Source: Oscillospiraceae bacterium MB24-C1
Lineage (GTDB): Bacteria > Bacillota > Clostridia > Oscillospirales > Ruminococcaceae
Assembly: GCA_030913685.1 (NCBI GenBank)
Contig: CP133187.1
Coordinates: 1,823,501-1,887,500 of the forward strand
Length of the DNA: 64,000 nucleotides
Reading direction: 5' to 3'
Positions 1-64,000 of the stretch are shown here, one piece after another. Numbering within the stretch: position 1 is the first letter of the stretch; each line of letters starts with the position of its first letter. Position numbers and translations under genes: made by a program. The notes under the pieces were generated by a model that did not search any database, was not told the DNA's origin, and saw only the letters and a list, made by a program, of their open reading frames with translations.

Positions 1-2
1 CT

Positions 3-1136
3 GTATTGCGTCCGGATGAAGACCCCGCCGACTATAACGCCGATCATCGGCAAGAGCCGGCGCTTCAAAGTGATGACCCATATGATCTGCAGGCTTATCT
101 GAGAAATCAGTTTGATTTTAGCCTGACGCGGGTAGAGCTGTCTATTCTGGAAAAGCTGATTTATTCTCTCGACGAAAACGGCTATCTTGCCATAACTGCC
201 GAGCAGGCTGCGCAATCCTTCAATGTCGATCTGGTGTTAGCGCAAGAGGCGATCGCTTATCTCAAAACGCTTGATCCGCCTGGTATCGGCGCAAATAATC
301 TGGCTGAAACGCTGACGATTCAGCTTGACCGGCTCGGCGTTGACGACCCGCTGGCTTATCGTTTGGTCGAGGACTATTTACAGGAGCTGCCGCGTGGGCA
401 TTTTCAGAAAATTGCCGGCGCGCTTGGCTGTTCGGCGCAAAAGGTGCGCGAACTCTACGAGCTGATCAAAACACTCCAGCCCCGCCCGGCCTACTGTTTT
501 GGTGACCGTCCGGCGGTCTATATTCTGCCTGATGTCACCGTCACGGAAACGGACGGCGTACTTTCCTGCCAATATAATGATCGCTTCAGCGCCAACATCA
601 ATATCAACCGCAGCTATCTTTCGCTTTGTGACAAGGGTGACGAGGTTAAGGACTATGTCGAGCGCAAGCTTTCTCAGGCGATGTGGGTGGCAAAAGCGAT
701 CAAAACTCGGCGTGACACGATCGAACAGATTGCAAACGCCATTGTACGCCGACAAAAGGATTTCTTTTTGCGCGACGGCGATATTCTTCCGTTGCGCTTA
801 CAGGACATCGCGGGTGAATTGGGTGTGCATGAATCCACCGTCAGTCGATCAGTTAACGGCAAGTATATCGAATGTAAATATGGCGTTTTCCCCTTTAAGC
901 ATTTCTTTTCGCGTGCGCTGCCCGATGACGCGGGTGGTCAGGGTACGGGCAGCCGTTCGGTCAAGGATCAGATTAAAAGCCTAATAGAAGCCGAAGATCC
1001 ACGCCGCCCCTTATCCGACAGCGCGTTGGTATCACTGCTTGAAAAGGATAGGACGGTCATTGCACGCCGAACGGTAGCAAAATACCGCGAAGAGCTTGGC
1101 ATTCCATCGTCCTCGCTGCGCAGAAAAAACCCATAG
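3..1136 (+). CDS. rpoN: RNA polymerase sigma-54 factor, 5'-truncated by window edge
   Basis: Sigma-54 directs RNA polymerase to -24/-12 promoters that need an AAA+ activator. About 377 residues are visible and the reading frame is open to the left edge, so the glutamine-rich activator-contact region and part of the core-binding region (roughly 80-100 residues compared with usual 450-480 residue proteins) lie outside. The helix-turn-helix with the stretch IAGELGVHESTVSRSVNGKY sits at about residues 265-285, and the diagnostic RpoN box ARRTVAKYREELGIPSS lies near the C terminus, which ends 1136. The TTG at 6 is only an internal codon. No sigma-54 activator gene is seen in the window, so the target genes are unknown. 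Identity is certain from the RpoN box. Confidence 0.95.
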   Translation, partial: VLRPDEDPADYNADHRQEPALQSDDPYDLQAYLRNQFDFSLTRVELSILEKLIYSLDENGYLAITAEQAAQSFNVDLVLAQEAIAYLKTLDPPGIGANNLAETLTIQLDRLGVDDPLAYRLVEDYLQELPRGHFQKIAGALGCSAQKVRELYELIKTLQPRPAYCFGDRPAVYILPDVTVTETDGVLSCQYNDRFSANININRSYLSLCDKGDEVKDYVERKLSQAMWVAKAIKTRRDTIEQIANAIVRRQKDFFLRDGDILPLRLQDIAGELGVHESTVSRSVNGKYIECKYGVFPFKHFFSRALPDDAGGQGTGSRSVKDQIKSLIEAEDPRRPLSDSALVSLLEKDRTVIARRTVAKYREELGIPSSSLRRKNP

Positions 1137-1163
1137 ATTAAGTATAAAAGGAGACTTTTTGAT

Positions 1164-2033
1164 ATGAGATACGAAGGTGATGTTTACCGTCCGCCAAGTG
1201 AAGCACACAGCCTGATTATTCAGCTTACCATCGGCTGCGCTCGTAACACCTGTACCTTTTGCACCATGTATAAGCGCAAGACCTTCCGTGTGAGACCACT
1301 GGCTGATGTTATAGCCGACCTAGAGGAGGTCAGCCAAAGCCACCGCCTGGACGTCGACCGAATTTTTCTTGCAGACGGCGATGCGCTCGTTGTCAAAACA
1401 GAGGATATTATCACAATTCTCGATAAGGCTTACGCGTTGTTTCCACGCCTTGAGCGCATCACAATGTACGGTGCCGCACAGGATGTGCTTCTTAAATCTC
1501 ACGAGGAGCTGGTGTCCCTCAGAGAGCATGGGCTAGAGATGGTCTATATCGGCGCCGAATCGGGCAGTGACGAAATTTTGCAGGATGTCAAAAAAGGGGT
1601 CACTGCTGCCGAGATTACCGAGGCCTGTCTGCGGCTAAAGGCGGCGGGTCTGAAGGTTTCGATGACGCTGATCACCGGTCTCGGCGGACGGCCCAAAACG
1701 CGCGAGCATGCCATCATGTCGGCGAAGCTAGTTACGGCTACAAAGCCAGATTATCTCGGCCTATTGACGCTGCACCTCGAGGCAGGCACGCCACTGGCGC
1801 AGGATTATCTCGAGGGGCGGTTTGACATTCTCTCCCCACTGGAGTATCTGCAGGAGCAAAAACTGTTTTTGGAATCGGTGGATAGCGAGGGCACAGTGTT
1901 ACGCTCGAACCACATTTCCAATTATGTGGCACTGGCCGGTGTCTTGAACCGTGACCGCCAGAAGATGATAAATCAACTCCAGCACGCGCTTGAAAACGGT
2001 AAAATACGCCCTGAGCGCTACAGAAGATTATAG
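1164..2033 (+). CDS. Radical SAM superfamily protein (Elp3/MiaB-like fold)
   Basis: A 289-residue radical SAM enzyme. The [4Fe-4S]/SAM-binding cysteines are C25, C30 and C33 in GCARNTCTFCTMYK, a CX4CX2C spacing rather than the canonical CX3CX2C; I recall GC-x4-C-x2-C as a known variant in COG1032-type proteins. A glycine-rich SAM-contacting stretch (IGAESGSDEILQDVKKG, about residues 129-145) and the segment SMTLITGLGGR follow. It starts at ATG 1164 behind AAAGGAGAC, 27 bp after rpoN, and ends at a strong terminator, so it may be read with rpoN. No substrate can be assigned: no B12-binding domain and no C-terminal SPASM cysteine cluster are visible. Family assignment is sure; function unknown. 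Confidence 0.85.
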   Translation: MRYEGDVYRPPSEAHSLIIQLTIGCARNTCTFCTMYKRKTFRVRPLADVIADLEEVSQSHRLDVDRIFLADGDALVVKTEDIITILDKAYALFPRLERITMYGAAQDVLLKSHEELVSLREHGLEMVYIGAESGSDEILQDVKKGVTAAEITEACLRLKAAGLKVSMTLITGLGGRPKTREHAIMSAKLVTATKPDYLGLLTLHLEAGTPLAQDYLEGRFDILSPLEYLQEQKLFLESVDSEGTVLRSNHISNYVALAGVLNRDRQKMINQLQHALENGKIRPERYRRL

Positions 2034-2040
2034 ACACTTA

Positions 2041-2080
2041 AAAAGCAGCGGCCGTTTGTTAATCTCCGGCCGCTGCTTTT
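2041..2080 (+). terminator. Bidirectional intrinsic terminator after the radical SAM gene
   Basis: A perfect 14-bp stem (2041-2054 with 2067-2080) with AAAA on the left flank and TTTT on the right closes the rpoN-radical SAM unit; it can also stop leftward transcription from the small gene at 2127-2279. Confidence 0.9.
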
Positions 2081-2126
2081 ATTAAGTTTTACCACACGGC
2101 ACATCGGAAAAGTCCCGTCAGACATT

Positions 2127-2279
2127 TTATCTATGCTTTAAAAACAGCCATACCCCCAGCGCAATTAGCGCTACCGCGCCAAAACCAGCCATAACAATAA
2201 TGGGCCATATCTTGCCCGCCACAAAAATGGCCGTAGGACCATCCGCACCGCCAATAATCCCGATAGAACTCGCGTCCAT
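2127..2279 (-). CDS. 50-residue membrane peptide with the GGADGPT motif of sodium-translocating decarboxylase beta subunits
   Basis: This short gene starts at ATG 2279 with a GGAGGT site (2288-2293) 8 bases upstream and stops at TAA 2127-2129. The peptide begins MDASSIGIIGGADGPTAIFV, continues with a short segment, then one hydrophobic helix (about residues 24-45) and ends LFLKHR. The motif SIGIIGGADGPTAIF is, from memory, the conserved region IIIa of oxaloacetate/glutaconyl/methylmalonyl-CoA decarboxylase beta subunits (OadB), where the Asp of ADGPT takes part in sodium transport. A full OadB has about 400 residues; here only this segment exists and no stop-broken remains of the rest are visible around it. 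The clean start and stop and strong ribosome site argue for a real small protein, not debris. Function unknown; it could be a membrane subunit or a decoy of that transporter. Confidence 0.7.
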   Translation of the reverse strand: MDASSIGIIGGADGPTAIFVAGKIWPIIVMAGFGAVALIALGVWLFLKHR

Positions 2280-2392
2280 ATATTAGTACCTCCGATTTTA
2301 TTTTTAAATTTAGTTGTTAAGTGTTCCTCAATATTGTTGCGCTTATGAAGCCCCACCTACTACAACGTAGCCTTTGCTTAACTTTTCGCTTC

Positions 2393-3202
2393 TTAATCTA
2401 ATTTATACAACATCGGCTTGCGTGCCTGATAAACAGTCTGATAAGAAAAGCCTGCAGCACGCAAAAGCGCCTGTCCTTCTACGATACCGCGTCCAATGTT
2501 GGTTGCGATGTGCGCATCTGAGCCCAGCACGACCATTTCGCCCCCACATTCCTTAAACAGCTTTAATTCCCACAGGTCGGGCATGGCGCGTGCCTTTGGA
2601 TTGCGGTAAAGACCCGAGGTGTTTAATTCCAGAGCTTTACCATTTTTAGCCAGCGTGGTAAACAACTCGCGCAACTGCGGCTCAAAATTTTGCACTGGAG
2701 GAACCTCCTTGCCATATCCCATATATCGGTAGGCGTAAGTGATATGAGCCAACACATCGAAGGTATCCGTCTTGGCGAGTTGCAGCATCTCCGCAAAATA
2801 TCGGCCAAGCAAGACCTTTTGATCATTAGTTTTTTTCTGTAAAAAATAAAAATCCTCTGTTTGATACAGGTTGTGGAGCGAACCGAGCACCACGTCATAG
2901 TCGAAAAGCGCCAAAACCTGCTGCGCCATTGTCATATCGTGAGTCGCCTGTCCCAGTTCTACCCCATGAAACAGCTTCAATCGGCCTTTAAAAAGCGCCC
3001 GCACCTGCTTAATCTCCGCCGCTGCCGCTGATAACCTCTCGCGCCAGTCGGATACTACATACGCACCAAGGTCGCAGTGATCGGTTACCGCAATACCACG
3101 TAGCCCCGCTTTAATAGCAGCCTCACACATGGTTTGAATCGTTTCGCTGCCATCGAAAGAATGATGGGAATGCGTATGCCCGTCATAAATTATTGCCGCC
3201 AT
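2393..3202 (-). CDS. PHP-domain phosphatase, histidinol-phosphatase (HisJ) type
   Basis: A 269-residue PHP-family metal hydrolase. The metal-binding HxH is H9/H11 in YDGHTHSHHSFDGS; further family motifs are AVTDHCDLG (about residue 40), FHGVELG, LGSLHNL and GSDAHIA near the C terminus. This pattern matches clostridial and bacillar HisK/HisJ proteins that dephosphorylate L-histidinol phosphate, the penultimate step of histidine synthesis. No other his gene is nearby, so another phosphoester substrate is possible. The start ATG 3202 has AGGAGG at 3209-3214. It is transcribed alone, away from the LUD gene. Confidence 0.8.
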   Translation of the reverse strand: MAAIIYDGHTHSHHSFDGSETIQTMCEAAIKAGLRGIAVTDHCDLGAYVVSDWRERLSAAAAEIKQVRALFKGRLKLFHGVELGQATHDMTMAQQVLALFDYDVVLGSLHNLYQTEDFYFLQKKTNDQKVLLGRYFAEMLQLAKTDTFDVLAHITYAYRYMGYGKEVPPVQNFEPQLRELFTTLAKNGKALELNTSGLYRNPKARAMPDLWELKLFKECGGEMVVLGSDAHIATNIGRGIVEGQALLRAAGFSYQTVYQARKPMLYKLD

Positions 3203-3528
3203 TTATGTGCCTCCTTGCTAAATTGCCGTTTTTATGGGTAAGCGATATGCCCTTTCATGACGGCTTGTCCGCCTAAAGTGGCAGCTTTTCGTGATCAAAC
3301 CGCTGGCATACCGGTATAATTGTCTTAAAGCAATTATACCACATAATCAGCTCATACAGTAGTACAACCCGCCTAAAAGCTAATAACAGCATCTAAGATT
3401 ATAAACCTTGCTATTTTAACGCTATAAGCAAGTGAAATAACCCAATAATTACAATCAAATCTTCCATATTGATTTTATAACTTTACTATGCGAAAATAGA
3501 ATAAAACAAAAAGAAAGGGAGATGTCCA
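3203..3528. promoter_or_regulatory. Divergent intergenic region with a perfect palindrome holding two TATAAT hexamers
   Basis: This 326-bp gap separates two divergent genes. It contains a perfect 10-bp inverted repeat, GGTATAATTG at 3313-3322 and CAATTATACC at 3331-3340, with an 8-base spacer. Each arm carries a TATAAT, one per strand, so it may be a divergent promoter core or an operator; good -35 boxes are not seen. The rest (3341-3500) is AT-rich with no ORF. Confidence 0.4.
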
Positions 3529-4116
3529 ATGGATTGCTCCAAGCTGCTTGACAATTTTAAGAACCATGGTTTTTCGGTTAAATACTTTGAAACCGCCGCC
3601 GAGGCAAGTTCCTATTTGGCAGGCGCCCTTAAAGGGGAGACTATCGGTTTTGGCGGATCGGTCACTCTGAAAGATATGGGCCTTTACGATCTACTCGCTA
3701 ACGAAAACACCGTCTGCTGGCATTGGAAAACGCCTGGCGACAGAGAGCGCTATGCCGAATTTACAACGTATATCACCTCCGCCAATGCCGTGGCGGAAAC
3801 CGGTGAGTTGGTCAATATCGACGGTACGGGCAACCGCGTTGCATCCACCCTTTATGGCCCCAAAAAGCTTTATTTTGTCTGCGGCATCAACAAGATTACA
3901 CCCGATCTCACCACAGCGATCGACCGCGCGCGAAATGTAGCGGCGCCGGCAAATGCCAAGCGGCTCGGATATAAAACGCCCTGTGCTGTAACCGGAAAAT
4001 GTCATGACTGCAACAGCCCGGAGCGAATCTGCCGGGGCATGGTGATCCACATGCGGCCTATAAACAATTTTGAATGCACCGAGGTAATAATTGTCGGTGA
4101 GATTTTAGGTTTTTAG
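3529..4116 (+). CDS. LUD-domain (LutC/YkgG, DUF162) protein
   Basis: A 195-residue protein of the LUD family, whose best known members (LutB/LutC) take part in lactate oxidation. Recognisable family parts are the glycine-rich segment GETIGFGGSVTLKDMGLYD (about residues 36-55), SANAVAETGELVNIDGTGNR and the C-terminal cysteine group TPCAVTGKCHDCNSPERICR. LutA/LutB partners are absent here, so a stand-alone clostridial LUD protein of unknown substrate is the safest call. Start ATG 3529 follows GAAAGGGAG. A terminator at 4126-4159 closes the gene. Confidence 0.85.
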   Translation: MDCSKLLDNFKNHGFSVKYFETAAEASSYLAGALKGETIGFGGSVTLKDMGLYDLLANENTVCWHWKTPGDRERYAEFTTYITSANAVAETGELVNIDGTGNRVASTLYGPKKLYFVCGINKITPDLTTAIDRARNVAAPANAKRLGYKTPCAVTGKCHDCNSPERICRGMVIHMRPINNFECTEVIIVGEILGF

Positions 4117-4125
4117 AGCGAAAAA

Positions 4126-4159
4126 GCGGCGCGGGGAATTGTTTTGCCGCGCTGTTTTA
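4126..4159 (+). terminator. Terminator after the LUD gene
   Basis: Nine-pair stem (4126-4134 with 4147-4155, two G-U pairs) followed by TTTTA. A weak promoter for the next operon (TTGTTT 4139-4144, 18 bases, TATGAT 4163-4168) overlaps it. Confidence 0.6.
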
Positions 4160-4230
4160 TGTTATGATATAAAGCGTTTAATATAAGGGGCAATTCGTAC
4201 CCACGCCCTATTTTAAGGAGGAATCTGCTC

Positions 4231-4500
4231 ATGAATGCTGTTATAACCGTAGTCGGGCATGACACCGTAGGCGTTCTTGCAAAAGCGGCCGGTATCTGCG
4301 CCACACATAATGCGAATATCATCGACGTTACCCAAACTGTTATGGGTGACTTTTTCTCAATGGTTATGCTCGCCGATATTTCTAAACTTTCCTGCGATTT
4401 TGCGCTGCTTTCTGAAGAGATGCAGGCATCGGTCAAGGAAATGGGCCTTATTGCGCATGTCATGCACGAGGATATTTTCAACGCCATGCATCGCATATAA
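4231..4500 (+). CDS. ACT-domain protein (UPF0237)
   Basis: An 89-residue stand-alone ACT domain: VVGHDTVGVLAKAAGICATH is the typical ligand-binding turn (V-G-x-D-x-x-G-x-x-A), followed by NIIDVTQTVM. ACT domains bind amino acids or other small ligands. It starts at ATG 4231 behind AAGGAGGA and is followed 15 bp later by the DUF711 gene; this pair is conserved in Firmicutes, so the ACT protein probably senses a ligand for its partner. What the ligand is cannot be read from the sequence. Confidence 0.9.
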   Translation: MNAVITVVGHDTVGVLAKAAGICATHNANIIDVTQTVMGDFFSMVMLADISKLSCDFALLSEEMQASVKEMGLIAHVMHEDIFNAMHRI

Positions 4501-4515
4501 GGAGAAGGGGAACCT

Positions 4516-5874
4516 ATGCTGAACATCAACGACATTCTTGAAACAGTGCAGATGATTCAGGACGAATGCCTGGATATCCGCACAATAACAATGGGTATCT
4601 CGCTGCTAGACTGTGCAGACAACGACATCGACCGCTCCTGCCAAAAGGTTTATGACAAGATCACCCGTCTGGCCAAAGACCTTGTCAAAACTGGTCAGGA
4701 TATCGAGCGTATGTACGGTATTCCGATTATCAACAAACGCGTTGCGGTAACCCCCATCGCGGTGCTGGCGGGTGTTTCGGGTGGAGACCCGGTCAAATAT
4801 GCCCACGCGCTGCAAAAAGCGGCGAATACCATCGGCGTCAACTTTATCGGTGGCTATTCTGCACTGGTGCAGAAAGGATTTTCGGCGGGCGATTTAGAGC
4901 TGATCCGCTCGATTCCACGCGCCATGGCCGAAACCGACCTGTTGTGTTCGTCGATCAACGTCGGCTCCACCAAGGCGGGCATCAACATGGACGCGGTCGA
5001 GCTGATGGGCCGCATCGTCAAGGAAACTGCCGCGCTCACCGCAGAGCGCCAGTCCATCGGCTGCGCAAAGCTCGTGGTTCTGTGCAACGCACCGGAGGAT
5101 AACCCCTTCATGGCAGGCGCTTTCCACGGCATCAGTGAACCGGACTGCATTATAAACGTCGGCGTTTCGGGCCCCGGCGTTGTTCGCGCGGCGCTTGCCC
5201 GCGCGAGTGCCGACCTACCTATTAACCAAATTGCCGACATCGTTAAGAAAACCGCTTTTAAGATCACCCGCATGGGTCAGCTTGTCGGAGCTGAAGCTTC
5301 TGAACGATTAGGCGTTCCATTTGGCATCATCGATCTCTCGCTTGCGCCCACCCCCGCGGTTGGCGATTCGGTGGCACATATTTTGGAGGAAATGGGCTTG
5401 GAACGTTGTGGCGCCCCCGGTACCACAGCCTGTCTGGCGCTTTTAAACGACGCGGTCAAAAAGGGTGGCGTCATGGCCTCCGGACGTGTTGGTGGCCTTT
5501 CAGGCGCGTTCATTCCAGTTTCGGAGGATGCAGGCATGATGGATGCCGCCAGAGTGGGCGCGCTTTCACTCGAAAAGCTCGAAGCTATGACTTCGGTCTG
5601 TTCGGTGGGCCTTGACATGATTATGCTGCCGGGCGACACCACTGCCGAGACTATCTCAGGAATCATCGCAGATGAAGCGGCCATTGGCATGGTCAACCAG
5701 AAAACCACCGCCGTTCGCGTCATTCCCGCAGCGGGTTATAAAGTTGGAGACGAACTCAACTTTGGCGGTCTCTTAGGCGGCGGGCCGGTCATGCCGGTCA
5801 ATGGCTTCTCACCCGAGAAAATGATCCATCGCGGCGGCTACATCCCCGCGCCGATGCACAGCCTGAAAAACTAA
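4516..5874 (+). CDS. PFL-family DUF711 protein (UPF0210)
   Basis: A 452-residue protein of the DUF711 family, distantly related in fold to pyruvate formate-lyase-type enzymes. Family features seen are the N-terminal [20 protein letters not shown], the glycine-rich stretches [13 protein letters not shown] and [17 protein letters not shown], and the C-terminal [13 protein letters not shown]. It lacks the CxxC-type catalytic pair and the C-terminal glycyl-radical motif expected of true PFL, so glycyl-radical chemistry should not be assumed. Translated with the upstream ACT gene, with plsY 16 bp downstream. Function unknown, though the family is highly conserved. Confidence 0.9.
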
Positions 5875-5890
5875 AGGGGCGAAAACTTTT

Positions 5891-6532
5891 ATGGAATGGA
5901 TCTTAGCTTCCCTAATAGCGACCGTTACTGCCTATCTGATGGGCAGTATCAACTGTGCCGTGCTGTTTTCCACTTTGTTTTACGGCGACGATGTGCGCCG
6001 TCATGGCAGTGGCAACGCCGGAACAACCAATATGCTACGCACCTATGGCGCAAAGGCGGCAGCTTTGACTTTTGCAGGGGATATTTTGAAGGGTGTTTTT
6101 GCCGTCATGTTGGGGCGTTTGCTCTTCTCTCTTTTTGGGGCAACGGCTCAGCAGACCTATGGCGCCTATCTATCTGGCTATGTCGCTATTTTGGGGCATA
6201 TGTATCCGCTGTATTTCCGCTTTAAAGGTGGTAAGGGCGTTGCGACCGGATTAGGTGCAGTGTGCGCCATCAACCCACCGGTATTTGGAGTGGTATTCAC
6301 TGCAGGCATTATCATTGCGGGGGTCTCGGGCTTTGTTTCGTTGGCGTCACTTTCGGGTGCGGTGCTGTTTCCGTTGTTGCTGGCGGGCAGCATGCTTTTA
6401 AAAGACGGCACTGTTGCACCTATGGAATTATTACTAGCCTGCGGTATTGCACTGTTGGTTATCTATAATCATCGCGAGAATATCAAACGGTTGCTAAGCG
6501 GTACCGAAAATAAATTCTATAAGAAAAAGTAA
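5891..6532 (+). CDS. plsY: Acyl-phosphate:glycerol-3-phosphate acyltransferase PlsY
   Basis: An integral membrane enzyme that moves an acyl group from acyl phosphate to glycerol 3-phosphate, the first acylation of phospholipid synthesis. The 213-residue length and the family motifs fit: GSGNAGTTNMLRTYG (residues 39-53), FKGGKGVATGLG and YNHRENIKRLL at the C terminus. Several hydrophobic helices are evident. Starts ATG 5891 after AGGGGCG, 16 bp behind the DUF711 gene; the PlsX partner is not in the window. Confidence 0.95.
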   Translation: MEWILASLIATVTAYLMGSINCAVLFSTLFYGDDVRRHGSGNAGTTNMLRTYGAKAAALTFAGDILKGVFAVMLGRLLFSLFGATAQQTYGAYLSGYVAILGHMYPLYFRFKGGKGVATGLGAVCAINPPVFGVVFTAGIIIAGVSGFVSLASLSGAVLFPLLLAGSMLLKDGTVAPMELLLACGIALLVIYNHRENIKRLLSGTENKFYKKK

Positions 6533-6570
6533 CTCTGATCCATTAAAACCAATAACCTTGTAATTTGCTT

Positions 6571-6680
6571 TTGAAGATTAAGGGCTGTAATCTATAATAT
6601 TACACACAATCTAATAATTCAGAGCAGATTGATAGCCTTTAAGACGGTTGCCCCACAGTTAAAAACTGTGGGGCTTTTTA
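6571..6680 (+). ncRNA. Possible short transcript (orphan promoter to terminator)
   Basis: TTGAAG (6571-6576), a 16-base spacer and TATAAT (6593-6598) form a good promoter in the gap after plsY, and a strong terminator lies only about 50 bases further. A transcript of roughly 75 bases (about 6605-6680) is expected. It has no credible ORF. It may be a small RNA or a chance promoter ahead of the plsY terminator. Confidence 0.3.
6651..6680 (+). terminator. Terminator after plsY
   Basis: CCCCACAGTT (6651-6660) pairs with AACTGTGGGG (6664-6673), three-base loop, then CTTTTTAA. Confidence 0.9.
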
Positions 6681-6753
6681 ATGGGCTCGGGTTAGCTCTT
6701 CGATAAGTAAACCACCCTACCATCGTCAGTGCTTTAAAAGCGCTTATAGATGC

Positions 6754-6785
6754 AAAAACGCCCGGACATAAAGTCCGGGCGTTTT
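6754..6785 (-). terminator. Flagellin terminator
   Basis: A perfect 13-bp stem (6755-6767 with 6773-6785) with A/T runs at both ends lies about 105 bp past the flagellin stop codon and faces the plsY unit, so it serves as a convergent terminator. Confidence 0.9.
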
Positions 6786-6888
6786 CTCTCGGGGTTTGCT
6801 CCCGCCGCAAAACCGAAAGCCACAAGGGCCTTAGGCGGCGATTGCACCAAAGGGCTACTGTTAAGCAGCAACCAAACGAGAAGGTAAA

Positions 6889-8382
6889 TTACTGGAGCAG
6901 CTGCAGAACCTGCTGGGGCTGCTGGTTGGCCTGAGCAAGCATCGCCTGAGCGGCCTGAGAAAGAACGTTGTTCTTCGTGTAGGCCATCATTTCCTTCGCC
7001 ATGTCGGTATCGCGGATACGCGCCTCGGCAGAGGTCAGGTTCTCAGTGGTGGTAGCCAGGTTGTTAACGGTGTACTCAAGGCGGTTCTGGATGGCACCGA
7101 GGTCAGCACGGGTGCTGGATACGGTGTTGATAGCCGCCTTAATCTTATCAATGGAGTTGGTGGCATTGCTTTCGGTGCTGATGTCGACATTTTCGAGACC
7201 CAGCGAAGTGGTGTTCATGTTGTCGACCTTGACGGTGAGACGCTGGGAAGCAGTATCGCCGATCTGCAGACCGAGACCGCCGCCGTTGGAGGTAACATTG
7301 AGGTTAGTGCCGTCATATGCAACTGAGACATTATCGACTCCGGCTGCATCAAGCGCAGCCTGAAGGTTCTTAGTGGTAGCGGCATAGCCGGTAGCATCAG
7401 CGGTGGCGCCGAGCTCTACACCTACAGTGCCTTTGGGTGCAGGTACGGTAGAACCATTAGCGATAAATGTAAAGGTTTTGCCATTAATGGAAATGCTATC
7501 GCCTGCCGCAATAGTTCCAGCAAAGGTCTTGCCATTGCCGGCACCTTCTACGCTCACTGCATCAGTTACAGGGTTGTCGCCCAATACATCTGCCGTAGTA
7601 TCGGTGGTTGAAATGCCAGTGACAACCGGCGCATCAGCACCGGTCGCCTTACTGGTGAGAACCAGATTGCCACCAGAGGCCGAAACATCAAACAGATTCG
7701 AAACGGAGTCATCCTTGGCTAGCGCTTCCTTTATGGCATCCAGGTTAGCGGCGGCAGAGGTATCAGAAGTTGTATATGCTACATTAATATTCTTAGATGT
7801 ACCATCGTTGTCCGTATAGGTGATGGTAAATGTAGCATCTGCTCCAGCGTCGCCAGCACCGATAGTGTCGCTGGTGAACGTGGAAGCAGCTGCCTTGATG
7901 TCGGTACCATCAGCAGCGCTGCCGGCAATAACAGCATCACTTACATTTACAGAGTCACCCAGAGAACCGTCGAGCAGGTTAATGCCGTTGAAGTTCGTCT
8001 CGTCGGCGATACGATTGATTTCATCCTTGAGCGAGTCGATCTCAGACTGCAGGTTCGCGCGGTCGGTGGTGTTATCGAAGGTGCCGTTAGAGGACTGGGT
8101 GGCCAGCTCGACCATACGGTTGAGCATGGAGTGCACCTCGGTCAGCGCGCCTTCAGCGGTCTGAACAAGCGAGATGCCGTCCTGTGCGTTGTCGCTTGCG
8201 CGCTCAAGGCCAGTGATCTGGGCTCTCATCTTCTCGGAGATTGCGAGGCCAGCAGCATCGTCGCCTGCGCGGTTGATCTTATAGCCAGAAGAAAGCTTCT
8301 CCAGGTTCTTAGAAACCGAGCTGTTGTTAGCAGACAGTCTGTTGTAGGCGTTTAACGCCATAATGTTATGTTGTACGATCAT
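6889..8382 (-). CDS. hag: Flagellin
   Basis: The major filament subunit, 497 residues. The conserved N-terminal D0/D1 helix ([16 protein letters not shown]; later [20 protein letters not shown]) and C-terminal helix ([12 protein letters not shown] ... [20 protein letters not shown]) frame a variable, Ala/Thr/Asp-rich central domain of roughly 220 residues. The start is ATG 8382 with GGAGG seven bases upstream; an open frame to 8418 would add [12 protein letters not shown] but this runs over the leader hairpin and ribosome site. The gene stands alone, 51 kb from fliD-fliS, with its own sigma-D-like promoter and a structured leader (see 8383-8500). Confidence 0.97.
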
Positions 8383-8500
8383 AGTTTTTTCCTCCATGAT
8401 TAATTTTTGAGCAAGCAATCCATTGCTCGCCTTTTATGTTCTGCTGGTCAAGGATGCGGGCCCTGCATCCTAAACCTGCTTTGAGCGGTTTTACCCGTTC
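8383..8500 (-). promoter_or_regulatory. Flagellin mRNA leader with CsrA-type GGA hairpins
   Basis: Read on the minus strand, the leader has (a) AGGATG at about 8466-8471 at the base of a 6-bp hairpin (8452-8470), close to the CsrA consensus core ARGGAUG; (b) a hairpin at about 8409-8430 whose 9-10 bp stem presents UGGA in the loop; (c) AUGGAGGAAAA overlapping the ribosome site. Hairpin-loop GGA plus a GGA in the Shine-Dalgarno sequence is the known arrangement by which CsrA, controlled by FliW, represses hag in Bacillus. csrA and fliW are not in the window. Confidence 0.6.
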
Positions 8501-8506
8501 ACTAAA

Positions 8507-8533
8507 CTAATCGCACATTTCCAGATTTTCTTA
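8507..8533 (-). promoter_or_regulatory. Candidate sigma-D (sigma-28) promoter of flagellin
   Basis: On the minus strand TAAG (8533-8530), 15 bases, GCGATTAG (8514-8507), compared with consensus TAAA-N15-GCCGATAT. It would give a leader of about 118 bases. The match is only moderate. Confidence 0.4.
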
Positions 8534-8539
8534 ACCCGG

Positions 8540-8875
8540 CATTATATACAACTATTTGTGCTTAATTTTGTTTTTTATTTATGCTTTTGTCACTTTCATG
8601 TTGTTGATACTTATAATTACTCAGATTGCAACGATTTTAATTAACTAAAGGTATGTACCTTTTTAAAATTCCGCAATTACGTAATCGCCGCTGACTAAAA
8701 ACAATTAGCAAAAGTGTTTTAAGCTCATTTATATTTGGTGGTTAAATATGCTAAAAACACAGGCCTATGCACACTGCCTTTTCAAAAGACTTGACCAATT
8801 CTTCAATTTGGTGTATGGTGTGTAAATTAGTTTGAGTATTTTTTAACAAATTTCATATCTTCTCCCTAAAACCGC
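8540..8875. promoter_or_regulatory. Gene-free AT-rich region upstream of the hydrogenase operon
   Basis: No ORF. It holds AAAGGTATGTACCTTT-type dyad symmetry near 8646-8661, a second possible promoter TTGACC (8791-8796)-17-TATGGT (8814-8819), and TTGAGTA-TTTT-TTAACAA at 8832-8849, which has one perfect half and one poor half of the Rex operator TTGTTAA-N4-TTAACAA. Rex is the NADH-sensing repressor of many fermentation genes; this match is weak. Confidence 0.35.
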
Positions 8876-8904
8876 TTGACGCGGTAATCATTTTTATATA
8901 GAAT
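8876..8904 (+). promoter_or_regulatory. Promoter of hydCBA
   Basis: TTGACG (8876-8881), 17-base spacer, TAGAAT (8899-8904): near-consensus housekeeping promoter about 100 bp before the first hydrogenase gene. Confidence 0.75.
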
Positions 8905-9002
8905 AATATTTGCAATATTTGATTCATTTTGATCAACATTTAAGACGCAGTCCAATAAATCTGCAGTTTATAATGCAAAACAAAAGATCGGGAGGATCCG
9001 TA

Positions 9003-9491
9003 ATGGAGCATGCATCACTTCGTACCGAGGTGGAAAAGATTCTGGAAGCCCACGAATACCGCGCATCGGCGCTTATCGCCATCATGCAGGACGTTCAGGC
9101 GCTATACAATTATCTGCCCGCTAAAGCACTGGAGCAAATTGCAAAGGGTTTAAAAATCAGCATTGCAAAAGCTTACAGCGTCGCAACCTTTTACGAAAAT
9201 TTTTCTTTGCTACCAAAGGGCAAGAACATTATTAGAATTTGTGATGGCACAGCCTGTCATGTGCGCAAGTCTATCCCCATTTTAGAGGCTATCCGCGGTG
9301 ACCTAGGACTTTCCGGTAAAAAACAGACAACCGACGACCTGATGTTCACTGTCGAGACGGTCTCATGTCTTGGTGCCTGCGGGCTCTCTCCGGTCATTAC
9401 GATAAACGATGTAGTTTATCCCTCTATGACGCCCGAAAAGGCACTGGCTCTGCTGGCTGAATTGAAGAAGGAAGGTGTCACGAATGCCTAA
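9003..9491 (+). CDS. hydC: [FeFe]-hydrogenase NuoE-like [2Fe-2S] subunit
   Basis: The 162-residue thioredoxin-fold subunit of the electron-bifurcating hydrogenase, equivalent to NuoE/HndA. Its four cluster ligands are the pair in CDGTACHVRKS (C-x4-C) and the pair in SCLGACGLSP (C-x3-C). It passes electrons between the flavin subunit and the hydrogenase subunit. ATG 9003 with GGGAGG at 8990-8995 is the start; the frame opening at 8910 would add 31 residues before this site and overlaps the promoter. It overlaps hydB by 8 bp, so translation is coupled. Confidence 0.9.
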   Translation: MEHASLRTEVEKILEAHEYRASALIAIMQDVQALYNYLPAKALEQIAKGLKISIAKAYSVATFYENFSLLPKGKNIIRICDGTACHVRKSIPILEAIRGDLGLSGKKQTTDDLMFTVETVSCLGACGLSPVITINDVVYPSMTPEKALALLAELKKEGVTNA

Positions 9492-11364
9492 GCTTAACAC
9501 ACTGGCCGAGTTGACCGCACTGCGGCGTCAGGCAAGTCATTCGCTGGAGATGCAAAAGAAACAGGTTTTGGTCTGCTGTGGCACAGGCTGCGTAGCGGGC
9601 GGTTCGTTGCTCATTTATGACCGTATCAAGTCGGCCTGCGAAAAGCGGGGCATTGACGTCTGCGTCGAGCTGCGACACGAGCCTCATGAACAAAACATTG
9701 GCTTAAAACGTTCGGGCTGCCATGGCTTTTGCGAGATGGGGCCATTACTTAAAATTGAACCGCTTGATGTTCTGTACATAAAAGTTACGTTGGAGGACTG
9801 TGACGAAATTATCGAGAAATCCATCCTTCACGACGAGGTCATTGACCGTCTGCTCTATAAAATGGATGGCAAAACCTATCAGGGTCAGTCAGAAATCCCA
9901 TTTTATAAAAAGCAGACTCGAAATGTGCTCTCCAACTGCGGTCAGACCGACGCCGAAGATATTTTAGAATACATCGCTAAGGGCGGCTATGATGCCGTTT
10001 CAAAGGCGCTGTTTGACATGACCCCCGAAGCGGTATGTAAGATCATCTCCGCCTCGAACCTTCGGGGCCGTGGGGGCGGCGGCTTTCCCGCCGGGCGTAA
10101 GTGGGATCAGGTGCGCAGGCAAAAAGAACCGGTGCATTATGTGGTGTGTAACGGCGACGAGGGCGACCCTGGTGCCTTCATGGATCGCAGCGTTATGGAA
10201 GGTGACCCCCACAAAATGCTCGAAGGTATGATTATCGCGGGCTATGCTAGCGGTTCAAACGAGGGCTATATTTACGTCCGTGCTGAATATCCGATGGCGG
10301 TGGATCGCCTTCAAATTGCCATAGACAAGGCGCGCGCTTGGGGCCTTTTGGGCAAAAATATTCTGGGCAGCAGTTTTTCATTCGATATCCATATTAACCG
10401 GGGCGCGGGTGCTTTTGTCTGTGGTGAAGGCAGTGCGCTGACCGCCTCAATCGAAGGACATCGCGGTATGCCGCGTGTCAAGCCGCCGCGTACTGTCGAG
10501 CAAGGCCTGTTCGGCAAGCCCACCGTATTAAACAATGTTGAAACCTTCGCCAATGTGCCGCTTATTATCACGAACGGCGCGGACTGGTACCGCTCTATCG
10601 GCCCGGAAAGCAGCCCCGGCACCAAGGCTTTTGCACTGACCGGTAACGTTAATAACACGGGCTTGATTGAGGTGCCGATGGGTACCACCCTGCGCGAGAT
10701 TATTATGGATATCGGTGGTGGTGTCAAAAATGGTAAAAAATTTAAAGCCGTGCAGATTGGTGGCCCCTCTGGTGGCTGTCTTATCACTGCCGACCTCGAT
10801 ATTGCGCTCGATTTTGACTCGCTCAAAAAACGTGGGGCGATGATCGGCTCTGGTGGGTTGGTTGTCATGGATGAAGATGCCTGCATGGTTGAAGTGGCAC
10901 GTTTCTTCATGAACTTTACCCAGAATGAATCCTGTGGCAAATGTGTGCCCTGTCGTGAGGGTACTAAGCGCATGCTCGAAATTTTGGAACGTATCGTCGC
11001 CGGACAGGGCAAACTTTCGGATCTTGATCTTCTTGAGGAGCTAACCGAAACAATTTCAGAAACTGCTTTGTGTGGTTTGGGCAAAACCGCGCCCGCGCCG
11101 GTACACAGTACGCTAAAATTCTTCCGCGACGAATATCTGGCACACGTGGTTGATAAAAAATGCCCCGCCAAAAGCTGCATGGCGCTTAAAACCATCTTTA
11201 TCGACCCCACGCTTTGCAAGGGCTGCAGCAAGTGCGCCCGCAACTGTCCGGTGGGGGCGATTAGCGGCAAAATCAAAGAGCCGTTTGTTATCGATAATCT
11301 TAAGTGCATCAAGTGCGGCGCCTGTATTTCAGCTTGCGCCTTTAGCGCCGTCAAGGAGGGATAA
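9484..11364 (+). CDS. hydB: NADH-binding flavin subunit of the bifurcating [FeFe]-hydrogenase (NuoF/HndC-like)
   Basis: A 626-residue protein. In order it has an N-terminal thioredoxin-like [2Fe-2S] domain (VCCGTGCVAGGS, about residues 30-45), the NADH site (LRGRGGGGFPAGRKW and GDEGDPGAFMDRS), the FMN-binding part (YIYVRAEYPMAV), a [4Fe-4S] motif SCGKCVPCREG, and a C-terminal ferredoxin domain with two clusters (CKGCSKCARNCP; CIKCGACISACA). This is the site where NADH and ferredoxin electrons meet through FMN. The ATG 9484 is preferred to the GTG at 9475. Middle gene of the hydCBA operon; 3 bp separate it from hydA. Confidence 0.93.
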   Translation: MPKLNTLAELTALRRQASHSLEMQKKQVLVCCGTGCVAGGSLLIYDRIKSACEKRGIDVCVELRHEPHEQNIGLKRSGCHGFCEMGPLLKIEPLDVLYIKVTLEDCDEIIEKSILHDEVIDRLLYKMDGKTYQGQSEIPFYKKQTRNVLSNCGQTDAEDILEYIAKGGYDAVSKALFDMTPEAVCKIISASNLRGRGGGGFPAGRKWDQVRRQKEPVHYVVCNGDEGDPGAFMDRSVMEGDPHKMLEGMIIAGYASGSNEGYIYVRAEYPMAVDRLQIAIDKARAWGLLGKNILGSSFSFDIHINRGAGAFVCGEGSALTASIEGHRGMPRVKPPRTVEQGLFGKPTVLNNVETFANVPLIITNGADWYRSIGPESSPGTKAFALTGNVNNTGLIEVPMGTTLREIIMDIGGGVKNGKKFKAVQIGGPSGGCLITADLDIALDFDSLKKRGAMIGSGGLVVMDEDACMVEVARFFMNFTQNESCGKCVPCREGTKRMLEILERIVAGQGKLSDLDLLEELTETISETALCGLGKTAPAPVHSTLKFFRDEYLAHVVDKKCPAKSCMALKTIFIDPTLCKGCSKCARNCPVGAISGKIKEPFVIDNLKCIKCGACISACAFSAVKEG

Positions 11365-11367
11365 CTC

Positions 11368-13077
11368 ATGAGCAAGGGTTACATGTATATAGACGATCAC
11401 CGCATCGGTTTTGACGATGAGAAAAACGTGCTGGCCGTTATGCGCAAGGCAGGCATTTCGATGCCAACCTTTTGTTATCACACCGAGCTTTCGACCTACG
11501 GCGCCTGCCGCATGTGCGTCGTCGAGCTGGAAAATGGCAGTATTGAAGCTTCCTGCTCGATGGAGCCAAAGGATGGGCTGCGGATTCGCACCAACACCTC
11601 CAGAACACTCAAACACCGTAAAATGATTTTGGAACTGCTGCTGGCCGCCCATTGTCGCGACTGCACCATCTGTGAAAAGAGCGGAGATTGCAAATTGCAA
11701 GATATGGCCAAACAGTTCGGAATCCGCCGGGTGCGCTTTGAGGATACTCGCGAACAGATGGAAACCGACACCAGCAGTCGCTCGATTGTCCGCGACCCAA
11801 ACAAGTGCATCCTTTGCGGTGACTGTGTTCGCGTCTGCGACGAAATTCAGGGCATGGGCATATTGGATTTTGTTCACCGTGGTTCTCAGCTGCGCGTTAT
11901 GCCCGCTTTTAACCGAAAAATGGCTGAGACAAAATGCGTCAACTGCGGACAATGCGCTGCGGTGTGTCCCACCGGCGCTATCACGGTTAAGAACCAGATC
12001 GGCAACATCTGGTCGTCGCTACAAAACCCGCATAAGCGGGTGGTGGCCCAGATTGCGCCGGCGGTGCGCGTCGCCATCGGCGAGGCGTTTGGCATTGCGC
12101 CAGGATCTAACAAAATGGGCAAGTTGGTCGCCGCGATGAAGCGCATGGGCTTTGACGAAGTCTATGATACGACCTTGGGCGCAGATTTGACGGTCATGGA
12201 AGAATCAGCGGAATTTTTGCGCCGACTTGAGAAGGGCGGCCCATTCCCAATGTTCACTTCTTGCTGCCCAGCGTGGGTCAGCTATGTTGAAAATTCCAAC
12301 ACCAAATATATTCCACATCTGTCGTCATGCAAGTCGCCACAGCAGATGTTCGGTTCGGTCATCAAGGCACAAGCCCGCTTAAACGATGACGACCCCCGCG
12401 ATACGGTCGTTATTTCGATCATGCCCTGTGCAGCAAAAAAGGCAGAGGCTGCACGCGAGGAATTTTACGTCAACGGTATTCCCGACGTCGATTACGTGCT
12501 AACTACGCGCGGCGTTTCGACCATGATTAAAGAGGTTGGTATTCGCTTTGATGAAATAGATGACGAGGCCACCGACATGCCGTTTGGCATGGGCAGCGGT
12601 GCGGGTGTCATCTTTGGCACAACCGGCGGCGTTACCGAGGCGGTTATCCGTCGCGTCTCGGGTAAAAAGAACGTTAATACCCTGCGCGAAATTAAATATT
12701 CCGGCGTGCGTGGAATGGAAGACATGGTCAAAGAGGCCACCGTCAAGCTTGGAGATACCGAGCTGAAAATCGCGGTGGTACATGGGCTTAAAAATGCACA
12801 GCTGTTGCTGGAGAAAATAGAATCCGGCGAGGTGTTTTACCACTTTGTTGAGGTCATGGCCTGCCGCGGCGGCTGTATTGGTGGTGCGGGGCAACCGTTT
12901 GGCAGAGATCGCACCAAGCGCACCCGTGCCGACGGCCTTTACACCGTCGACAAACAGGCTCAAATCAAAAGCTCGGAAGAAAACCCGATGATTGCAGCAC
13001 TCTACGACGGACTGCTCTCCGACCACCATCACATCCACAAGCTGTTGCACACACGCTATAGCAACTTAGAGGATTAA
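11368..13077 (+). CDS. hydA: [FeFe]-hydrogenase catalytic subunit
   Basis: A 569-residue catalytic subunit that evolves or oxidises H2. N-terminal [2Fe-2S] ligands lie in CYHTELSTYGACRMCVVE, followed by the HC3 motif HCRDCTICEKSGDC, then two [4Fe-4S] motifs (CILCGDCVRVCDE; CVNCGQCAAVCPTGAI). All three H-cluster motifs are intact: TSCCPAWV, MPCAAKKAEA and EVMACRGGCIGGAGQP. Together with hydC and hydB it forms the trimeric NADH/ferredoxin-dependent, electron-bifurcating (group A3) hydrogenase. Maturases HydEFG are not in the window. Start ATG 11368 has AAGGAGGG; a strong terminator follows 65 bp downstream. Confidence 0.96.
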   Translation: MSKGYMYIDDHRIGFDDEKNVLAVMRKAGISMPTFCYHTELSTYGACRMCVVELENGSIEASCSMEPKDGLRIRTNTSRTLKHRKMILELLLAAHCRDCTICEKSGDCKLQDMAKQFGIRRVRFEDTREQMETDTSSRSIVRDPNKCILCGDCVRVCDEIQGMGILDFVHRGSQLRVMPAFNRKMAETKCVNCGQCAAVCPTGAITVKNQIGNIWSSLQNPHKRVVAQIAPAVRVAIGEAFGIAPGSNKMGKLVAAMKRMGFDEVYDTTLGADLTVMEESAEFLRRLEKGGPFPMFTSCCPAWVSYVENSNTKYIPHLSSCKSPQQMFGSVIKAQARLNDDDPRDTVVISIMPCAAKKAEAAREEFYVNGIPDVDYVLTTRGVSTMIKEVGIRFDEIDDEATDMPFGMGSGAGVIFGTTGGVTEAVIRRVSGKKNVNTLREIKYSGVRGMEDMVKEATVKLGDTELKIAVVHGLKNAQLLLEKIESGEVFYHFVEVMACRGGCIGGAGQPFGRDRTKRTRADGLYTVDKQAQIKSSEENPMIAALYDGLLSDHHHIHKLLHTRYSNLED

Positions 13078-13141
13078 ACCCTTTCTGTTGCAGCATCGCA
13101 GATTTGTATTAGAATTTATTGTACTAAGTAACAATCAAATT

Positions 13142-13178
13142 AAAACAGGGCGGACAGAAAAACTGTCCGCCCTGTTTT
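13142..13178 (+). terminator. Terminator of the hydCBA operon
   Basis: A perfect 16-bp stem (13142-13157 with 13163-13178) ending in TTTT. Confidence 0.92.
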
Positions 13179-13194
13179 CATTAACATTATTTAT

Positions 13195-13782
13195 CTATCG
13201 TACCTCTAATGCCCTTGCAGGTCTGCGCGGCTTAAAGATATAGCCAAATCCGCAGCCGATGACGCCGCCGATAATATGAGAAAGTTGCGAAATAGAGTCA
13301 CTTTCAAAAAATCCGCTGAGCACCTCACCACCGAGGTAGATCACCGCCACCACAATTAGGGTGAGTGGTACCTGGCGCTCTCCACTGCCGGTGATCGAAG
13401 CTAGTAGAATGAAAGCAAAAACAATGCCACTGGCGCCCAAAACTGCCACATCGGGGAGCAACAATAAATGAATAATTCCAGTGGTAAGAGCTGTAAAAAT
13501 AACCACCGTCAACAATTGTCGACTCCCGTACTTTTCCTCTAGCATTGGCCCAGTGAGTAAAAGCAGCATCATATTGCCGCTATAATGCTCCCAGTTGGCA
13601 TGCCCCAGCACATAAGAAAACAACCGCAAATAAAGCAGTGGATCGCTGAAAGCGGTAAATTTAAGCATAAATAAATTCTCGGTGATCGCGCCCGCTGTTG
13701 CATCCCCCAATAACAGCACAACCAATGACAATAGTGAGAAAGTAAGTACTACAGGGGCATTATAAGTAATTTTTCTGGGCAT
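13195..13782 (-). CDS. Rhomboid-family intramembrane serine protease
   Basis: A 195-residue polytopic membrane protein. Rhomboid motifs are the histidine/asparagine segment GHANWEHYSGNMMLLL, the catalytic serine in GASGIVFAF and the catalytic histidine in SHIIGGVIG. This is the minimal six-helix bacterial form without extra soluble domains. Rhomboids cut helices inside the membrane; the substrate here is unknown. It starts at ATG 13782 with AAGGAC, separated from the iorAB unit by that unit's terminator, so it is likely transcribed alone. Confidence 0.9.
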   Translation of the reverse strand: MPRKITYNAPVVLTFSLLSLVVLLLGDATAGAITENLFMLKFTAFSDPLLYLRLFSYVLGHANWEHYSGNMMLLLLTGPMLEEKYGSRQLLTVVIFTALTTGIIHLLLLPDVAVLGASGIVFAFILLASITGSGERQVPLTLIVVAVIYLGGEVLSGFFESDSISQLSHIIGGVIGCGFGYIFKPRRPARALEVR

Positions 13783-13871
13783 AAAGCTATCGTCCTTTGC
13801 TTTCGATGTTTTGCCTTATTAGTTTACATGCTTTTAGAACAAAGGGCAACTGCTCAAACAAATTTTGTCGC

Positions 13872-13901
13872 AAAAAGGGGCCGAAATGGCGGCCCCTTTT
13901 T
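13872..13901 (-). terminator. Terminator of iorAB
   Basis: Perfect 12-bp stem (13872-13883 with 13890-13901), A-rich on the left so T-rich on the minus-strand transcript, directly after the iorB stop. Confidence 0.9.
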
Positions 13902-14486
13902 CTACCTTTTTTCTGCCAGCACTTTTCCCGTTTCAAATGCCTTCAGGTTTAGGTCTACGAACTGCGGCTTCACATTATCTTTGATGATGGCAGCCCAGTC
14001 GATATCCTCCAACCCCAACAGCCGGACGGCGGCACCCAGCAACACCACATTCATCGCTTTTGCGCTGCCTAGCTTTTCGGCCTCTTCGGCAGCATTGATC
14101 ACGATGGTATTGGCCTTTGTGCAAAGCTCTTCCAGAATACGCTCGGGATATTCTGTTGCACCCGAGAGCACCGGCATAGAGGGTATTTCATAATCGTTGA
14201 CGATGACCTCACCGCTTACCTTGAGATACTCCAGCCAGCGCAGTGCTTCCATCTTTTCAAACGACACCAGTATATCCGCGCCGCCGTGCTCTATGACAGG
14301 GGAGAGCACACGCTCACCATAACGTACCTGCGAAGACACGCTGCCCCCGCGTTGACTCATGCCGTGAATCTCGCTCATTTTAACATCGTACCCAGCCGCC
14401 ATCAGGCCAAGGGTCAAAAGCTTGGCCGCAAGAATGGTTCCCTGCCCGCCGACACCGACCAACAGGACACTTTTTACTTCTCGCAT
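13902..14486 (-). CDS. iorB: Indolepyruvate:ferredoxin oxidoreductase beta subunit
   Basis: The 194-residue gamma/beta-type domain subunit (VLLVGVGGQGTILAAKLL at the N terminus is the family signature). With IorA it oxidatively decarboxylates aryl pyruvates from aromatic amino acid transamination to aryl-acetyl-CoA and reduces ferredoxin. Start ATG 14486 with GGAGGGGG; only 3 bp separate it from iorA. Confidence 0.93.
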   Translation of the reverse strand: MREVKSVLLVGVGGQGTILAAKLLTLGLMAAGYDVKMSEIHGMSQRGGSVSSQVRYGERVLSPVIEHGGADILVSFEKMEALRWLEYLKVSGEVIVNDYEIPSMPVLSGATEYPERILEELCTKANTIVINAAEEAEKLGSAKAMNVVLLGAAVRLLGLEDIDWAAIIKDNVKPQFVDLNLKAFETGKVLAEKR

Positions 14487-14489
14487 GAT

Positions 14490-16265
14490 TTATTCCCCCT
14501 CCTTGACGATGGCGTTCATCGGACAAACTTGTGCACAGACGGTGCAGCCCACACACATATCCCGATCAATAATCGCTTTTTTCTCGTGAGATCTAAACGA
14601 AAGAGCAGGGCAACCGCATTTTAAACAGGCTTTGCAGCCGATGCACTTTTCGGTGACAACCATCTTTTCTTTAAAGGCATCGGAAAATTCCCGCTTATCC
14701 TCAGCTGAGAAGCGCTTTAACACACAGGGCCAACGGGTGATGATGACCGAAGGCGCGTCGAGCGACAGCCCCCATTCCAGCGCCTCGCGCACCTCTTTGA
14801 GTATATTTGGATTAATTACGCGAACATGCTTAATACCAATGGTGCACACGAGCTGCTCAATAGAAATCGCATCAGAAGGCTCACCCTTGATCGTCAATCC
14901 ACTACCCGGATTCTCCTGATGGCCGGTCATACCGGTGATACGGTTATCAAGAATAATGTTGACGGTATTAGAGCCGTTATAAGCCACGTCGATGAGTGAA
15001 TTGATTCCGGTATGGAAAAATGTCGAATCACCCATGACTGATACCACACGGGTAGAAACGCCCTTTTTGTCAAACATCTTCTGCGCGCCATGGCCGGAGG
15101 AAAAGGCCGCACCCATACAAATGTCCCAATCCATTGCATCATAGGGCTTTGAAAAAGCGAGGGTATAACACCCAATGTCGCCCGACACGAGAACATCCTT
15201 CTTTTTGCCCAACTCATAAAACAGCCCACGGTGGGGACATCCAGCGCAAAGCATAGGCGGGCGGGGGAGCACCATTGAGCGGTCATAGTCCAGTGTGGGT
15301 TGTGTTCGCCCGTGCAATGACCGCCGCAGAACGTCGGGCATCAGCTCACCACAAAACGGGAAGATATCTCGTCCATGTGGTAAAAACCCGAGCCGGCGAA
15401 CCTCGTCCTCAATATAAGGGTCGTTTTCTTCTATGATATAAATCGTCTCGACTGAGCGGCAAAAGTCCGCCATTAAACCACTCGGCAGCGGCCAGCTCAT
15501 GCCCAGCTTTAAGTAAGAGGCGGTTTCTCCAAACACTTCTTTGGCATAATAGTAGCAAACGCCAGAGGAAATTACGCCAATTTTGCCGTTACCTTTTTCT
15601 ATGCGGTTTAACGCGCTGTGCTCCGAAATCTCCAACGCTTTGGCTACACGTTTTTCAAGTGTTAGCCGCAACCCGCGCGCTATCGCCGGCACCGTGATGG
15701 TCTTGGTGATATCCTTTTTATAGCTGCGGATGTCCACTTCCTCGCGCTGATTTAGTGATACAATGCTTTTAGAGTGGCATATGCGCGTGGTCAGACGAAT
15801 CAGCACCGGTAGATCCAGCGCTTCTGACAGTTCAAATGCCGTCTTGACCATATCGAGGCATTCCTGGCTGTCCGAGGGCTCAAGCATCGGCAGCCGTGCC
15901 GCCTTGGCATAGTTGCGGTTATCCTGTTCGCTCTGCGAGGAGTGCTGCCCCGGTTCATCGGCCGAAATCACCACGAACCCACCGTTGACGCCCATATATG
16001 CGCTGGCGAACAGCGGGTCAGCCGCCACATTTATACCGACATGCTTCATTGAAGCCATGGCTCGCCCACCAGCGAGCGATGCGCCATAGGCAGCCTCATA
16101 GGCAACTTTTTCGTTTGGCGACCATTCACAGGTGATTTCATCATAGGTCGAGATATTCTCCATGATCTCGGTGCTGGGGGTTCCGGGATAAGCTGCGGCA
16201 AAATGTACACCCGCTTCCCACGCGCCGCGGGCGACAGCTTCATTGCCGGTCATCAACTGTCTCAT
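14490..16265 (-). CDS. iorA: Indolepyruvate:ferredoxin oxidoreductase alpha subunit
   Basis: A 591-residue fused alpha/beta subunit: pyrimidine-binding N-terminal domain (AAYPGTPSTEIME; ISADEPGQHSSQSEQDNRNY), then the TPP pyrophosphate-binding half (MLCAGCPHRG; VMGDSTFFHTGINSLIDVA) and a C-terminal ferredoxin domain with two cysteine groups, CIGCKACLKCGC and CVGCTVCAQVCPM. The first group is slightly irregular (CxxCxxCxC), as in other Ior proteins. The start is placed at ATG 16265 (MRQLMTGNEAV) because AAAGGAG lies 7 bases before it; ATG 16271 would be too close. Confidence 0.94.
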   Translation of the reverse strand: MRQLMTGNEAVARGAWEAGVHFAAAYPGTPSTEIMENISTYDEITCEWSPNEKVAYEAAYGASLAGGRAMASMKHVGINVAADPLFASAYMGVNGGFVVISADEPGQHSSQSEQDNRNYAKAARLPMLEPSDSQECLDMVKTAFELSEALDLPVLIRLTTRICHSKSIVSLNQREEVDIRSYKKDITKTITVPAIARGLRLTLEKRVAKALEISEHSALNRIEKGNGKIGVISSGVCYYYAKEVFGETASYLKLGMSWPLPSGLMADFCRSVETIYIIEENDPYIEDEVRRLGFLPHGRDIFPFCGELMPDVLRRSLHGRTQPTLDYDRSMVLPRPPMLCAGCPHRGLFYELGKKKDVLVSGDIGCYTLAFSKPYDAMDWDICMGAAFSSGHGAQKMFDKKGVSTRVVSVMGDSTFFHTGINSLIDVAYNGSNTVNIILDNRITGMTGHQENPGSGLTIKGEPSDAISIEQLVCTIGIKHVRVINPNILKEVREALEWGLSLDAPSVIITRWPCVLKRFSAEDKREFSDAFKEKMVVTEKCIGCKACLKCGCPALSFRSHEKKAIIDRDMCVGCTVCAQVCPMNAIVKEGE

Positions 16266-16319
16266 GTGCATGCTCCTTTGCTTTTAAATAGAAAGGGATT
16301 CACCAGTTTAACTATAAAC

Positions 16320-16347
16320 ATTATAGCACCAGCTATAGTGAAGTCAA
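16320..16347 (-). promoter_or_regulatory. Promoter of iorAB
   Basis: Minus strand TTGACT (16347-16342), 16 bases, TATAAT (16325-16320). Confidence 0.8.
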
Positions 16348-16410
16348 AGAAAATGGCCAGCTTTAGTTGTGAACCTTAAAATTCCCCCATAAAAATGTAA
16401 CAGGCGATAC

Positions 16411-16439
16411 TTGTTATTTTGCTTTAAGAATGGTATAGT
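16411..16439 (+). promoter_or_regulatory. Promoter of trmL
   Basis: TTGTTA (16411-16416), 17 bases, TATAGT (16434-16439), about 35 bp before the start codon. Confidence 0.7.
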
Positions 16440-16474
16440 TTAATATATCCTTTTTCTTTTGGAGAGTTTTGATT

Positions 16475-16975
16475 TTGCGAACGCTTAATATTGTTTTAAT
16501 TGAACCTCAAATTCCGCAAAATACTGGCAATATCGCTCGCACCTGTGCGGCAACCGGCGCACGACTACATCTGGTTGGCCCCATGGGTTTTGTTCTGGAT
16601 GATAAAAAGCTAAAACGCGCCGGGCTGGATTACTGGCACCTGCTGGACATTACCGAGTACGCCGACAGCGCAGATTTTTTTGCCAGAAATTGCGGGCCTT
16701 TTTATTTTTTTACCACCAAGGCGCGCCAATCCCATAGTGACGCGTGCTATCCCGATGGGGCTTATCTCGTGTTCGGACGCGAGGACGCCGGGCTGCCCGA
16801 GACGTTACTTTATGAAAACCCCGAAAGCTGTGTGCGAATTCCTATGCTTGAGGAAGCCCGCAGCCTGAATCTTTCAAATACTGTTGCGGTCGCCGTGTTT
16901 GAAACGCTGCGGCAATGGGGCTATCCCGGCCTTTCAGGCGAGGGAAGACTGCGCAACTACCGCTGGGAGGAATAA
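16475..16975 (+). CDS. trmL: tRNA (cytidine(34)-2'-O)-methyltransferase TrmL (SpoU family)
   Basis: A 166-residue SPOUT methyltransferase that 2'-O-methylates the wobble base of leucine tRNAs. It has the family length and motifs: IEPQIPQNTGNIARTCAATG at the N terminus, the central LVFGREDAGLPE and the C-terminal knot RIPMLEEARSLNLSNTVAV. TTG 16475 is preferred over TTG 16469 because GGAGAG (16461-16466) is 8 bases from it. The stop codon is one base before the next start, so both genes form an operon. Confidence 0.93.
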   Translation: MRTLNIVLIEPQIPQNTGNIARTCAATGARLHLVGPMGFVLDDKKLKRAGLDYWHLLDITEYADSADFFARNCGPFYFFTTKARQSHSDACYPDGAYLVFGREDAGLPETLLYENPESCVRIPMLEEARSLNLSNTVAVAVFETLRQWGYPGLSGEGRLRNYRWEE

Positions 16976-16976
16976 G

Positions 16977-17849
16977 ATGAGAAAAACTCTGATGCTTTGC
17001 GATTCCTGCTGTGATCTATCTCTGGAGCAGGAAAGAAAATACGGCGTACGCATTGTTAACTGCGGTGTCGAAATGAACGGCATTCCTTATGAGGACCGCG
17101 TAGAAATAAATTGCGAGACTATTTATGCCGAGGTTGAAAGAACCAATACCTTACCGCATACCTCACAGGTGACGGTTATTCAGTTCATGGAGGAGTTTTT
17201 GCGTGCCGCTAAAGAAGGCTACACTGACGTAATCTGCGTCACTATGAATGCCAAGGGCTCAGGTACCTATTCAGCGGCAAAGCACGCTGTTGAGCTTTTG
17301 CCGAGTGAATATCCTGCGCTTGAGGGCAAGCTACACATCCGCGTTATCGACTCCACAACCTATTCTTATGTCATTGCGATGCCAATCCTGCTCGGGTTAG
17401 AGCGTCTTAAAAAGGGTGACGATCCCGATGCCGTCGCCAACGACATGCAGGACTGGTATAATAATTCGATCACGCTTGTTGGTCTATACAACCTACAATA
17501 TGCCAAGCGCTCCGGTCGTTTAAACGCCTGCGCTGCTTTTGTGGGTGATATACTGGGGGTAAAGCCCATCATGTCAATCTCCGGCGAAAACAAAGTGCTT
17601 GAGAAAACCCGTGGTGACAAAACACTGGTACCTAAAATGGCCCAGCTGTACGTAAACATGGCTGAAGACATTAAAGGGGACTATATTATCGCTTACGGCA
17701 ATAATCCCGAACAAGCCAAAGAGCTGGCTGCTGCCATCAAAAAACTGGGCGGTAAGGCACCGTATCTTATGGGTCCCATTGGTCCCTGCGTAGCCATCAA
17801 TGCTGGCCCCAAAATGCTGGGGCTTGGCTTTAGAAAAAAAGCGGAATAA
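16977..17849 (+). CDS. DegV-family fatty-acid-binding protein
   Basis: A 290-residue DegV protein. The family N terminus LMLCDSCCDLSLEQ, the SQVTVIQFMEEF segment with the ligand-proximal TSQ-like site (residues about 60-63), and GRLNACAAFVGDILGVKPI are all visible. DegV proteins bind fatty acids; some hand them to the FakA kinase for phospholipid synthesis. No fakA is nearby. ATG 16977 is the start (GGGAGGAATAAG before it); an in-frame opening at 16884 lies inside trmL. Confidence 0.9.
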   Translation: MRKTLMLCDSCCDLSLEQERKYGVRIVNCGVEMNGIPYEDRVEINCETIYAEVERTNTLPHTSQVTVIQFMEEFLRAAKEGYTDVICVTMNAKGSGTYSAAKHAVELLPSEYPALEGKLHIRVIDSTTYSYVIAMPILLGLERLKKGDDPDAVANDMQDWYNNSITLVGLYNLQYAKRSGRLNACAAFVGDILGVKPIMSISGENKVLEKTRGDKTLVPKMAQLYVNMAEDIKGDYIIAYGNNPEQAKELAAAIKKLGGKAPYLMGPIGPCVAINAGPKMLGLGFRKKAE

Positions 17850-17858
17850 TAATTGTGA

Positions 17859-17889
17859 GCGGCGGATAAAAATCCGCTGCTTCGTTTTT
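17859..17889 (+). terminator. Terminator of trmL-degV
   Basis: Nine-pair stem (17859-17867 with 17872-17880) then TTCGTTTTTG. Downstream to 18100 the sequence is AT-rich with one 7-bp inverted repeat at 17907-17924 and no gene. Confidence 0.75.
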
Positions 17890-18101
17890 GTTAAATAAAA
17901 CTAAGAAATCTTAATTCTAAGATTGTATATATGCGTAAATTTTGATTAACATCGGAAGACATCTTTCATAATTTACATTGCAAAATTCAATTCATGAATG
18001 TTTTTCAATACATTTTGTATATATTTATTTAATTTATACAATTACTTTTATTTCTAGCGGGATTCTCTTTGTATATTTTATGACTAAATTTACAAATTTA
18101 C

Positions 18102-18130
18102 TTGTCTTTTTTCCCCCTGTTCGCTATAAT
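18102..18130 (+). promoter_or_regulatory. Promoter of the M20 dipeptidase
   Basis: TTGTCT (18102-18107), 17 bases, TATAAT (18125-18130). The start of transcription near 18137 leaves a 24-base leader before GTG 18161 and rules out translation from the upstream open frame (17978). Confidence 0.8.
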
Positions 18131-18160
18131 AATACGCATAACAAAAAAGGGGGAATCTTT

Positions 18161-19570
18161 GTGGCTATTTCCGCTGCACTATTGCAGGGGGTCGACCGTT
18201 ATCTTGCCGCACATGAAAAAGAAATGGTTTCAGATCTCTGCCGTTTAATAGAAATTAAAAGCATCACCCAACCTAACAGCTCCAAGGAAACTCCCTATGG
18301 CAGGGGGTGCCTTGAATCACTTCAGGCCATGGGCAACATCTGCGCTAAAAAAGGTTTGACGCTGCAAAACCACGAAAACCAGTGCGCCAGTCTGCGTTGG
18401 GGCGAGGGGAGTGAGGAGCTGGGCATTTTTACCCACCTTGATGTAGTACCCGCGGGTAACGGTTGGACTACCGACGCCTTCATACCAGTGGTCGAAAACG
18501 GCTTTGTCCGTGGACGCGGCTCCATTGATAACAAAGGCTCCGCTATTGTGGGCCTGTACGCACTCGACTGTATCCGCAGTTTAAAGCTACCTATGAAGCA
18601 CGCCGTGCGTCTGTTTTACGGCTGCAACGAAGAAGATATGATGACCGATGTTGAGTATTATGGCAAGACGGTCGGCTGGCCTAAATTTTCTTTGGTACCG
18701 GACAGCATGTTCCCTGCCGCCTTTGCTGAAAAGGGCATCTTTGCGGGCAGCGTCATCTCAGAACCAATCGCTGATGAAATTCTTTTGCTTCAGGCGGGTA
18801 CCGCCACTAATACCGTTGCTTCCGAGTGTGAAATTCTGGTGGCAAAAAAACATTTTGAAGTACTTAAAGCTCAGGCAAATGACCAAGTTACAATTACCTG
18901 CGAGGGGGAATACACTAAGCTTCATGCCATTGGACTTTCGGCCCATGCCTCAATGCCCGAGCAATCTCTAAACGCTATCGGCCTTGGCCTTGATGCACTG
19001 CTACGCGCTGGTATTTTGCACGGCGAAGAGAAATCTCTCATAGCTTTCTGGCGTGATGTCCTTTTAGATGTAACTGGCAAAACACTGGGCATTGCGCAGG
19101 ATATGGGGGAATACGGTCTACTGACTATTATTGGGGGACTTGCCCGCCGTACTGAAGACGGGCGTTTTGTGTTCGGTTTCAATTGCCGTTACCCCGCTAA
19201 AGACAGCTGTAAGCGTATCGAACCACTCATGCGTGCCGCCTGCACCGCGCACGGGCTTGATTTGACGGTAGAGGAGGGGGTTGACGGCTTTTGTATGCCA
19301 AGCGATCACCCCGTTGTCACCGCCATGACCGCTATTGCAAACGAATTGACTGGCGAATCGCGTACCCCATTTTTGATGAAGGGTGCTACCTATTGCCGCG
19401 TAATTCCAAATGCCATCCCCTTTGGGCCAGAAATGGACAGCTGCGCACCAGCCTTCCCGGTGGGGCGTGGCGGTATCCACCAACCCGATGAATCCTTCTC
19501 AATCAAAGAGATGCTCAACGCAACCAAAATATATGTCGCGGCACTACTTGAGTTGGATGCAATGCTCTAA
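18161..19570 (+). CDS. M20-family metallopeptidase (Sapep/PepV-like dipeptidase)
   Basis: A 469-residue cytosolic zinc dipeptidase. Zinc and catalytic motifs: THLDVVPAGNGW (His, catalytic Asp, residues about 91-102), GRGSIDNKGS (bridging Asp), YGCNEEDMMTDVEYY (general-base Glu), LVPDSMFP and the late PFGPEMDSC. The large lid domain typical of PepV/Sapep is present. GTG 18161 is chosen as start because AAGGGGGAA lies just before it and the promoter is at 18102-18130; the 61 extra codons upstream are not transcribed. It probably releases amino acids from peptides taken up by the cell. Confidence 0.9.
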   Translation: MAISAALLQGVDRYLAAHEKEMVSDLCRLIEIKSITQPNSSKETPYGRGCLESLQAMGNICAKKGLTLQNHENQCASLRWGEGSEELGIFTHLDVVPAGNGWTTDAFIPVVENGFVRGRGSIDNKGSAIVGLYALDCIRSLKLPMKHAVRLFYGCNEEDMMTDVEYYGKTVGWPKFSLVPDSMFPAAFAEKGIFAGSVISEPIADEILLLQAGTATNTVASECEILVAKKHFEVLKAQANDQVTITCEGEYTKLHAIGLSAHASMPEQSLNAIGLGLDALLRAGILHGEEKSLIAFWRDVLLDVTGKTLGIAQDMGEYGLLTIIGGLARRTEDGRFVFGFNCRYPAKDSCKRIEPLMRAACTAHGLDLTVEEGVDGFCMPSDHPVVTAMTAIANELTGESRTPFLMKGATYCRVIPNAIPFGPEMDSCAPAFPVGRGGIHQPDESFSIKEMLNATKIYVAALLELDAML

Positions 19571-19652
19571 AGTGCGCTCAGCACCGTTTAGCCATAAGAG
19601 AAATTGACCGGTTTTAAGACGTCAAATGTTTTAAAATAACTATTGAAAGCGA

Positions 19653-19691
19653 AAGCCCCTGACCAGATAATGCCTTTCGGGTCGGGGGCTT
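19653..19691 (+). terminator. Terminator between the M20 and ABC-F genes
   Basis: Twelve-pair stem (19653-19664 with 19680-19691, one G-U pair), loop of 15 bases, then TATTTGTG; weak U tract. It lies between convergent genes. Confidence 0.65.
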
Positions 19692-19769
19692 ATTTGTGTC
19701 TAAAAACTTCCGCGACCATTTTCAACATTTGCTTATTATCGCTGTTGAAAAAGTTTTACCAAGATTCCT

Positions 19770-21248
19770 CTAAAGCTGCACCGTCTTAGTTGCGATCTCC
19801 TGGCCAAAAGCACGGTCGTGCTCGACGAATAAAACGGTCGGCTGATAAGTTTTTAGCAACGTCTCTATCTGAATACGGGAATAGACGTCAATAAAGTTTA
19901 GCGGCTCATCCCAGATATATAGGTGCGCTTGCTCGCAGAGGCTGCGGGCGATCAGCACTTTCTTTTTCTGCCCAGCGCTGAAATCGCACATATCTTTTTC
20001 GAACTGAATACGGGAAAAATCCAGTTTGCGCAAAATTGCTTTAAACAGACTTTCATCAATCTTCTGCTCCCGGGCATACTCCGACAGATTTCCGGAGAGC
20101 CACGAAGCGTCCTGCCTGACGTAAGAGATTTTTAGCCCGCTGCCTCGCAAAATATTGCCTGAATAGGGAATATCCTCATTTAGAATCAGTTTCAACAGGC
20201 TGGATTTTCCAGATCCATTTGCCCCACACAGCGCAATTCTATCTCCACACTTAACTGAAAAGCTGATATTTGGACATACTATGCGCCCACTATAATGGAT
20301 GGTTACCTTTTCAAGCCCAATCAACGTTGCCGCTCGATATTCAAGCGGTTGAATTTTGAGTATTTGGGTGAATTCAATATTTTTTAAAAGCTTTGACTTT
20401 TCTTCAATAGCTGACTGCTGGCGATTTTCTAATGATTTTGCGCGTTTCATCATTTTTTGAGCCTTATGCCCGACATAACCTCTGTCGGGGTGCAGTCCAG
20501 AATTTTTAGTGGCATATTTGGTTTTTTCAACCTTATCTGACCACGACGCTTTTTGTTTGGCCGTCTGCTCAAGCCTCTTGATATGCTTTTTTAACTTGTC
20601 ATTTGTCACTTGCTCAAAGCTATCCTGTCGTTCCTTATTCTGCCACCATGACGAGAAATTCCCCTTCTGAATATCAATATCACTTTTATTAACTGACATG
20701 ATATGGTTGATACAACCATCTAAGAGTGCCCGGTCGTGCGAGACAAGAATAAACCCGCTTTTTTGCCGCAAATAGTTGCCAACTACCGCTCTTGCCTCCA
20801 TATCCAGATGGTTGGTGGGTTCGTCTATCAATAAAAAGCGGTTGTGTTTCAAAAATAGTGCTGCCAGCAAAACTTTGGTCTGTTCGCCATTTGAAAGGGT
20901 CTCAAAAGAGCGATAAAGTAAATCATCGGCAGTTTTAAGCAAATTGAGTTCGCGAACGATTTCCCATTCCTGAATATCGGGCAACATGGCAGTGATAATT
21001 TCCAGCGTTAATCGTTGTTTTTCCGCTACTTCATAGGGGAAATATTCAAATTCAACATCAGCTGAGATGCTGCCTGAAAACGGATACTTACCCATCAGCA
21101 GCTTTAAAAAAGTAGTTTTCCCCCGACCATTCCGGCCGGTAAGCCCTAGTCGCCAGTCGGTATCCAACATAAAACTGACATTCTCAAAAATATTATCGTG
21201 ACTTCCATCATACGCAAAGGTGAGGTTTTTAACATTGATTAAAGACAT
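19770..21248 (-). CDS. ABC-F ribosomal protection protein, Lsa-like
   Basis: A 492-residue soluble protein with two ABC domains and no membrane segment. N-terminal cassette: GRNGRGKTTF (Walker A), LSNGEQTK (signature), FLLIDEPTNHLDM (Walker B). C-terminal cassette: CGANGSGKSS, FSAGQKKK, LYIWDEPLNFIDV. A long charged linker (about residues 205-290) carries the antibiotic-resistance domain. The N terminus SLINVKNLTFAYDGS closely resembles Lsa proteins, which displace lincosamides, streptogramin A and pleuromutilins from the ribosome. Base composition is visibly more AT-rich than the ior/hyd genes, consistent with transfer. It is preceded by a dedicated attenuator (21249-21534). Confidence 0.9.
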   Translation of the reverse strand: MSLINVKNLTFAYDGSHDNIFENVSFMLDTDWRLGLTGRNGRGKTTFLKLLMGKYPFSGSISADVEFEYFPYEVAEKQRLTLEIITAMLPDIQEWEIVRELNLLKTADDLLYRSFETLSNGEQTKVLLAALFLKHNRFLLIDEPTNHLDMEARAVVGNYLRQKSGFILVSHDRALLDGCINHIMSVNKSDIDIQKGNFSSWWQNKERQDSFEQVTNDKLKKHIKRLEQTAKQKASWSDKVEKTKYATKNSGLHPDRGYVGHKAQKMMKRAKSLENRQQSAIEEKSKLLKNIEFTQILKIQPLEYRAATLIGLEKVTIHYSGRIVCPNISFSVKCGDRIALCGANGSGKSSLLKLILNEDIPYSGNILRGSGLKISYVRQDASWLSGNLSEYAREQKIDESLFKAILRKLDFSRIQFEKDMCDFSAGQKKKVLIARSLCEQAHLYIWDEPLNFIDVYSRIQIETLLKTYQPTVLFVEHDRAFGQEIATKTVQL

Positions 21249-21267
21249 AGTACAAATCCTCCCGTGT

Positions 21268-21311
21268 AAAAATTTTAAGCTGCAAGAAAGTTCATTTCCT
21301 GCAGCTTAAAA
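21268..21311 (-). terminator. Leader terminator of the ABC-F attenuator
   Basis: A 17-bp stem (21311-21295 with 21289-21273, one G-U pair), 5-base loop, then TTTTT at 21272-21268, ending only about 5 bases before the ribosome site (21257-21263) of the ABC-F gene. In the read-off state it would stop transcription before the gene. Confidence 0.88.
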
Positions 21312-21377
21312 TAACACGAGAAACCCAAACCGCGCATTGCGGCTTAGATCATAATATTTTAGGCGTTAAAGATGCTA

Positions 21378-21389
21378 AACTTTCTTGCA
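21378..21389 (-). promoter_or_regulatory. Antiterminator arm of the ABC-F attenuator
   Basis: TGCAAGAAAGTT (minus strand) is perfectly complementary over 12 bases to AACTTTCTTGCA inside the terminator stem (21292-21281). Its GCAAGAAA part can instead pair with TTTCTTGC in the leader ORF (21462-21455). The two pairings exclude each other, giving an on/off switch. A further stem joins 21400-21410 with 21420-21435. Confidence 0.75.
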
Positions 21390-21451
21390 TTGGCACAACA
21401 AAACAGGCGGCTCTTAGTACCGCTATTCCTGTTTTATAATGCTTTATATAA

Positions 21452-21472
21452 TTAGCAAGAAAATTTGCGCAT
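21452..21472 (-). CDS. Leader peptide MRKFSC of the ABC-F gene
   Basis: A 6-codon ORF, ATG 21472 to TAA 21452-21454, with GAGGTG (21483-21478) five bases before the start. It lies about 27 bases after the predicted transcription start. Its last codons (TTT TCT TGC) contain the sequence that sequesters the antiterminator arm, so a ribosome stalled by antibiotic here would free that arm and allow the ABC-F gene to be transcribed. Confidence 0.7.
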   Translation of the reverse strand: MRKFSC

Positions 21473-21505
21473 CTTTTCACCTCAAATCTCTATTTTCTGG
21501 TGCCT

Positions 21506-21534
21506 ATTATATCAGCACTTCAACCATTTATCAA
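21506..21534 (-). promoter_or_regulatory. Promoter of the ABC-F gene
   Basis: Minus strand TTGATA (21534-21529), 17 bases, TATAAT (21511-21506). It produces a leader of about 250 bases. Confidence 0.85.
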
Positions 21535-21550
21535 TAGCGTTTTTATTTTA

Positions 21551-21591
21551 AAATAAAATAGCAACAGCGGCCGCATAGTTTGCGACCGCTG
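21551..21591 (-). terminator. Terminator of ilvE
   Basis: Ten-pair stem (21591-21582 with 21574-21565, one G-U pair) followed on the minus strand by TTGCTATTTTATTTT. Confidence 0.75.
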
Positions 21592-21643
21592 CAGTTTAAA
21601 CAATATACTTAGTTGTTTGTTGAAACATTGCTTTAATCAAAAC

Positions 21644-22669
21644 TCACAGTACCTTGTGAATCCAGCCTTCAGGTGCTTCGATAGTACCCATCTGGATACC
21701 AGTGAGTGTCTCATACAACTTCTTGGTAATGGGACCCATTTCTTCCATGCCGGAAGGGAAGCAGATTTCTTCACCAAAGTTGTTGATGCTTCCGACAGGA
21801 GAGATGACCGCGGCGGTACCACACAGGCCACACTCGGCAAAATCACGTACTTCGTCAAACATGACTTCGCGCTCTTCGCACTCAAGTCCAAGATAATCCT
21901 TGGCAACAATCATCAGTGAGCGGCGGGTAATGGACGGTAAAATAGAAGGAGACTTCGGCGTAACAACCTTTCCGTCCTTGGTGACAAACAAGAAGTTTGC
22001 ACCGCCGGTTTCTTCAACCTTTGTGCGGGTGGCCGCATCAAGGAACATATTCTCGGCAAAACCGGCATGCTTGGCTTCATAACCAGCATACAAACTCATA
22101 GCATAGTTTAGTCCTGCCTTAATATGGCCGGTGCCGTGGGGGGCTGCACGGTCATAGGGACTGACGGTCAGCTTAATCGGCTTAGCACCACCCTTAAAGT
22201 AAGGGCCGACGGGGGTACAGAACATCCGGAAGGTATATTCCGGAGCAGGGGCCACGCCGATAACCGGACCGGAACCGTACATAAACGGACGGATATAAAG
22301 CGTTGCACCTGAACCGAACGGCGGAACATAGGCGGCGTTATCCTTGACCAGCATATCAAGCGCCTCAATAAAACGCTCTTCGGGGAAGACCGGCATCATC
22401 AAACGGTTACAAGTATCTTTCATTCTAGCTGCATTTAATTCAGGGCGGAAAGTGACAATGCTGCCGTCCTTGGTTGTGTAAGCTTTGAGCCCCTCAAAAC
22501 AGGTCTGCGCATACTGAAGCACACCGGCAGATTCATTCATAGTAACGTTCGAGTCAGAGACCAACTGTCCTGCATCCCATTTTCCGTCTGAATAAATCGA
22601 TACATATCGGCTATCGGTGGGAATATAGCTAAATCCCAGTGAGCCCCAGTCTATATTTTTTTTCTCCAT
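21644..22669 (-). CDS. ilvE: Branched-chain amino acid aminotransferase
   Basis: A 341-residue fold-type IV PLP enzyme that transaminates leucine, isoleucine and valine with 2-oxoglutarate. The PLP lysine is in GHIKAGLNYAMS (about residue 188), followed by EETGGANFLFV and the phosphate-binding TRRSLMIVAK and GTAAVISPVG. Length and motifs match the BCAT (EC 2.6.1.42) type rather than D-amino acid aminotransferases. ATG 22669 has AAAGGGG. It is monocistronic with its own promoter, and leuA lies 24 kb away. Confidence 0.95.
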   Translation of the reverse strand: MEKKNIDWGSLGFSYIPTDSRYVSIYSDGKWDAGQLVSDSNVTMNESAGVLQYAQTCFEGLKAYTTKDGSIVTFRPELNAARMKDTCNRLMMPVFPEERFIEALDMLVKDNAAYVPPFGSGATLYIRPFMYGSGPVIGVAPAPEYTFRMFCTPVGPYFKGGAKPIKLTVSPYDRAAPHGTGHIKAGLNYAMSLYAGYEAKHAGFAENMFLDAATRTKVEETGGANFLFVTKDGKVVTPKSPSILPSITRRSLMIVAKDYLGLECEEREVMFDEVRDFAECGLCGTAAVISPVGSINNFGEEICFPSGMEEMGPITKKLYETLTGIQMGTIEAPEGWIHKVL

Positions 22670-22694
22670 CTTAACAAATCCCCTTTCATCGCTA

Positions 22695-22709
22695 AACTTA
22701 AATTAAGTT
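22695..22709. promoter_or_regulatory. Palindrome at the ilvE transcription start
   Basis: AACTTAAATTAAGTT, a perfect 7-bp dyad around one base, lies exactly over the predicted start of ilvE transcription; placement suits a repressor operator. The regulator is not known. Confidence 0.4.
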
Positions 22710-22716
22710 ACTGATT

Positions 22717-22745
22717 ATTATAGTACGCTACCACAATGATGTCAA
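22717..22745 (-). promoter_or_regulatory. Promoter of ilvE
   Basis: Minus strand consensus TTGACA (22745-22740), 17 bases, TATAAT (22722-22717): perfect match in both hexamers. Confidence 0.9.
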
Positions 22746-22791
22746 AACAAAAACACCAATAATATCCACTTTTTACAATTTAGGTCCAGCT

Positions 22792-23553
22792 TTAGAGTGA
22801 AACGGAAATCCGTACTACACCACCAATATCCTGAGGGGCAGCAAAGGCGGCAATCAGCTTTGAACCGTCGAGATAGAACGACGCGTCCAAAAGTCGTTCA
22901 AGCGACACAACACCGTCGGGATAAGTCAGACGATCCTTGAGCGTTTCAAGGCCCTGTTCATTCAGGTATGCCCGTTGTTTAGCTAACAGTGACTCTTCTT
23001 TTTCAAGAATTTTTGATGATTGCTCATCAAGTAGCAGCACAACAAGCGCATTGACATCGATAATAGAACCTATATCCACCAGGTCACCTGTCGCTGAATC
23101 AAAAGTCAGACCGAATTTATAGATCTCCTTTGCAGCGTCTTTTGCCTGTAAATATTCGATGTCATAAATGGTGCTATAATAAACACCGTCGTTTCTTGTA
23201 AGTGCATCATATACTGTTAGCTGATGCACGCCTTTGTCACCAGCAATTTCATCACGCAGCGAGAATAACGCCGTATGTATTTTTTCTGAAATATGATCGG
23301 CTGCTTCCTCGGCCGCCGGATCAAGAGCCCGCGGAAGTGCATAATAGAGATAGACGCCGTCTTCACTCATTTCACCGACATCCATATCGAACACCAGCGC
23401 TTCACTACTCTGGCTGCTAGAAATATTTTCAGCACCACTATTTCCTTGAGAGGATAAATCGCGATTGAGCGAATCTTTAAACGCCTCCCGCGAACACCCC
23501 ATCATCAACATGGACGCTAATATCAATGCCATTCCCTTTTTGCTTAAACGCAT
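22792..23553 (-). CDS. Predicted lipoprotein, DUF3298/RsiV-like fold possible
   Basis: A 253-residue exported protein. The N terminus MRLSKKGMALILASMLMMGC is a type II signal peptide with lipobox LMMGC, so the mature protein is anchored outside the membrane at that cysteine. A Ser/Asn-rich linker (about residues 24-50) follows, then a compact domain with alternating helix and strand (ISEKIHTALFSLRDEI; YSTIYDIEYLQAKDA; LTFDSATGDLVDIGSII) that resembles DUF3298-type domains. ATG 23553 is taken as start since AGGAGG lies 9 bases ahead; ATG 23562 abuts that site. Function unknown. Confidence 0.65.
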   Translation of the reverse strand: MRLSKKGMALILASMLMMGCSREAFKDSLNRDLSSQGNSGAENISSSQSSEALVFDMDVGEMSEDGVYLYYALPRALDPAAEEAADHISEKIHTALFSLRDEIAGDKGVHQLTVYDALTRNDGVYYSTIYDIEYLQAKDAAKEIYKFGLTFDSATGDLVDIGSIIDVNALVVLLLDEQSSKILEKEESLLAKQRAYLNEQGLETLKDRLTYPDGVVSLERLLDASFYLDGSKLIAAFAAPQDIGGVVRISVSL

Positions 23554-23562
23554 CGTCACCAT

Positions 23563-23779
23563 CCTCCTGTATATAAGACAGTTTTAAAACCCGATGTTAC
23601 AATAAACCATTAATGTGGCGGATATCAAAGCTTATTTTATAAGCTACTATGCAGCTATTATAACATAGGTTTTAGGTTTTTAGGTCGTTATGCCGCAATC
23701 TTTGTATTTTCTTAACAAAAACCTATCTTCTTAACAAGGCATTCCGCTATTTGCTTTAAGCTTTCACTTTCATCTGCAA
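23563..23779. other. Intergenic stretch upstream of the lipoprotein gene
   Basis: No gene seen. A TATAAT on the minus strand near 23659-23664 may be the lipoprotein promoter, but no good -35 box is found. Confidence 0.3.
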
Positions 23780-23819
23780 CGAAAAAGAGCCGCCAACTAA
23801 ATGTGGCAGCTCTTTTTCG
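23780..23819 (-). terminator. Terminator of noc
   Basis: A 16-pair stem (23819-23804 with 23795-23780) with AAAAAG/CTTTTT ends, located just after the noc stop. Confidence 0.88.
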
Positions 23820-23845
23820 TGTCAATCAGCCGGGGAGATCTATCA

Positions 23846-24700
23846 TCAAAGCACCGACCTTAATGGTGGTGTCTGACTTCGTTGAGAAATATTTTTACCT
23901 TGGCTTGCCTTGGGAATAATAATAGTGTAAATAATATTTTTTTCATCTTCAATTTTTTCTGTTTTAGCTTCTATGCCAGCCTGCTTCATCACCTCGACAG
24001 CATGTCTAATAGTTGAAGTGAAAAGGCGTAAATCTTTTAAAATTAAAATGCGACCGCCTTGCTTCAATTTTTGCTGTTTTTGCAATCCTTCAATCAACTT
24101 TTCGGTCTGTGTAACAGTAGGACGTTCTTTAGTAAGTCGTGTCACCACTTCTTCAAGCCGTGCATCACCACATAGTGGTAACAACGCTCTGGCGTGTCGT
24201 TCAGTCAATCCAGCCAAAATAAGCCTATCCACTTGGCGTTTAGGCAAACGAAGCAAACGAAGTTTATTAGCTATCGCAGATTGAGAAAGCCCCAACCTCT
24301 CTGCAGCCTGTTGTTGCGTTAGCTCCTGGGTTTTTATCAGCAGCTCTATGGCCTGCGCTTCTTCAAAAAAAGTCAAATCCTTTCGCTGCATATTTTCGAT
24401 AATGGCAAGAGCCGCGCTACGTCGATCGTCCGCTTCCTCCAACAGCGCAGGAATGCTTGTTTCTCCTAACATTTTAAAAGCTTTTAGCCGACGCTCACCG
24501 GCTATAAGCTGGAAGCGATCGCCTTTTTTTCTAATCAAAATCGGTGAAATTAAGCCATTTTCTTTTATAGACAGCGCCAACTCCTCCAGCGCTTTTTGTT
24601 CAAAAATTTGCCGGGGCTGTGCCGGATTAGTATCTATGCTGTCAAGCGGCACTAGCCTGACCCGTGTAAAGCTGTTACCTAATAACGGCAGAAACCCCAT
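23846..24700 (-). CDS. noc: ParB-family nucleoid occlusion protein (Noc-like)
   Basis: A 284-residue ParB-fold DNA-binding protein. The N-terminal CTPase/clamp domain shows NPAQPRQIF and LIAGERRLKAFK, followed by the RKDLTFFEEAQAIE segment and a helix-turn-helix (QQAAERLGLSQSAIANKLR) and a charged C-terminal half. The place next to rsmG-mnmG-mnmE is that of noc in Bacillus, but two parS sites in this window (39058 and 42080) mean it could itself be the segregation ParB, unless a parAB pair lies elsewhere. The start is put at ATG 24700, downstream of GGGGGTG; ATG 24739 would coincide with the transcription start. Confidence 0.85.
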   Translation of the reverse strand: MGFLPLLGNSFTRVRLVPLDSIDTNPAQPRQIFEQKALEELALSIKENGLISPILIRKKGDRFQLIAGERRLKAFKMLGETSIPALLEEADDRRSAALAIIENMQRKDLTFFEEAQAIELLIKTQELTQQQAAERLGLSQSAIANKLRLLRLPKRQVDRLILAGLTERHARALLPLCGDARLEEVVTRLTKERPTVTQTEKLIEGLQKQQKLKQGGRILILKDLRLFTSTIRHAVEVMKQAGIEAKTEKIEDEKNIIYTIIIPKASQGKNISQRSQTPPLRSVL

Positions 24701-24746
24701 TTCGCACACCCCCAAAAATAAAACAGTATATTCCTCCATTAAGTGG

Positions 24747-24775
24747 AATATACCATTTATTGGTATTTATAGCAA
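24747..24775 (-). promoter_or_regulatory. noc promoter with an internal dyad
   Basis: Minus strand TTGCTA (24775-24770), 17 bases, TATATT (24752-24747). An inverted repeat ATACCA-N5-TGGTAT lies between and overlaps the -10 box, a classical repressor position. Confidence 0.6.
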
Positions 24776-24998
24776 GGATTTTCGGTCGCGTTTCCTGACA
24801 GAAAGCCCAATTGCAACCGGACTTTCAACAAAATTGTTGCTCTTGCCGTTATAAACGTCAAAATTAGAACAGCTATACAAAAATAAAAATACTAATATGC
24901 GTCAGTAAATTTCATTTAATAATAAGAAAGTTAATAAAAAAACTGGATATTAAAAAGCCATCACCTTTTTAAAAGCTAAACCCTGTTATAATAACATC

Positions 24999-25433
24999 TT
25001 ACTTTAAGTTTATCAGTAGTAACCCGCCCAGACAGAGCACCATTCCGCCAACTTGCTTGGGGCTGATGCTTTCATGGTAAATCAAAACGCCGACAATTAC
25101 CAGTAACACAGCAAGCGTAATATTGGCAATCAGTGAGCATACGCTAATATTCCAGCCCGCCCGGTAGGCCAAAATGTACCCAATTTCAAGGGCTGTGATA
25201 CTGGCTGCGAGCAAAATGGCTGTCCAGTTGACGCCTTTAAAGTTTTGAATCGAAAAACTCCCGGTCTGAAAACGCATCATCAGCAGCGCACATATGGCCG
25301 CCACTACATATGTTATTACCAGTGATGCAAAAGCGTTAGCACCCGACGGTGTCGCTTTTGCCGCAATATTATAAAACAAGTTTGAACACACAATCAGCGC
25401 TATAGGAAGAAATGCCCCAACCTCATTTGCCAT
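24999..25433 (-). CDS. Small EamA-type (DMT) membrane transporter protein
   Basis: A 144-residue protein with about five hydrophobic helices, equal to one half of a 10-helix EamA drug/metabolite transporter. Family features include the central EIGYILAYRAGWNIS and the C-terminal YHESISPKQVGGMVLCLGG. It would have to work as a dimer. Start ATG 25433 after AAAGGGG; located 17 bp after rsmG and probably in its operon. Substrate unknown. The gap from here to noc (about 24740-24998) shows no other gene. Confidence 0.8.
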   Translation of the reverse strand: MANEVGAFLPIALIVCSNLFYNIAAKATPSGANAFASLVITYVVAAICALLMMRFQTGSFSIQNFKGVNWTAILLAASITALEIGYILAYRAGWNISVCSLIANITLAVLLVIVGVLIYHESISPKQVGGMVLCLGGLLLINLK

Positions 25434-25450
25434 ATAAATTTCCCCTTTGC

Positions 25451-26161
25451 TTATAATGGTTTTTCGTTGAGTTTTATACGCTGACGCGGATATTTTTTCG
25501 GGGTTGGCTTCTCTTTTTTTATTACAATCAGCGTTCTTTCTCCTTGATTTTCCAGCGCATATTCCTGAACGGAGACAATATTTCCCCCCAGCAATCCGAT
25601 AGCCTTTTTTGCTGCTTCAATCTCCGCTCCACAATCCGGTCCTTTTAACGCCAGCATTTTCCCTCCAACTTTTAAAAGCGGCAGGCAATATTCACAGAGT
25701 ACCGCCAGTTGTGCCACCGCGCGTGAGGTAGCATAATCAAATTGCCCTCGCAGCTTTTCGTCGGCCCCGGCTATCTCGGCACGGGCATGAATAAATGTAT
25801 TCTCTTGCCCGAGCAAAGTCGATAGTTGTTTTAAAAACATCAACCTTTTATTTAGACTGTCAAGCAATGTCAGCCTAATATCCGGACGCATAATCTTTAT
25901 CGGCACACCTGGAAATCCCGCCCCTGTCCCTACATCAATCAGCGAGGCCCCTTGTGTAAACTCAGTAAGCGCTAGGGGAAAAATGCTGTCAGCAAAATGC
26001 TTAATTGCGATTTCAGCCGGATCGGTGATAGCGGTAAGATTCACTTTTTCGTTATATTCCAATAAAAATTTACCATAAGTATTGAAAAAATTGCATTGTT
26101 GCGTATCCAACGCCAACCCGAAGGAAGCCGCACAGGCAGAAAGTTTATCTGTCGGAATCAT
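25451..26161 (-). CDS. rsmG: 16S rRNA (guanine527-N7)-methyltransferase
   Basis: A 236-residue Rossmann-fold methyltransferase that modifies G527 of 16S rRNA. The SAM site LIDVGTGAGFPGVPIKI (about residues 69-85) and DSLNKRLMFLKQL are characteristic, as is the RAVAQLAVLCEYCLPLL segment. Start ATG 26161 with GGGAGAGG; it overlaps the end of mnmG by 17 bp. Loss of the enzyme gives low-level streptomycin resistance in other bacteria. Confidence 0.96.
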   Translation of the reverse strand: MIPTDKLSACAASFGLALDTQQCNFFNTYGKFLLEYNEKVNLTAITDPAEIAIKHFADSIFPLALTEFTQGASLIDVGTGAGFPGVPIKIMRPDIRLTLLDSLNKRLMFLKQLSTLLGQENTFIHARAEIAGADEKLRGQFDYATSRAVAQLAVLCEYCLPLLKVGGKMLALKGPDCGAEIEAAKKAIGLLGGNIVSVQEYALENQGERTLIVIKKEKPTPKKYPRQRIKLNEKPL

Positions 26162-28049
26162 TTTTTTCCTCTCCCTTTCTCCGACGCCGAGAAAGCTCCA
26201 GCATCAGCACTGAAATGTCCGCAGGGGAGACCCCTGAGATATTCATGGCCGCACCCAAGCTTTCTGGTGCAACCTTTTTAAGCTTTTCGCGCGCCTCGAT
26301 ACGCAAACCCTTTATTTCGTAAAAGTCAATACCGCTAAGATCTATGCCCCGCAGACGCTGCATTTCGGCGGCCTGGGCCCGCTGCTTTTGAATATAGCCT
26401 GCATATTTGATCTCAATTTCAACCTGATCTGTCACAGCACGGGGAAGCTGCGGCCGCTTTTGATCAAACGGCTCGAGCATGGCGTAGGTAATCTGCGGTC
26501 GACGCAGCAAATCCCCCATCTTAACACCACTGACGAGCCGTGCCGTACCTTGTAATTCCAGCAATCGGTTTAGCTCCTCAGTGGGGGAGAGTGTTGTATT
26601 CTGCAAACGGGCAATTTCATCTCGCCGCTGCTGCTCACGCAGCAAAAACTGCTGCCAGCGTGCGTCGCTGATTAGCCCAATCTCCCGACCCTTGGGCGTC
26701 AAACGAGCTTCGGCATTATCCTGCCGCAACAAAAGGCGATACTCCGAGCGAGAGGTCATCATGCGGTAAGGCTCAGTAACACCTTTGGTTGTCAAATCAT
26801 CTATTAAGGTACCAATGTAACTTTCATCACGTGCCATAACAAAGGGGTTCAATCCGTCCAGTGACCGTACGGCGTTTATACCTGCGACAAGCCCCTGGGC
26901 CGCGGCTTCTTCATAGCCGGAGGTACCGTTAAACTGTCCCGCCCCGAAAAGGTTTTCAACCTTTTTACACATCAGAGAAGGGGAGAGCGCCAGCGGATCA
27001 ATACAATCGTATTCTATCGCATAGGCGGGACGCATAACCTTAACCTGCTCCAGCCCCGTAATCGAGTGGTAAAATGCGAGCTGCACCTCAAAGGGAAGTG
27101 AACTACTCACGCCTTGCAGATACATCTCCTCGGTATCTTCTCCCATTGGCTCGACAAAAAGTTGATGCCGTAGTTTATCAGAAAATCGTACCACTTTGTC
27201 CTCTATTGAGGGACAATATCGTGGGCCAACACCTTCAATTACTCCCGCAAACATGGGAGAACGGTGCAAATTGGCGCGGATAATCTCGTGGGTATTGGAA
27301 TTGGTGTAACCGATATGACACACCATTTTATTGGTAAGCGTACCCTCGTCGGTATCGACCGAAAACGGTATAATCTCTTCGTCACCGGGCTGAACCTCCA
27401 GCTTCGAGAAATCGATGGAGTTGCGGTTGACACGTGCGGGCGTACCGGTTTTAAACCGTCGCATAGGCAACCCTAACTCACACAAACAAGTCCCGAGCGC
27501 ATTGGCGGGGTGGCATCCGTCTGGGCCAGACTCCTGAGAAAATTCGCCGATGAAAATTTTTCCTTTTAGATAAGTTCCGGTGGCAATAATCACCGCCCGC
27601 ACCGGATAAATTGCGCCAAGCATGGTCACCACCGCTGAAACAGCACCATTTTCTGTTTCAATTTTTACAACCTCTGCCTGAATCAGGTCAAGATTTGGCG
27701 TACTTTCCACAACCTGTTTCATCACCTGATGGTAACGCAATCGGTCACTTTGCACACGCAGCGAATGCACGGCTGGCCCTTTTCCGCGGTTGAGCATACG
27801 GCTTTGTAACATCGTCTTATCCGCTATACGGCCCATCTCACCACCAAGTGCATCAATTTCGCGTACAATATGACCCTTGGCGGTTCCGCCAATTGATGGA
27901 TTGCAGGGCATGTTGGCGACGGCATCAAGAGATATTGTAAATAACGCCGTCTTTTTACCGAGACGAGCAGCCGCCAAGGCCGCTTCACAACCAGCATGTC
28001 CCGCCCCAATAACGGCAATATCATAGCTTTGCGCAATAAATTCGGTCAT
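26145..28049 (-). CDS. mnmG: tRNA uridine-34 5-carboxymethylaminomethyl synthesis enzyme MnmG
   Basis: A 634-residue FAD protein that with MnmE installs the cmnm5 group on wobble uridine. The FAD motif GAGHAGCEAALAAARLG (residues 16-32), the GCG-type signature MPCNPSIGGTAKGHIVREID, and GQFNGTSGYEEAAAQGL near residue 360 are all present. Start ATG 28049 preceded by GGGGG; 58 bp follow mnmE. Leftward operon with rsmG. Confidence 0.97.
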   Translation of the reverse strand: MTEFIAQSYDIAVIGAGHAGCEAALAAARLGKKTALFTISLDAVANMPCNPSIGGTAKGHIVREIDALGGEMGRIADKTMLQSRMLNRGKGPAVHSLRVQSDRLRYHQVMKQVVESTPNLDLIQAEVVKIETENGAVSAVVTMLGAIYPVRAVIIATGTYLKGKIFIGEFSQESGPDGCHPANALGTCLCELGLPMRRFKTGTPARVNRNSIDFSKLEVQPGDEEIIPFSVDTDEGTLTNKMVCHIGYTNSNTHEIIRANLHRSPMFAGVIEGVGPRYCPSIEDKVVRFSDKLRHQLFVEPMGEDTEEMYLQGVSSSLPFEVQLAFYHSITGLEQVKVMRPAYAIEYDCIDPLALSPSLMCKKVENLFGAGQFNGTSGYEEAAAQGLVAGINAVRSLDGLNPFVMARDESYIGTLIDDLTTKGVTEPYRMMTSRSEYRLLLRQDNAEARLTPKGREIGLISDARWQQFLLREQQRRDEIARLQNTTLSPTEELNRLLELQGTARLVSGVKMGDLLRRPQITYAMLEPFDQKRPQLPRAVTDQVEIEIKYAGYIQKQRAQAAEMQRLRGIDLSGIDFYEIKGLRIEAREKLKKVAPESLGAAMNISGVSPADISVLMLELSRRRRKGEEKNDSDR

Positions 28050-28107
28050 CCGAAAATTCCCCCAAGTAGAAGTTTAAACAAAAATAAATAGTTTTCAACA
28101 TGTTTCA

Positions 28108-29460
28108 CTATTTCCCAACACAGAACTTTGTGAAGACTTGTTCTATAACAGATTGTGACGCAGTGCGCCCCGTCAGCTCAGCAAGAGGCGCAATCGCTTC
28201 CTCAATCATAATTCCCACCACATCAAGTGTCACACCCGAATCAAGATGAAAAATGGCTTCAGAAAGCGCTTTTTCAGAACGCAGAACGCAGTCAAATTGA
28301 CGCTGAGAAGCGATAAGACAGCTGTCCTGCGTAAGGGTTATGCCCAATGCTTTCTTAATAGATTTTTTTAAATTTTCTATACCTTCGCCAGTCAGAGCAG
28401 AAATCTTAACATCCGCATCCGCCAAATGTTGAAAACTGTCGTTTTCTAGGTCTGTTTTATTTAAAACGACGAGATTTGGTCGTAATTTTACCTGTTCTAA
28501 CAGCGTTCTATCTTGATTTGTGACCGTTTTTGATTGATCTAAAAGATATAAAACCAAGTCACTTGTTTCGATGGCATCCATAGCGCGCTTTATGCCAATA
28601 CGCTCGATTTCGTCGCCGGTTTCACGAATTCCCGCTGTGTCCAAAAGGTGAATAGTGATACCGTCCAATTCAGCGGGTGCTTCGATAATATCCCGCGTAG
28701 TACCAGCGATGTCGGTGACAATAGCGCGATCGCTCCCACTTAAATAATTAATCAAAGTTGATTTTCCAACATTAGGACTACCGGCAATTGCTACTTTTAT
28801 TCCTTTTTGTATAAGTCTCCCGGTATTATACTGACATGCAAGCTCTTTCAACTGTGCTAGTACCGCTTCAAAGGTTTCGCGTAGTTCTTCGCGGGTGATG
28901 GCAGGCGCGTCCTCTTCCTCGGGGTAATCACTCCAAACTGCAAGCTGTGCTGCTGCAAAGCTAAGTTTATCACATAAAGATTGCACACGTTTACCCAGTT
29001 CGCCGGTTCTACGCTGTTGCGCTGCATTAGTGGCAAGTTCGCTTTCAGCTTCAATTAATTCGGCTACTGCCTCAGCTTGGGATAAATCTAATTTCCCGTT
29101 TTCAAAAGCTCTTTTAGTAAATTCTCCAGCACCCGCAGGTGCAGCCCCTGCGGCAATACAAGCTGATACTAGTCTAGCGGCAATCAGCGGGTTACCATGG
29201 CAGGAAAGCTCAACCATATTTTCTCCGGTATAACTTTTTGGTGCGCGGTACACAAGAGCCACCACTTCGTCAACCAGTCCACTGTCGGAAAACACCTCGC
29301 CATAAGCGGCATGATATCCCGGCAGGTTATTTAGGCTTTCGGCATAAAAAGGACGAAAAATTTTATCGGCAATTGTTATGGCATCAACGCCAGAAAGACG
29401 CACAACCGCAATAGCACTGTGTGCGGGGGGAGTACTCAGAGCAACAATGGTTCGATTCAT
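28108..29460 (-). CDS. mnmE: tRNA modification GTPase MnmE (TrmE)
   Basis: A 450-residue protein: folate-binding N-terminal domain (VVRLSGVDA ...), helical domain and embedded G domain with G1 GSPNVGKST, G2 TTR (in GTTRDII), G3 DTAGIRETGDEIE and G4 NKTD. It ends in the strictly conserved FCVGK, whose cysteine is catalytic. Acts with MnmG on tRNA. Start ATG 29460 with TTGGAG. A terminator of jag lies between jag and this gene, so a separate promoter or read-through is needed. Confidence 0.97.
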   Translation of the reverse strand: MNRTIVALSTPPAHSAIAVVRLSGVDAITIADKIFRPFYAESLNNLPGYHAAYGEVFSDSGLVDEVVALVYRAPKSYTGENMVELSCHGNPLIAARLVSACIAAGAAPAGAGEFTKRAFENGKLDLSQAEAVAELIEAESELATNAAQQRRTGELGKRVQSLCDKLSFAAAQLAVWSDYPEEEDAPAITREELRETFEAVLAQLKELACQYNTGRLIQKGIKVAIAGSPNVGKSTLINYLSGSDRAIVTDIAGTTRDIIEAPAELDGITIHLLDTAGIRETGDEIERIGIKRAMDAIETSDLVLYLLDQSKTVTNQDRTLLEQVKLRPNLVVLNKTDLENDSFQHLADADVKISALTGEGIENLKKSIKKALGITLTQDSCLIASQRQFDCVLRSEKALSEAIFHLDSGVTLDVVGIMIEEAIAPLAELTGRTASQSVIEQVFTKFCVGK

Positions 29461-29483
29461 GACTTTTTCTCCAAAGATTCTTT

Positions 29484-29516
29484 AAAAGGGGATGTTGCGC
29501 TGCAACATCCCCTTTT
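29484..29516 (-). terminator. Terminator after jag
   Basis: A perfect 15-bp stem (29484-29498 with 29502-29516), three-base loop, A/T runs on both ends. It is in the 62-bp gap between jag and mnmE. Confidence 0.9.
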
Positions 29517-29522
29517 TCTATT

Positions 29523-30458
29523 TTACAGGTCAATCTTGCCGTAAAGAGGTTTATTGGCTGCTTCTGCCGGAGCAACCTCGCGCTTGCTGCTCTCTTTATA
29601 GGGCGCTGGCTTTTCACGGCGCGGTCCTCGGCTACGATTGCCGTCCCGGTTATCACGATTCCCGCCGCGGTTACCACGAAAACTGCCATCCCGGCGTCCA
29701 TCAGACGCACCTCCGGTATGAGATCCGCGGTTTGATTTACCTCTGGACCGGTTTTCATACCGGTCACCCGATTGTTGTTGAGGGCGCGGATTTGTGCTGG
29801 AAATAATAACACAGCGATTAGGCTCTTCACCAATAGAACTGGATGTAACGCCTTCAATCTCCGAAATAGTAGCATGAATAATCCGGCGCTCATAAGGGTT
29901 CATCGGCTCTAATGTGGTATTTCGCCCTGTTTTGATCACCGCAGCTGCCAGCTTTTTTGCCAACTGCTCAAGTGTGTTGCGACGTCTTTCGCGATAGTTG
30001 CCCGAATCAATGACCACACGCAGATAATCACCTTCAACGCGGTTAGCTGCTAACCCGGTCAAATACTGAATAGCATCAAGCGTTTCTCCGCGACGGCCAA
30101 TCGCCACACCGGAAACATCGCCATTAATTTTAAGAGTAACATTATTTTCTTCCTGCGAAGTGGTAACAGTAATTTGGTCTAGGCCCATTGCTTTGACAAT
30201 GTCGAGAACATACTGTTGGGCAACCTCGATTTTGCCATCAAGATTAGGCGTTTCTAGCACGATCTCGGGTGTTTCTACATCCGGTTCCTCTTTAAAAACC
30301 CTCACCTTGGCAGGCGTTTGGCTAAAACCCAAAAAACCCTTATGTGGCATATCAATAATTTCAAAATCGATTTCATCCCGGCCCAAGCCCAATTGCTCAC
30401 AGCCAGCGTCAATCGCGGCATCCACGGTTCTGCCAGTAGCAATAATTTCTTTGATCAC
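29523..30458 (-). CDS. jag: RNA-binding protein Jag (KhpB/EloR) with an RG-rich tail
   Basis: A 311-residue protein. In order: Jag-N domain (MIKEIIATGRTVDAAID; PHKGFLGFS), KH domain with GXXG variant IGRRGETLDAIQYL (about residues 123-136), R3H domain (RRIIHATISEIEGVTSSSIG) and an unusual 90-residue C-terminal tail rich in Arg, Gly, Asn and Asp, with repeated RG/RGG units. Jag/KhpB binds RNA and controls cell elongation in Firmicutes and is encoded next to yidC here as elsewhere. GTG 30458 is the start (AAGGAG 9 bases upstream). The RG tail is longer than I expect in the family; see finding. Confidence 0.93.
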   Translation of the reverse strand: MIKEIIATGRTVDAAIDAGCEQLGLGRDEIDFEIIDMPHKGFLGFSQTPAKVRVFKEEPDVETPEIVLETPNLDGKIEVAQQYVLDIVKAMGLDQITVTTSQEENNVTLKINGDVSGVAIGRRGETLDAIQYLTGLAANRVEGDYLRVVIDSGNYRERRRNTLEQLAKKLAAAVIKTGRNTTLEPMNPYERRIIHATISEIEGVTSSSIGEEPNRCVIISSTNPRPQQQSGDRYENRSRGKSNRGSHTGGASDGRRDGSFRGNRGGNRDNRDGNRSRGPRREKPAPYKESSKREVAPAEAANKPLYGKIDL

Positions 30459-30472
30459 GTTACTTCACTCCT

Positions 30473-31567
30473 TTACTTCACGTCTTCGTCGGTTACCTCT
30501 ACAAACTCTTCACCGTAGCGTTCAGCGTCACGCTTTCTTGCGGCAGCTAACTTGCGGCGCGTAATCTCTTTTTGGGATAGACTTCCTTCGTTTGGATTTT
30601 TGATGTTTTCTTCTTTAGCTTTTTTCTTCTGATCAATACGCTCCTGACGCTCACGCTCACGCAACTCGGCTTCAGCAGCCTTTGCTTTTTCAATTTCTTC
30701 CGCCGGATTCATAATTTTGTTCAAAATGATGCTCTGAACCGTCGACAGCATATTCGATATAAGCCAGTAGATACCCACACCGGCCGGAACGACAAATGAA
30801 ATCCAGACGCTCATCATCGGCATCATAAACAACATGCTGTTGGTCATGCCGGCCATCTGACCGTCGGTGCTAGAAGCGGTGGACTGCTTGGTCACCATGC
30901 TCATCATCAGCGAAGTCACACCAGAAAGAATCGGAATCAATAAAAGGACAATATAAAGGCCGATCGGTTTATCTCCGGGTGTAAGAGAAGGCTGCTCACC
31001 CAAAAACAGACCAAAAAGCGAAAAATCAAAATTAGAAAGCTTATCGGTAACATCTGCACCAAGGCCTTCTACAAAAGGCGTGGGATTAATCTTAACCGCA
31101 TTTAATACGCTTATTTCCTTAGAATAATTACTCACCCCGCCGGCACCCAATACACTAGTGGCAATTTCAATTGCCTTGCTGATCGTCTCGCTGGGAAGTC
31201 TGAGCATATGTTTAATGGGGCTGTAGATGACATCCAGCATACCGAAAAGAATCGGAAACTGAATGAACATCGGTAAACAGGAAGACATGGGGGAGAAGCC
31301 CTCTTCGTTGTACAGCTTTTGGAGCTCTTCAGAATACTTTTGCTTGTTGTTGCCGTAGGCCTTTTGAAGCGCCTTCATCTTTGGCTGCATTCTGGCGTTA
31401 GAGATCATACCCTTTTGCTGCTTGATTCCAAGCGGAATCATTATAATCTTGACGAGTACCGAAAACAGGATAAGTGTGATGCCATAATTGTGTGTGAGTT
31501 GGTTGATGTAGTACATGATAAACCCGAGAACCCAGCCCACCGGCGCAAACAAATTTACAATGCTCAT
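30473..31567 (-). CDS. yidC: Membrane protein insertase YidC
   Basis: A 364-residue insertase (Oxa1/Alb3 family) without the large periplasmic domain of Gram-negative forms. It has hydrophobic helices in the order expected, the conserved KMKALQKAYGNNKQKYSEEL coiled cytoplasmic loop and the motif PMFIQFPILFGMLDVIYSP. The C terminus is strongly charged (EKAKAAEAELRERERQERID), likely contacting the ribosome. ATG 31567 has TTGGAGGA. Operon with yidD, rnpA and rpmH. Confidence 0.96.
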   Translation of the reverse strand: MSIVNLFAPVGWVLGFIMYYINQLTHNYGITLILFSVLVKIIMIPLGIKQQKGMISNARMQPKMKALQKAYGNNKQKYSEELQKLYNEEGFSPMSSCLPMFIQFPILFGMLDVIYSPIKHMLRLPSETISKAIEIATSVLGAGGVSNYSKEISVLNAVKINPTPFVEGLGADVTDKLSNFDFSLFGLFLGEQPSLTPGDKPIGLYIVLLLIPILSGVTSLMMSMVTKQSTASSTDGQMAGMTNSMLFMMPMMSVWISFVVPAGVGIYWLISNMLSTVQSIILNKIMNPAEEIEKAKAAEAELRERERQERIDQKKKAKEENIKNPNEGSLSQKEITRRKLAAARKRDAERYGEEFVEVTDEDVK

Positions 31568-31626
31568 TTAGTTTCCTCCAATATCATCTTTAAAAAGACG
31601 CACCGAATAAGGCGATAAGAGGGGGT

Positions 31627-31905
31627 TTAGCGGCGCTTGTCCTTTTTATTCTTTTTGCAATAAACAAGATATTCTCTGCGGAAGGTAAAATGCTCCGGTA
31701 CGGGATCATATCCACCCTTTGCAAAGGGATTACAGCGCAAAATGCGCCAAACCGAAATTAACCCGCCCCTTATCGCGCCAAAGCGATCGATCGCCTCTAA
31801 GGCATAGCTGGAGCAGGTTGGAATATAAATACAGCGCGGCTGCGTATAGCGCGATATACCTTCTCTATAAAGATAAATCAATGCTTTAATTATGCGCTTC
31901 ATCAT
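31627..31905 (-). CDS. yidD: Membrane protein insertion efficiency factor YidD
   Basis: A 92-residue protein with the family signature [27 protein letters not shown] and [17 protein letters not shown] split over the first two thirds (positions 13-65). It sits at the inner membrane and helps YidC. It overlaps the end of rnpA by 20 bp and lacks its own clear ribosome site, so translation is coupled. Confidence 0.95.
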
Positions 31906-32239
31906 TTGAAATTAAATAAGGAGATAGATGTTTTTTCATGACTTTATAGACCTCCTGCATGGTGCAGTTGGTGGTTCTGGCCCGGGCAACAAATACAATA
32001 TCATAGCCATTGTCTTGAGAAAAACGAGGCAGAAGGAGGCGGTACGCCTCCCTAATTATTCTACGTGCCCGGTTGCGGTCATGCGCTTTACCGATCTTTT
32101 TACTCGTAGTGATACCAATGCGGTTAAAACCTAAACGGTTTTTGGCCACATAGGTTACTAAAGAGGCGCCAACTGCACCCTTTTTTCGGTAAAGCCTTCT
32201 GAAATCATGGTTCTGGTTTAACGAGACTGTCTTTTGCAA
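31886..32239 (-). CDS. rnpA: Ribonuclease P protein component
   Basis: A 117-residue basic protein that binds the RNase P RNA and aids pre-tRNA 5' processing. The RNR signature is [21 protein letters not shown]. The start is uncertain: TTG 32239 gives [17 protein letters not shown], matching where clostridial RnpA proteins begin; ATG 32260 would add seven residues and the open frame reaches 32299, inside the rpmH hairpin. Overlaps yidD. Confidence 0.92.
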
Positions 32240-32291
32240 CTCCAGAATACCCTTTCGCATGCCTTCGTCTCTCGAACGAAAAACAGAAATA

Positions 32292-32320
32292 AAGGTCACA
32301 CAGACAAACGGTGTGACCTT
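32292..32320 (-). terminator. Hairpin between rpmH and rnpA
   Basis: AAGGTCACAC (32292-32301) and GTGTGACCTT (32311-32320) form a 10-bp stem just after the rpmH stop, followed on the minus strand by TATTTCTG. Weak U tract: a partial terminator or processing hairpin that could make rpmH mRNA more abundant than rnpA. Confidence 0.6.
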
Positions 32321-32326
32321 AACACA

Positions 32327-32461
32327 TTAGTACGTGAGCCTTGCTCTGCCCTTTGCACGACGGCGGGCGAGTACCTTGCGACCGTTTCTCGTTTTCATTC
32401 TCTTACGAAAACCATGTTCTTTCTTACGCTGAAGCTTCTTCGGCTGATAGGTTCTTACCAC
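32327..32461 (-). CDS. rpmH: 50S ribosomal protein L34
   Basis: A 44-residue basic protein, too short for most ORF listings: GTG 32461 start (AAGGAGGGG 6-7 bases before it), then [20 protein letters not shown], later [15 protein letters not shown], stop TAA at 32327-32329. It is the first gene of the leftward unit at the origin. Confidence 0.97.
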
Positions 32462-32499
32462 AGAAAACCCCTCCTTTCAGGGAAACCTTGCAGTTAACT

Positions 32500-32529
32500 A
32501 GTATAGACTAAAAAGCCCTGTAAAGTCAA
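32500..32529 (-). promoter_or_regulatory. Promoter of the rpmH operon
   Basis: Minus strand TTGACT (32529-32524), 18 bases, TATACT (32505-32500). Confidence 0.75.
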
Positions 32530-32780
32530 GAACCTTTTTATTAAAAACATTGTATTTATCAGCATTTTTCAGGAATATGTCCGCTTAAATATATTGACAT
32601 CTTTCTTTTGAAAAATTTAATTCCTTTTTTACGCAATTTTGTTCTTTTTGAAGCTAATTTCTTTTCCTATTCCTATTATATATATTATCCTGTATCACGG
32701 TTGAAAGATTGACTTTTTTATGCTATTATAAACTAGAATATTTGTATGCGGCCGAATGGCCGTTTTTTGGAGGTTAGTTC
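32530..32780. promoter_or_regulatory. rpmH-dnaA intergenic region (AT-rich, possible origin arm)
   Basis: AT-rich non-coding sequence. Two poor DnaA-box look-alikes (TTATCAGCA near 32568 and TTATCCTGT near 32685) differ from TTATCCACA at two positions each. A dnaA promoter is given separately. Confidence 0.5.
32701..32729 (+). promoter_or_regulatory. Likely dnaA promoter
   Basis: TTGAAA (32701-32706), 17 bases, TATTAT (32724-32729). An overlapping TTGACT at 32710 with TAGAAT at 19 bases is an alternative. Confidence 0.55.
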
Positions 32781-34121
32781 ATGGATTCTACCATGGAAAT
32801 GTTTGAGCTGATTAAGGATTATTGCCGTCAGCAAATGCCGGCAGGGCCTTATTCGCTCTGGATTAAAGACATTGTTTGTGAAAAATTTGATCATACCGGT
32901 GCTGTTTTAGCTGTTCCTACCGATTTTCGCAAGCAAATTATAGAGGCAAAGTACTTTGAGTTTTTATCTACTGCTTTTAAAGAAGTATTGGGCTTTTCAG
33001 TAGATTTAACAATTGTCAGCGAAGAAGATACTAAAACCGAAGCGCCTAAACTTGAACCGACACCCGCCAAAAAAGAATCGCTGGATATGAATTTTTCTTC
33101 TGTCGGCGAATATGATTACACTTTTTCAACCTTTATTGTCGGCGCTTCAAATAAATTTGCTCATGCGGCCAGTTTGGCAGTGGCCACCAATCCGGCCTCA
33201 TCGTATAACCCGTTGTTTATCTACGGCGGTTCAGGACTTGGTAAAACGCATTTGCTCAATGCAATCTGTGCCGAAATTTCACAAAGCCAACCTGATTTCA
33301 AAATAATATATGTCAAAGGCGAAGATTTTACCAACGAGCTAATTACCGCAATCAAAACAGAGCGAACAAAATATTTTCATGATAAATACCGGCAGGCGGA
33401 TGTTCTGTTGGTGGACGATATTCAATTTATAAGTGGTAAAGAAATGACGCAGGAAGAATTCTTCCACACCTTTAACACGCTTTATGAAGCCAACAAACAA
33501 ATTGTCTTAACCTCCGACCGGCCACCCAAAGAAATAAAAACGTTAGAGGACAGGCTTCGTACCCGTTTTGAATCGGGCCTTATTGCTGACGTTCAACCTC
33601 CAGACTATGAGACCAGAGTTGCCATTTTGCGCAGAAAAGCCGAGCTTTTAGATATCAGCTTGCCGGATGACGTCACAGAATATATCGCCAACCGGTTAAA
33701 AACCAATATTCGTCAGCTTGAAGGCACTGTCAAAAAAATTAAAGCTTTTAAGCTTTTAGCCAACAGCCCGCCCTCCATTTCAATCGCTCAAAACGCAATA
33801 CGCGATATTTTAAATGATAGTCAGCCCATTTCAGTAACGGTTGACCGCATTATCAATGAGGTCTCTCGTTCATTTGAAGTGTCGGTTCAGAATATTCGCT
33901 CCATGGACAGAACTGCTCCGGTTTCTGCAGCGAGACAAGCTGCAATGTATATTATCCGAGAGGTTGCACATCTTTCAATGTCCGCCATTGGCGAAGAATT
34001 TTCAGGACGTGACCATTCAACGGTTGTTTATACCATTAATCAAACTAAGAAACTTATGAAGAATAATCCGCACTTTAAAAACACCATTGAGGACATCATT
34101 AAAAATGTTCGCGATAGCTGA
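32781..34121 (+). CDS. dnaA: Chromosomal replication initiator DnaA
   Basis: A 446-residue initiator. Domain III AAA+ shows Walker A GGSGLGKTHLL (about residues 150-160), Walker B VLLVDDIQFISGKE and the sensor segment TSDRPPKEIKTLEDRLRTRF. Domain IV has the DnaA-box signature GRDHSTVVYTINQ close to the C terminus. Start ATG 32781 behind TTGGAGGT. It opens the rightward dnaA-dnaN-S4-recF-remB-gyrB-gyrA series. Confidence 0.98.
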   Translation: MDSTMEMFELIKDYCRQQMPAGPYSLWIKDIVCEKFDHTGAVLAVPTDFRKQIIEAKYFEFLSTAFKEVLGFSVDLTIVSEEDTKTEAPKLEPTPAKKESLDMNFSSVGEYDYTFSTFIVGASNKFAHAASLAVATNPASSYNPLFIYGGSGLGKTHLLNAICAEISQSQPDFKIIYVKGEDFTNELITAIKTERTKYFHDKYRQADVLLVDDIQFISGKEMTQEEFFHTFNTLYEANKQIVLTSDRPPKEIKTLEDRLRTRFESGLIADVQPPDYETRVAILRRKAELLDISLPDDVTEYIANRLKTNIRQLEGTVKKIKAFKLLANSPPSISIAQNAIRDILNDSQPISVTVDRIINEVSRSFEVSVQNIRSMDRTAPVSAARQAAMYIIREVAHLSMSAIGEEFSGRDHSTVVYTINQTKKLMKNNPHFKNTIEDIIKNVRDS

Positions 34122-34391
34122 TTCAACTTTTTTTAAGTGTTTAAATGTTTATAAATTCGACTAATTTTTAAAGTTCTTCTTAACATTTAACCACATGCTT
34201 CTAACGGTTTTAAACATGCCATTTTAAGGCAGTGTTATTTTTATTTTTTTTCAAAAGATCTTTCAAGAGTTTTTTTCATCGATTTTCTCCTGTCTGATCG
34301 TTGTTTTTGAATGTTTTAACATAATTAACGGCCCCTACTGCTACTACTAGATATTATTTTCTTTCTGTCTTTTTTAGAAAAGGAGATCATT
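34122..34391. other. dnaA-dnaN intergenic region, probable unwinding part of oriC
   Basis: A 270-bp non-coding AT-rich gap. It holds one near-match DnaA box TTAACCACA (34187-34195), a GGCCCC cluster (34330-34335) and directly after it a DnaA-trio array (34335-34349) followed by AT-rich sequence before dnaN. This order, boxes - GC cluster - trios - AT-rich, is that of the Bacillus basal unwinding system. Confidence 0.6.
34335..34349 (+). other. DnaA-trio array
   Basis: CTA-CTG-CTA-CTA-CTA on the plus strand, i.e. 3'-GAT-5' type trios on the minus strand: four perfect and one near-perfect in phase, right after a GC cluster. Such trios load DnaA onto single strand during origin opening. Confidence 0.6.
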
Positions 34392-35501
34392 ATGAGAATT
34401 AAATGTGAAAAAACGATTCTTTGCGATGCCGCATCGGTTGTCAGCAGAGCGGTATCGTCTCGCTCGCCACTGCCAACTCTTGAAGGAATTCTAATTAGAA
34501 CTGCGGATAATGCCATTGAGCTATTTGGCTACGATCTTGATATTGGCATCTCCACTAAAATTGACGCCCAAATTGAGGCCGCGGGGGAGATTGTACTTCC
34601 AGCCAAAGTTCTGCTTGACATTGTCAAAAAGTTACCCGGTGAATTTGTAACCATAACAGTTGGAGAAAAATGTCTGACCGAGATTAAAAGCGGGTTTTCA
34701 GAATTTACAATTTTGGGTATGCCAGCTGATGAATTCCCAGAATTTCCGTCGATTGGCGAGGTCACCGATTTTAGTGTGACCGAAGATGTTTTAAAATCTA
34801 TGATTGATCAGACTATATTTGCTATTAGTCAGTCCGATGCAAAGCCGATTCATACCGGTTCTTTATTTGAAATTAAGAGCGGTTCATTTTCAGTCGTATC
34901 AATAGACGGTTACCGGCTGGCACTGAGAAATGAAAAAGTTTCTTTTGATAGTGATATTAGTTTTGTCATACCTGGGCGGGCATTAAACGAAGTTTCTAGA
35001 ATATTGAGCGAAAGTTCAGACGAGCTTGTGGGTATGCAAATTTCCAAAAAGCATATTGTTTTTCATATCGGTGACTTTCAGGTGTTTTCGCGTCTGTTAG
35101 AAGGCGATTTCCTTGATTATAATGCTGCTATACCAAAAACGAGCAGCACAACGGTTAAAATTAATACGAGAGAATTTATTGAGGCCGTTGAACGTGTTAG
35201 TCTTTTAATTTCTGACCGGATCAAAAGTCCACTGCGTATTAAATTTGTAGAGGATGAAATTATTTTAAATTGTTCGACTGCGCTAGGGCGCGCAGTCGAT
35301 ACAGTTGCAGCTTCAATTGAGGGTGGTACACTCGAAATGGGTTTTAATAACCGCTATTTACTCGATGCATTACGTGCGGCGCAATGTGACGAGGTTTGCT
35401 TAGAAATATCTGGGCCACTCTCACCAATGAAAGTAGTTCCAATTAATTCAACCGCATTTGTTTTTCTTGTGCTTCCGGTTCGCTTAAAATCTGAAATGTA
35501 A
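34392..35501 (+). CDS. dnaN: DNA polymerase III sliding clamp (beta subunit)
   Basis: A 369-residue three-domain ring protein that tethers the replicase to DNA. N terminus MRIKCEKTILCDAASVVSRAV, the DAKPIHTGSLFEI mid-part and C-terminal VPINSTAFVFLVLPVRL are clearly clamp-like. ATG 34392 follows AAAAGGAG. Its place after dnaA is the usual one. Confidence 0.97.
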   Translation: MRIKCEKTILCDAASVVSRAVSSRSPLPTLEGILIRTADNAIELFGYDLDIGISTKIDAQIEAAGEIVLPAKVLLDIVKKLPGEFVTITVGEKCLTEIKSGFSEFTILGMPADEFPEFPSIGEVTDFSVTEDVLKSMIDQTIFAISQSDAKPIHTGSLFEIKSGSFSVVSIDGYRLALRNEKVSFDSDISFVIPGRALNEVSRILSESSDELVGMQISKKHIVFHIGDFQVFSRLLEGDFLDYNAAIPKTSSTTVKINTREFIEAVERVSLLISDRIKSPLRIKFVEDEIILNCSTALGRAVDTVAASIEGGTLEMGFNNRYLLDALRAAQCDEVCLEISGPLSPMKVVPINSTAFVFLVLPVRLKSEM

Positions 35502-35514
35502 AGGGCTATAAAAT

Positions 35515-35748
35515 ATGAAAAAAATTACTATTAACACAGAATTTATCAAGCTTGATGCACTGTTAAAGTTTGCAGGTGAAGCGATGACTGGCGGCGAAGC
35601 AAAAGAAATAATTCAGGCGGGGCTTGTATCGGTTAACGGCGAAATTTGCACCATGCGGGGTAAAAAAATACGCCAAGGTGATATCGTTTCTGTGAATGGC
35701 AACGAACTGGAGGTCGTGTTGGGTGAAGGTAACCCGCCTCTCTATTAA
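35515..35748 (+). CDS. S4-domain RNA-binding protein (YaaA/RlbA type)
   Basis: A 77-residue S4-like domain: [20 protein letters not shown], then [21 protein letters not shown], the normal alpha-L fold that binds RNA. In Firmicutes this small gene stands between dnaN and recF and has been linked to ribosome assembly. It starts at ATG 35515 after AAAGGGC and overlaps recF by 26 bp. Confidence 0.93.
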
Positions 35749-36805
35749 CCGCTTTAGAAATTTATCCGATATTTCTTTAGAGCCTTCGGCCGGTGTTAAT
35801 GTAATTTATGGAGAAAATGGACAGGGAAAAACAAATCTTCTTGAAGCAATCTGGCTTTTTACTGGAGCTAGAAGCTTCAGAGGTGCATCTCCCTCCGATT
35901 TTATTCCATTTGGGAGCTCCAGAAGTGTGTTTTCAATGGCTTATAGCGATTTGAATAGGGAAAATCTGACAAACATAACACTGGGTGATAAAAAAGAGGT
36001 GTTACAAAATGGCGTTGGATTAGATTCCTTATCAGCTCTTTCTGGTAGTTTTTGTTCGGTTGTTTTTTCTCCGGCGCATCTCAATTTGATAAAAGGAGGC
36101 CCTTCTGAGCGGAGAAAAACGCTTGATTCTGTAATAGGGCAGATAAAGCCGCGTTATATCGCGGTCTGCCAAGATTATCAAAAGCAGTTATTTCAGCGCA
36201 ATACGCTTTTGAAGGATATTCCTTTTGCATCGTCTCTTTTGGATACGTTAGATATTTGGGATCAAAGTCTGGCTAAAACAGGTGCTCTGATAACAAAAAC
36301 ACGCAAAAGTTTTTTAGAAAGGCTTAAGCCTTTTTCAGACGATTTTTATAATGGCATTTCTTCCGGACGAGAGTCACTTTCTTTGTCTTATTCTTCGACA
36401 ATTGACATTGACGGTGCCATCTCGGAAGAGACGATGCTGTTGCTTTTAAAAAAGAACCGTGCAGAGGATATCCGAATCGGATCAACTTCAGTCGGCCCAC
36501 ATCGTGATGACCTATTGATCGATATAAATGCTATGTCGGCTAAAAGTTTTGGATCACAGGGACAGCAGCGCAGCGCTGTTTTAGCGTTAAAGCTGGGCGA
36601 ATGTGCACTCATAGAGCAGGTAACTGGCCAAAAGCCGGTTGTGCTTTTAGACGATGTCATGAGTGAACTTGACGATCTGCGCCGGGATTTTTTGCTACAT
36701 CGCTTGCTTGAGCGACAAATATTTATTACTTGTTGTGATCCCAAGCAGGTTATAGACGTAGCTGCCGCTTTTAAAATTGAGGCTGGTAGACTTGTAGCAC
36801 AGTAA
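35723..36805 (+). CDS. recF: DNA replication and repair protein RecF
   Basis: A 360-residue SMC-like ATPase for gap repair: Walker [16 protein letters not shown], signature region SVGPHRDDL, Walker [11 protein letters not shown]. The start is set at GTG 35723 ([14 protein letters not shown]) because GGAGGT (35709-35714) is 8 bases ahead; the frame from 35696 is inside the S4 gene. Overlap implies translational coupling. Confidence 0.95.
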
Positions 36806-36815
36806 AGGAGCGCTT

Positions 36816-37076
36816 ATGTATTTGCATTTAGGGCAAGAAACGGTGGTCAGGCTTGAAGATATTATTGGTATTTTTGATATAGAAACCTCCTCTGTTGGCA
36901 AAGAGACACGATGGTTTTTATCCCGTGCTGAGAAAAACATGATGGTGACGAATGTTTCAAACGATTTGCCAAAGAGCTTTGTTATATGCAATGACAATGG
37001 TGCCACCCGTGTTTATATTTCTCAGATATCGACGGCGACTTTAAAAAGACGAACCGGATTTGTAGAAAGCCTTTAA
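36816..37076 (+). CDS. remB: RemB/YaaB-type (DUF370) regulator
   Basis: An 86-residue RemA-family protein, MYLHLGQETVVRLEDIIGIF at the N terminus, SRAEKNMMV and GATRVYISQISTATLKRRT later. RemA relatives bind DNA and activate biofilm matrix genes in Bacillus; the recF-gyrB position is that of yaaB/remB. Starts ATG 36816, 11 bp after recF. Confidence 0.88.
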   Translation: MYLHLGQETVVRLEDIIGIFDIETSSVGKETRWFLSRAEKNMMVTNVSNDLPKSFVICNDNGATRVYISQISTATLKRRTGFVESL

Positions 37077-37105
37077 ATAAGGGATAAGTCAGCAGCTTAG
37101 GCTAG

Positions 37106-39052
<1,947 letters not shown>

Positions 39053-39057
39053 TTTAT

Positions 39058-39073
39058 TGTTTCACGTGAAACA
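39058..39073. other. parS centromere-like site 1
   Basis: TGTTTCACGTGAAACA, a perfect 16-bp palindrome equal to the parS consensus bound by ParB/Spo0J, in the gyrB-gyrA gap. Established knowledge: ParB loads here, slides and recruits condensin. Confidence 0.9.
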
Positions 39074-39133
39074 ATTCTGGTTTAAGCTTTTAGGCGTTTA
39101 TAGTCCGCCTGCTGAAATGAAAGGTGAATATTG

Positions 39134-41662
39134 ATGGACGAAATCATACATGGCAGATTGATACCGGTCGATATTGAAAGTGAGATGAAAAAGAGTTATC
39201 TCGATTATTCAATGTCGGTCATCGTCGGGCGAGCGCTGCCTGATGTACGCGACGGCCTAAAACCGGTTCATCGCCGTATTCTCTATACACTGTTTGAAAA
39301 CGGTATATATTCCGACAAGCCCTACCGCAAATGTGCTGATACTGTTGGTTCGGTTCTGGGTCGTTATCATCCACATGGTGACGGTAGCGTTTATGATGCA
39401 ATGGTACGTTTGGCTCAGGATTTTTCAATGCGTTATCCGCTAATTGACGGTCATGGAAATTTTGGTTCGATTGACGGTGACCCTGCAGCGGCCTACCGTT
39501 ATACAGAGTCACGTATGAGCAAAGTTTCGATGTCAATGCTCACTGATATTGATAAAGAAACAGTGGACTTTACTCCAAACTTTGATGATCGTTTAAAGGA
39601 ACCAAGCGTTCTGCCGTCTCGTTTTCCAAATCTTCTGGTGAACGGATCAACTGGCATTGCTGTTGGTATGGCGACCAATATTCCTCCACATAACATGGGT
39701 GAGGTTATTGAGGCTGTTTGCGCTTTGATTGATAATCCAGAGTCGACACTAGAAGAATTAATGCAGCTCATACCGGGGCCTGATTTTCCGACAGGTGGCA
39801 CTATAATGGGGCGCAGTGGCATCCGCGCAGCTTATGGTACTGGGCGGGGCAGGATAATAATGCGCGCAAAAACCCATGTTGAAGAGATGCAAAATGGGCG
39901 TGAGCGTATTGTTGTCACTGAAATCCCTTATGGTGTCAATAAAGCACGACTAATCGAAGCTATTGCTGATTTGGTTAAGGATAAGCGCGTTGAGCAAATT
40001 TCTGATCTTCGCGACGAGTCTGATCGCGATGGTATGCGTATTGTAATAGAGCTAAAGCGAGACGCCAATAGCGCACTTGTACTTAACCAGCTCTATTCCT
40101 ATAGCCAAATGCAAGAGACTTTTGGTGTTATTATGTTGGCGCTCGTTGGCGGCGTTCCCAAGGTTATGGCATTAAAAGAAATTTTACAGCATTATATCGA
40201 ATTTCAAAAAGAAATTGTTGTGCGTAGGACGCGCTATGACCTGCGTAAGGCGGAAGAACGCGCACACATTCTCGATGGTCTAAAACGCGCAATCGATATC
40301 GTTGATGAAATTATTGCAGTTATTCGTGCTACCAAGGGCTCTCAGGCTGAAGCTAAAGCCGCTGTTATGGAGCATTTTGGCTTTGATGAACCGCAGGCAG
40401 CAGCAATTGTAGCTTTTAGACTTGGTCAGTTAGCAGGGCTTGAAATTGAAAAAATAATTAATGAGTTGGGAGAGCTTCAAACCAAAATTGCAGAATGGCA
40501 AGCTGTTTTGGCTGATGAACAAAAAGTTCTTGATATTGTTAAGCAAGAAGTTATGGCAATAGGTGCTAAGTATAGCGATATTCGCCGTACCGATATTCAA
40601 GCCGTTTCGGGTGAAGTGGATATTGAAGATCTTATTCCGGAGGAAGAGTGTGTCATTACGCTCACCTATTACGGCTATATTAAGCGTCAGCCTACTGATA
40701 CCTATAAGACGCAACGACGTGGTGGTCGTGGCGTCACTGGTATGACTCGGCGAGAAGAGGATTTTGCTACTGAACTGTTTATTTGTTCAACGCATGATTA
40801 TATTATGTTCTTTACAAGTCGGGGAAGGGTATACCGCTTAAAGGGATACGAAATAAATGAAAGCTCAAGAACTGGCAAGGGTACAAACATTGTGAATCTT
40901 CTCCCTCTTGAGCAAGGCGAAAAAGTGACGTCTACCATCAAAGTAAGTTCGGTTGAGACTGATAAGTATCTTTGTATGGTTACTAAAAATGGTGTTATCA
41001 AGCGCACAGCACTTTCAGCTTTTAAGAATATTCGAAAAGTTGGCCTGATTGCCATTAATTTAGATGAAAATGACGAACTGGCATGGGTGCGTATGACGGA
41101 TGGAGAAGATGACCTAATTATAGCAACCCGCAATGGTCGTGCTATTCGCTTTACCGAGACAGAGGCACGCGGTATGGGCCGAAGTGCTCGTGGTGTTCGC
41201 GCTATTTCACTAGGTGATGGGGATAGTGTCGTAGGTATGGCGCGAGTGCGCGATAATAGTACGCTTCTAACAGTCTCTGAAAATGGTTCGGGTAGAAGAA
41301 CGCTCATTTCTGAATATCCGCTTCGCTCCCGTGGTGGTAAGGGCGTCATAAACTACTATACAAGTAAAAACGGCCCTGTTGCTGGAATCCGATCCATAGA
41401 TGAAACTGATGATATTTTCCTCATTTCCGACGATGGCATTATTATACGTATTGGTGCTGCTGAAATTACCATGCAGTCACGCTATGGCGGCGGAGTACGT
41501 GTTATGCGCTTGGCTGAGGGTAGTAAATTAGTTACGCTGGCTCGAGCTCCCTCTGAGGAAGAAAATGATGAGGAAGATAACGATGATCAGGCAGAGGAAA
41601 TGGAAGAAAACACTGAAGAAGTATTAGAATCCGTAACCGAAGAAATATCTTCTGAAGAATAA
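39134..41662 (+). CDS. gyrA: DNA gyrase subunit A
   Basis: An 842-residue subunit. It has the DNA-gate helix segment [20 protein letters not shown], catalytic tyrosine in [12 protein letters not shown] (about residue 124), the GyrA-box [11 protein letters not shown] in the C-terminal beta-pinwheel, and a very acidic Glu/Asp tail (last 40 residues). In the quinolone-resistance-determining region the position equal to E. coli Ser83 is Gly (HGD-G-SVYD). ATG 39134 is the start. Terminator with U tract is not visible. Confidence 0.97.
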
Positions 41663-42545
41663 ATCAATAACATTAGTCACTATCAGTATGTCAAGAGACA
41701 CTAAATAACAATGGACAACTTTTAAGATTTATCACATTACTTGACGTGATGATTGATAAAGCAGTTGTGCCAGCCTATAAATTTCTACAAAATGAGCCGT
41801 CGGACAATTTCCGGCGGCTCAGAGTATTATAAAGCAAATTTTCAAAGTATTACAGCGATAAAAAGCTTGAAGGGGAAGGAGGTGGTGTAAAGGCTATACT
41901 AGTTTCTTCTTAAGTATTATAGCGCTGAGCCGGACTCTTATAAATTCAAATGCAGAAATTTTACTGAATCGTGTAATCGTAGGCTAAAGATCAATAGTTT
42001 ATTTCAAAGTGTAGCTTAAAGGAATATATCAAGCAAGATTTAGAAGATTATCTACACTGCCAGAATTTCTTATAATAATTGTTTCACGTGAAACAATCAT
42101 TTAAAATAAAACGGCGAATGCTCTTTAACTAATTTGTACTAAATTTAAAACCCTCTAAGAATAACAGATTACTTGTTTTAAAACACTACAAAGCATCAAT
42201 GGAAACTTATCGACAGTGTATTCAGTTTATCAATATATATAAAACAAAAGACTATTAAAATAATAAAAATTATGTTCGAGTAGAAAAAAAACAAAAAAAA
42301 ATAAATTGAAAAGGTAAAATATACTCTTACCAGCGATTTTTCGGCTCAAAAATAAATTATATATTGGCCCCTAGCATAGAATTCTGCTTTAAGCTTGTCA
42401 GCTTAGATATATTGAATCCCGTGCCTTATTCTGTGTTAATTATACTTTCGAGTGTGATTGTTATACGATATGAACATAAAATAGATTTTTTTTGGAAAAT
42501 GTAGTATGCTTAGCAAAGAAACTTAGATAGACAAGAGGAAAGAAC
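41663..42545. other. Gene-free AT-rich region after gyrA with parS 2 and a GC hairpin
   Basis: About 880 bp without credible ORF. Contents: a 10-pair GC-rich stem (41794-41803 with 41811-41820, one G-T wobble) lacking a U tract on the plus strand; TTTATCA...TGATAAA dyad around 41729-41760; parS 2 at 42080-42095; AT-rich tracts with an A-rich run at 42285-42301. GGAAGGAGGTG at 41874-41884 resembles a ribosome site but is followed by TAA. It may be a ParB-loading or segregation region. Confidence 0.5.
42080..42095. other. parS centromere-like site 2
   Basis: Identical to site 1: TGTTTCACGTGAAACA, 3.0 kb further right, in non-coding DNA. Confidence 0.9.
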
Positions 42546-44051
42546 ATGTTTAACAAGGTATTAACAGTTATTTTAATACTGTCCTGCATGCTTCTACCTG
42601 CCTGCTCAGGCAGAAGCAGATCTGAAAGTAGTGATTCATCTGTATATATTGCCTCAAGCGAAGCGCAATTGCCAGAAAGCAACTTACTAAATACAATTCT
42701 TTTCGCAGAGCTAACTGATGTTCAAGGATTTTCCTACAATGGCAATGCGGCTTATTACTTTGGCGGGGAACACGGGCTTTGGTCAAAAGGTGGGTATAGC
42801 GCTATTGAGTTTTCTTGTCCTAATAATTACCGGAAAGAAAAGCGATATCTAAATCAGGAATACGCGATAGTTAGACAATTTGCTGAGTCATTGAGCCGTT
42901 TTCCCATCGTCGATGATTTCGTCAAAGATATGACTGAGAATACTGTGCTTCCGGAAAGCGATTATATTAGCTTTGGTCTTACACTGTGTGACTATAAAAA
43001 TCCAGATATCACTATTTTTGAGACCGGTGATATTTATCTGACGCAAAATAGTAGCAGTCCGCCATCTGCCAGGCACTATAAAGCAGCTGATAAAAAAGCT
43101 TATAGCAAACTTAAAAACGAAATAGTAAATATCCGCGCTACGTTAGATGCGCTTCCGCTGGATTATCAAATCGAGATGGGTGTTTTTACCAACTTATTCA
43201 AACCGGAATCTACAGCACTTCGCCTAACATTTGAAAACATCGGGAAGATACAGATTTTGTATTCCAGAGAGTTTATAGTAGAAAAAAAGGAAAACGGCAT
43301 ATGGCACCAGCTCTCAGAAAAAGAGCCAACAATGGCAACAGCCGAGATGCAGGCTATTGAACCGCGCAGCACAGGCAATTATACTGTTGATTTGACAAAT
43401 CTGGAGGGCGGACAAGAACCTGGCCAATACCGTGTTAGCAATAAGTTTTACGCTGGGGAGGAGGAGGTAACGCTCACGACAACATATGAGATACGTGCAG
43501 ATGCAATAGAAATAAGTTTACCCTATAAGCCACAAATGACACCTGAAAATCAGTCATATTATGACAAATATTTAAGTGCATGGGGTTTTTACCGTCCATT
43601 TGAAATAAATTACGATGAGGAAACGTTCGCGCAGGATTTTCAGCCTTATCTACTTTACTATTCCAGTGCGGCTCAGGAGGGGAGACGGGATGAAAACGAT
43701 AAGTTTGGGGTGGATATTCCTGCTCAAATAGTAGAAAAGACGATAATACGTCATTTTCTGGTGACAATTGAGCAGTATCGCGCCAGCCTGCCAAAATCTC
43801 GTAACTCCATGGAATATTACGATTCTGAAAAAGGCATCTATCACTTTGAGGGTGGTTATGGCGGCGTAGGCTTCGACGGGGTTGTAACCGAAGCAAAAAA
43901 GGAAGGGAATTTGTTGATGCTATCCTGCGATTGGTATGATGTAACAGATTGCTTTCAATACAGCCACACAGTTACAATACAACTTGGGCAGCAGCCGGAC
44001 GAATTTTACTATATTAAAAATATAGTAACAGAAAAGACTAAAGCAGAATAG
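42546..44051 (+). CDS. Large lipoprotein with a bacterial Ig-like central domain
   Basis: A 501-residue exported protein of unknown function. MFNKVLTVILILSCMLLPAC is a lipoprotein signal with lipobox LPAC. Residues about 25-200 form an unrecognised domain (FGGEHGLWSKGGYSAIEF etc.). The centre (about 205-315) looks like the Ig-like domain in which FTNLFKPESTALRLTFEN, FIVEKKENGIWHQLS and GQYRVSNKFY are the key strands. A Gly/Tyr-rich C-terminal segment (GGYGGVGFDGVVTEAKKEG) follows. Starts ATG 42546 after AGAGGAAAG. It stands alone between gyrA and the IclR gene. Confidence 0.7.
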   Translation: MFNKVLTVILILSCMLLPACSGRSRSESSDSSVYIASSEAQLPESNLLNTILFAELTDVQGFSYNGNAAYYFGGEHGLWSKGGYSAIEFSCPNNYRKEKRYLNQEYAIVRQFAESLSRFPIVDDFVKDMTENTVLPESDYISFGLTLCDYKNPDITIFETGDIYLTQNSSSPPSARHYKAADKKAYSKLKNEIVNIRATLDALPLDYQIEMGVFTNLFKPESTALRLTFENIGKIQILYSREFIVEKKENGIWHQLSEKEPTMATAEMQAIEPRSTGNYTVDLTNLEGGQEPGQYRVSNKFYAGEEEVTLTTTYEIRADAIEISLPYKPQMTPENQSYYDKYLSAWGFYRPFEINYDEETFAQDFQPYLLYYSSAAQEGRRDENDKFGVDIPAQIVEKTIIRHFLVTIEQYRASLPKSRNSMEYYDSEKGIYHFEGGYGGVGFDGVVTEAKKEGNLLMLSCDWYDVTDCFQYSHTVTIQLGQQPDEFYYIKNIVTEKTKAE

Positions 44052-44081
44052 AAAACATGTAAAGTGATTAAAGTAAAAAGA

Positions 44082-44111
44082 CCGCGGGATATAAATGTAT
44101 ATCCCGCGGTT
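44082..44111 (-). terminator. Terminator between the lipoprotein and IclR genes
   Basis: Perfect 13-bp stem (44082-44094 with 44099-44111). The T-rich side (CTTTTTACTTT) lies on the minus transcript, so it mainly ends the IclR gene; it may slow the plus transcript too. Confidence 0.85.
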
Positions 44112-44153
44112 ACTCAATAATTTTAGAAGTTCAATAAATATTTTGTGGGCTTA

Positions 44154-44882
44154 TCAATATCCCATTTCCGAAGAAATACGTAAAGAAAACTCTTTAGCTT
44201 TAAGTGCCATCTCGCTCATCTGTTCAATGTCGATTCTCGCAGCAGGGCCTGAGATGTTAAGTGCTGCTACAACCTTATGGTGCGAATCAAAAATGGGGGC
44301 AGCCACTGAGACCACGCCTTCTTCGCGCTCGCTGCGACTAGTAGAATAGCCCAGCGTGCGAATTTCGGCTAATCTCTCGTTGGTAGTGTAAGGGTCAGCC
44401 AACAACAGTTCGTCGATTATTGCCTGTGGCTGATAAGCCAATAGCAGCCTACCAGAAGCACCGCGGGTCAATGGCAGTCGATCACCAATATTTAAAATAC
44501 GCTTTAAGGGATGGGTGCTTTCAATGCGTTCAATACATACGCGGTGGCTGTTATTCGGCACATAAAGACCCACGCTTTCATTATAAATTTCGCGCAGCTG
44601 AATCATATAGGGAACAGCAATGCGCCGAAAATCCATGTGAGAGTAACATAGCGTGCCCAAGCGTGCAATGCTCGGGCCCAGATAATAACGCTGGGTTTCA
44701 TCATCACGATAAAGATAATTATATTTCTCAAGCGTCGCAAGAATACGAGAAGTGGTACTTGGCGGAAGATCTATCTCCCTTGCTATTTCGACAAGAGATA
44801 AGCTTAGCTTTTCCTTGGTAAAACAATTAAGCATTCTAAGTGCGCGTTCAATGACCTTTACGCTGGCGTCCGCACTGGCCAT
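44154..44882 (-). CDS. IclR-family transcriptional regulator
   Basis: A 242-residue regulator: N-terminal winged helix (LVEIAREIDLPPSTTSRILAT, about residues 27-47) and C-terminal ligand domain with GASGRLLLAY and SEREEGVVSVAAPIFD, ending in LNISGPAAR. Such proteins often repress catabolic genes. It is divergent from the TSUP permease and thioesterase genes (about 160 bp apart), which makes these its likely targets. Confidence 0.92.
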   Translation of the reverse strand: MASADASVKVIERALRMLNCFTKEKLSLSLVEIAREIDLPPSTTSRILATLEKYNYLYRDDETQRYYLGPSIARLGTLCYSHMDFRRIAVPYMIQLREIYNESVGLYVPNNSHRVCIERIESTHPLKRILNIGDRLPLTRGASGRLLLAYQPQAIIDELLLADPYTTNERLAEIRTLGYSTSRSEREEGVVSVAAPIFDSHHKVVAALNISGPAARIDIEQMSEMALKAKEFSLRISSEMGY

Positions 44883-44925
44883 AATTCATTTCCCTCCAGT
44901 GTAAAATTGATTTTCACGTATAATG

Positions 44926-44954
44926 ATTGTAACATCTTTACGCACACCGGTCAA
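44926..44954 (-). promoter_or_regulatory. Promoter of the IclR regulator
   Basis: Minus strand TTGACC (44954-44949), 17 bases, TACAAT (44931-44926). Confidence 0.75.
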
Positions 44955-44974
44955 GCAGTGGGGCATAAATTGAG

Positions 44975-45003
44975 TTGACAAAAGAACCTGCGTGGGGTAA
45001 AGT
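44975..45003 (+). promoter_or_regulatory. Promoter of the TSUP-thioesterase operon
   Basis: TTGACA (44975-44980), 17 bases, TAAAGT (44998-45003). Its -35 lies only 20 bp from the divergent IclR -35, so one bound repressor could cover both. Confidence 0.65.
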
Positions 45004-45043
45004 AATACTGTTTTATATTGTTATAATAAAAGAGGAAATTTGT

Positions 45044-45808
45044 ATGCCATTAACGATTGAGACCTACTCCATCCTGCTTCCATTGGTGTTTTTTGCAGGA
45101 TTTGTTGATGCAGTGGCAGGTGGCGGCGGGTTGATTAGCCTGCCTGCTTATCTTTTTGCGGGTTTGCCGGTTCATGTTGCCTATGGAACCAACAAGATGG
45201 CAGCGTCATTTGGTACTGCAATTGCAGTGAGACAATTTGCCAAAAACGGGAGTATTCGGTTGAGGCCAGCGTTGATCTCAGCGGTTGGCGCCATCATAGG
45301 TGGTTGGTTTGGCGCACATTTGGTAATGATGTTGTCTGCTGAGACGGTACAGATCATGATGATGATCTGTTTACCGATTGTTGCAGTCTTTATGCTAACC
45401 CGAAAGCAGTTAGGCAGCGATGAAAACCATTTTCTTGAACCTAAAAAAGAAAATATAATCTGTGCTGTCATCGGGATTGTGATAGGCATGTACGATGGGC
45501 TTTTTGGCCCAGGAACGGGAACATTTTTGCTGATGAGTTTTACAACATTTTTAGGATACTCAATGGTAACTGCAACCGCAAACGCAAAGGTGGTCAATCT
45601 CGCTTCAAATGTCGGCGCGCTGATTACCTATATGATAGGCGGTAAAGTACTGTATGCCATCGGTATTCCATGCATTATAAGTGCGGCACTGGGGAATTTT
45701 ATAGGGTCAAGGATGGCCATCAAAAAGGGAAGCCGGTTTATCCGCCCCGTTATGACCTTTGTTGTTGCAGGACTGTTTGTTAAGATTTTATTGGATTTTT
45801 TTAAGTAA
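45044..45808 (+). CDS. TSUP-family membrane permease (TauE/SafE)
   Basis: A 254-residue membrane protein of the DUF81/TSUP type, which moves organic sulfonates, sulfite or other small anions. Two repeated halves are evident: FVDAVAGGGGLISLPAYLFAG with GTNKMAASFGTA in the first and GMYDGLFGPGTGTFLLMSFT with ATANAKVVNLASN in the second. The start ATG 45044 has AGAGGAAAT; the open frame to 44975 begins within the -35 box. Ten bp separate it from the thioesterase gene. Confidence 0.88.
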   Translation: MPLTIETYSILLPLVFFAGFVDAVAGGGGLISLPAYLFAGLPVHVAYGTNKMAASFGTAIAVRQFAKNGSIRLRPALISAVGAIIGGWFGAHLVMMLSAETVQIMMMICLPIVAVFMLTRKQLGSDENHFLEPKKENIICAVIGIVIGMYDGLFGPGTGTFLLMSFTTFLGYSMVTATANAKVVNLASNVGALITYMIGGKVLYAIGIPCIISAALGNFIGSRMAIKKGSRFIRPVMTFVVAGLFVKILLDFFK

Positions 45809-45818
45809 GGAGAACACT

Positions 45819-46286
45819 ATGAAATCACCCGAGACCCTTTTAATGGAGCGGAGGGCCAACTGGTATCTCGATTTTGTCAAAAATGGCGAGGAGGACTGCA
45901 TCAACCGTCGCCTATCCTACGAGATTCTCGAATGCAGCTATGAAACGCAGGAACTCACGTTGAGCTTTGAGACAACTGACTGGATGATGAATCCAGGTGG
46001 TGTGGTTCACGGTGGTATGATATGTACCATGTTCGACATCACGATGGGTATTACGTCGTTGGCACTCAGCGGGACATTTACGCCGACAGTAAATCTTTCT
46101 GTGAGCTATTTAAGTCCGGCACCTCTCCACGATCATCTTATAATAACGGCGCGTGCCACACGAGTTGGCAAGACCTTTGTACAGCTTACAGCTGAAGCAA
46201 CCTCTGAAAATACGCGTACTCTTTGTGCGACAGCGACAGCAATTTTTTATTGCGCTGGCCAAGAGAAACTGATATTTAATGATTAA
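45819..46286 (+). CDS. PaaI-type hotdog-fold thioesterase
   Basis: A 155-residue hotdog protein: the helix motif GGVVHGGMICTMFDITMG (about residues 60-77) is the PaaI/YbgC-type acyl-CoA thioesterase signature. It hydrolyses acyl-CoA, probably aromatic or small organic acid. ATG 45819 with AAGGAGAAC, right behind the TSUP gene, so export of an acid freed from CoA is a possible joint role under IclR control (inference). Confidence 0.85.
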   Translation: MKSPETLLMERRANWYLDFVKNGEEDCINRRLSYEILECSYETQELTLSFETTDWMMNPGGVVHGGMICTMFDITMGITSLALSGTFTPTVNLSVSYLSPAPLHDHLIITARATRVGKTFVQLTAEATSENTRTLCATATAIFYCAGQEKLIFND

Positions 46287-46321
46287 TTTAACCCCTCATA
46301 TTATATTTTAAGAAATATAAG

Positions 46322-46359
46322 AACCCGGGAATGCAAAGCCAAATGCATTCCCGGGTTTT
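46322..46359. terminator. Bidirectional terminator between thioesterase and leuA
   Basis: A perfect 14-bp stem (46322-46335 with 46344-46357) ending TTTTA on the plus side, between convergent genes. Confidence 0.9.
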
Positions 46360-46443
46360 ATCTCTGGCCTGAGTGCGAAAAGGGAGCCCAAGCCAAAGGC
46401 GAAGATATTAAATTAATAGAAATAAGTGAAAATTCTACAATTC

Positions 46444-48105
46444 TTAAGTTCTGTTACGACGATTTACTGCAGAGACCAAAGCATTGATCGAAGCGGTAAT
46501 GATATCGTTGTGGGTACCCGCGCCCCACACAATTTTGCCCGCACCATTAATGATACCCACATAGGCCATTGCGTCGGAACTAGAACCCTTTGTCATGGCG
46601 TGCTCACTATAAGAAACCAGCGTATAGTGAATATCGGTGGCCTTCTTAATTGCGTTAGAAACAGCATCAAGACGGCCGGTTCCAGTATCAGTTTCTGTAA
46701 TGGTCCTTCCGTTAAAAACCATGCTCACGGTAGCGCAAGCGCCTTTTTTACCGGTAAATTCAACATCGATAACCTCTAATGGTGAGGATATGTTGACATA
46801 TTCGGCCTTGAAAAGGTCGTGAATCTCTTTTGACATCAGTTCACAATGGCGGTGATCTGAGATACCCTTAATAAAATAGCCGAAGGCCTCGCGCATTTTT
46901 GGCGGCATATCGATGCCAAACTGCTGCTCAAGCAGATACCCGATACCGCCCTTGCCTGACTGGCTGTTGATTCGGATGACATCTGCCTCGTACATTCTGC
47001 CCACGTCCGCGGGATCGACCGGCAAATAGGGAACGTTCCAGCGCTCGGGGTCGTTTTCTTCGCGAAAGCGCATGCCCTTGGCAATGGCGTCTTGGTGTGA
47101 GCCTGAAAAAGCGGCAAACACCAGTGCGCCTGCATAGGGCTGGCGCTCATAAACACGCATGCGGGTCACACGCTCATAAACCTCCTGAAGATGGGGCATA
47201 TCGGAAAAATCAATATTCGGATCGACACCATGGACAAACATGTTCATGCCGAGCGTGATGATATCGACGTTGCCAGTGCGCTCGCCGTTACCAAATAGGG
47301 TACCTTCAATTCGATCGGCGCCTGCCAATAGGCCTAATTCGGCGTCGGCGACACCGGTACCGCGGTCATTGTGTGGGTGCAGCGAAAGAATCACGTTTTT
47401 GCGATTTTTGAACCGCTCGCTCATGTATTCAATCTGCGAGGCGTAAACATGGGGCAGGCTCATCTCAACCGTAGCGGGCAGGTTTATAATGACAGGACGC
47501 TCTGCAGTAGGTTCCCAAACGTCAATGACGGCATTGCAGACATCCAATGCAAATTCTACTTCGGTGCCGGTAAAGCTCTCGGGTGAATATTCAAAACGGA
47601 AATTACCGGGGGTTTTCTCGGCCAAATCCTTAACTATTTTAGCACCTTCAACGGCAATACCCTTGATTTCTTCCATGCTTTTTCTGAAAACCTGATCGCG
47701 CTGGGCTTGCGAGGTGGAGTTGTAGAGGTGAACGATGGCATTTTTGCAGCCAGCGAGCGCGTCAAAGGTTTTTTCTATAATATGCTGACGAGACTGAGTT
47801 AACACCTGGATTGTTACGTCGTCAGGAATCATGTTGTTATCAATGAGGTATCGCAAAAACTCATACTCGGTCTCAGAGGCAGCTGGGAAGCCCACCTCTA
47901 TTTCCTTAAAGCCGATTTTCACCAGAAGTTCGAAAAACTCTAGCTTTTCTTCCAGATTCATCGGGATGATAAGCGCCTGATTGCCGTCGCGCAAATCTAC
48001 GCTGCACCAGATCGGTGCGCGGTCGATGTATTCCTTCTGGGCCCACTTCATGGTGTTGACAGGGGGCATAAAATAGCCTCTTTGATACTTCTGATGGTTT
48101 TTCAT
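46444..48105 (-). CDS. leuA: 2-isopropylmalate synthase
   Basis: A 553-residue enzyme of the yeast/Corynebacterium-type (long form): catalytic TIM barrel with WCSVDLRDGNQAL (the metal-binding RDGNQ) and the LHPHNDRG metal motif, and a C-terminal regulatory domain (about residues 430-553) for leucine feedback. It condenses acetyl-CoA with 2-oxoisovalerate, first step of leucine synthesis. Start ATG 48105 with AAGGAGAAC. It is behind a leucine T-box (48150-48450). Confidence 0.95.
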   Translation of the reverse strand: MKNHQKYQRGYFMPPVNTMKWAQKEYIDRAPIWCSVDLRDGNQALIIPMNLEEKLEFFELLVKIGFKEIEVGFPAASETEYEFLRYLIDNNMIPDDVTIQVLTQSRQHIIEKTFDALAGCKNAIVHLYNSTSQAQRDQVFRKSMEEIKGIAVEGAKIVKDLAEKTPGNFRFEYSPESFTGTEVEFALDVCNAVIDVWEPTAERPVIINLPATVEMSLPHVYASQIEYMSERFKNRKNVILSLHPHNDRGTGVADAELGLLAGADRIEGTLFGNGERTGNVDIITLGMNMFVHGVDPNIDFSDMPHLQEVYERVTRMRVYERQPYAGALVFAAFSGSHQDAIAKGMRFREENDPERWNVPYLPVDPADVGRMYEADVIRINSQSGKGGIGYLLEQQFGIDMPPKMREAFGYFIKGISDHRHCELMSKEIHDLFKAEYVNISSPLEVIDVEFTGKKGACATVSMVFNGRTITETDTGTGRLDAVSNAIKKATDIHYTLVSYSEHAMTKGSSSDAMAYVGIINGAGKIVWGAGTHNDIITASINALVSAVNRRNRT

Positions 48106-48149
48106 GCTGCTGTTCTCCTTCTCCAACGGGTTGTAATTTTGCGATCAGA

Positions 48150-48450
48150 CGAAAAAAATCCTACATCTTTCATTTGAAAGACGTAGGATTAATTACTCCT
48201 GCGCGGTACCACTCTCATTCATATCACAAAGGATATGCTCCTCATCGGGTACGGATCGGTTTTACGATCTTATACCCTACCATTGTAACGGGCGGATACC
48301 GTCTGCATCTACTTTGAGCATCGTGTGCTTCATTTCGGGCAGCTGCTTGGAGGCGAGTTCAGATAGTATGCTGCACCGTCTCACATCAACCGACGGTTTT
48401 CTGTAGTCAGCAAAAGATCTTACTGTTCCTCTTCATCGCATTTTAAATAT
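48150..48450 (-). promoter_or_regulatory. T-box leader of leuA (leucine specifier CTC)
   Basis: A tRNA-sensing leader. The T-box sequence TGGTACCGCG is at 48211-48202, the specifier loop holds CTC (48357-48355, in TGAACTCGCC), matching leucine, and a terminator stem (48190-48177 with 48170-48157) ends in TTTTTTT at 48156-48150. Uncharged tRNA-Leu would pair with CTC and, through its NCCA end, with the T-box, to prevent the terminator. Confidence 0.93.
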
Positions 48451-48457
48451 TGACACT

Positions 48458-48486
48458 ATCATAATAAACCCCTAAAGATTTGTCAA
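48458..48486 (-). promoter_or_regulatory. Promoter of leuA T-box
   Basis: Minus strand TTGACA (48486-48481), 17 bases, TATGAT (48463-48458). Confidence 0.85.
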
Positions 48487-48525
48487 GGGGAAAATATAAT
48501 TTTTTAATAGGATTACAGCATGGCC

Positions 48526-49146
48526 TTAAAGCTCGGGCGTGACATCGGAGAAGATCGTTTTATTAGACTCAACTATTTCATCACCATCTACATTATTAGC
48601 CTTATCCTCTTGGGCGAGTTTTTCATCTGGCTGAAAAACCGTAACACGCTCGTCAATAAAAATATTGTAATAGTAATGGTTATCATATTCTCCAACTTTA
48701 AAAGCAACCGAGGCAGGCAATTCCAGAACGATTCTATTTAGAGATTTGTTGTTAAGGGAAGCAACAATAAGGCGCTGAATATTTTCGCGGGTCAAGAGTG
48801 TAATAGGGGAGGGGGTTGTAAAAATGCAATATACCTCCAGCGTACCATCGTCGGAAGATCGGGGCCTAAAAACAGGGGGAGAAACACTGTAATTATCGGT
48901 TAATATACGAATTTTGTTGTCGGCAGAAGGACGAACCTCTAGTGAATTACCCCAGTAGCCCGTCAGCGTCACAGCCTCAATATCTTCAGCTGAATATTGT
49001 GACAGTTCAGACATTACCGCATAAGAAGGCGCCATCTGCTGTGCTAACGCTACCGAGTCAGAGATAGCAAGTGGAGAAAGCGCAAAAAAGGCGATAAGGC
49101 AAAAGGCCAGAACAATTGCGGAAATAGCAGCAGCTTTTTTAAGCAT
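48526..49146 (-). CDS. Membrane-anchored protein of unknown function, DUF4097-like position
   Basis: A 206-residue protein with an N-terminal membrane helix or signal (AAISAIVLAFCLIAFFALS) and an extracytoplasmic strand-rich part (VTLTGYWGNSLEVRPSAD; YCIFTTPSPITLL; IVLELPASVAFKVGEYDN). I do not recognise it; the place behind PadR and DUF1700 genes is often held by DUF4097 'adhesin-like' beta-helix proteins, and the strand pattern partly fits. Start ATG 49146 with GGAGGGAG, overlapping the DUF1700 gene by 8 bp. Confidence 0.7.
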   Translation of the reverse strand: MLKKAAAISAIVLAFCLIAFFALSPLAISDSVALAQQMAPSYAVMSELSQYSAEDIEAVTLTGYWGNSLEVRPSADNKIRILTDNYSVSPPVFRPRSSDDGTLEVYCIFTTPSPITLLTRENIQRLIVASLNNKSLNRIVLELPASVAFKVGEYDNHYYYNIFIDERVTVFQPDEKLAQEDKANNVDGDEIVESNKTIFSDVTPEL

Positions 49147-49846
49147 GTTCGGTTTCTCCCTCCTGATTATTTAAGTTCAGCTTCACATCTATGGGAGGTG
49201 TGCTAGTTTTTGTGGTTAAATACGTTTTTAAGCAACGGCACAACTGCAAGACAAGCTTTAATCCCCAGTTAAAAGCAATTATCAACAGAGAAAGGCCCAG
49301 TACTCCGCCGGCTATCAAACCCACCGAAAAGATTAGAAGCAACAAAATCACGCTAAAGGGAAACGTAGTGATAAGAAGACTGGTAGTGACAGCAGCGGTA
49401 ATGCCAAACAGTACAGCAGTGGCGCAAAGTATTGCTAGGCTTGCCAACCCAACAAAAAAGGCCAGTAGCGCGCCTAAAAAGACGCCACAAGCACCAACCC
49501 ATAGCGGTGCGAAAAGCAACACAAGCAAAACGAGTGTAATTTTACCGCCAGTGGTTTTAACAAAGTTACTAACAGTCCCTGTCACGTTTTTTGCTGTATC
49601 AGCTATACGCGAAAAAATATGTGCTATCGTTTTTTTGTTTTCACCCTTGTGAGATTCAGAGATAATCTGTTGTGCAACTTCCTTGGGATCACCAAGCTTT
49701 GCGATAATTTCCCACTCACTTTTTCCCTGATTTTCACCCTCGGTAAAATATTCGCCGTAGTCGCGCAGGATATCATTAATTTCGCTTCTCGAAAGCGAGA
49801 GCTTAAGGTGGCTCTCCAACGTTTTTAAGTATTCATATCGGCTCAT
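49139..49846 (-). CDS. DUF1700-family membrane protein (HAAS-domain type)
   Basis: A 235-residue protein: an N-terminal helical domain (MSRYEYLKTLESHLKLSL; RSEINDILRDYGEYF; WEIIAKLGDPKEVAQQI) that fits HAAS/DUF1700, then about four membrane helices. These proteins usually follow a PadR-type regulator, acting with it as a sensor at the membrane. ATG 49846 overlaps the PadR gene by 14 bp. Confidence 0.85.
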   Translation of the reverse strand: MSRYEYLKTLESHLKLSLSRSEINDILRDYGEYFTEGENQGKSEWEIIAKLGDPKEVAQQIISESHKGENKKTIAHIFSRIADTAKNVTGTVSNFVKTTGGKITLVLLVLLFAPLWVGACGVFLGALLAFFVGLASLAILCATAVLFGITAAVTTSLLITTFPFSVILLLLIFSVGLIAGGVLGLSLLIIAFNWGLKLVLQLCRCLKTYLTTKTSTPPIDVKLNLNNQEGETEHA

Positions 49847-50162
49847 CGGATTTTGTCCCCCCTAAAATTTTCTCTACAATATCGGTCATTTTACGCCATT
49901 CGCCCATGGAACGCATGAGATATTCCTTGCCGACCGGTGTAATACGATAGTATTTTCGCGCGGGGCCGCCTCGACTTTCTACCAGATATGTGGAGAAGTA
50001 AGATTCCATAGTCAGGCGGCGAAGAATCGGGTAGACCGTTCCTTCGTTAATGTTAATATGGCATGCAATCGATTGTACAATTTCATATCCGTACATATCC
50101 TGATGGTCTATAAGTGCAAGAATACACATCTCGATAACGCCTTTGCGCAACTGAGTATTCAT
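49833..50162 (-). CDS. PadR-family transcriptional regulator
   Basis: A 109-residue winged-helix protein: KGVIEMCILALIDHQDMYGYE at the N terminus, then the wing INEGTVYPILRRLTMESYF and RKYYRITPVGKEYL. PadR-type repressors control their own operon and the membrane protein gene after it. Start ATG 50162, AGGAGGTGA before it. First gene of the PadR-DUF1700-unknown operon. Confidence 0.93.
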   Translation of the reverse strand: MNTQLRKGVIEMCILALIDHQDMYGYEIVQSIACHININEGTVYPILRRLTMESYFSTYLVESRGGPARKYYRITPVGKEYLMRSMGEWRKMTDIVEKILGGTKSDEPI

Positions 50163-50189
50163 GGCTCACCTCCTAATAGATGCATTCTG

Positions 50190-50224
50190 ATTATAGCACA
50201 GTACTATGCAATGCACAATACTGT
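50190..50224 (-). promoter_or_regulatory. padR promoter with overlapping operator
   Basis: Minus strand TTGTGC (50218-50213), 17 bases, TATAAT (50195-50190). ACAGTA (50198-50203) and TACTGT (50219-50224) form a dyad that spans the spacer and -35 region; autoregulation by PadR is likely. Confidence 0.6.
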
Positions 50225-50364
50225 TTCTTATAAGAATGCAATGAAAATAAGTTAAAATTAGTATATAAGATGAATTAAATACTAATTGTATTTAATATAA
50301 AGACAACAAAAATAAATATTAGTATATTTAAGAATAAAATAAACTATAGGTAATATTGGTAAAT

Positions 50365-50397
50365 ATAAAAAAGGGCCGCAGATTACTGCGGTCCTTT
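50365..50397 (-). terminator. Terminator of the CNNM/CorC gene
   Basis: Twelve-pair stem (50397-50386 with 50381-50370, one G-U pair) followed on the minus strand by TTTTTT. Confidence 0.85.
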
Positions 50398-50403
50398 AAT
50401 ATT

Positions 50404-51708
50404 TTATTCAGCGTCAGAGTGAATAACCGCCTTAATTTTTTCTATACGTCGTTCGTCCGAACGCAATACAGAAAAAGTCACGCCGCCAAAAATGACAGCC
50501 CTGGGGTCTTCGCCCTGATGGGGAACACCACCTAGCAGTTCAATCATAAAGCCACCGAGCGTGTCTGCTTCAGAATCATCCGGTACATGAAAATTAAAAA
50601 GCTGTTCGGCGTCTGAAATACCAATTGAGCCATCAAGAACATAGGTACCGTCCTCTTCCTGCGTCACCAGGACCTCTTCGTTGTCATACTCGTCTTGAAT
50701 ATTGCCGACAATACTTTCGAGCAAATCTTCCATTGTAACGATGCCATAGGTTCCGCCATACTCATCCACAACAATGGCAATCTGTACCTTCTCGCGGTTA
50801 AACAGCGCAAAAACATCGGAGCAGCTGCTCGACTCGGGCACGTAGATGGGTCTACGCATTTCTTCAGAAAGATGAAATGCCTCGGGCCGATGAATGTACT
50901 TAATCAAATCCTTGGCGTATATAATACCACAGATTGAGTCAATATCTTCATCATAGACCGGAAGACGGGAATAACCACTTTCGATGGCGATTCGCGCAAC
51001 TTCTTCAAGTGTGGCGTGTAGCTCTACGGCCGAAAGTTCGGTCCGATGGGTCATTACCTGAGATACATCGCGGCTGTCAAACTCGAAGATGTTGTTAATC
51101 ATATTTTTTTCTGACTCTTCAATTGCACCGCGCTCGTTACCCTCATCCACCAGCATGCGAATTTCTTCTTCGGTGACCGAATCGGGATCGCTATTAGGGT
51201 CATAGCCTGATAAACGTACTAAGATGTTCGAAATTAGTTCGATCAAAAAGGTAAGAGGCGCAAATAATAAAAGTGTTAGCGAAAGGAGCCACGAAAGAGC
51301 CAACGCTGAAGATGGTAGAAAACCAGCAATTCGCCGTGGTGCAATTACTGCTACAGCAAAAAATATAAGGGCAAAAAAAACAGCACACACCCAAAAAAAG
51401 AGGATGGCGGCATTAAACCCCAACGCGTAAACCTCTGAAAAATAGCCGACTGTCCACAGGCAGACATGCACAACTGCCAAAACAAGACATAAAAGAGCAA
51501 TAAACTGAACCGAAAGGCGAAACGACCGGTGCTTATGGAGAAGTGAATCCAAGCGAAGAGCTTTCTTATCAGCACTGCTAACAAGCTGCTTGAGCTTGGT
51601 ATCGTTGAGATAAACGGCACCAGCTTCAGCCAAATTCAAGAGAAAGCTTAACAATAGCGGCAGCACGACACAAAAGGTGACGGCTGCCCAGCTAGTTTTG
51701 GGGATCAT
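50404..51708 (-). CDS. CNNM/CorC-family (HlyC) membrane protein
   Basis: A 434-residue protein with DUF21 membrane domain (4 hydrophobic segments within residues 1-190), a CBS pair (about 215-335; VMTHRTELSAVELHATLEEV, VVDEYGGTYGIVTMEDLLE) and a C-terminal CorC/HlyC domain (about 350-430). Relatives such as MpfA in Staphylococcus export Mg2+. Starts ATG 51708 with AAGGAG. Its DUF21 N terminus is shorter than usual hemolysin names suggest; the haemolysin label is historical. Confidence 0.88.
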   Translation of the reverse strand: MIPKTSWAAVTFCVVLPLLLSFLLNLAEAGAVYLNDTKLKQLVSSADKKALRLDSLLHKHRSFRLSVQFIALLCLVLAVVHVCLWTVGYFSEVYALGFNAAILFFWVCAVFFALIFFAVAVIAPRRIAGFLPSSALALSWLLSLTLLLFAPLTFLIELISNILVRLSGYDPNSDPDSVTEEEIRMLVDEGNERGAIEESEKNMINNIFEFDSRDVSQVMTHRTELSAVELHATLEEVARIAIESGYSRLPVYDEDIDSICGIIYAKDLIKYIHRPEAFHLSEEMRRPIYVPESSSCSDVFALFNREKVQIAIVVDEYGGTYGIVTMEDLLESIVGNIQDEYDNEEVLVTQEEDGTYVLDGSIGISDAEQLFNFHVPDDSEADTLGGFMIELLGGVPHQGEDPRAVIFGGVTFSVLRSDERRIEKIKAVIHSDAE

Positions 51709-52210
51709 GTTATTTCTCCTTGCTGCATGATGTCAATACTTTTTCTCCCACTAAAACAGACATTTTTACGGTATACCCCATCTGGTGACCTCATTCATCC
51801 TTATGGTAAAAACCTAGTAAAAACGTCTTACCTTTATAACAGGAGAACCTTTAAAAAACAATTTGTTGGTATAGCGAAATAAAGCAAGACAAACTATACC
51901 AACACTATACAATTTATAGGCCGAGCTGTCAAATGTTCAAGAAAATGGAAAATACGAGTCAAAGACAAAATAGAAATATGTGTCTCGTCAACGTGGAATT
52001 AATTATACAAAATGGTCAAAAAATAGGCGGTGACAGAGTATTCATTTCAACGCTTTTAAACAACTTCCGTCACTTTAGAAAAAAGCTGCCCATTCCTGCA
52101 AATGCTCTTTACAATGCCAAAAATTCATGTTACGATGAAACAGGAAAGAGTATGCGGAAATGAATTTTTCGTTATTTCCGCTTTTCAATTCAAAGGAGGA
52201 ATAAAATACT
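51709..52210. promoter_or_regulatory. Intergenic region upstream of PFOR
   Basis: About 500 bp non-coding. A 10-bp inverted repeat, GTTGGTATAG (51865-51874) and CTATACCAAC (51894-51903), has a 19-base spacer and may be an operator. A 76-codon frame at 51933-52163 has no ribosome site and ends within the PFOR leader; it is not considered a gene. Confidence 0.5.
52109..52137 (+). promoter_or_regulatory. Candidate PFOR promoter
   Basis: TTTACA (52109-52114), 17 bases, TACGAT (52132-52137), about 74 bp before the start codon. Confidence 0.55.
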
Positions 52211-55200
52211 ATGGCAAGACAAATGAAAACCATGGACGGCAATAATGCTGCTGCACATGTTTCCTATGCCTTTACCGAAGTCGCGGCGATCTTCCCGATC
52301 ACCCCTTCATCGGTTATGGCTGAGGTTACCGATGTGTGGAGCGCAAACGGTCGTACCAACGTGTTTGGAGAGAAAGTAAAGGTTGCGGAGATGCAGTCCG
52401 AGGGCGGTGCCGCTGGCGCTGTACACGGCTCTTTGTCCGCCGGCGCTCTGACCACCACCTATACGGCTTCGCAGGGCTTGCTGCTGATGATTCCGAACAT
52501 GTATAAGATTGCGGGCGAGTTGCTGCCCTGTGTCATCAATGTTTCGGCGAGAGCTTTGGCTTCGCACGCCCTTTCTATTTTTGGAGACCACTCCGATATT
52601 TATGCTTGCCGTCAAACCGGCTTTGCATTCCTCTGTTCAGGTAACGTTCAGGAGACGATGGACCTCGGCGCGGTCGCGCACCTTTCGGCCATTAAGGGCC
52701 GCGTGCCTTTCTGCCATTTCTTCGACGGCTTTAGAACCTCGCACGAAATTCAGAAGATTGAGGCATGGGACTATAAAGATCTTTCTGAGATGCTCGACTG
52801 GGATGCCGTCAAGGCTTTCCGTGAGCGTGCACTCAACCCTGAGCACCCCGTGCTGCGCGGTTCTGCTCAGAACCCCGACATCTTCTTCCAGGCAAGAGAA
52901 GCTTGCAACAGCTACTATGACGCCCTGCCTGCCATTGTAGAGGATTACATGGATCAGGTCAACAAGAAAATCGGTACCAACTATCAGTTGTTCAACTACT
53001 ATGGTGCGCCCGATGCTGAGCATGTCATCATCGCGATGGGCTCGGTTTGCGACACCATCTGTGAGACCATAGACTACCTCAACGCTAAGGGCGGCAAGTA
53101 CGGCCTTGTCACCGTACGCCTCTATCGTCCCTTTGTCGCTGAGAAGCTGATTGCCACCATTCCCGACACGGCTAAGACCCTGACCGTTCTCGATCGCACC
53201 AAGGAGCCCGGCTCCATTGGCGAGCCGCTTTATCTCGACGTTGTGCTCGGCATCCGCGAGTCGAAGTTTGGCCAGCTACCCGTTTTCTCCGGTCGTTATG
53301 GCCTTGGCTCCAAGGACACCACCCCTGCGCAGATTATCGCAGTCTTCAAGAACGCCGAAGCCAGTGCCAAGAAGCGCTTCACAGTGGGTATTGAGGATGA
53401 CGTCACGCATCTGTCGCTGCCCATCGCTGAGAACCCTGATACCTCGCCCGCTGGTACGACCTCTTGTAAGTTCTGGGGTCTGGGTTCGGACGGCACCGTC
53501 GGTGCGAACAAGAACTCCATCAAGATCATCGGCGACCACACCAAGATGTATGCCCAGGCGTACTTCGCTTACGACTCCAAAAAGTCGGGTGGCGTCACTG
53601 TTTCGCACCTGCGCTTCGGCAAGTCGCCCATCCGTTCCACCTACCTGATCAATAAGGCCGATTTTGTCGCTTGCCATAACTCTGCTTATATGTCTAAGTA
53701 CGATATGGTTTCCGACTTAAAGCCCGGCGGTGCTTTCCTGCTAGCTTGCAGCTGGAATGACGAGGAGCTCGAGCAGCATCTGCCCGGCGACGTTAAGAAA
53801 TATATCGCTGACAACAACATCAACTTCTACACCATTGACGCGGTTAAGATCGCCAAGGAAATTGGCCTGGGCAATCGCCTGAACACTATTTTGCAGGCCG
53901 CCTTCTTTAACCTTGCCAAGATTATTCCAATTGAGGAAGCCGTCAAGTATATGAAGGATGCCGCCACCAAGTCCTACGGAAAGCGTGGCGAGGAAGTTGT
54001 AAAGATGAACCACGACGCGATTGACGCAGGCGTCAACGGCGCGGTCAAGGTCAACGTTCCTGAATCCTGGAAGTCTGCTAAGGGCGGATTTGATTATCCC
54101 AAGGCCGAGGGCGATAACAAAGCGCTCGTAGACTTTGTCAACACCGTTATGATTCCCGCTAACGCACAGAAGGGCGACAGCCTGCCTGTTTCGGCATTGC
54201 TCTCCAGCGTGGATGGCACCCTGCCTCAGGGTACCTCTGCATTTGAGAAGCGTGGCGTTGCGGTTGATGTTCCCCAGTGGATGCCCGAAAACTGCATCCA
54301 GTGCGGTTTCTGCTCCTATGTATGTCCGCATGCGGTCATTCGTCCCATCGCACTTAACGCTGAGCAGGCTGCCAAGGCACCGGCAGAGCAGAAGCTCGTC
54401 GATATGACCGGTATGCCTGGCTATAAGTTTGGTATCACCGTATCTGCGCTTGACTGCATGGGTTGTGGCTCCTGCGCATCCATCTGCCCCGGCAAGAAGG
54501 GCGAAAAGGCACTTGTCATGCAGCCCATCGAAAGCCAGCTTGATGCTCAGAAGGGATTTGCTTACGGCACTTCAATCGATTTCGACGCGGCTGTTCTCGA
54601 GAAGTTCAAGGCCGAATCGGTCAAGGGCAGCCAGTTCCGTCAGCCGCTGCTCGAATTCTCGGGTGCCTGTGCTGGCTGTGGCGAGACCCCTTACGCCAAG
54701 CTAGTCACCCAGATGTTTGGCGACAGAATGTATATTGCCAATGCGACCGGATGCTCCTCCATTTGGGGCGGCTCAGCACCTTCCACCCCCTACACCACCA
54801 ATAAAAAGGGCAAGGGCCCGGCTTGGGGTAACTCACTGTTTGAGGATAACGCCGAATATGGCTATGGTATGTTCTTAGGCCAGAAAGCAATCCGTGACAA
54901 GCTTGTCGCCAAGGTAGAAGCACTGGCCGAGACTGCTACTGGTGAGGTTAAGGCAGCTGCCGATGAATATCTCGCTACCAAGAGCGATGCCTCCGCAAAC
55001 GGTGCCGCTACCGACAAGCTGGTCGCAGCGCTTGAGAAAAACAAGGTTGGTGAAGATATCCTCAAGGAGAAGGCTTATCTCTCCAAAAAGTCGATCTTTA
55101 TCTTCGGCGGTGATGGCTGGGCCTATGACATTGGTTACGGTGGCTTGGACCACGTTCTGGCACAGGGCGAAGATGTCAACATCGTCGTCTTCGATACCGA

Positions 55201-55732
55201 AGTTTACTCCAACACCGGCGGACAGTCCTCTAAGGCAACCCCCACCGGCGCAGTTGCACAGTTTGCCGCTGCCGGTAAGGAAGTCAAGAAGAAGGACCTC
55301 GCAGCGATTGCTATGAGCTACGGTTATATCTATGTTGCACAGTGTGCAATGGGTGCCGACTATACGCAGACTGCAAAGGCTATTGCCGAAGCAGAGTCCT
55401 ATGACGGCCCGTCGCTGGTCATCTGCTATTCGCCCTGCATCAACCATGGTATCAAGGGTGGCATGAGCGGTGCCCAGACTGAAATTAAAAATGCGGTTGC
55501 GGCTGGCTACTGGAATAATTTCCGGTATGATCCCAGACGTGCACTTGAGGGTAAGAATCCCTTTATGCTTGATTCCAAGGCGCCTACTGCGGATTACGAA
55601 GCATTCCTCAGAAATGAGGTTCGTTATTCCTCGCTTGAGCGCGTCTTCCCGGATAGAGCGAAGGAGTTGTTCAGAAAGGCCGCTGAGAACGCTCAGGCCA
55701 AGTACGAAGCTCTCGCAGAAAAAGCGAAGTAA
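52211..55732 (+). CDS. nifJ: Pyruvate:ferredoxin (flavodoxin) oxidoreductase
   Basis: A 1173-residue single-chain PFOR that converts pyruvate and CoA to acetyl-CoA, CO2 and reduced ferredoxin. Domains in order: pyrimidine-binding domain I (FPITPSSVMAEVTDVWSANG), domains II-III, a two-cluster ferredoxin domain (CIQCGFCSYVCP; CMGCGSCASICPG), and the TPP-binding domain VI (GACAGCGETPYAKL; GGDGWAYDIGYGGLDHVL; SNTGGQSSKATPTGAVAQF). Codon use is strongly biased to C-ending, as in highly expressed genes, visibly unlike its neighbours. ATG 52211 is preceded by AAAGGAGGA. Confidence 0.98.
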   Translation: MARQMKTMDGNNAAAHVSYAFTEVAAIFPITPSSVMAEVTDVWSANGRTNVFGEKVKVAEMQSEGGAAGAVHGSLSAGALTTTYTASQGLLLMIPNMYKIAGELLPCVINVSARALASHALSIFGDHSDIYACRQTGFAFLCSGNVQETMDLGAVAHLSAIKGRVPFCHFFDGFRTSHEIQKIEAWDYKDLSEMLDWDAVKAFRERALNPEHPVLRGSAQNPDIFFQAREACNSYYDALPAIVEDYMDQVNKKIGTNYQLFNYYGAPDAEHVIIAMGSVCDTICETIDYLNAKGGKYGLVTVRLYRPFVAEKLIATIPDTAKTLTVLDRTKEPGSIGEPLYLDVVLGIRESKFGQLPVFSGRYGLGSKDTTPAQIIAVFKNAEASAKKRFTVGIEDDVTHLSLPIAENPDTSPAGTTSCKFWGLGSDGTVGANKNSIKIIGDHTKMYAQAYFAYDSKKSGGVTVSHLRFGKSPIRSTYLINKADFVACHNSAYMSKYDMVSDLKPGGAFLLACSWNDEELEQHLPGDVKKYIADNNINFYTIDAVKIAKEIGLGNRLNTILQAAFFNLAKIIPIEEAVKYMKDAATKSYGKRGEEVVKMNHDAIDAGVNGAVKVNVPESWKSAKGGFDYPKAEGDNKALVDFVNTVMIPANAQKGDSLPVSALLSSVDGTLPQGTSAFEKRGVAVDVPQWMPENCIQCGFCSYVCPHAVIRPIALNAEQAAKAPAEQKLVDMTGMPGYKFGITVSALDCMGCGSCASICPGKKGEKALVMQPIESQLDAQKGFAYGTSIDFDAAVLEKFKAESVKGSQFRQPLLEFSGACAGCGETPYAKLVTQMFGDRMYIANATGCSSIWGGSAPSTPYTTNKKGKGPAWGNSLFEDNAEYGYGMFLGQKAIRDKLVAKVEALAETATGEVKAAADEYLATKSDASANGAATDKLVAALEKNKVGEDILKEKAYLSKKSIFIFGGDGWAYDIGYGGLDHVLAQGEDVNIVVFDTEVYSNTGGQSSKATPTGAVAQFAAAGKEVKKKDLAAIAMSYGYIYVAQCAMGADYTQTAKAIAEAESYDGPSLVICYSPCINHGIKGGMSGAQTEIKNAVAAGYWNNFRYDPRRALEGKNPFMLDSKAPTADYEAFLRNEVRYSSLERVFPDRAKELFRKAAENAQAKYEALAEKAK

Positions 55733-55752
55733 GGTTATACGGTTTTCACTTA

Positions 55753-55780
55753 AAAGGCGCCGCAGCTGCGGCGCCTTTAC
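55753..55780 (+). terminator. Terminator of PFOR
   Basis: Perfect 13+13 palindrome AAAGGCGCCGCAG/CTGCGGCGCCTTT (55753-55778) without spacer. Confidence 0.88.
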
Positions 55781-56083
55781 TTTATCCCCAAGCATTATGC
55801 AATTAGAAAAGTTTTGCATGTTGCTATTTACACAAAAACGCAAGCCCATTCTAAATCATTGCAAATATTTTAATATGTATAATGCTTGGAGATTCATAAT
55901 AACAGCAAAACCAACAATTTTTAACGATATTATTTAAAAAACCAAAAATGAATTGCATATTTTTATTGAACAAAATGCATTTTTGGCGTATAATACAAAA
56001 TATATATTGTTTTTTGGCACAGGTGTGCATAAATAAAAAATTGCGGACGAGCCGCATTGCCATAAGTCAGGAAGGGGTATTTT
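55781..56083. promoter_or_regulatory. PFOR-putP intergenic region with a long-range inverted repeat
   Basis: CCAAGCATTAT (55788-55798) and ATAATGCTTGG (55879-55889) are perfect complements 80 bases apart. Otherwise AT-rich with the putP promoter TTGAAC-17-TATAAT (55966-55994). No ORF. Confidence 0.5.
55966..55994 (+). promoter_or_regulatory. Promoter of the sodium/solute symporter
   Basis: TTGAAC (55966-55971), 17 bases, TATAAT (55989-55994). Confidence 0.8.
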
Positions 56084-57571
56084 ATGACTGAAACAACAGT
56101 GATTCTATTAATTTTTTTTCTTTACGTTTTAGCAATGGTAGGTGTTGGCCTTTTCTTCATGAAAAAGAACAACTCCATTGGTGACTATATTCTGGGTGGC
56201 AGAGGGTTAAACCCTTGGGTGGCAGCTATGAGTGCACAGGCTTCCGATATGAGCGGATGGCTGCTAACTGGATTACCGGGTCTGGCATTTTTATCATCCG
56301 CAGGGACAAAAGAAGCGGTTTGGACAGCGATCGGTCTAGCTATTGGTACATACCTTAACTGGCTTTTTGTTGCAAAGCGACTGCGCGCTTATTCTGAAGT
56401 AGCGGAAGACGCTTTAACTATTCCAGAATATTTTGAGAAACGTTTTCATGATCCCAAAGGTATTCTCAAAGTAATTTGCGCTTTATTTATTCTATTTTTC
56501 TTTTTAATTTATACAGCTTCTATGTTTGTTGCGGGTGCAAAGCTGTTTTCCACTATATTTGGAATTCCCTATATCACTGCGCTGGTAATTGGCGGCGTTG
56601 TAATTGTCACTTATACGGTCATGGGCGGATTTATGGCGGTTTCATGGACCGATTTGGTTCAGGGTGTTTTAATGTTCTGTGCGCTTATTATTGTTCCTAT
56701 CATGTTGATGTTCGGCGATTTTGTTGATCCCACCGTTGCAATAGATAATGTAGTGACCGGCTTTACCCAGCTTGGTGTATCCGAAGATTTTAGCGGTATT
56801 GTAATTGCTTCTGCACTGGCGTGGGGGCTGGGTTATTTTGGTCAGCCACATATTCTTGCGCGTTTTATGGGTATTAAAAAAGCGTCTTTTGTTCGACCGG
56901 CCCGCCTTATTGCCATGGTTTGGGTAATAATTTCGATGATTGGCGCACTAGCAGTCGGCATGGCCGGAAAGGCTTATTATATCGATGGTCTGGCCGATCA
57001 CGAAACAATATTTATGATGCTGGTCCGCGCTATGTTCCATCCGGTTCTGGCGGGTGTATTGCTTTCAGCCATTCTGGCCGCTATTATGTCCACAGCAGAC
57101 AGCCAGCTTTTGGTGACCTCATCTGCATTTGCCAATGATATTTTTTATCAGTTTAACAAAGAAGCACCACAGCAGAGGCTATTATGGGTTTCGCGCATTA
57201 CGGTTCTTTTTGTTTCAGCTGTTGCGTTGATGCTGGCAGCCAATCCCGACAGCAGCGTGTTTGGTTTGGTCAGCTACGCCTGGGCGGGCTTCGGCGCAGC
57301 TTTTGGTCCGGCTATTCTGCTTTCACTGTTCTGGCGCAGAATGAATCTTAAGGCTGCATATGCTGGCATTGTTTCAGGTGGTATGGGAACCATTGTATTC
57401 AAATATCTCAAAGAGCTCTCTGGTGGGCAGGGTGTCTTTGCCGTGTACGAGCTTTTGCCGGCATTCATACTTTCGGTTATCGTAATTATTGTTGTAACGC
57501 TGACCACAGAACAGCCAGATGCTGATATTCTGGCTCAGTTTGACCTTGTAAAACAGCGGCAAAACGATTAA
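56084..57571 (+). CDS. putP: Sodium/proline symporter (SSS family)
   Basis: A 495-residue transporter with about 13 hydrophobic helices. The sodium-site region AMSAQASDMSGWLLTGLPG (helix 2), LGYFGQPHILARFMGIK, and STADSQLLVTSSAFANDI are PutP signatures. It takes up proline with Na+ for osmotic balance or Stickland-type use. ATG 56084 after GGAAGGGG. Substrate proline is likely but a related solute cannot be excluded. Confidence 0.9.
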   Translation: MTETTVILLIFFLYVLAMVGVGLFFMKKNNSIGDYILGGRGLNPWVAAMSAQASDMSGWLLTGLPGLAFLSSAGTKEAVWTAIGLAIGTYLNWLFVAKRLRAYSEVAEDALTIPEYFEKRFHDPKGILKVICALFILFFFLIYTASMFVAGAKLFSTIFGIPYITALVIGGVVIVTYTVMGGFMAVSWTDLVQGVLMFCALIIVPIMLMFGDFVDPTVAIDNVVTGFTQLGVSEDFSGIVIASALAWGLGYFGQPHILARFMGIKKASFVRPARLIAMVWVIISMIGALAVGMAGKAYYIDGLADHETIFMMLVRAMFHPVLAGVLLSAILAAIMSTADSQLLVTSSAFANDIFYQFNKEAPQQRLLWVSRITVLFVSAVALMLAANPDSSVFGLVSYAWAGFGAAFGPAILLSLFWRRMNLKAAYAGIVSGGMGTIVFKYLKELSGGQGVFAVYELLPAFILSVIVIIVVTLTTEQPDADILAQFDLVKQRQND

Positions 57572-57624
57572 GAAAAAGTATTCAAACTATCATCAGTACA
57601 AATATGGTTTAATCAAAAGTTGTA

Positions 57625-57652
57625 AAAAGGAGCCGAGAACGGCTCCTTTTTG
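57625..57652 (+). terminator. Convergent terminator of putP and the aminotransferase gene
   Basis: Perfect 12-bp stem (57625-57636 with 57641-57652), A-run left, T-run right; effective for both strands. Confidence 0.9.
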
Positions 57653-57654
57653 TA

Positions 57655-58788
57655 CTATATTTTTTTCTCCATAAACTCTGTGATTGAATCAATAATCAGC
57701 GCTACATCTTCGTCTTTGAGATAGGCGTGAACCGGTATGCTCAGAACCTGCTCACATGTTGTCTCAGAGACGGGAAGCATGCCTTTTTTGCCGCCGAGAT
57801 AGGCAAAAGCGGCCTGCAAATGCAGTGGGGCAGGGTAGTACACCATACTGGGAATACCGCAGGTGCTTAACTCCAACTTTAGACGGTCTCGGGTAACCCT
57901 GTCAGGGAGACGAAGGGTATATTGTGACCACACCGAAACCGTATCGGGTGGGATGACAGGAGTAATACCAAATTTAGATAGCGCCGCCGTATACTTCTTT
58001 GCGTTTTTGTTCCGGCTGGCAAGCTCCTCGTCAAAAATTAAAAGTTTTTGTAACAAAACAGCCGCCTGAAGGGTGTCGAGCCTTGAATTAATGCCGATGA
58101 TACGGTGGTCATATTTTGAGCCCCCTTTGCCGTGCAGACGTAAGGAATTTATGGTCTCGGCATGTGGGCGACTGTCGGTAAAAATAGCCCCACCATCGCC
58201 GTAGCAGCCTAGGGGTTTTACTGGGAAGAAGCTGGTTGTCGCTATTTCACCAAAAGTGCAAGCAGCACGGCCAAAGCGGCTGGCTCCAAAGCTTTGGGCA
58301 GCGTCCTCCAACAACCAAAGACCCTCGCGAGCGGCGATGTGATTAAGCCGTCGGTAGTCAGCGGGTACGCCGAACAAATTGACTGCTACAATACCTACTG
58401 GCCGCAGCCAGCCTTCTCGCTGGGTGGTGGTGATGACATCTTCGAGTGAAGCAGGGTCGATGTTAAAGGTGTCGTCCACATCTACAAAAATTGGCGTGGC
58501 TCCGCGAAGCGCAACAGCTTCTGCCGTAGCAGCAAAGGTGAAGGAAGGAACAAAAACTGCGTCGCCTCTCCCGACACCCCAGGCCATAATGGCGAGGGTC
58601 AGTGCATCGGTACCGTTGGCACAGCACAGACAGAAACTACTGCTTGTGCGCGCCGCCAACTTTTGCTCAAGTTCATCTACCTGAGATCCGCCAATATAAC
58701 AGCACGCTTGCAGTACTTGCTCTATCGAAGTAGTCATATATGGTGATATGTGTTTATATTGCTCCGGGAGACCGGAAAAATTAATCAT
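57655..58788 (-). CDS. DegT/DnrJ/EryC1 (WbpE-like) nucleotide-sugar aminotransferase
   Basis: A 377-residue PLP enzyme that transfers an amino group to a keto-sugar nucleotide. The PLP lysine lies in TTSFFPVKPLGCYGDGGAI (about residue 184) and the substrate parts CANGTDALTLAI and LEDAAQSFGAS are in place. Its neighbour is a WbpD-like N-acetyltransferase, so a 3-amino-3-deoxy sugar such as the UDP-GlcNAc(3NAc)A pathway is likely. The start ATG 58788 overlaps the upstream gene by 8 bp; the frame from 58983 lies inside that gene. Last gene of the flagellar unit. Confidence 0.88.
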   Translation of the reverse strand: MINFSGLPEQYKHISPYMTTSIEQVLQACCYIGGSQVDELEQKLAARTSSSFCLCCANGTDALTLAIMAWGVGRGDAVFVPSFTFAATAEAVALRGATPIFVDVDDTFNIDPASLEDVITTTQREGWLRPVGIVAVNLFGVPADYRRLNHIAAREGLWLLEDAAQSFGASRFGRAACTFGEIATTSFFPVKPLGCYGDGGAIFTDSRPHAETINSLRLHGKGGSKYDHRIIGINSRLDTLQAAVLLQKLLIFDEELASRNKNAKKYTAALSKFGITPVIPPDTVSVWSQYTLRLPDRVTRDRLKLELSTCGIPSMVYYPAPLHLQAAFAYLGGKKGMLPVSETTCEQVLSIPVHAYLKDEDVALIIDSITEFMEKKI

Positions 58789-59359
58789 GGTGATCACCGC
58801 TTTCAAGGATAGGGCCAGTTTGTGAAAATCTATACCGGCATCCGCAAGTACAACTTGGGTTAGAAACTGAAATGGGCTTTCCACACCGACACAACCATCC
58901 GCGCAGCCGTGCTGGAACACCCATAACCAGTGCGTGGTTAGGTACATCCTTTGTGACGACGGTACCGGCAGCCACCATGGCATAACTACCTACCGTCACA
59001 CCAGCGATGATAACGCATCCAGCGCCAAGAGAAGCGCCGTGTTTAATCAGAGTCTTCGCATATTCGTTGGGCAGCTTGGGGTATTCGCAACGGGGGTAAA
59101 GCACATTTGTAAAAGTAGCATTCGGGCCGCAGAAAACATCGTCCTCAAGTGTTACGCCGTTAAAAACCGAAACGTTATTCTGCAAACGAACTCTGTTACC
59201 CACAACAGCACCAGGAGCAATGTACGTGTTTTGACCCAAAGAACAGTTTTCGCCAATTTTTGCGCCGCTATGAACCACGGCGTGGTGCCAAATTCGTGTT
59301 CCATCACCTATTTCGACATTTTCATCGATGCAGGCTGTCGCGTGAATCGCGTAAGCCAT
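58781..59359 (-). CDS. WbpD-like hexapeptide N-acetyltransferase
   Basis: A 192-residue left-handed beta-helix acetyltransferase; repeats such as VEIGDGTRIWHHAVVHSGAKIG and VRLQNNVSVFNGVTL set out the hexapeptide turns, with YPRCEYP and GVTVGSYAMVAAGTVVTKDV later. Match to WbpD/WlbB that acetylates UDP-2-acetamido-3-amino-glucuronate. A C-terminal cysteine group (CRCGKP ... CTCGC) suggests a small zinc site. Start ATG 59359 after GGGGAGGG. Confidence 0.85.
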   Translation of the reverse strand: MAYAIHATACIDENVEIGDGTRIWHHAVVHSGAKIGENCSLGQNTYIAPGAVVGNRVRLQNNVSVFNGVTLEDDVFCGPNATFTNVLYPRCEYPKLPNEYAKTLIKHGASLGAGCVIIAGVTVGSYAMVAAGTVVTKDVPNHALVMGVPARLRGWLCRCGKPISVSNPSCTCGCRYRFSQTGPILESGDHHD

Positions 59360-59461
59360 AGATCAGCCCTCCCCAGGATGTAGTAAGGCAATCGGACAAC
59401 AGCACCTGTCCAAATTGCTTTCATTTTCATATTCTATGGGGAAACAGAGAAGCAATATGAC

Positions 59462-59495
59462 AAAAAAACAGAGCCAACCATACGATTGGCCCTGT
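59462..59495 (-). terminator. Terminator after fliS
   Basis: A 10-pair stem (59495-59486 with 59477-59468, one G-U) followed on the minus strand by TTTTTTT. Read-through or a promoter in 59360-59460 must serve the sugar genes; none is evident. Confidence 0.8.
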
Positions 59496-59510
59496 AATAA
59501 ATAATAAATA

Positions 59511-59930
59511 TTAACCTGAAACAGCAAAGCGGGAACTACCCGCCGACGCGGGACTGTTTTCCATGCGAGACAACCTGTCACCCTGAATAAAGACATCGCG
59601 TAGTTCTTCGACCATGGGCACAATTTCCTCAATCAACGAAGAATCTTTTTTTACGTTTGCGGCAATCAGCTGGCGATTAAAAAAATCATATAGCGCTGCC
59701 AGATTGTTTGAGATAGGATACTGCCTGTCCAATGTGACAGTTAGATAGTTCAAAATTTTTTGAGCTTTTTGCAACGATAAATTAGTGGCTGGGATGTCTT
59801 TTTCAGATATCCCTTTTATAGCCAGGTTCATATTCAGTATAACCGCCTCATACAGCTTTGTGAGCATTTCGCCGTGTGTCATCGTCATGACAGACTGTGA
59901 GGCATATTTGTTATAAGGATTGTAAGCCAT
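59511..59930 (-). CDS. fliS: Flagellar export chaperone FliS
   Basis: A 139-residue helical chaperone that holds flagellin in unfolded form for export: NPYNKYASQSVMTMTHGEML (residues 3-22) is the flagellin-contact N terminus, followed by LYEAVILNMNLAIKG and QYPISNNLAALYDFF. ATG 59930 is the start, GAAAGG nine bases ahead; TTG 59939 is too near that site. Confidence 0.95.
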   Translation of the reverse strand: MAYNPYNKYASQSVMTMTHGEMLTKLYEAVILNMNLAIKGISEKDIPATNLSLQKAQKILNYLTVTLDRQYPISNNLAALYDFFNRQLIAANVKKDSSLIEEIVPMVEELRDVFIQGDRLSRMENSPASAGSSRFAVSG

Positions 59931-59954
59931 ATTTCGCAACCTTTCTCACTGTAA

Positions 59955-62720
59955 TTATTGCGACGAAGACATCATGGAGGTAAGCCACGAGCTGGTGCTG
60001 TTCATGTTAGAAATCAGCGATTCCATCGAGTTGAATTTTGCCCAGTAACGCTTATATTCTTTTTGATATTTGTCTTCTAGTCTGTTTAAGCTGCTTTTAA
60101 TGTCATTGATCTGCTTATGAATGTTGCTGGAAGTATCGGTTCTGCCAGCTGAACCGGCTATACGCACCAGACTGCCAGGATTAACGGTGCTAGTTCTAGC
60201 TGCGTCGTTGATGGCATTATTCATCAGTGTTGAAAGTCCAGTTTCGGCATCGGTAAACAGCTTCATAACCTCACCAGGATTTTCAGAAATCAGCGATTTC
60301 AGCTTGCTAGGGTCGCTGATAACAAGGTTATCCTTAGTACCAAAATATGAAGTTGTAATTCCAAGGTCATAAAAGGCCAGGCTGCCTTCCGGCTTGGTGT
60401 AAAGAGTCTTGCGCATGGCTGAAAGCACGCCCGAGAGAGCGCTGTCATTGCGCAGAAGACCCTCTTTCGCCTTGGTCTCCCATTTTTCAACTTGAGATTC
60501 GGTCATCTCATCTTCTTGTGCAACCGTCAGCGGGGGGTATTTTTTATAGGTGGGGTCGGCATCCAACAGCTTGTTAAAGCTGTTTATCAGTGTATTGTAA
60601 TCATCAATAAACTTGGTGACAGTTTCATAAATTTTATCGGTGTCTTGGGTGACCGTGACAGTAGAAGCCTCTTGAGTCTCAGAAAGAAGCGTCAGGCTGA
60701 TGCCGTCAACAGTAAAGGAGTTTGTGCTACGTTCAATTTCAACGCCGTTGACAGTAACAACTGCGTTAGAGCCATCGGTCGTTGTAAACAAAGGTCCGAC
60801 AATATCGGTTTGATTACTGAGATTGCCCTCGGTTTGTTCGAACAGCTTACCGCTGGTATCAATAAAATTCATGGGAATGTCAACGCCACAAATGCGAATA
60901 TAGGCATTGCTCTCATCAAAAGAAGCAATACTCCAATCGGCGGGTAGGGGGTCTATCTGTTGACTTTGTTTGACGGCTTTGGCAGCAGTGTTAATTTGGC
61001 TGATCATGTCGTTGATACTGGTGCTAACATCAAAACTCAACGTATTCTCGCCGATATTAAAGACCACATTATCTTTTATACCTAGTTCCGCCAACGTCGA
61101 GGTACCCGTCACCTTGGTATTGAAACCCAATGCTGACAGGCTGTCATCATAGACATGAGCGGTATAGCCCTCAGCTGTGTTCAGGTTAATGGTTTTACCA
61201 TCCTCAGAAATTGCAAAGGACACATTGGGGTTATCGGCACTATCTTTCCCAAACTGCTCCACGAGCGCTTCGTTAACCGCTTTAACCAGACTGTCGGCAG
61301 AGGTGTAGTTGTTGGGAATGGTCAGTGTAACCTTGCTGCCGTTGACGTTGAGGTTGACCGTGCCGGATTTAAAGAGAAAATCACCTTCGGGAATTGAGGC
61401 GCTGGTCAGCTCTTTGTTTAGAGCTGCGCCGGTGGTATTGCCTGAAGGGGATACACCGAAAAGCGCCGTCATCAAATTCCCTTCGCTTTGGGAAATATCA
61501 AAGCTATAGCCGTCTCCGCGCGAACCCGAGGAGGTGGCGGCTAAGCTAAATGTGTCGGTAGTTGAAGAATAGCTTATTTTTACGCCAGCATCACTGTTAT
61601 TAATAGCGTTCATAATGCTCGAGATGGTCTGATCAGAAGAAAAGCTGAAATCAACGCCGTTGATGGTAAATTCCTGGCGCTGACCGACGACAGGTGTGGC
61701 AAAATAGTTATTGTTAAGCGAATTGTTCAGAGAAATTTTGTTTGAAACCCTGTTCTTTAAACCTAGGGCAGCCATAGTGTCGTCATCGCCGGTGATGCTA
61801 ATCTTACGAGAGCTGTTAGAAGCTGTAAGGCTAATTTCACCACCCGCCTCTGAAACAGTAATTCCGCCGCCAAAAGCGGAGGCAATAGCCGAATTTAATT
61901 GCTCGGCGATACCTGTTTCACTCATCGGATTAAAAGTGACAGATTTGGCGACACCGTCAATTGTCACTGAGAGGGTTGGCAATACAGCAGATGTGTCTAG
62001 TTTAAAAGAAGCGCTACCTGTACCTGAGATGTTAGTTCCACCGACTAATTCAAGCGCTTTGCTGCTGCCTGTTATAGAAAAACTGCTGTTTTCATCTGAT
62101 GTCGTTAAAGTGAAGGACCCATTAACATACTCAACTGTCGCCAAAGCGGTATCGCCTTCTTTTAAGGCGGCATTTAAAATATTTTTTGCCTCAAGGCTGC
62201 TCTTTCCGGCGAGTTCTCCTACCGAAACATCAATGGTTTTGGTGCCGATCTTAAAGGTGATCAGCTCATCGGTGAGCGTCTGGCTTAGCGCTTGAAGCTT
62301 TTCGGTATTAAGGGTACCGGAAATTACGGCTGAAGCAGAATTGTTTGCCGTTTGCTTAAAATTTGATGCAAGACTGGTGATGCTGTCTACGGTCATATTA
62401 CCGGCGGCTGCGCCGCTTGTGGCCGAAACGGTGTAGTTGCTTGATGTTGTCGAGGCATTCTTAGACTCGAAAAACGACTGCGAAAGCAGATTGGCGGCCT
62501 GGTTGGTATAGCTGAAATAGGTGGTCTGAAAAGTCTGCAAATCAGAAATAATGCTACGGTACATTTCCTGCTTATACTCAAGCTGCGTCTTTTTCTGATT
62601 TTGCGAATCGATTTTGCTTTGTGTACCCGACAGCATAGATTTCACAACGCTTTCGGTATCAATACCGGAAGCGAGACCAGAAAAACCTTTGCTTGCAGCG
62701 GATAAAGAATTGATGGCCAT
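59955..62720 (-). CDS. fliD: Flagellar filament cap protein FliD (enlarged)
   Basis: A 921-residue cap protein. N-terminal SLSAASKGFSGLASGIDTES and C-terminal KQINDIKSSLNRLEDKYQKE (coiled coil) define the FliD D0/D1 parts. In between are at least five repeated beta-rich Ser/Thr/Asn segments, e.g. EFTINGVDFSFSSDQTISSI and VFNIGENTLSFDVSTSI, that enlarge the protein about two-fold compared with usual 450-550 residues. Exposed domains of this kind often mediate adhesion. ATG 62720, AAAGGAGCG before it; sigma-D-type promoter at 62777-62803. Confidence 0.93.
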   Translation of the reverse strand: MAINSLSAASKGFSGLASGIDTESVVKSMLSGTQSKIDSQNQKKTQLEYKQEMYRSIISDLQTFQTTYFSYTNQAANLLSQSFFESKNASTTSSNYTVSATSGAAAGNMTVDSITSLASNFKQTANNSASAVISGTLNTEKLQALSQTLTDELITFKIGTKTIDVSVGELAGKSSLEAKNILNAALKEGDTALATVEYVNGSFTLTTSDENSSFSITGSSKALELVGGTNISGTGSASFKLDTSAVLPTLSVTIDGVAKSVTFNPMSETGIAEQLNSAIASAFGGGITVSEAGGEISLTASNSSRKISITGDDDTMAALGLKNRVSNKISLNNSLNNNYFATPVVGQRQEFTINGVDFSFSSDQTISSIMNAINNSDAGVKISYSSTTDTFSLAATSSGSRGDGYSFDISQSEGNLMTALFGVSPSGNTTGAALNKELTSASIPEGDFLFKSGTVNLNVNGSKVTLTIPNNYTSADSLVKAVNEALVEQFGKDSADNPNVSFAISEDGKTINLNTAEGYTAHVYDDSLSALGFNTKVTGTSTLAELGIKDNVVFNIGENTLSFDVSTSINDMISQINTAAKAVKQSQQIDPLPADWSIASFDESNAYIRICGVDIPMNFIDTSGKLFEQTEGNLSNQTDIVGPLFTTTDGSNAVVTVNGVEIERSTNSFTVDGISLTLLSETQEASTVTVTQDTDKIYETVTKFIDDYNTLINSFNKLLDADPTYKKYPPLTVAQEDEMTESQVEKWETKAKEGLLRNDSALSGVLSAMRKTLYTKPEGSLAFYDLGITTSYFGTKDNLVISDPSKLKSLISENPGEVMKLFTDAETGLSTLMNNAINDAARTSTVNPGSLVRIAGSAGRTDTSSNIHKQINDIKSSLNRLEDKYQKEYKRYWAKFNSMESLISNMNSTSSWLTSMMSSSQ

Positions 62721-62776
62721 GGTATGACGCTCCTTTCTAAGCTGTCAAGAAAATATTTAATATATTTACACCTTAT

Positions 62777-62803
62777 ATATCGGCAGCAAAAATAGAAAAT
62801 AAA
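62777..62803 (-). promoter_or_regulatory. Sigma-D (sigma-28) promoter of fliD
   Basis: Minus strand exact -10 GCCGATAT (62784-62777); 15 bases upstream stands TTTA (62803-62800) in place of TAAA. Predicted leader about 50 bases. Confidence 0.7.
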
Positions 62804-62816
62804 GTGTTTTTGCCTA

Positions 62817-63293
62817 CTAAATTTGCGTGTTTGTAATATTAATACTGTTCTCCTGCTGAAGTGCGCCCGAGGTTGAAATATATTTGATAATACGCGGTGT
62901 GTTATTGTTTTGGGCAATAAGCTCTTTTAGATTGTCGCGAAGCTCGGTCATCCGCTCAAGAGCATGGAGGTTGACCTCGATACAACGGGAGACAATTCCT
63001 TTTATTTTCTGTGCCTCTAAAAAAATCTCCTGCCATTGCGAAGGCACCTCAGAAAAACAGCAACTGTTGGATAAGATCATATCGATCGAGGGGGTGACAG
63101 TCACAGTCTTGGCTAAATTAGAAATTTGATCGGTCACATTATCTATTTCATTTGCTAAATCAGCGCGTTTTGTGATATAATTATCCATATCTTCAACGTC
63201 GCAGACTGCTAAAAGATTGGTATAACGTTCAAATTCTAAAAAAAGCTCCTGCTTTTTTATAAGTAATAAAAGAATATTTTTCACAATTTGCAT
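62817..63293 (-). CDS. FlgN-like flagellar protein
   Basis: A 158-residue helical protein: KKQELFLEFERYTNLLAVCD, DMDNYITKRADLANEID and DQISNLAKTV match the coiled-coil pattern of FlgN, the export chaperone for hook-associated proteins FlgK/FlgL. The C-terminal part (LHALERMTELRDNLKELI) fits too. Start ATG 63293, GGAG nine bases ahead; the open frame to 63365 would run over the divergent ribosome site. Weakly conserved family, so the call is moderate. Confidence 0.65.
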   Translation of the reverse strand: MQIVKNILLLLIKKQELFLEFERYTNLLAVCDVEDMDNYITKRADLANEIDNVTDQISNLAKTVTVTPSIDMILSNSCCFSEVPSQWQEIFLEAQKIKGIVSRCIEVNLHALERMTELRDNLKELIAQNNNTPRIIKYISTSGALQQENSINITNTQI

Positions 63294-63354
63294 TTGCAAC
63301 AGCTCCTCTTTGCAATGAATACCGGCGGCTGCCATGTGAAAGGAGGGCGCAACC

Positions 63355-63969
63355 ATTAATTCCATTGAGTTTTCAGCACTTTTAGAATCGGAAGAAAATG
63401 AAATTTTAGAACCCGGTCAGGCTTATATATCACGAGATAATTCTGTAACTTTTACTAGTGACTTTGTGCCGCTTATCAAGCTGGGCAGTATAGTAACGGT
63501 TATTCGTGTGATAGGCGAAAAAAGATTGGAACGTTTTGTTGGCAAGGTCTATCTATCTTCACGCAAGCTGCTTAGAATCGTCGATGTTGAAAATGAAACG
63601 ATTGACGCTGCACTTGAGATGTTTGAGAGCAATGCCGTTTTTCCAACTGAGTTTTTAGTTGCGCCGGGCGCAACCACCCGTTTTAATGTTCAGAAAGCAC
63701 ATGCCGTCAGCGGGTTTGTCCGTTATGTATCGCCCCAATACGTTAAGATATGTACGATGGAGTTTGTAGATAAGGGCGAGTATCTGGTGTTTTCGCTTGA
63801 AGAGCCATCGCTCTCAATTGATAAAATGCTGGTGCGCATTAAAGAGCGCATTCTTCTGATGCGTAGCGCTGCACTTCTGCTGTGTGAGGTGGTTTCACTC
63901 AACATGCACAACGGGGTAGCGATTGCGGGCTATCTGGATGAACTAAAGGCGAAAGAAGAGCAGGAGTAA
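63355..63969 (+). CDS. Unknown protein in flagellar cluster (possibly PilZ/YcgR-like), apparent ATT start
   Basis: A 204-residue (if started at ATT 63355) soluble protein. The only strong ribosome site is AGGAGGG (63341-63347), 7 bases before ATT 63355, and no ATG, GTG or TTG is found in frame between TGA 63337 and GTG 63466; the GTG has no such site. The part before GTG 63466 (ALLESEENEILEPGQAYISR ...) has a coding look and continues a beta-rich pattern (GSIVTVIRVIGEKRLERFVG; GYLDELKAKEEQE at the end). The layout, two beta domains, resembles YcgR/PilZ flagellar brakes, but the RxxxR and D/NxSxxG c-di-GMP motifs are not clearly seen. Function unknown. Confidence 0.6.
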   Translation: MNSIEFSALLESEENEILEPGQAYISRDNSVTFTSDFVPLIKLGSIVTVIRVIGEKRLERFVGKVYLSSRKLLRIVDVENETIDAALEMFESNAVFPTEFLVAPGATTRFNVQKAHAVSGFVRYVSPQYVKICTMEFVDKGEYLVFSLEEPSLSIDKMLVRIKERILLMRSAALLLCEVVSLNMHNGVAIAGYLDELKAKEEQE

Positions 63970-64000
63970 TAAGCATATTTAAGGCCAAGCCGAACGGGTT

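Follow-up and report, generated by a model that had tools for sequence, protein, structure and literature searches.

The minus strand of the single 2.95 Mb contig of Oscillospiraceae bacterium MB24-C1 carries a gene for an ABC-F ribosomal protection protein behind a leader with a six-codon uORF, MRKFSC. The question raised by this locus is how such a leader controls the gene, and whether the peptide or the RNA that encodes it is what matters. An earlier note on this DNA had described a complete ribosome-mediated attenuator and proposed that the leader peptide is its stall sensor. The locus was analysed in a stretch of 64,000 nucleotides (the window, to which all coordinates refer) and compared with its relatives. 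The gene seems very probably to stand under a ribosome-controlled transcription attenuator to which a second, translational lock is added.

The gene (19770..21248, minus strand, as for all features below) codes for an Lsa-like protein of 492 residues, identified by profile and homology searches and by the conserved Lys244. It scores 482 bits against the NCBI ribosomal-protection ABC-F model NF000355 (cut-off 380) and 739 bits against the NCBI curated Lsa model NF000167, just below the cut-off of 750, hence the name Lsa-like. The best relative of solved structure is Lsa(A) (7nhk, E 1.2e-123), and the plasmid-borne Lsa(E) is 62.8% identical over the full length. Mutation of Lys244 nearly abolishes the resistance conferred by Lsa(A), whereas Phe257 is dispensable (PMC8196190); the Lsa-like protein has Pro at the position aligned to Phe257. 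A tree of the proteins places Lsa(E) and Lsa(B) inside the group formed by the window's protein and its homologues. Genomes of the same genus (loci L084 and L085) hold only a more distant ABC-F gene, its uORF being MRQ*, an indication that the gene was gained or replaced within the genus.

A sigma-A-type promoter, TTGATA-17-TATAAT with an extended -10 TG (21506..21534), agrees with the consensus at 11 of 12 positions and lies about 30 bases past the terminator hairpin (21592..21564) of an upstream branched-chain aminotransferase-like gene (21644-22669). The uORF, ATGCGCAAATTTTCTTGCTAA (21452..21472), reads as six codons and TAA, and short uORFs stand at the same place in relatives. Its Shine-Dalgarno (SD) motif GAGGTG (21478..21483) precedes it by five bases, in a context, GGAG-TGAAAAGATG, that is conserved in 30 aligned loci. 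Within the coding sequence lies arm 1, AAATTTTCTTGC (21455..21466), recognised by its 12-bp helix with arm 2 and by co-variation. Arm 2, TGCAAGAAAGTTT (21377..21389), is supported by folds, exact complementarity and co-variation; its partner would be arm 1 in the repressed state and arm 4, in the terminator, in the induced one. In the computed fold, the uORF SD, the start codon and arm 1 face arm 2 and the bases following it in an anti-antiterminator hairpin, P1 (21356..21487), made up of the helices 21487-21484/21359-21356, 21482-21478/21365-21361, 21476-21469/21375-21368, and 21466-21455/21388-21377. P1 is capped by an apical hairpin (21393..21442; fold and alignment). The 3' strand of this apical stem, CTGTTTTGTTGTGCC (21393-21407, alignment columns 105-119), stands directly before arm 2 and is conserved; it may be an RNA polymerase pause.

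Arm 2 is separated from the terminator by a spacer hairpin of 12 bp, P3 (21322..21350; fold), the sequence of which is not conserved. The intrinsic terminator (21268..21312; fold and alignment) consists of an 18-bp stem with one G-U pair, formed by arm 3 (21312..21295) and arm 4 (21289..21272), and of U5. The alignment gives 11 consensus stem pairs, nine of which are changed on both sides. An extension of 8 bp, UCUCGUGU (21321..21314) with ACACGGGA (21267..21260), lengthens the hairpin to 21260..21321 and covers most of the SD of the ABC-F gene, GGGAGGA (21257..21263, read from the sequence). The consensus promoter, the MRKFSC uORF with its own ribosome site, and the terminator just ahead of the SD had all been described in the earlier note and are borne out; only the length of the stem, then given as 17 bp, has to be corrected.

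The 252-nt leader has an MFE of -98.3 kcal/mol vs. a mean of -56.7 in 200 shuffles (z -10.25), none of which was as low. The three-way match of the arms arose in 1 of 100 shuffles of the window locus alone; the case that it exceeds chance rests far more strongly on conservation than on such single-locus shuffles. Bases 21389..21378 of arm 2 (TGCAAGAAAGTT) are exactly complementary to 21292..21281, that is, to the terminator loop and 3' strand, and the same arm pairs with the uORF, so that the two partners claimed for it earlier are both real complements. The pairing with the uORF, put at 8 bases, proved to be longer: the MFE helix has 12 bp (21466..21455 with 21388..21377), and beyond it further helices of 8 bp and 5 bp include the start codon and SD of the uORF. 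Folding of the minus strand in two states, proposed in the earlier note as a check, gave the expected alternatives. The MFE structure of the free leader is P1 plus the terminator, and with the ribosome-covered segment deleted and the 3' end placed at the U-tract, the antiterminator becomes the MFE structure.

Base-pair probabilities were also computed for the growing transcript with the ribosome at one of two positions: stalled at the start codon, which leaves the RNA unoccupied from +17 onwards, or at the stop codon, which does so from +30. Without a ribosome, the pairing of arm 1 with arm 2 is 0.89 and that of arm 2 with arm 4 is 0.00, with the terminator formed. When the uORF is occupied, the computed probability that arm 2 pairs with the loop and 3' strand is 0.89-0.99 for 3' ends from 21288 to 21274. 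At the U-tract (3' end 21268) this pairing is 0.49-0.66 vs. 0.16-0.25 for the terminator strand, a measure that includes loop bases and therefore cannot exceed 0.50. The complete leader, gene SD included, favours the terminator/SD hairpin at equilibrium, even if the uORF carries a ribosome. Since the equilibrium returns to the terminator and SD lock once the SD is transcribed, antitermination would have to be kinetic. Arm 2 captures bases of the loop, and as these are transcribed earlier than the 3' strand, the antiterminator could start ahead of stem closure. In the full leader the gene SD is paired at a computed 0.76-0.85; the 8-bp extension, hiding most of it, would thus serve as a translational lock too.

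Within the family, 198 genomes were searched for homologues and 71 gave a match; further homologues came from one genome per GTDB species, and the upstream regions were fetched. According to the record titles, the GTDB-wide matches are in Oscillospiraceae, Lachnospiraceae, Evtepia gabavorous, Candidatus Oscillibacter, Peptococcaceae, and others. In 80 of the 89 homologous loci, the leader has a short uORF with an SD, chosen by eye from the SD and its position, 140-465 nt ahead of the gene; five of the 89 (L031, L042, L052, L063, and L064) have no recognisable uORF. The uORFs have 2-7 codons, six being the commonest length (46 of 80). A search for MRKFSC-type leaders ahead of other Lsa genes, as had been suggested, was productive: MxxFSC is the commonest leader among the relatives, the majority read MxxFSC or VxxFSC, and MYNFSC precedes lsa(E). 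Other leaders are MxxISC, MxxTSC, MRNISR, MRRISR, MIYISR, LRHLSW, LRITA, and MRKELC, and still others stop early (MF*, MRN*, MRK*, MRQ*, MRR*, MKR*, MIR*, and MRI*). The uORFs of 2-4 codons (MF*, MRN*, MRK*, MRQ*, MIR*) retain the RNA arms. When the switch was computed for 76 loci, the probability of arm 4 being paired upstream was 0.02 in the free leader vs. 0.18-0.21 in the stalled one, with a majority flip in 14-17 loci, modest values that are partly due to the automatic choice of terminators, some of which were picked wrongly. A search for the leader pattern in 394 genomes of the order returned 10 matches. Five are true leaders, all of them before Lsa-type ABC-F genes, and the other five are chance matches in different contexts; the reversed pattern, run as a control, gave four. 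Within these 394 genomes, MxxFSC-type leaders preceded no other type of gene.

The arms change together from locus to locus. The uORF of each locus was compared with its own downstream stretch and with those of other loci by permutations over local helices, used instead of a strict 8-mer arm search that missed many loci. For arm 1 with arm 2 in 77 non-redundant loci, the score is 23.46 with the own stretch vs. 18.00 across loci (permutation sd 0.35); none of 10,000 permutations, which remove the relatedness of the loci only in part, reached the own value (best 19.46). The 36 loci without the consensus TTTCYTGC behave similarly (22.90 vs. 16.24, sd 0.51, 0 of 10,000, best 18.62), and with a decoy stretch placed 45 nt upstream the scores are 15.78 vs. 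15.25. For arm 2 with arm 4 the values are 21.70 vs. 18.57 (sd 0.35), or 20.78 vs. 18.30 in the loci without the consensus (sd 0.51, best of 5000 equal to 20.35). In a MAFFT alignment of 30 loci, 89.6% and 90.2% of the cells are paired in the two helices, neither covariation score is matched in 500 shuffles, and sliding a partner by one column lowers the pairing to about 50-60%. RNAalifold, run without an input structure, returns exactly the arm 1:arm 2 helix and the terminator, 13 of the 20 pairs showing kept double changes. A scan for the best helix from -14 to +40 places it at +14..+16 in 14 of 16 leaders of 2-4 codons and in 37 of 64 leaders of 5-7 codons, where about half is expected by chance. 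The position in the longer leaders does not clearly exceed chance because P1 often extends through the SD, and so a fixed arm position is not claimed for all loci.

Codon usage in the uORFs points the same way. Cys is encoded by TGC in 53 of 54 cases and Ser by TCT or TCC in 58 of 58, as compared with 60% and 40% in the genes; the P values, 4e-11 and 4e-24, assume independence, and relatedness makes both too small. Arg at codon 2 is written with five synonymous codons (CGC, CGT, CGG, AGA, and AGG), while codons 4-6 are limited to those preserving the RNA arm. The protein tree joins MRN* and MRNFSC as sisters (98% SH-aLRT), and in it MF* falls within a 99% clade that contains MYNFSC and Lsa(E). 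As the arms co-vary, truncated leaders keep the arms, and the Ser and Cys codons are near-fixed, FSC is best read from these sequences as mainly the coding image of arm 1 and not as a peptide sensor. A preference for amino acids or for start-proximal features at codons 2-3 is possible and would fit start-proximal stalling.

Attenuators with a uORF are an established kind of control for ARE-ABCF genes, and their logic has been proven experimentally for vmlR (PMC9226507) and cplR (PMC10201436). The leader of vmlR from Bacillus subtilis, with the uORF MIN, resembles the window's in having a uORF in an anti-antiterminator hairpin, an antiterminator, an intrinsic terminator, and a lock on the ribosome site of the gene. 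Its trigger is stalling during initiation, and variants of the uORF sequence still function (PMC9226507). The toeprint of the initiating ribosome on vmlR is at +16 (PMC9226507); with a ribosome placed in the same way on the window's leader, most of arm 1 (+7..+18) would lie underneath it. The differences are that the tripeptide uORF of vmlR lies in a bulge, the arm sequences are unrelated, the organism belongs to Bacilli, and the SD lock is a separate hairpin, SL-4, instead of the terminator base. In the case of cplR from Clostridioides difficile (uORF MR[I/M]; PMC10201436), a 5' hairpin sequesters the uORF, which likewise starts with MR, and a terminator hairpin sequesters the gene SD too, both layers being active. 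The cplR leader acts with pleuromutilin/lincosamide/streptogramin A (PLSA) drugs, the class proposed here for the window's leader. However, cplR belongs to another ABC-F branch, its arms differ, and its uORF has three codons, whereas the window's runs on through the RNA arm. Other uORF-controlled ARE-ABCF genes with a PLSA/LSAP response are lsa(A), with MAGN (PMC10201436), and are5sc and tiaA, with MLV and MVGDDDISG (PMC12421871); these peptides differ from MxxFSC, a class that is not mentioned alongside them in the accessible parts of the two papers.

The window's locus shares with vmlR and cplR an ARE-type ABC-F gene downstream, a short uORF with its own ribosome site, an intrinsic terminator with mutually exclusive antiterminator and anti-antiterminator, and, by computation, a sequestered gene SD. 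These features argue for the attenuator architecture originally proposed for it, and its placement as a widespread member of the ARE-ABCF uORF attenuators is well supported. A literature search found none of MRKFSC, MRNFSC, MYNFSC, or MINFSC named as a peptide, nor a description of an lsa(E) attenuator, papers on the lsa(E) cluster included. Most subscription journals lay outside its coverage, so this silence is weak evidence of novelty. The earlier note knew of no such design for this peptide; the peptide indeed has no match in the literature found, but the leader is no singleton, being common in this ABC-F family and present before mobile lsa(E). New here are the explanation of the conserved peptide by an RNA arm and the connection with lsa(E).

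Three other explanations deserve consideration. Attenuators of the trp and his type also combine a short ORF with a terminator and an antiterminator, so the leader might be an amino-acid attenuator or another metabolic riboswitch, sensing, e.g., Cys-tRNA or Phe-tRNA via the FSC codons. This is extremely improbable: the FSC codons are dispensable, all five true leaders of the pattern search precede Lsa-type ABC-F genes, and an Rfam search of the window found no leader family at gathering score at the attenuator site, although the same search detected a T-box. That T-box (48174-48445, minus strand, RF00230, 102 bits) is the sole Rfam match in the window. Control might instead be mainly translational, with the hairpin masking the ribosome site of the gene and termination playing a minor part, as the sequestration of the SD by the terminator extension and the two active layers of cplR (PMC10201436) would allow. 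Yet the conservation of the U-tract terminator right before the gene in most loci, and the position of the lsa(E) terminator about 150 nt ahead of that gene's own SD, make a mainly translational mechanism rather unlikely.

The third explanation is the one closest to the sensor role given to the leader peptide in the earlier note, namely nascent-peptide arrest, in which the FSC end and a drug in the tunnel make the ribosome stop at one defined codon, in the manner of ErmCL, and the RNA arms are secondary to the peptide. It accounts for MxxFSC being the commonest leader, and the conservation of codons 2-3 (Arg, Asn/Lys) with synonymous variety suggests that some preference for amino acids or for the vicinity of the start may exist. 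We nevertheless consider such arrest quite improbable. Amino acids at an ErmCL-like arrest site do not appear to be conserved for their own sake: leaders of 2-4 codons exist, the endings ISR, LSW, ITA, ELC, and VTC come with matching changes in the arms, near-fixed Ser and Cys codons would be unneeded under a peptide constraint, and truncated leaders lie beside full-length ones in the tree. Furthermore, PLSA drugs stall ribosomes early and with little context dependence (PMC10201436). The specific sensor role of the peptide is thus not upheld, and by analogy start-codon-proximal stalling by PLSA drugs is the likelier signal.

The mechanism that we infer, including the translation of the uORF, the drug, the stall position, the kinetics, and the resistance function, would be as follows. 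In the absence of drug, the uORF would be translated and the ribosome released, or the uORF would fold away; arm 1 would take arm 2, the terminator would form, and transcription would end ahead of the gene. Any readthrough RNA would have its ribosome site masked by the terminator extension. With a PLSA drug, the ribosome would be held at the first few codons of the uORF and arm 1 (nt +7 to +18) would be covered. The freed arm 2 could then capture the emerging terminator loop and 3' strand, so that both the terminator and the SD lock would fail and the ABC-F protein would be made.

The same attenuator is found upstream of lsa(E). On plasmid pEfae-HEB2-2 (L105:1100-1500), the uORF ggaggtggaagaATGTATAACTTTTCTTGCTAA (MYNFSC) is accompanied by the arm GCAAGAAAGTTAAG (also given as GCAAGAAAGTT) and by the terminator GAGCCGTAAGAATTTACTTTCTTGCGGCTTTT. 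Unlike in the window, this terminator does not end directly before the gene, and a remnant-like stretch lies between the two. The computed switch is cleaner than the window's, the antiterminator at the U-tract reaching 0.95-0.98 in the stalled and 0.00 in the free state. At least 80% of the 401-bp upstream region is present in 102 plasmid records; any match at all is seen in 111 records, and in 110 of these the identity is at least 99%. A few lsa(E) copies retain only the last part of the region; one natural copy, on Enterococcus raffinosus pF162_2_2 (L111), shares just the last 87 bp, so that the attenuator is absent there. Lsa(E) groups with a protein from a Clostridiaceae MAG (L039), 75% identical and likewise preceded by MYNFSC (99% SH-aLRT, quick tree method). 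A Paenibacillus urinalis plasmid (L106) has the same arms and terminator with a uORF that reads MDRM* or a start-stop ATGTGA, perhaps a minimal uORF. The leaders of lsa(B) (L107) and of a Priestia homologue (L108), MIY*/MIN*, have another set of arms (GGATTAGTC / GACTAATCC) and resemble MIN of vmlR.

Taken together, we lean towards an attenuator family that is widespread in Clostridia and has so far gone undescribed, where the RNA arm, and not peptide sensing, dictates MxxFSC, uORFs shrink to as few as two codons with the switch kept, and lsa(E) was acquired from a clostridial lineage together with its switch. That Lsa(E) has as its neighbour in the tree a clostridial protein whose leader is likewise MYNFSC indicates what kind of donor the gene was mobilised from. 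The natural series of leaders, from 2 to 7 codons, offers direct material for testing RNA against peptide, and it warns that a leader peptide found conserved in a uORF search can owe its conservation to RNA pairing instead of peptide sensing. In general, it is predicted that many gut Clostridia, as well as the enterococci, Listeria, and staphylococci that carry mobile lsa(E), make PLSA protection only after contact with the drug, and that resistance tests performed without induction could read too low.
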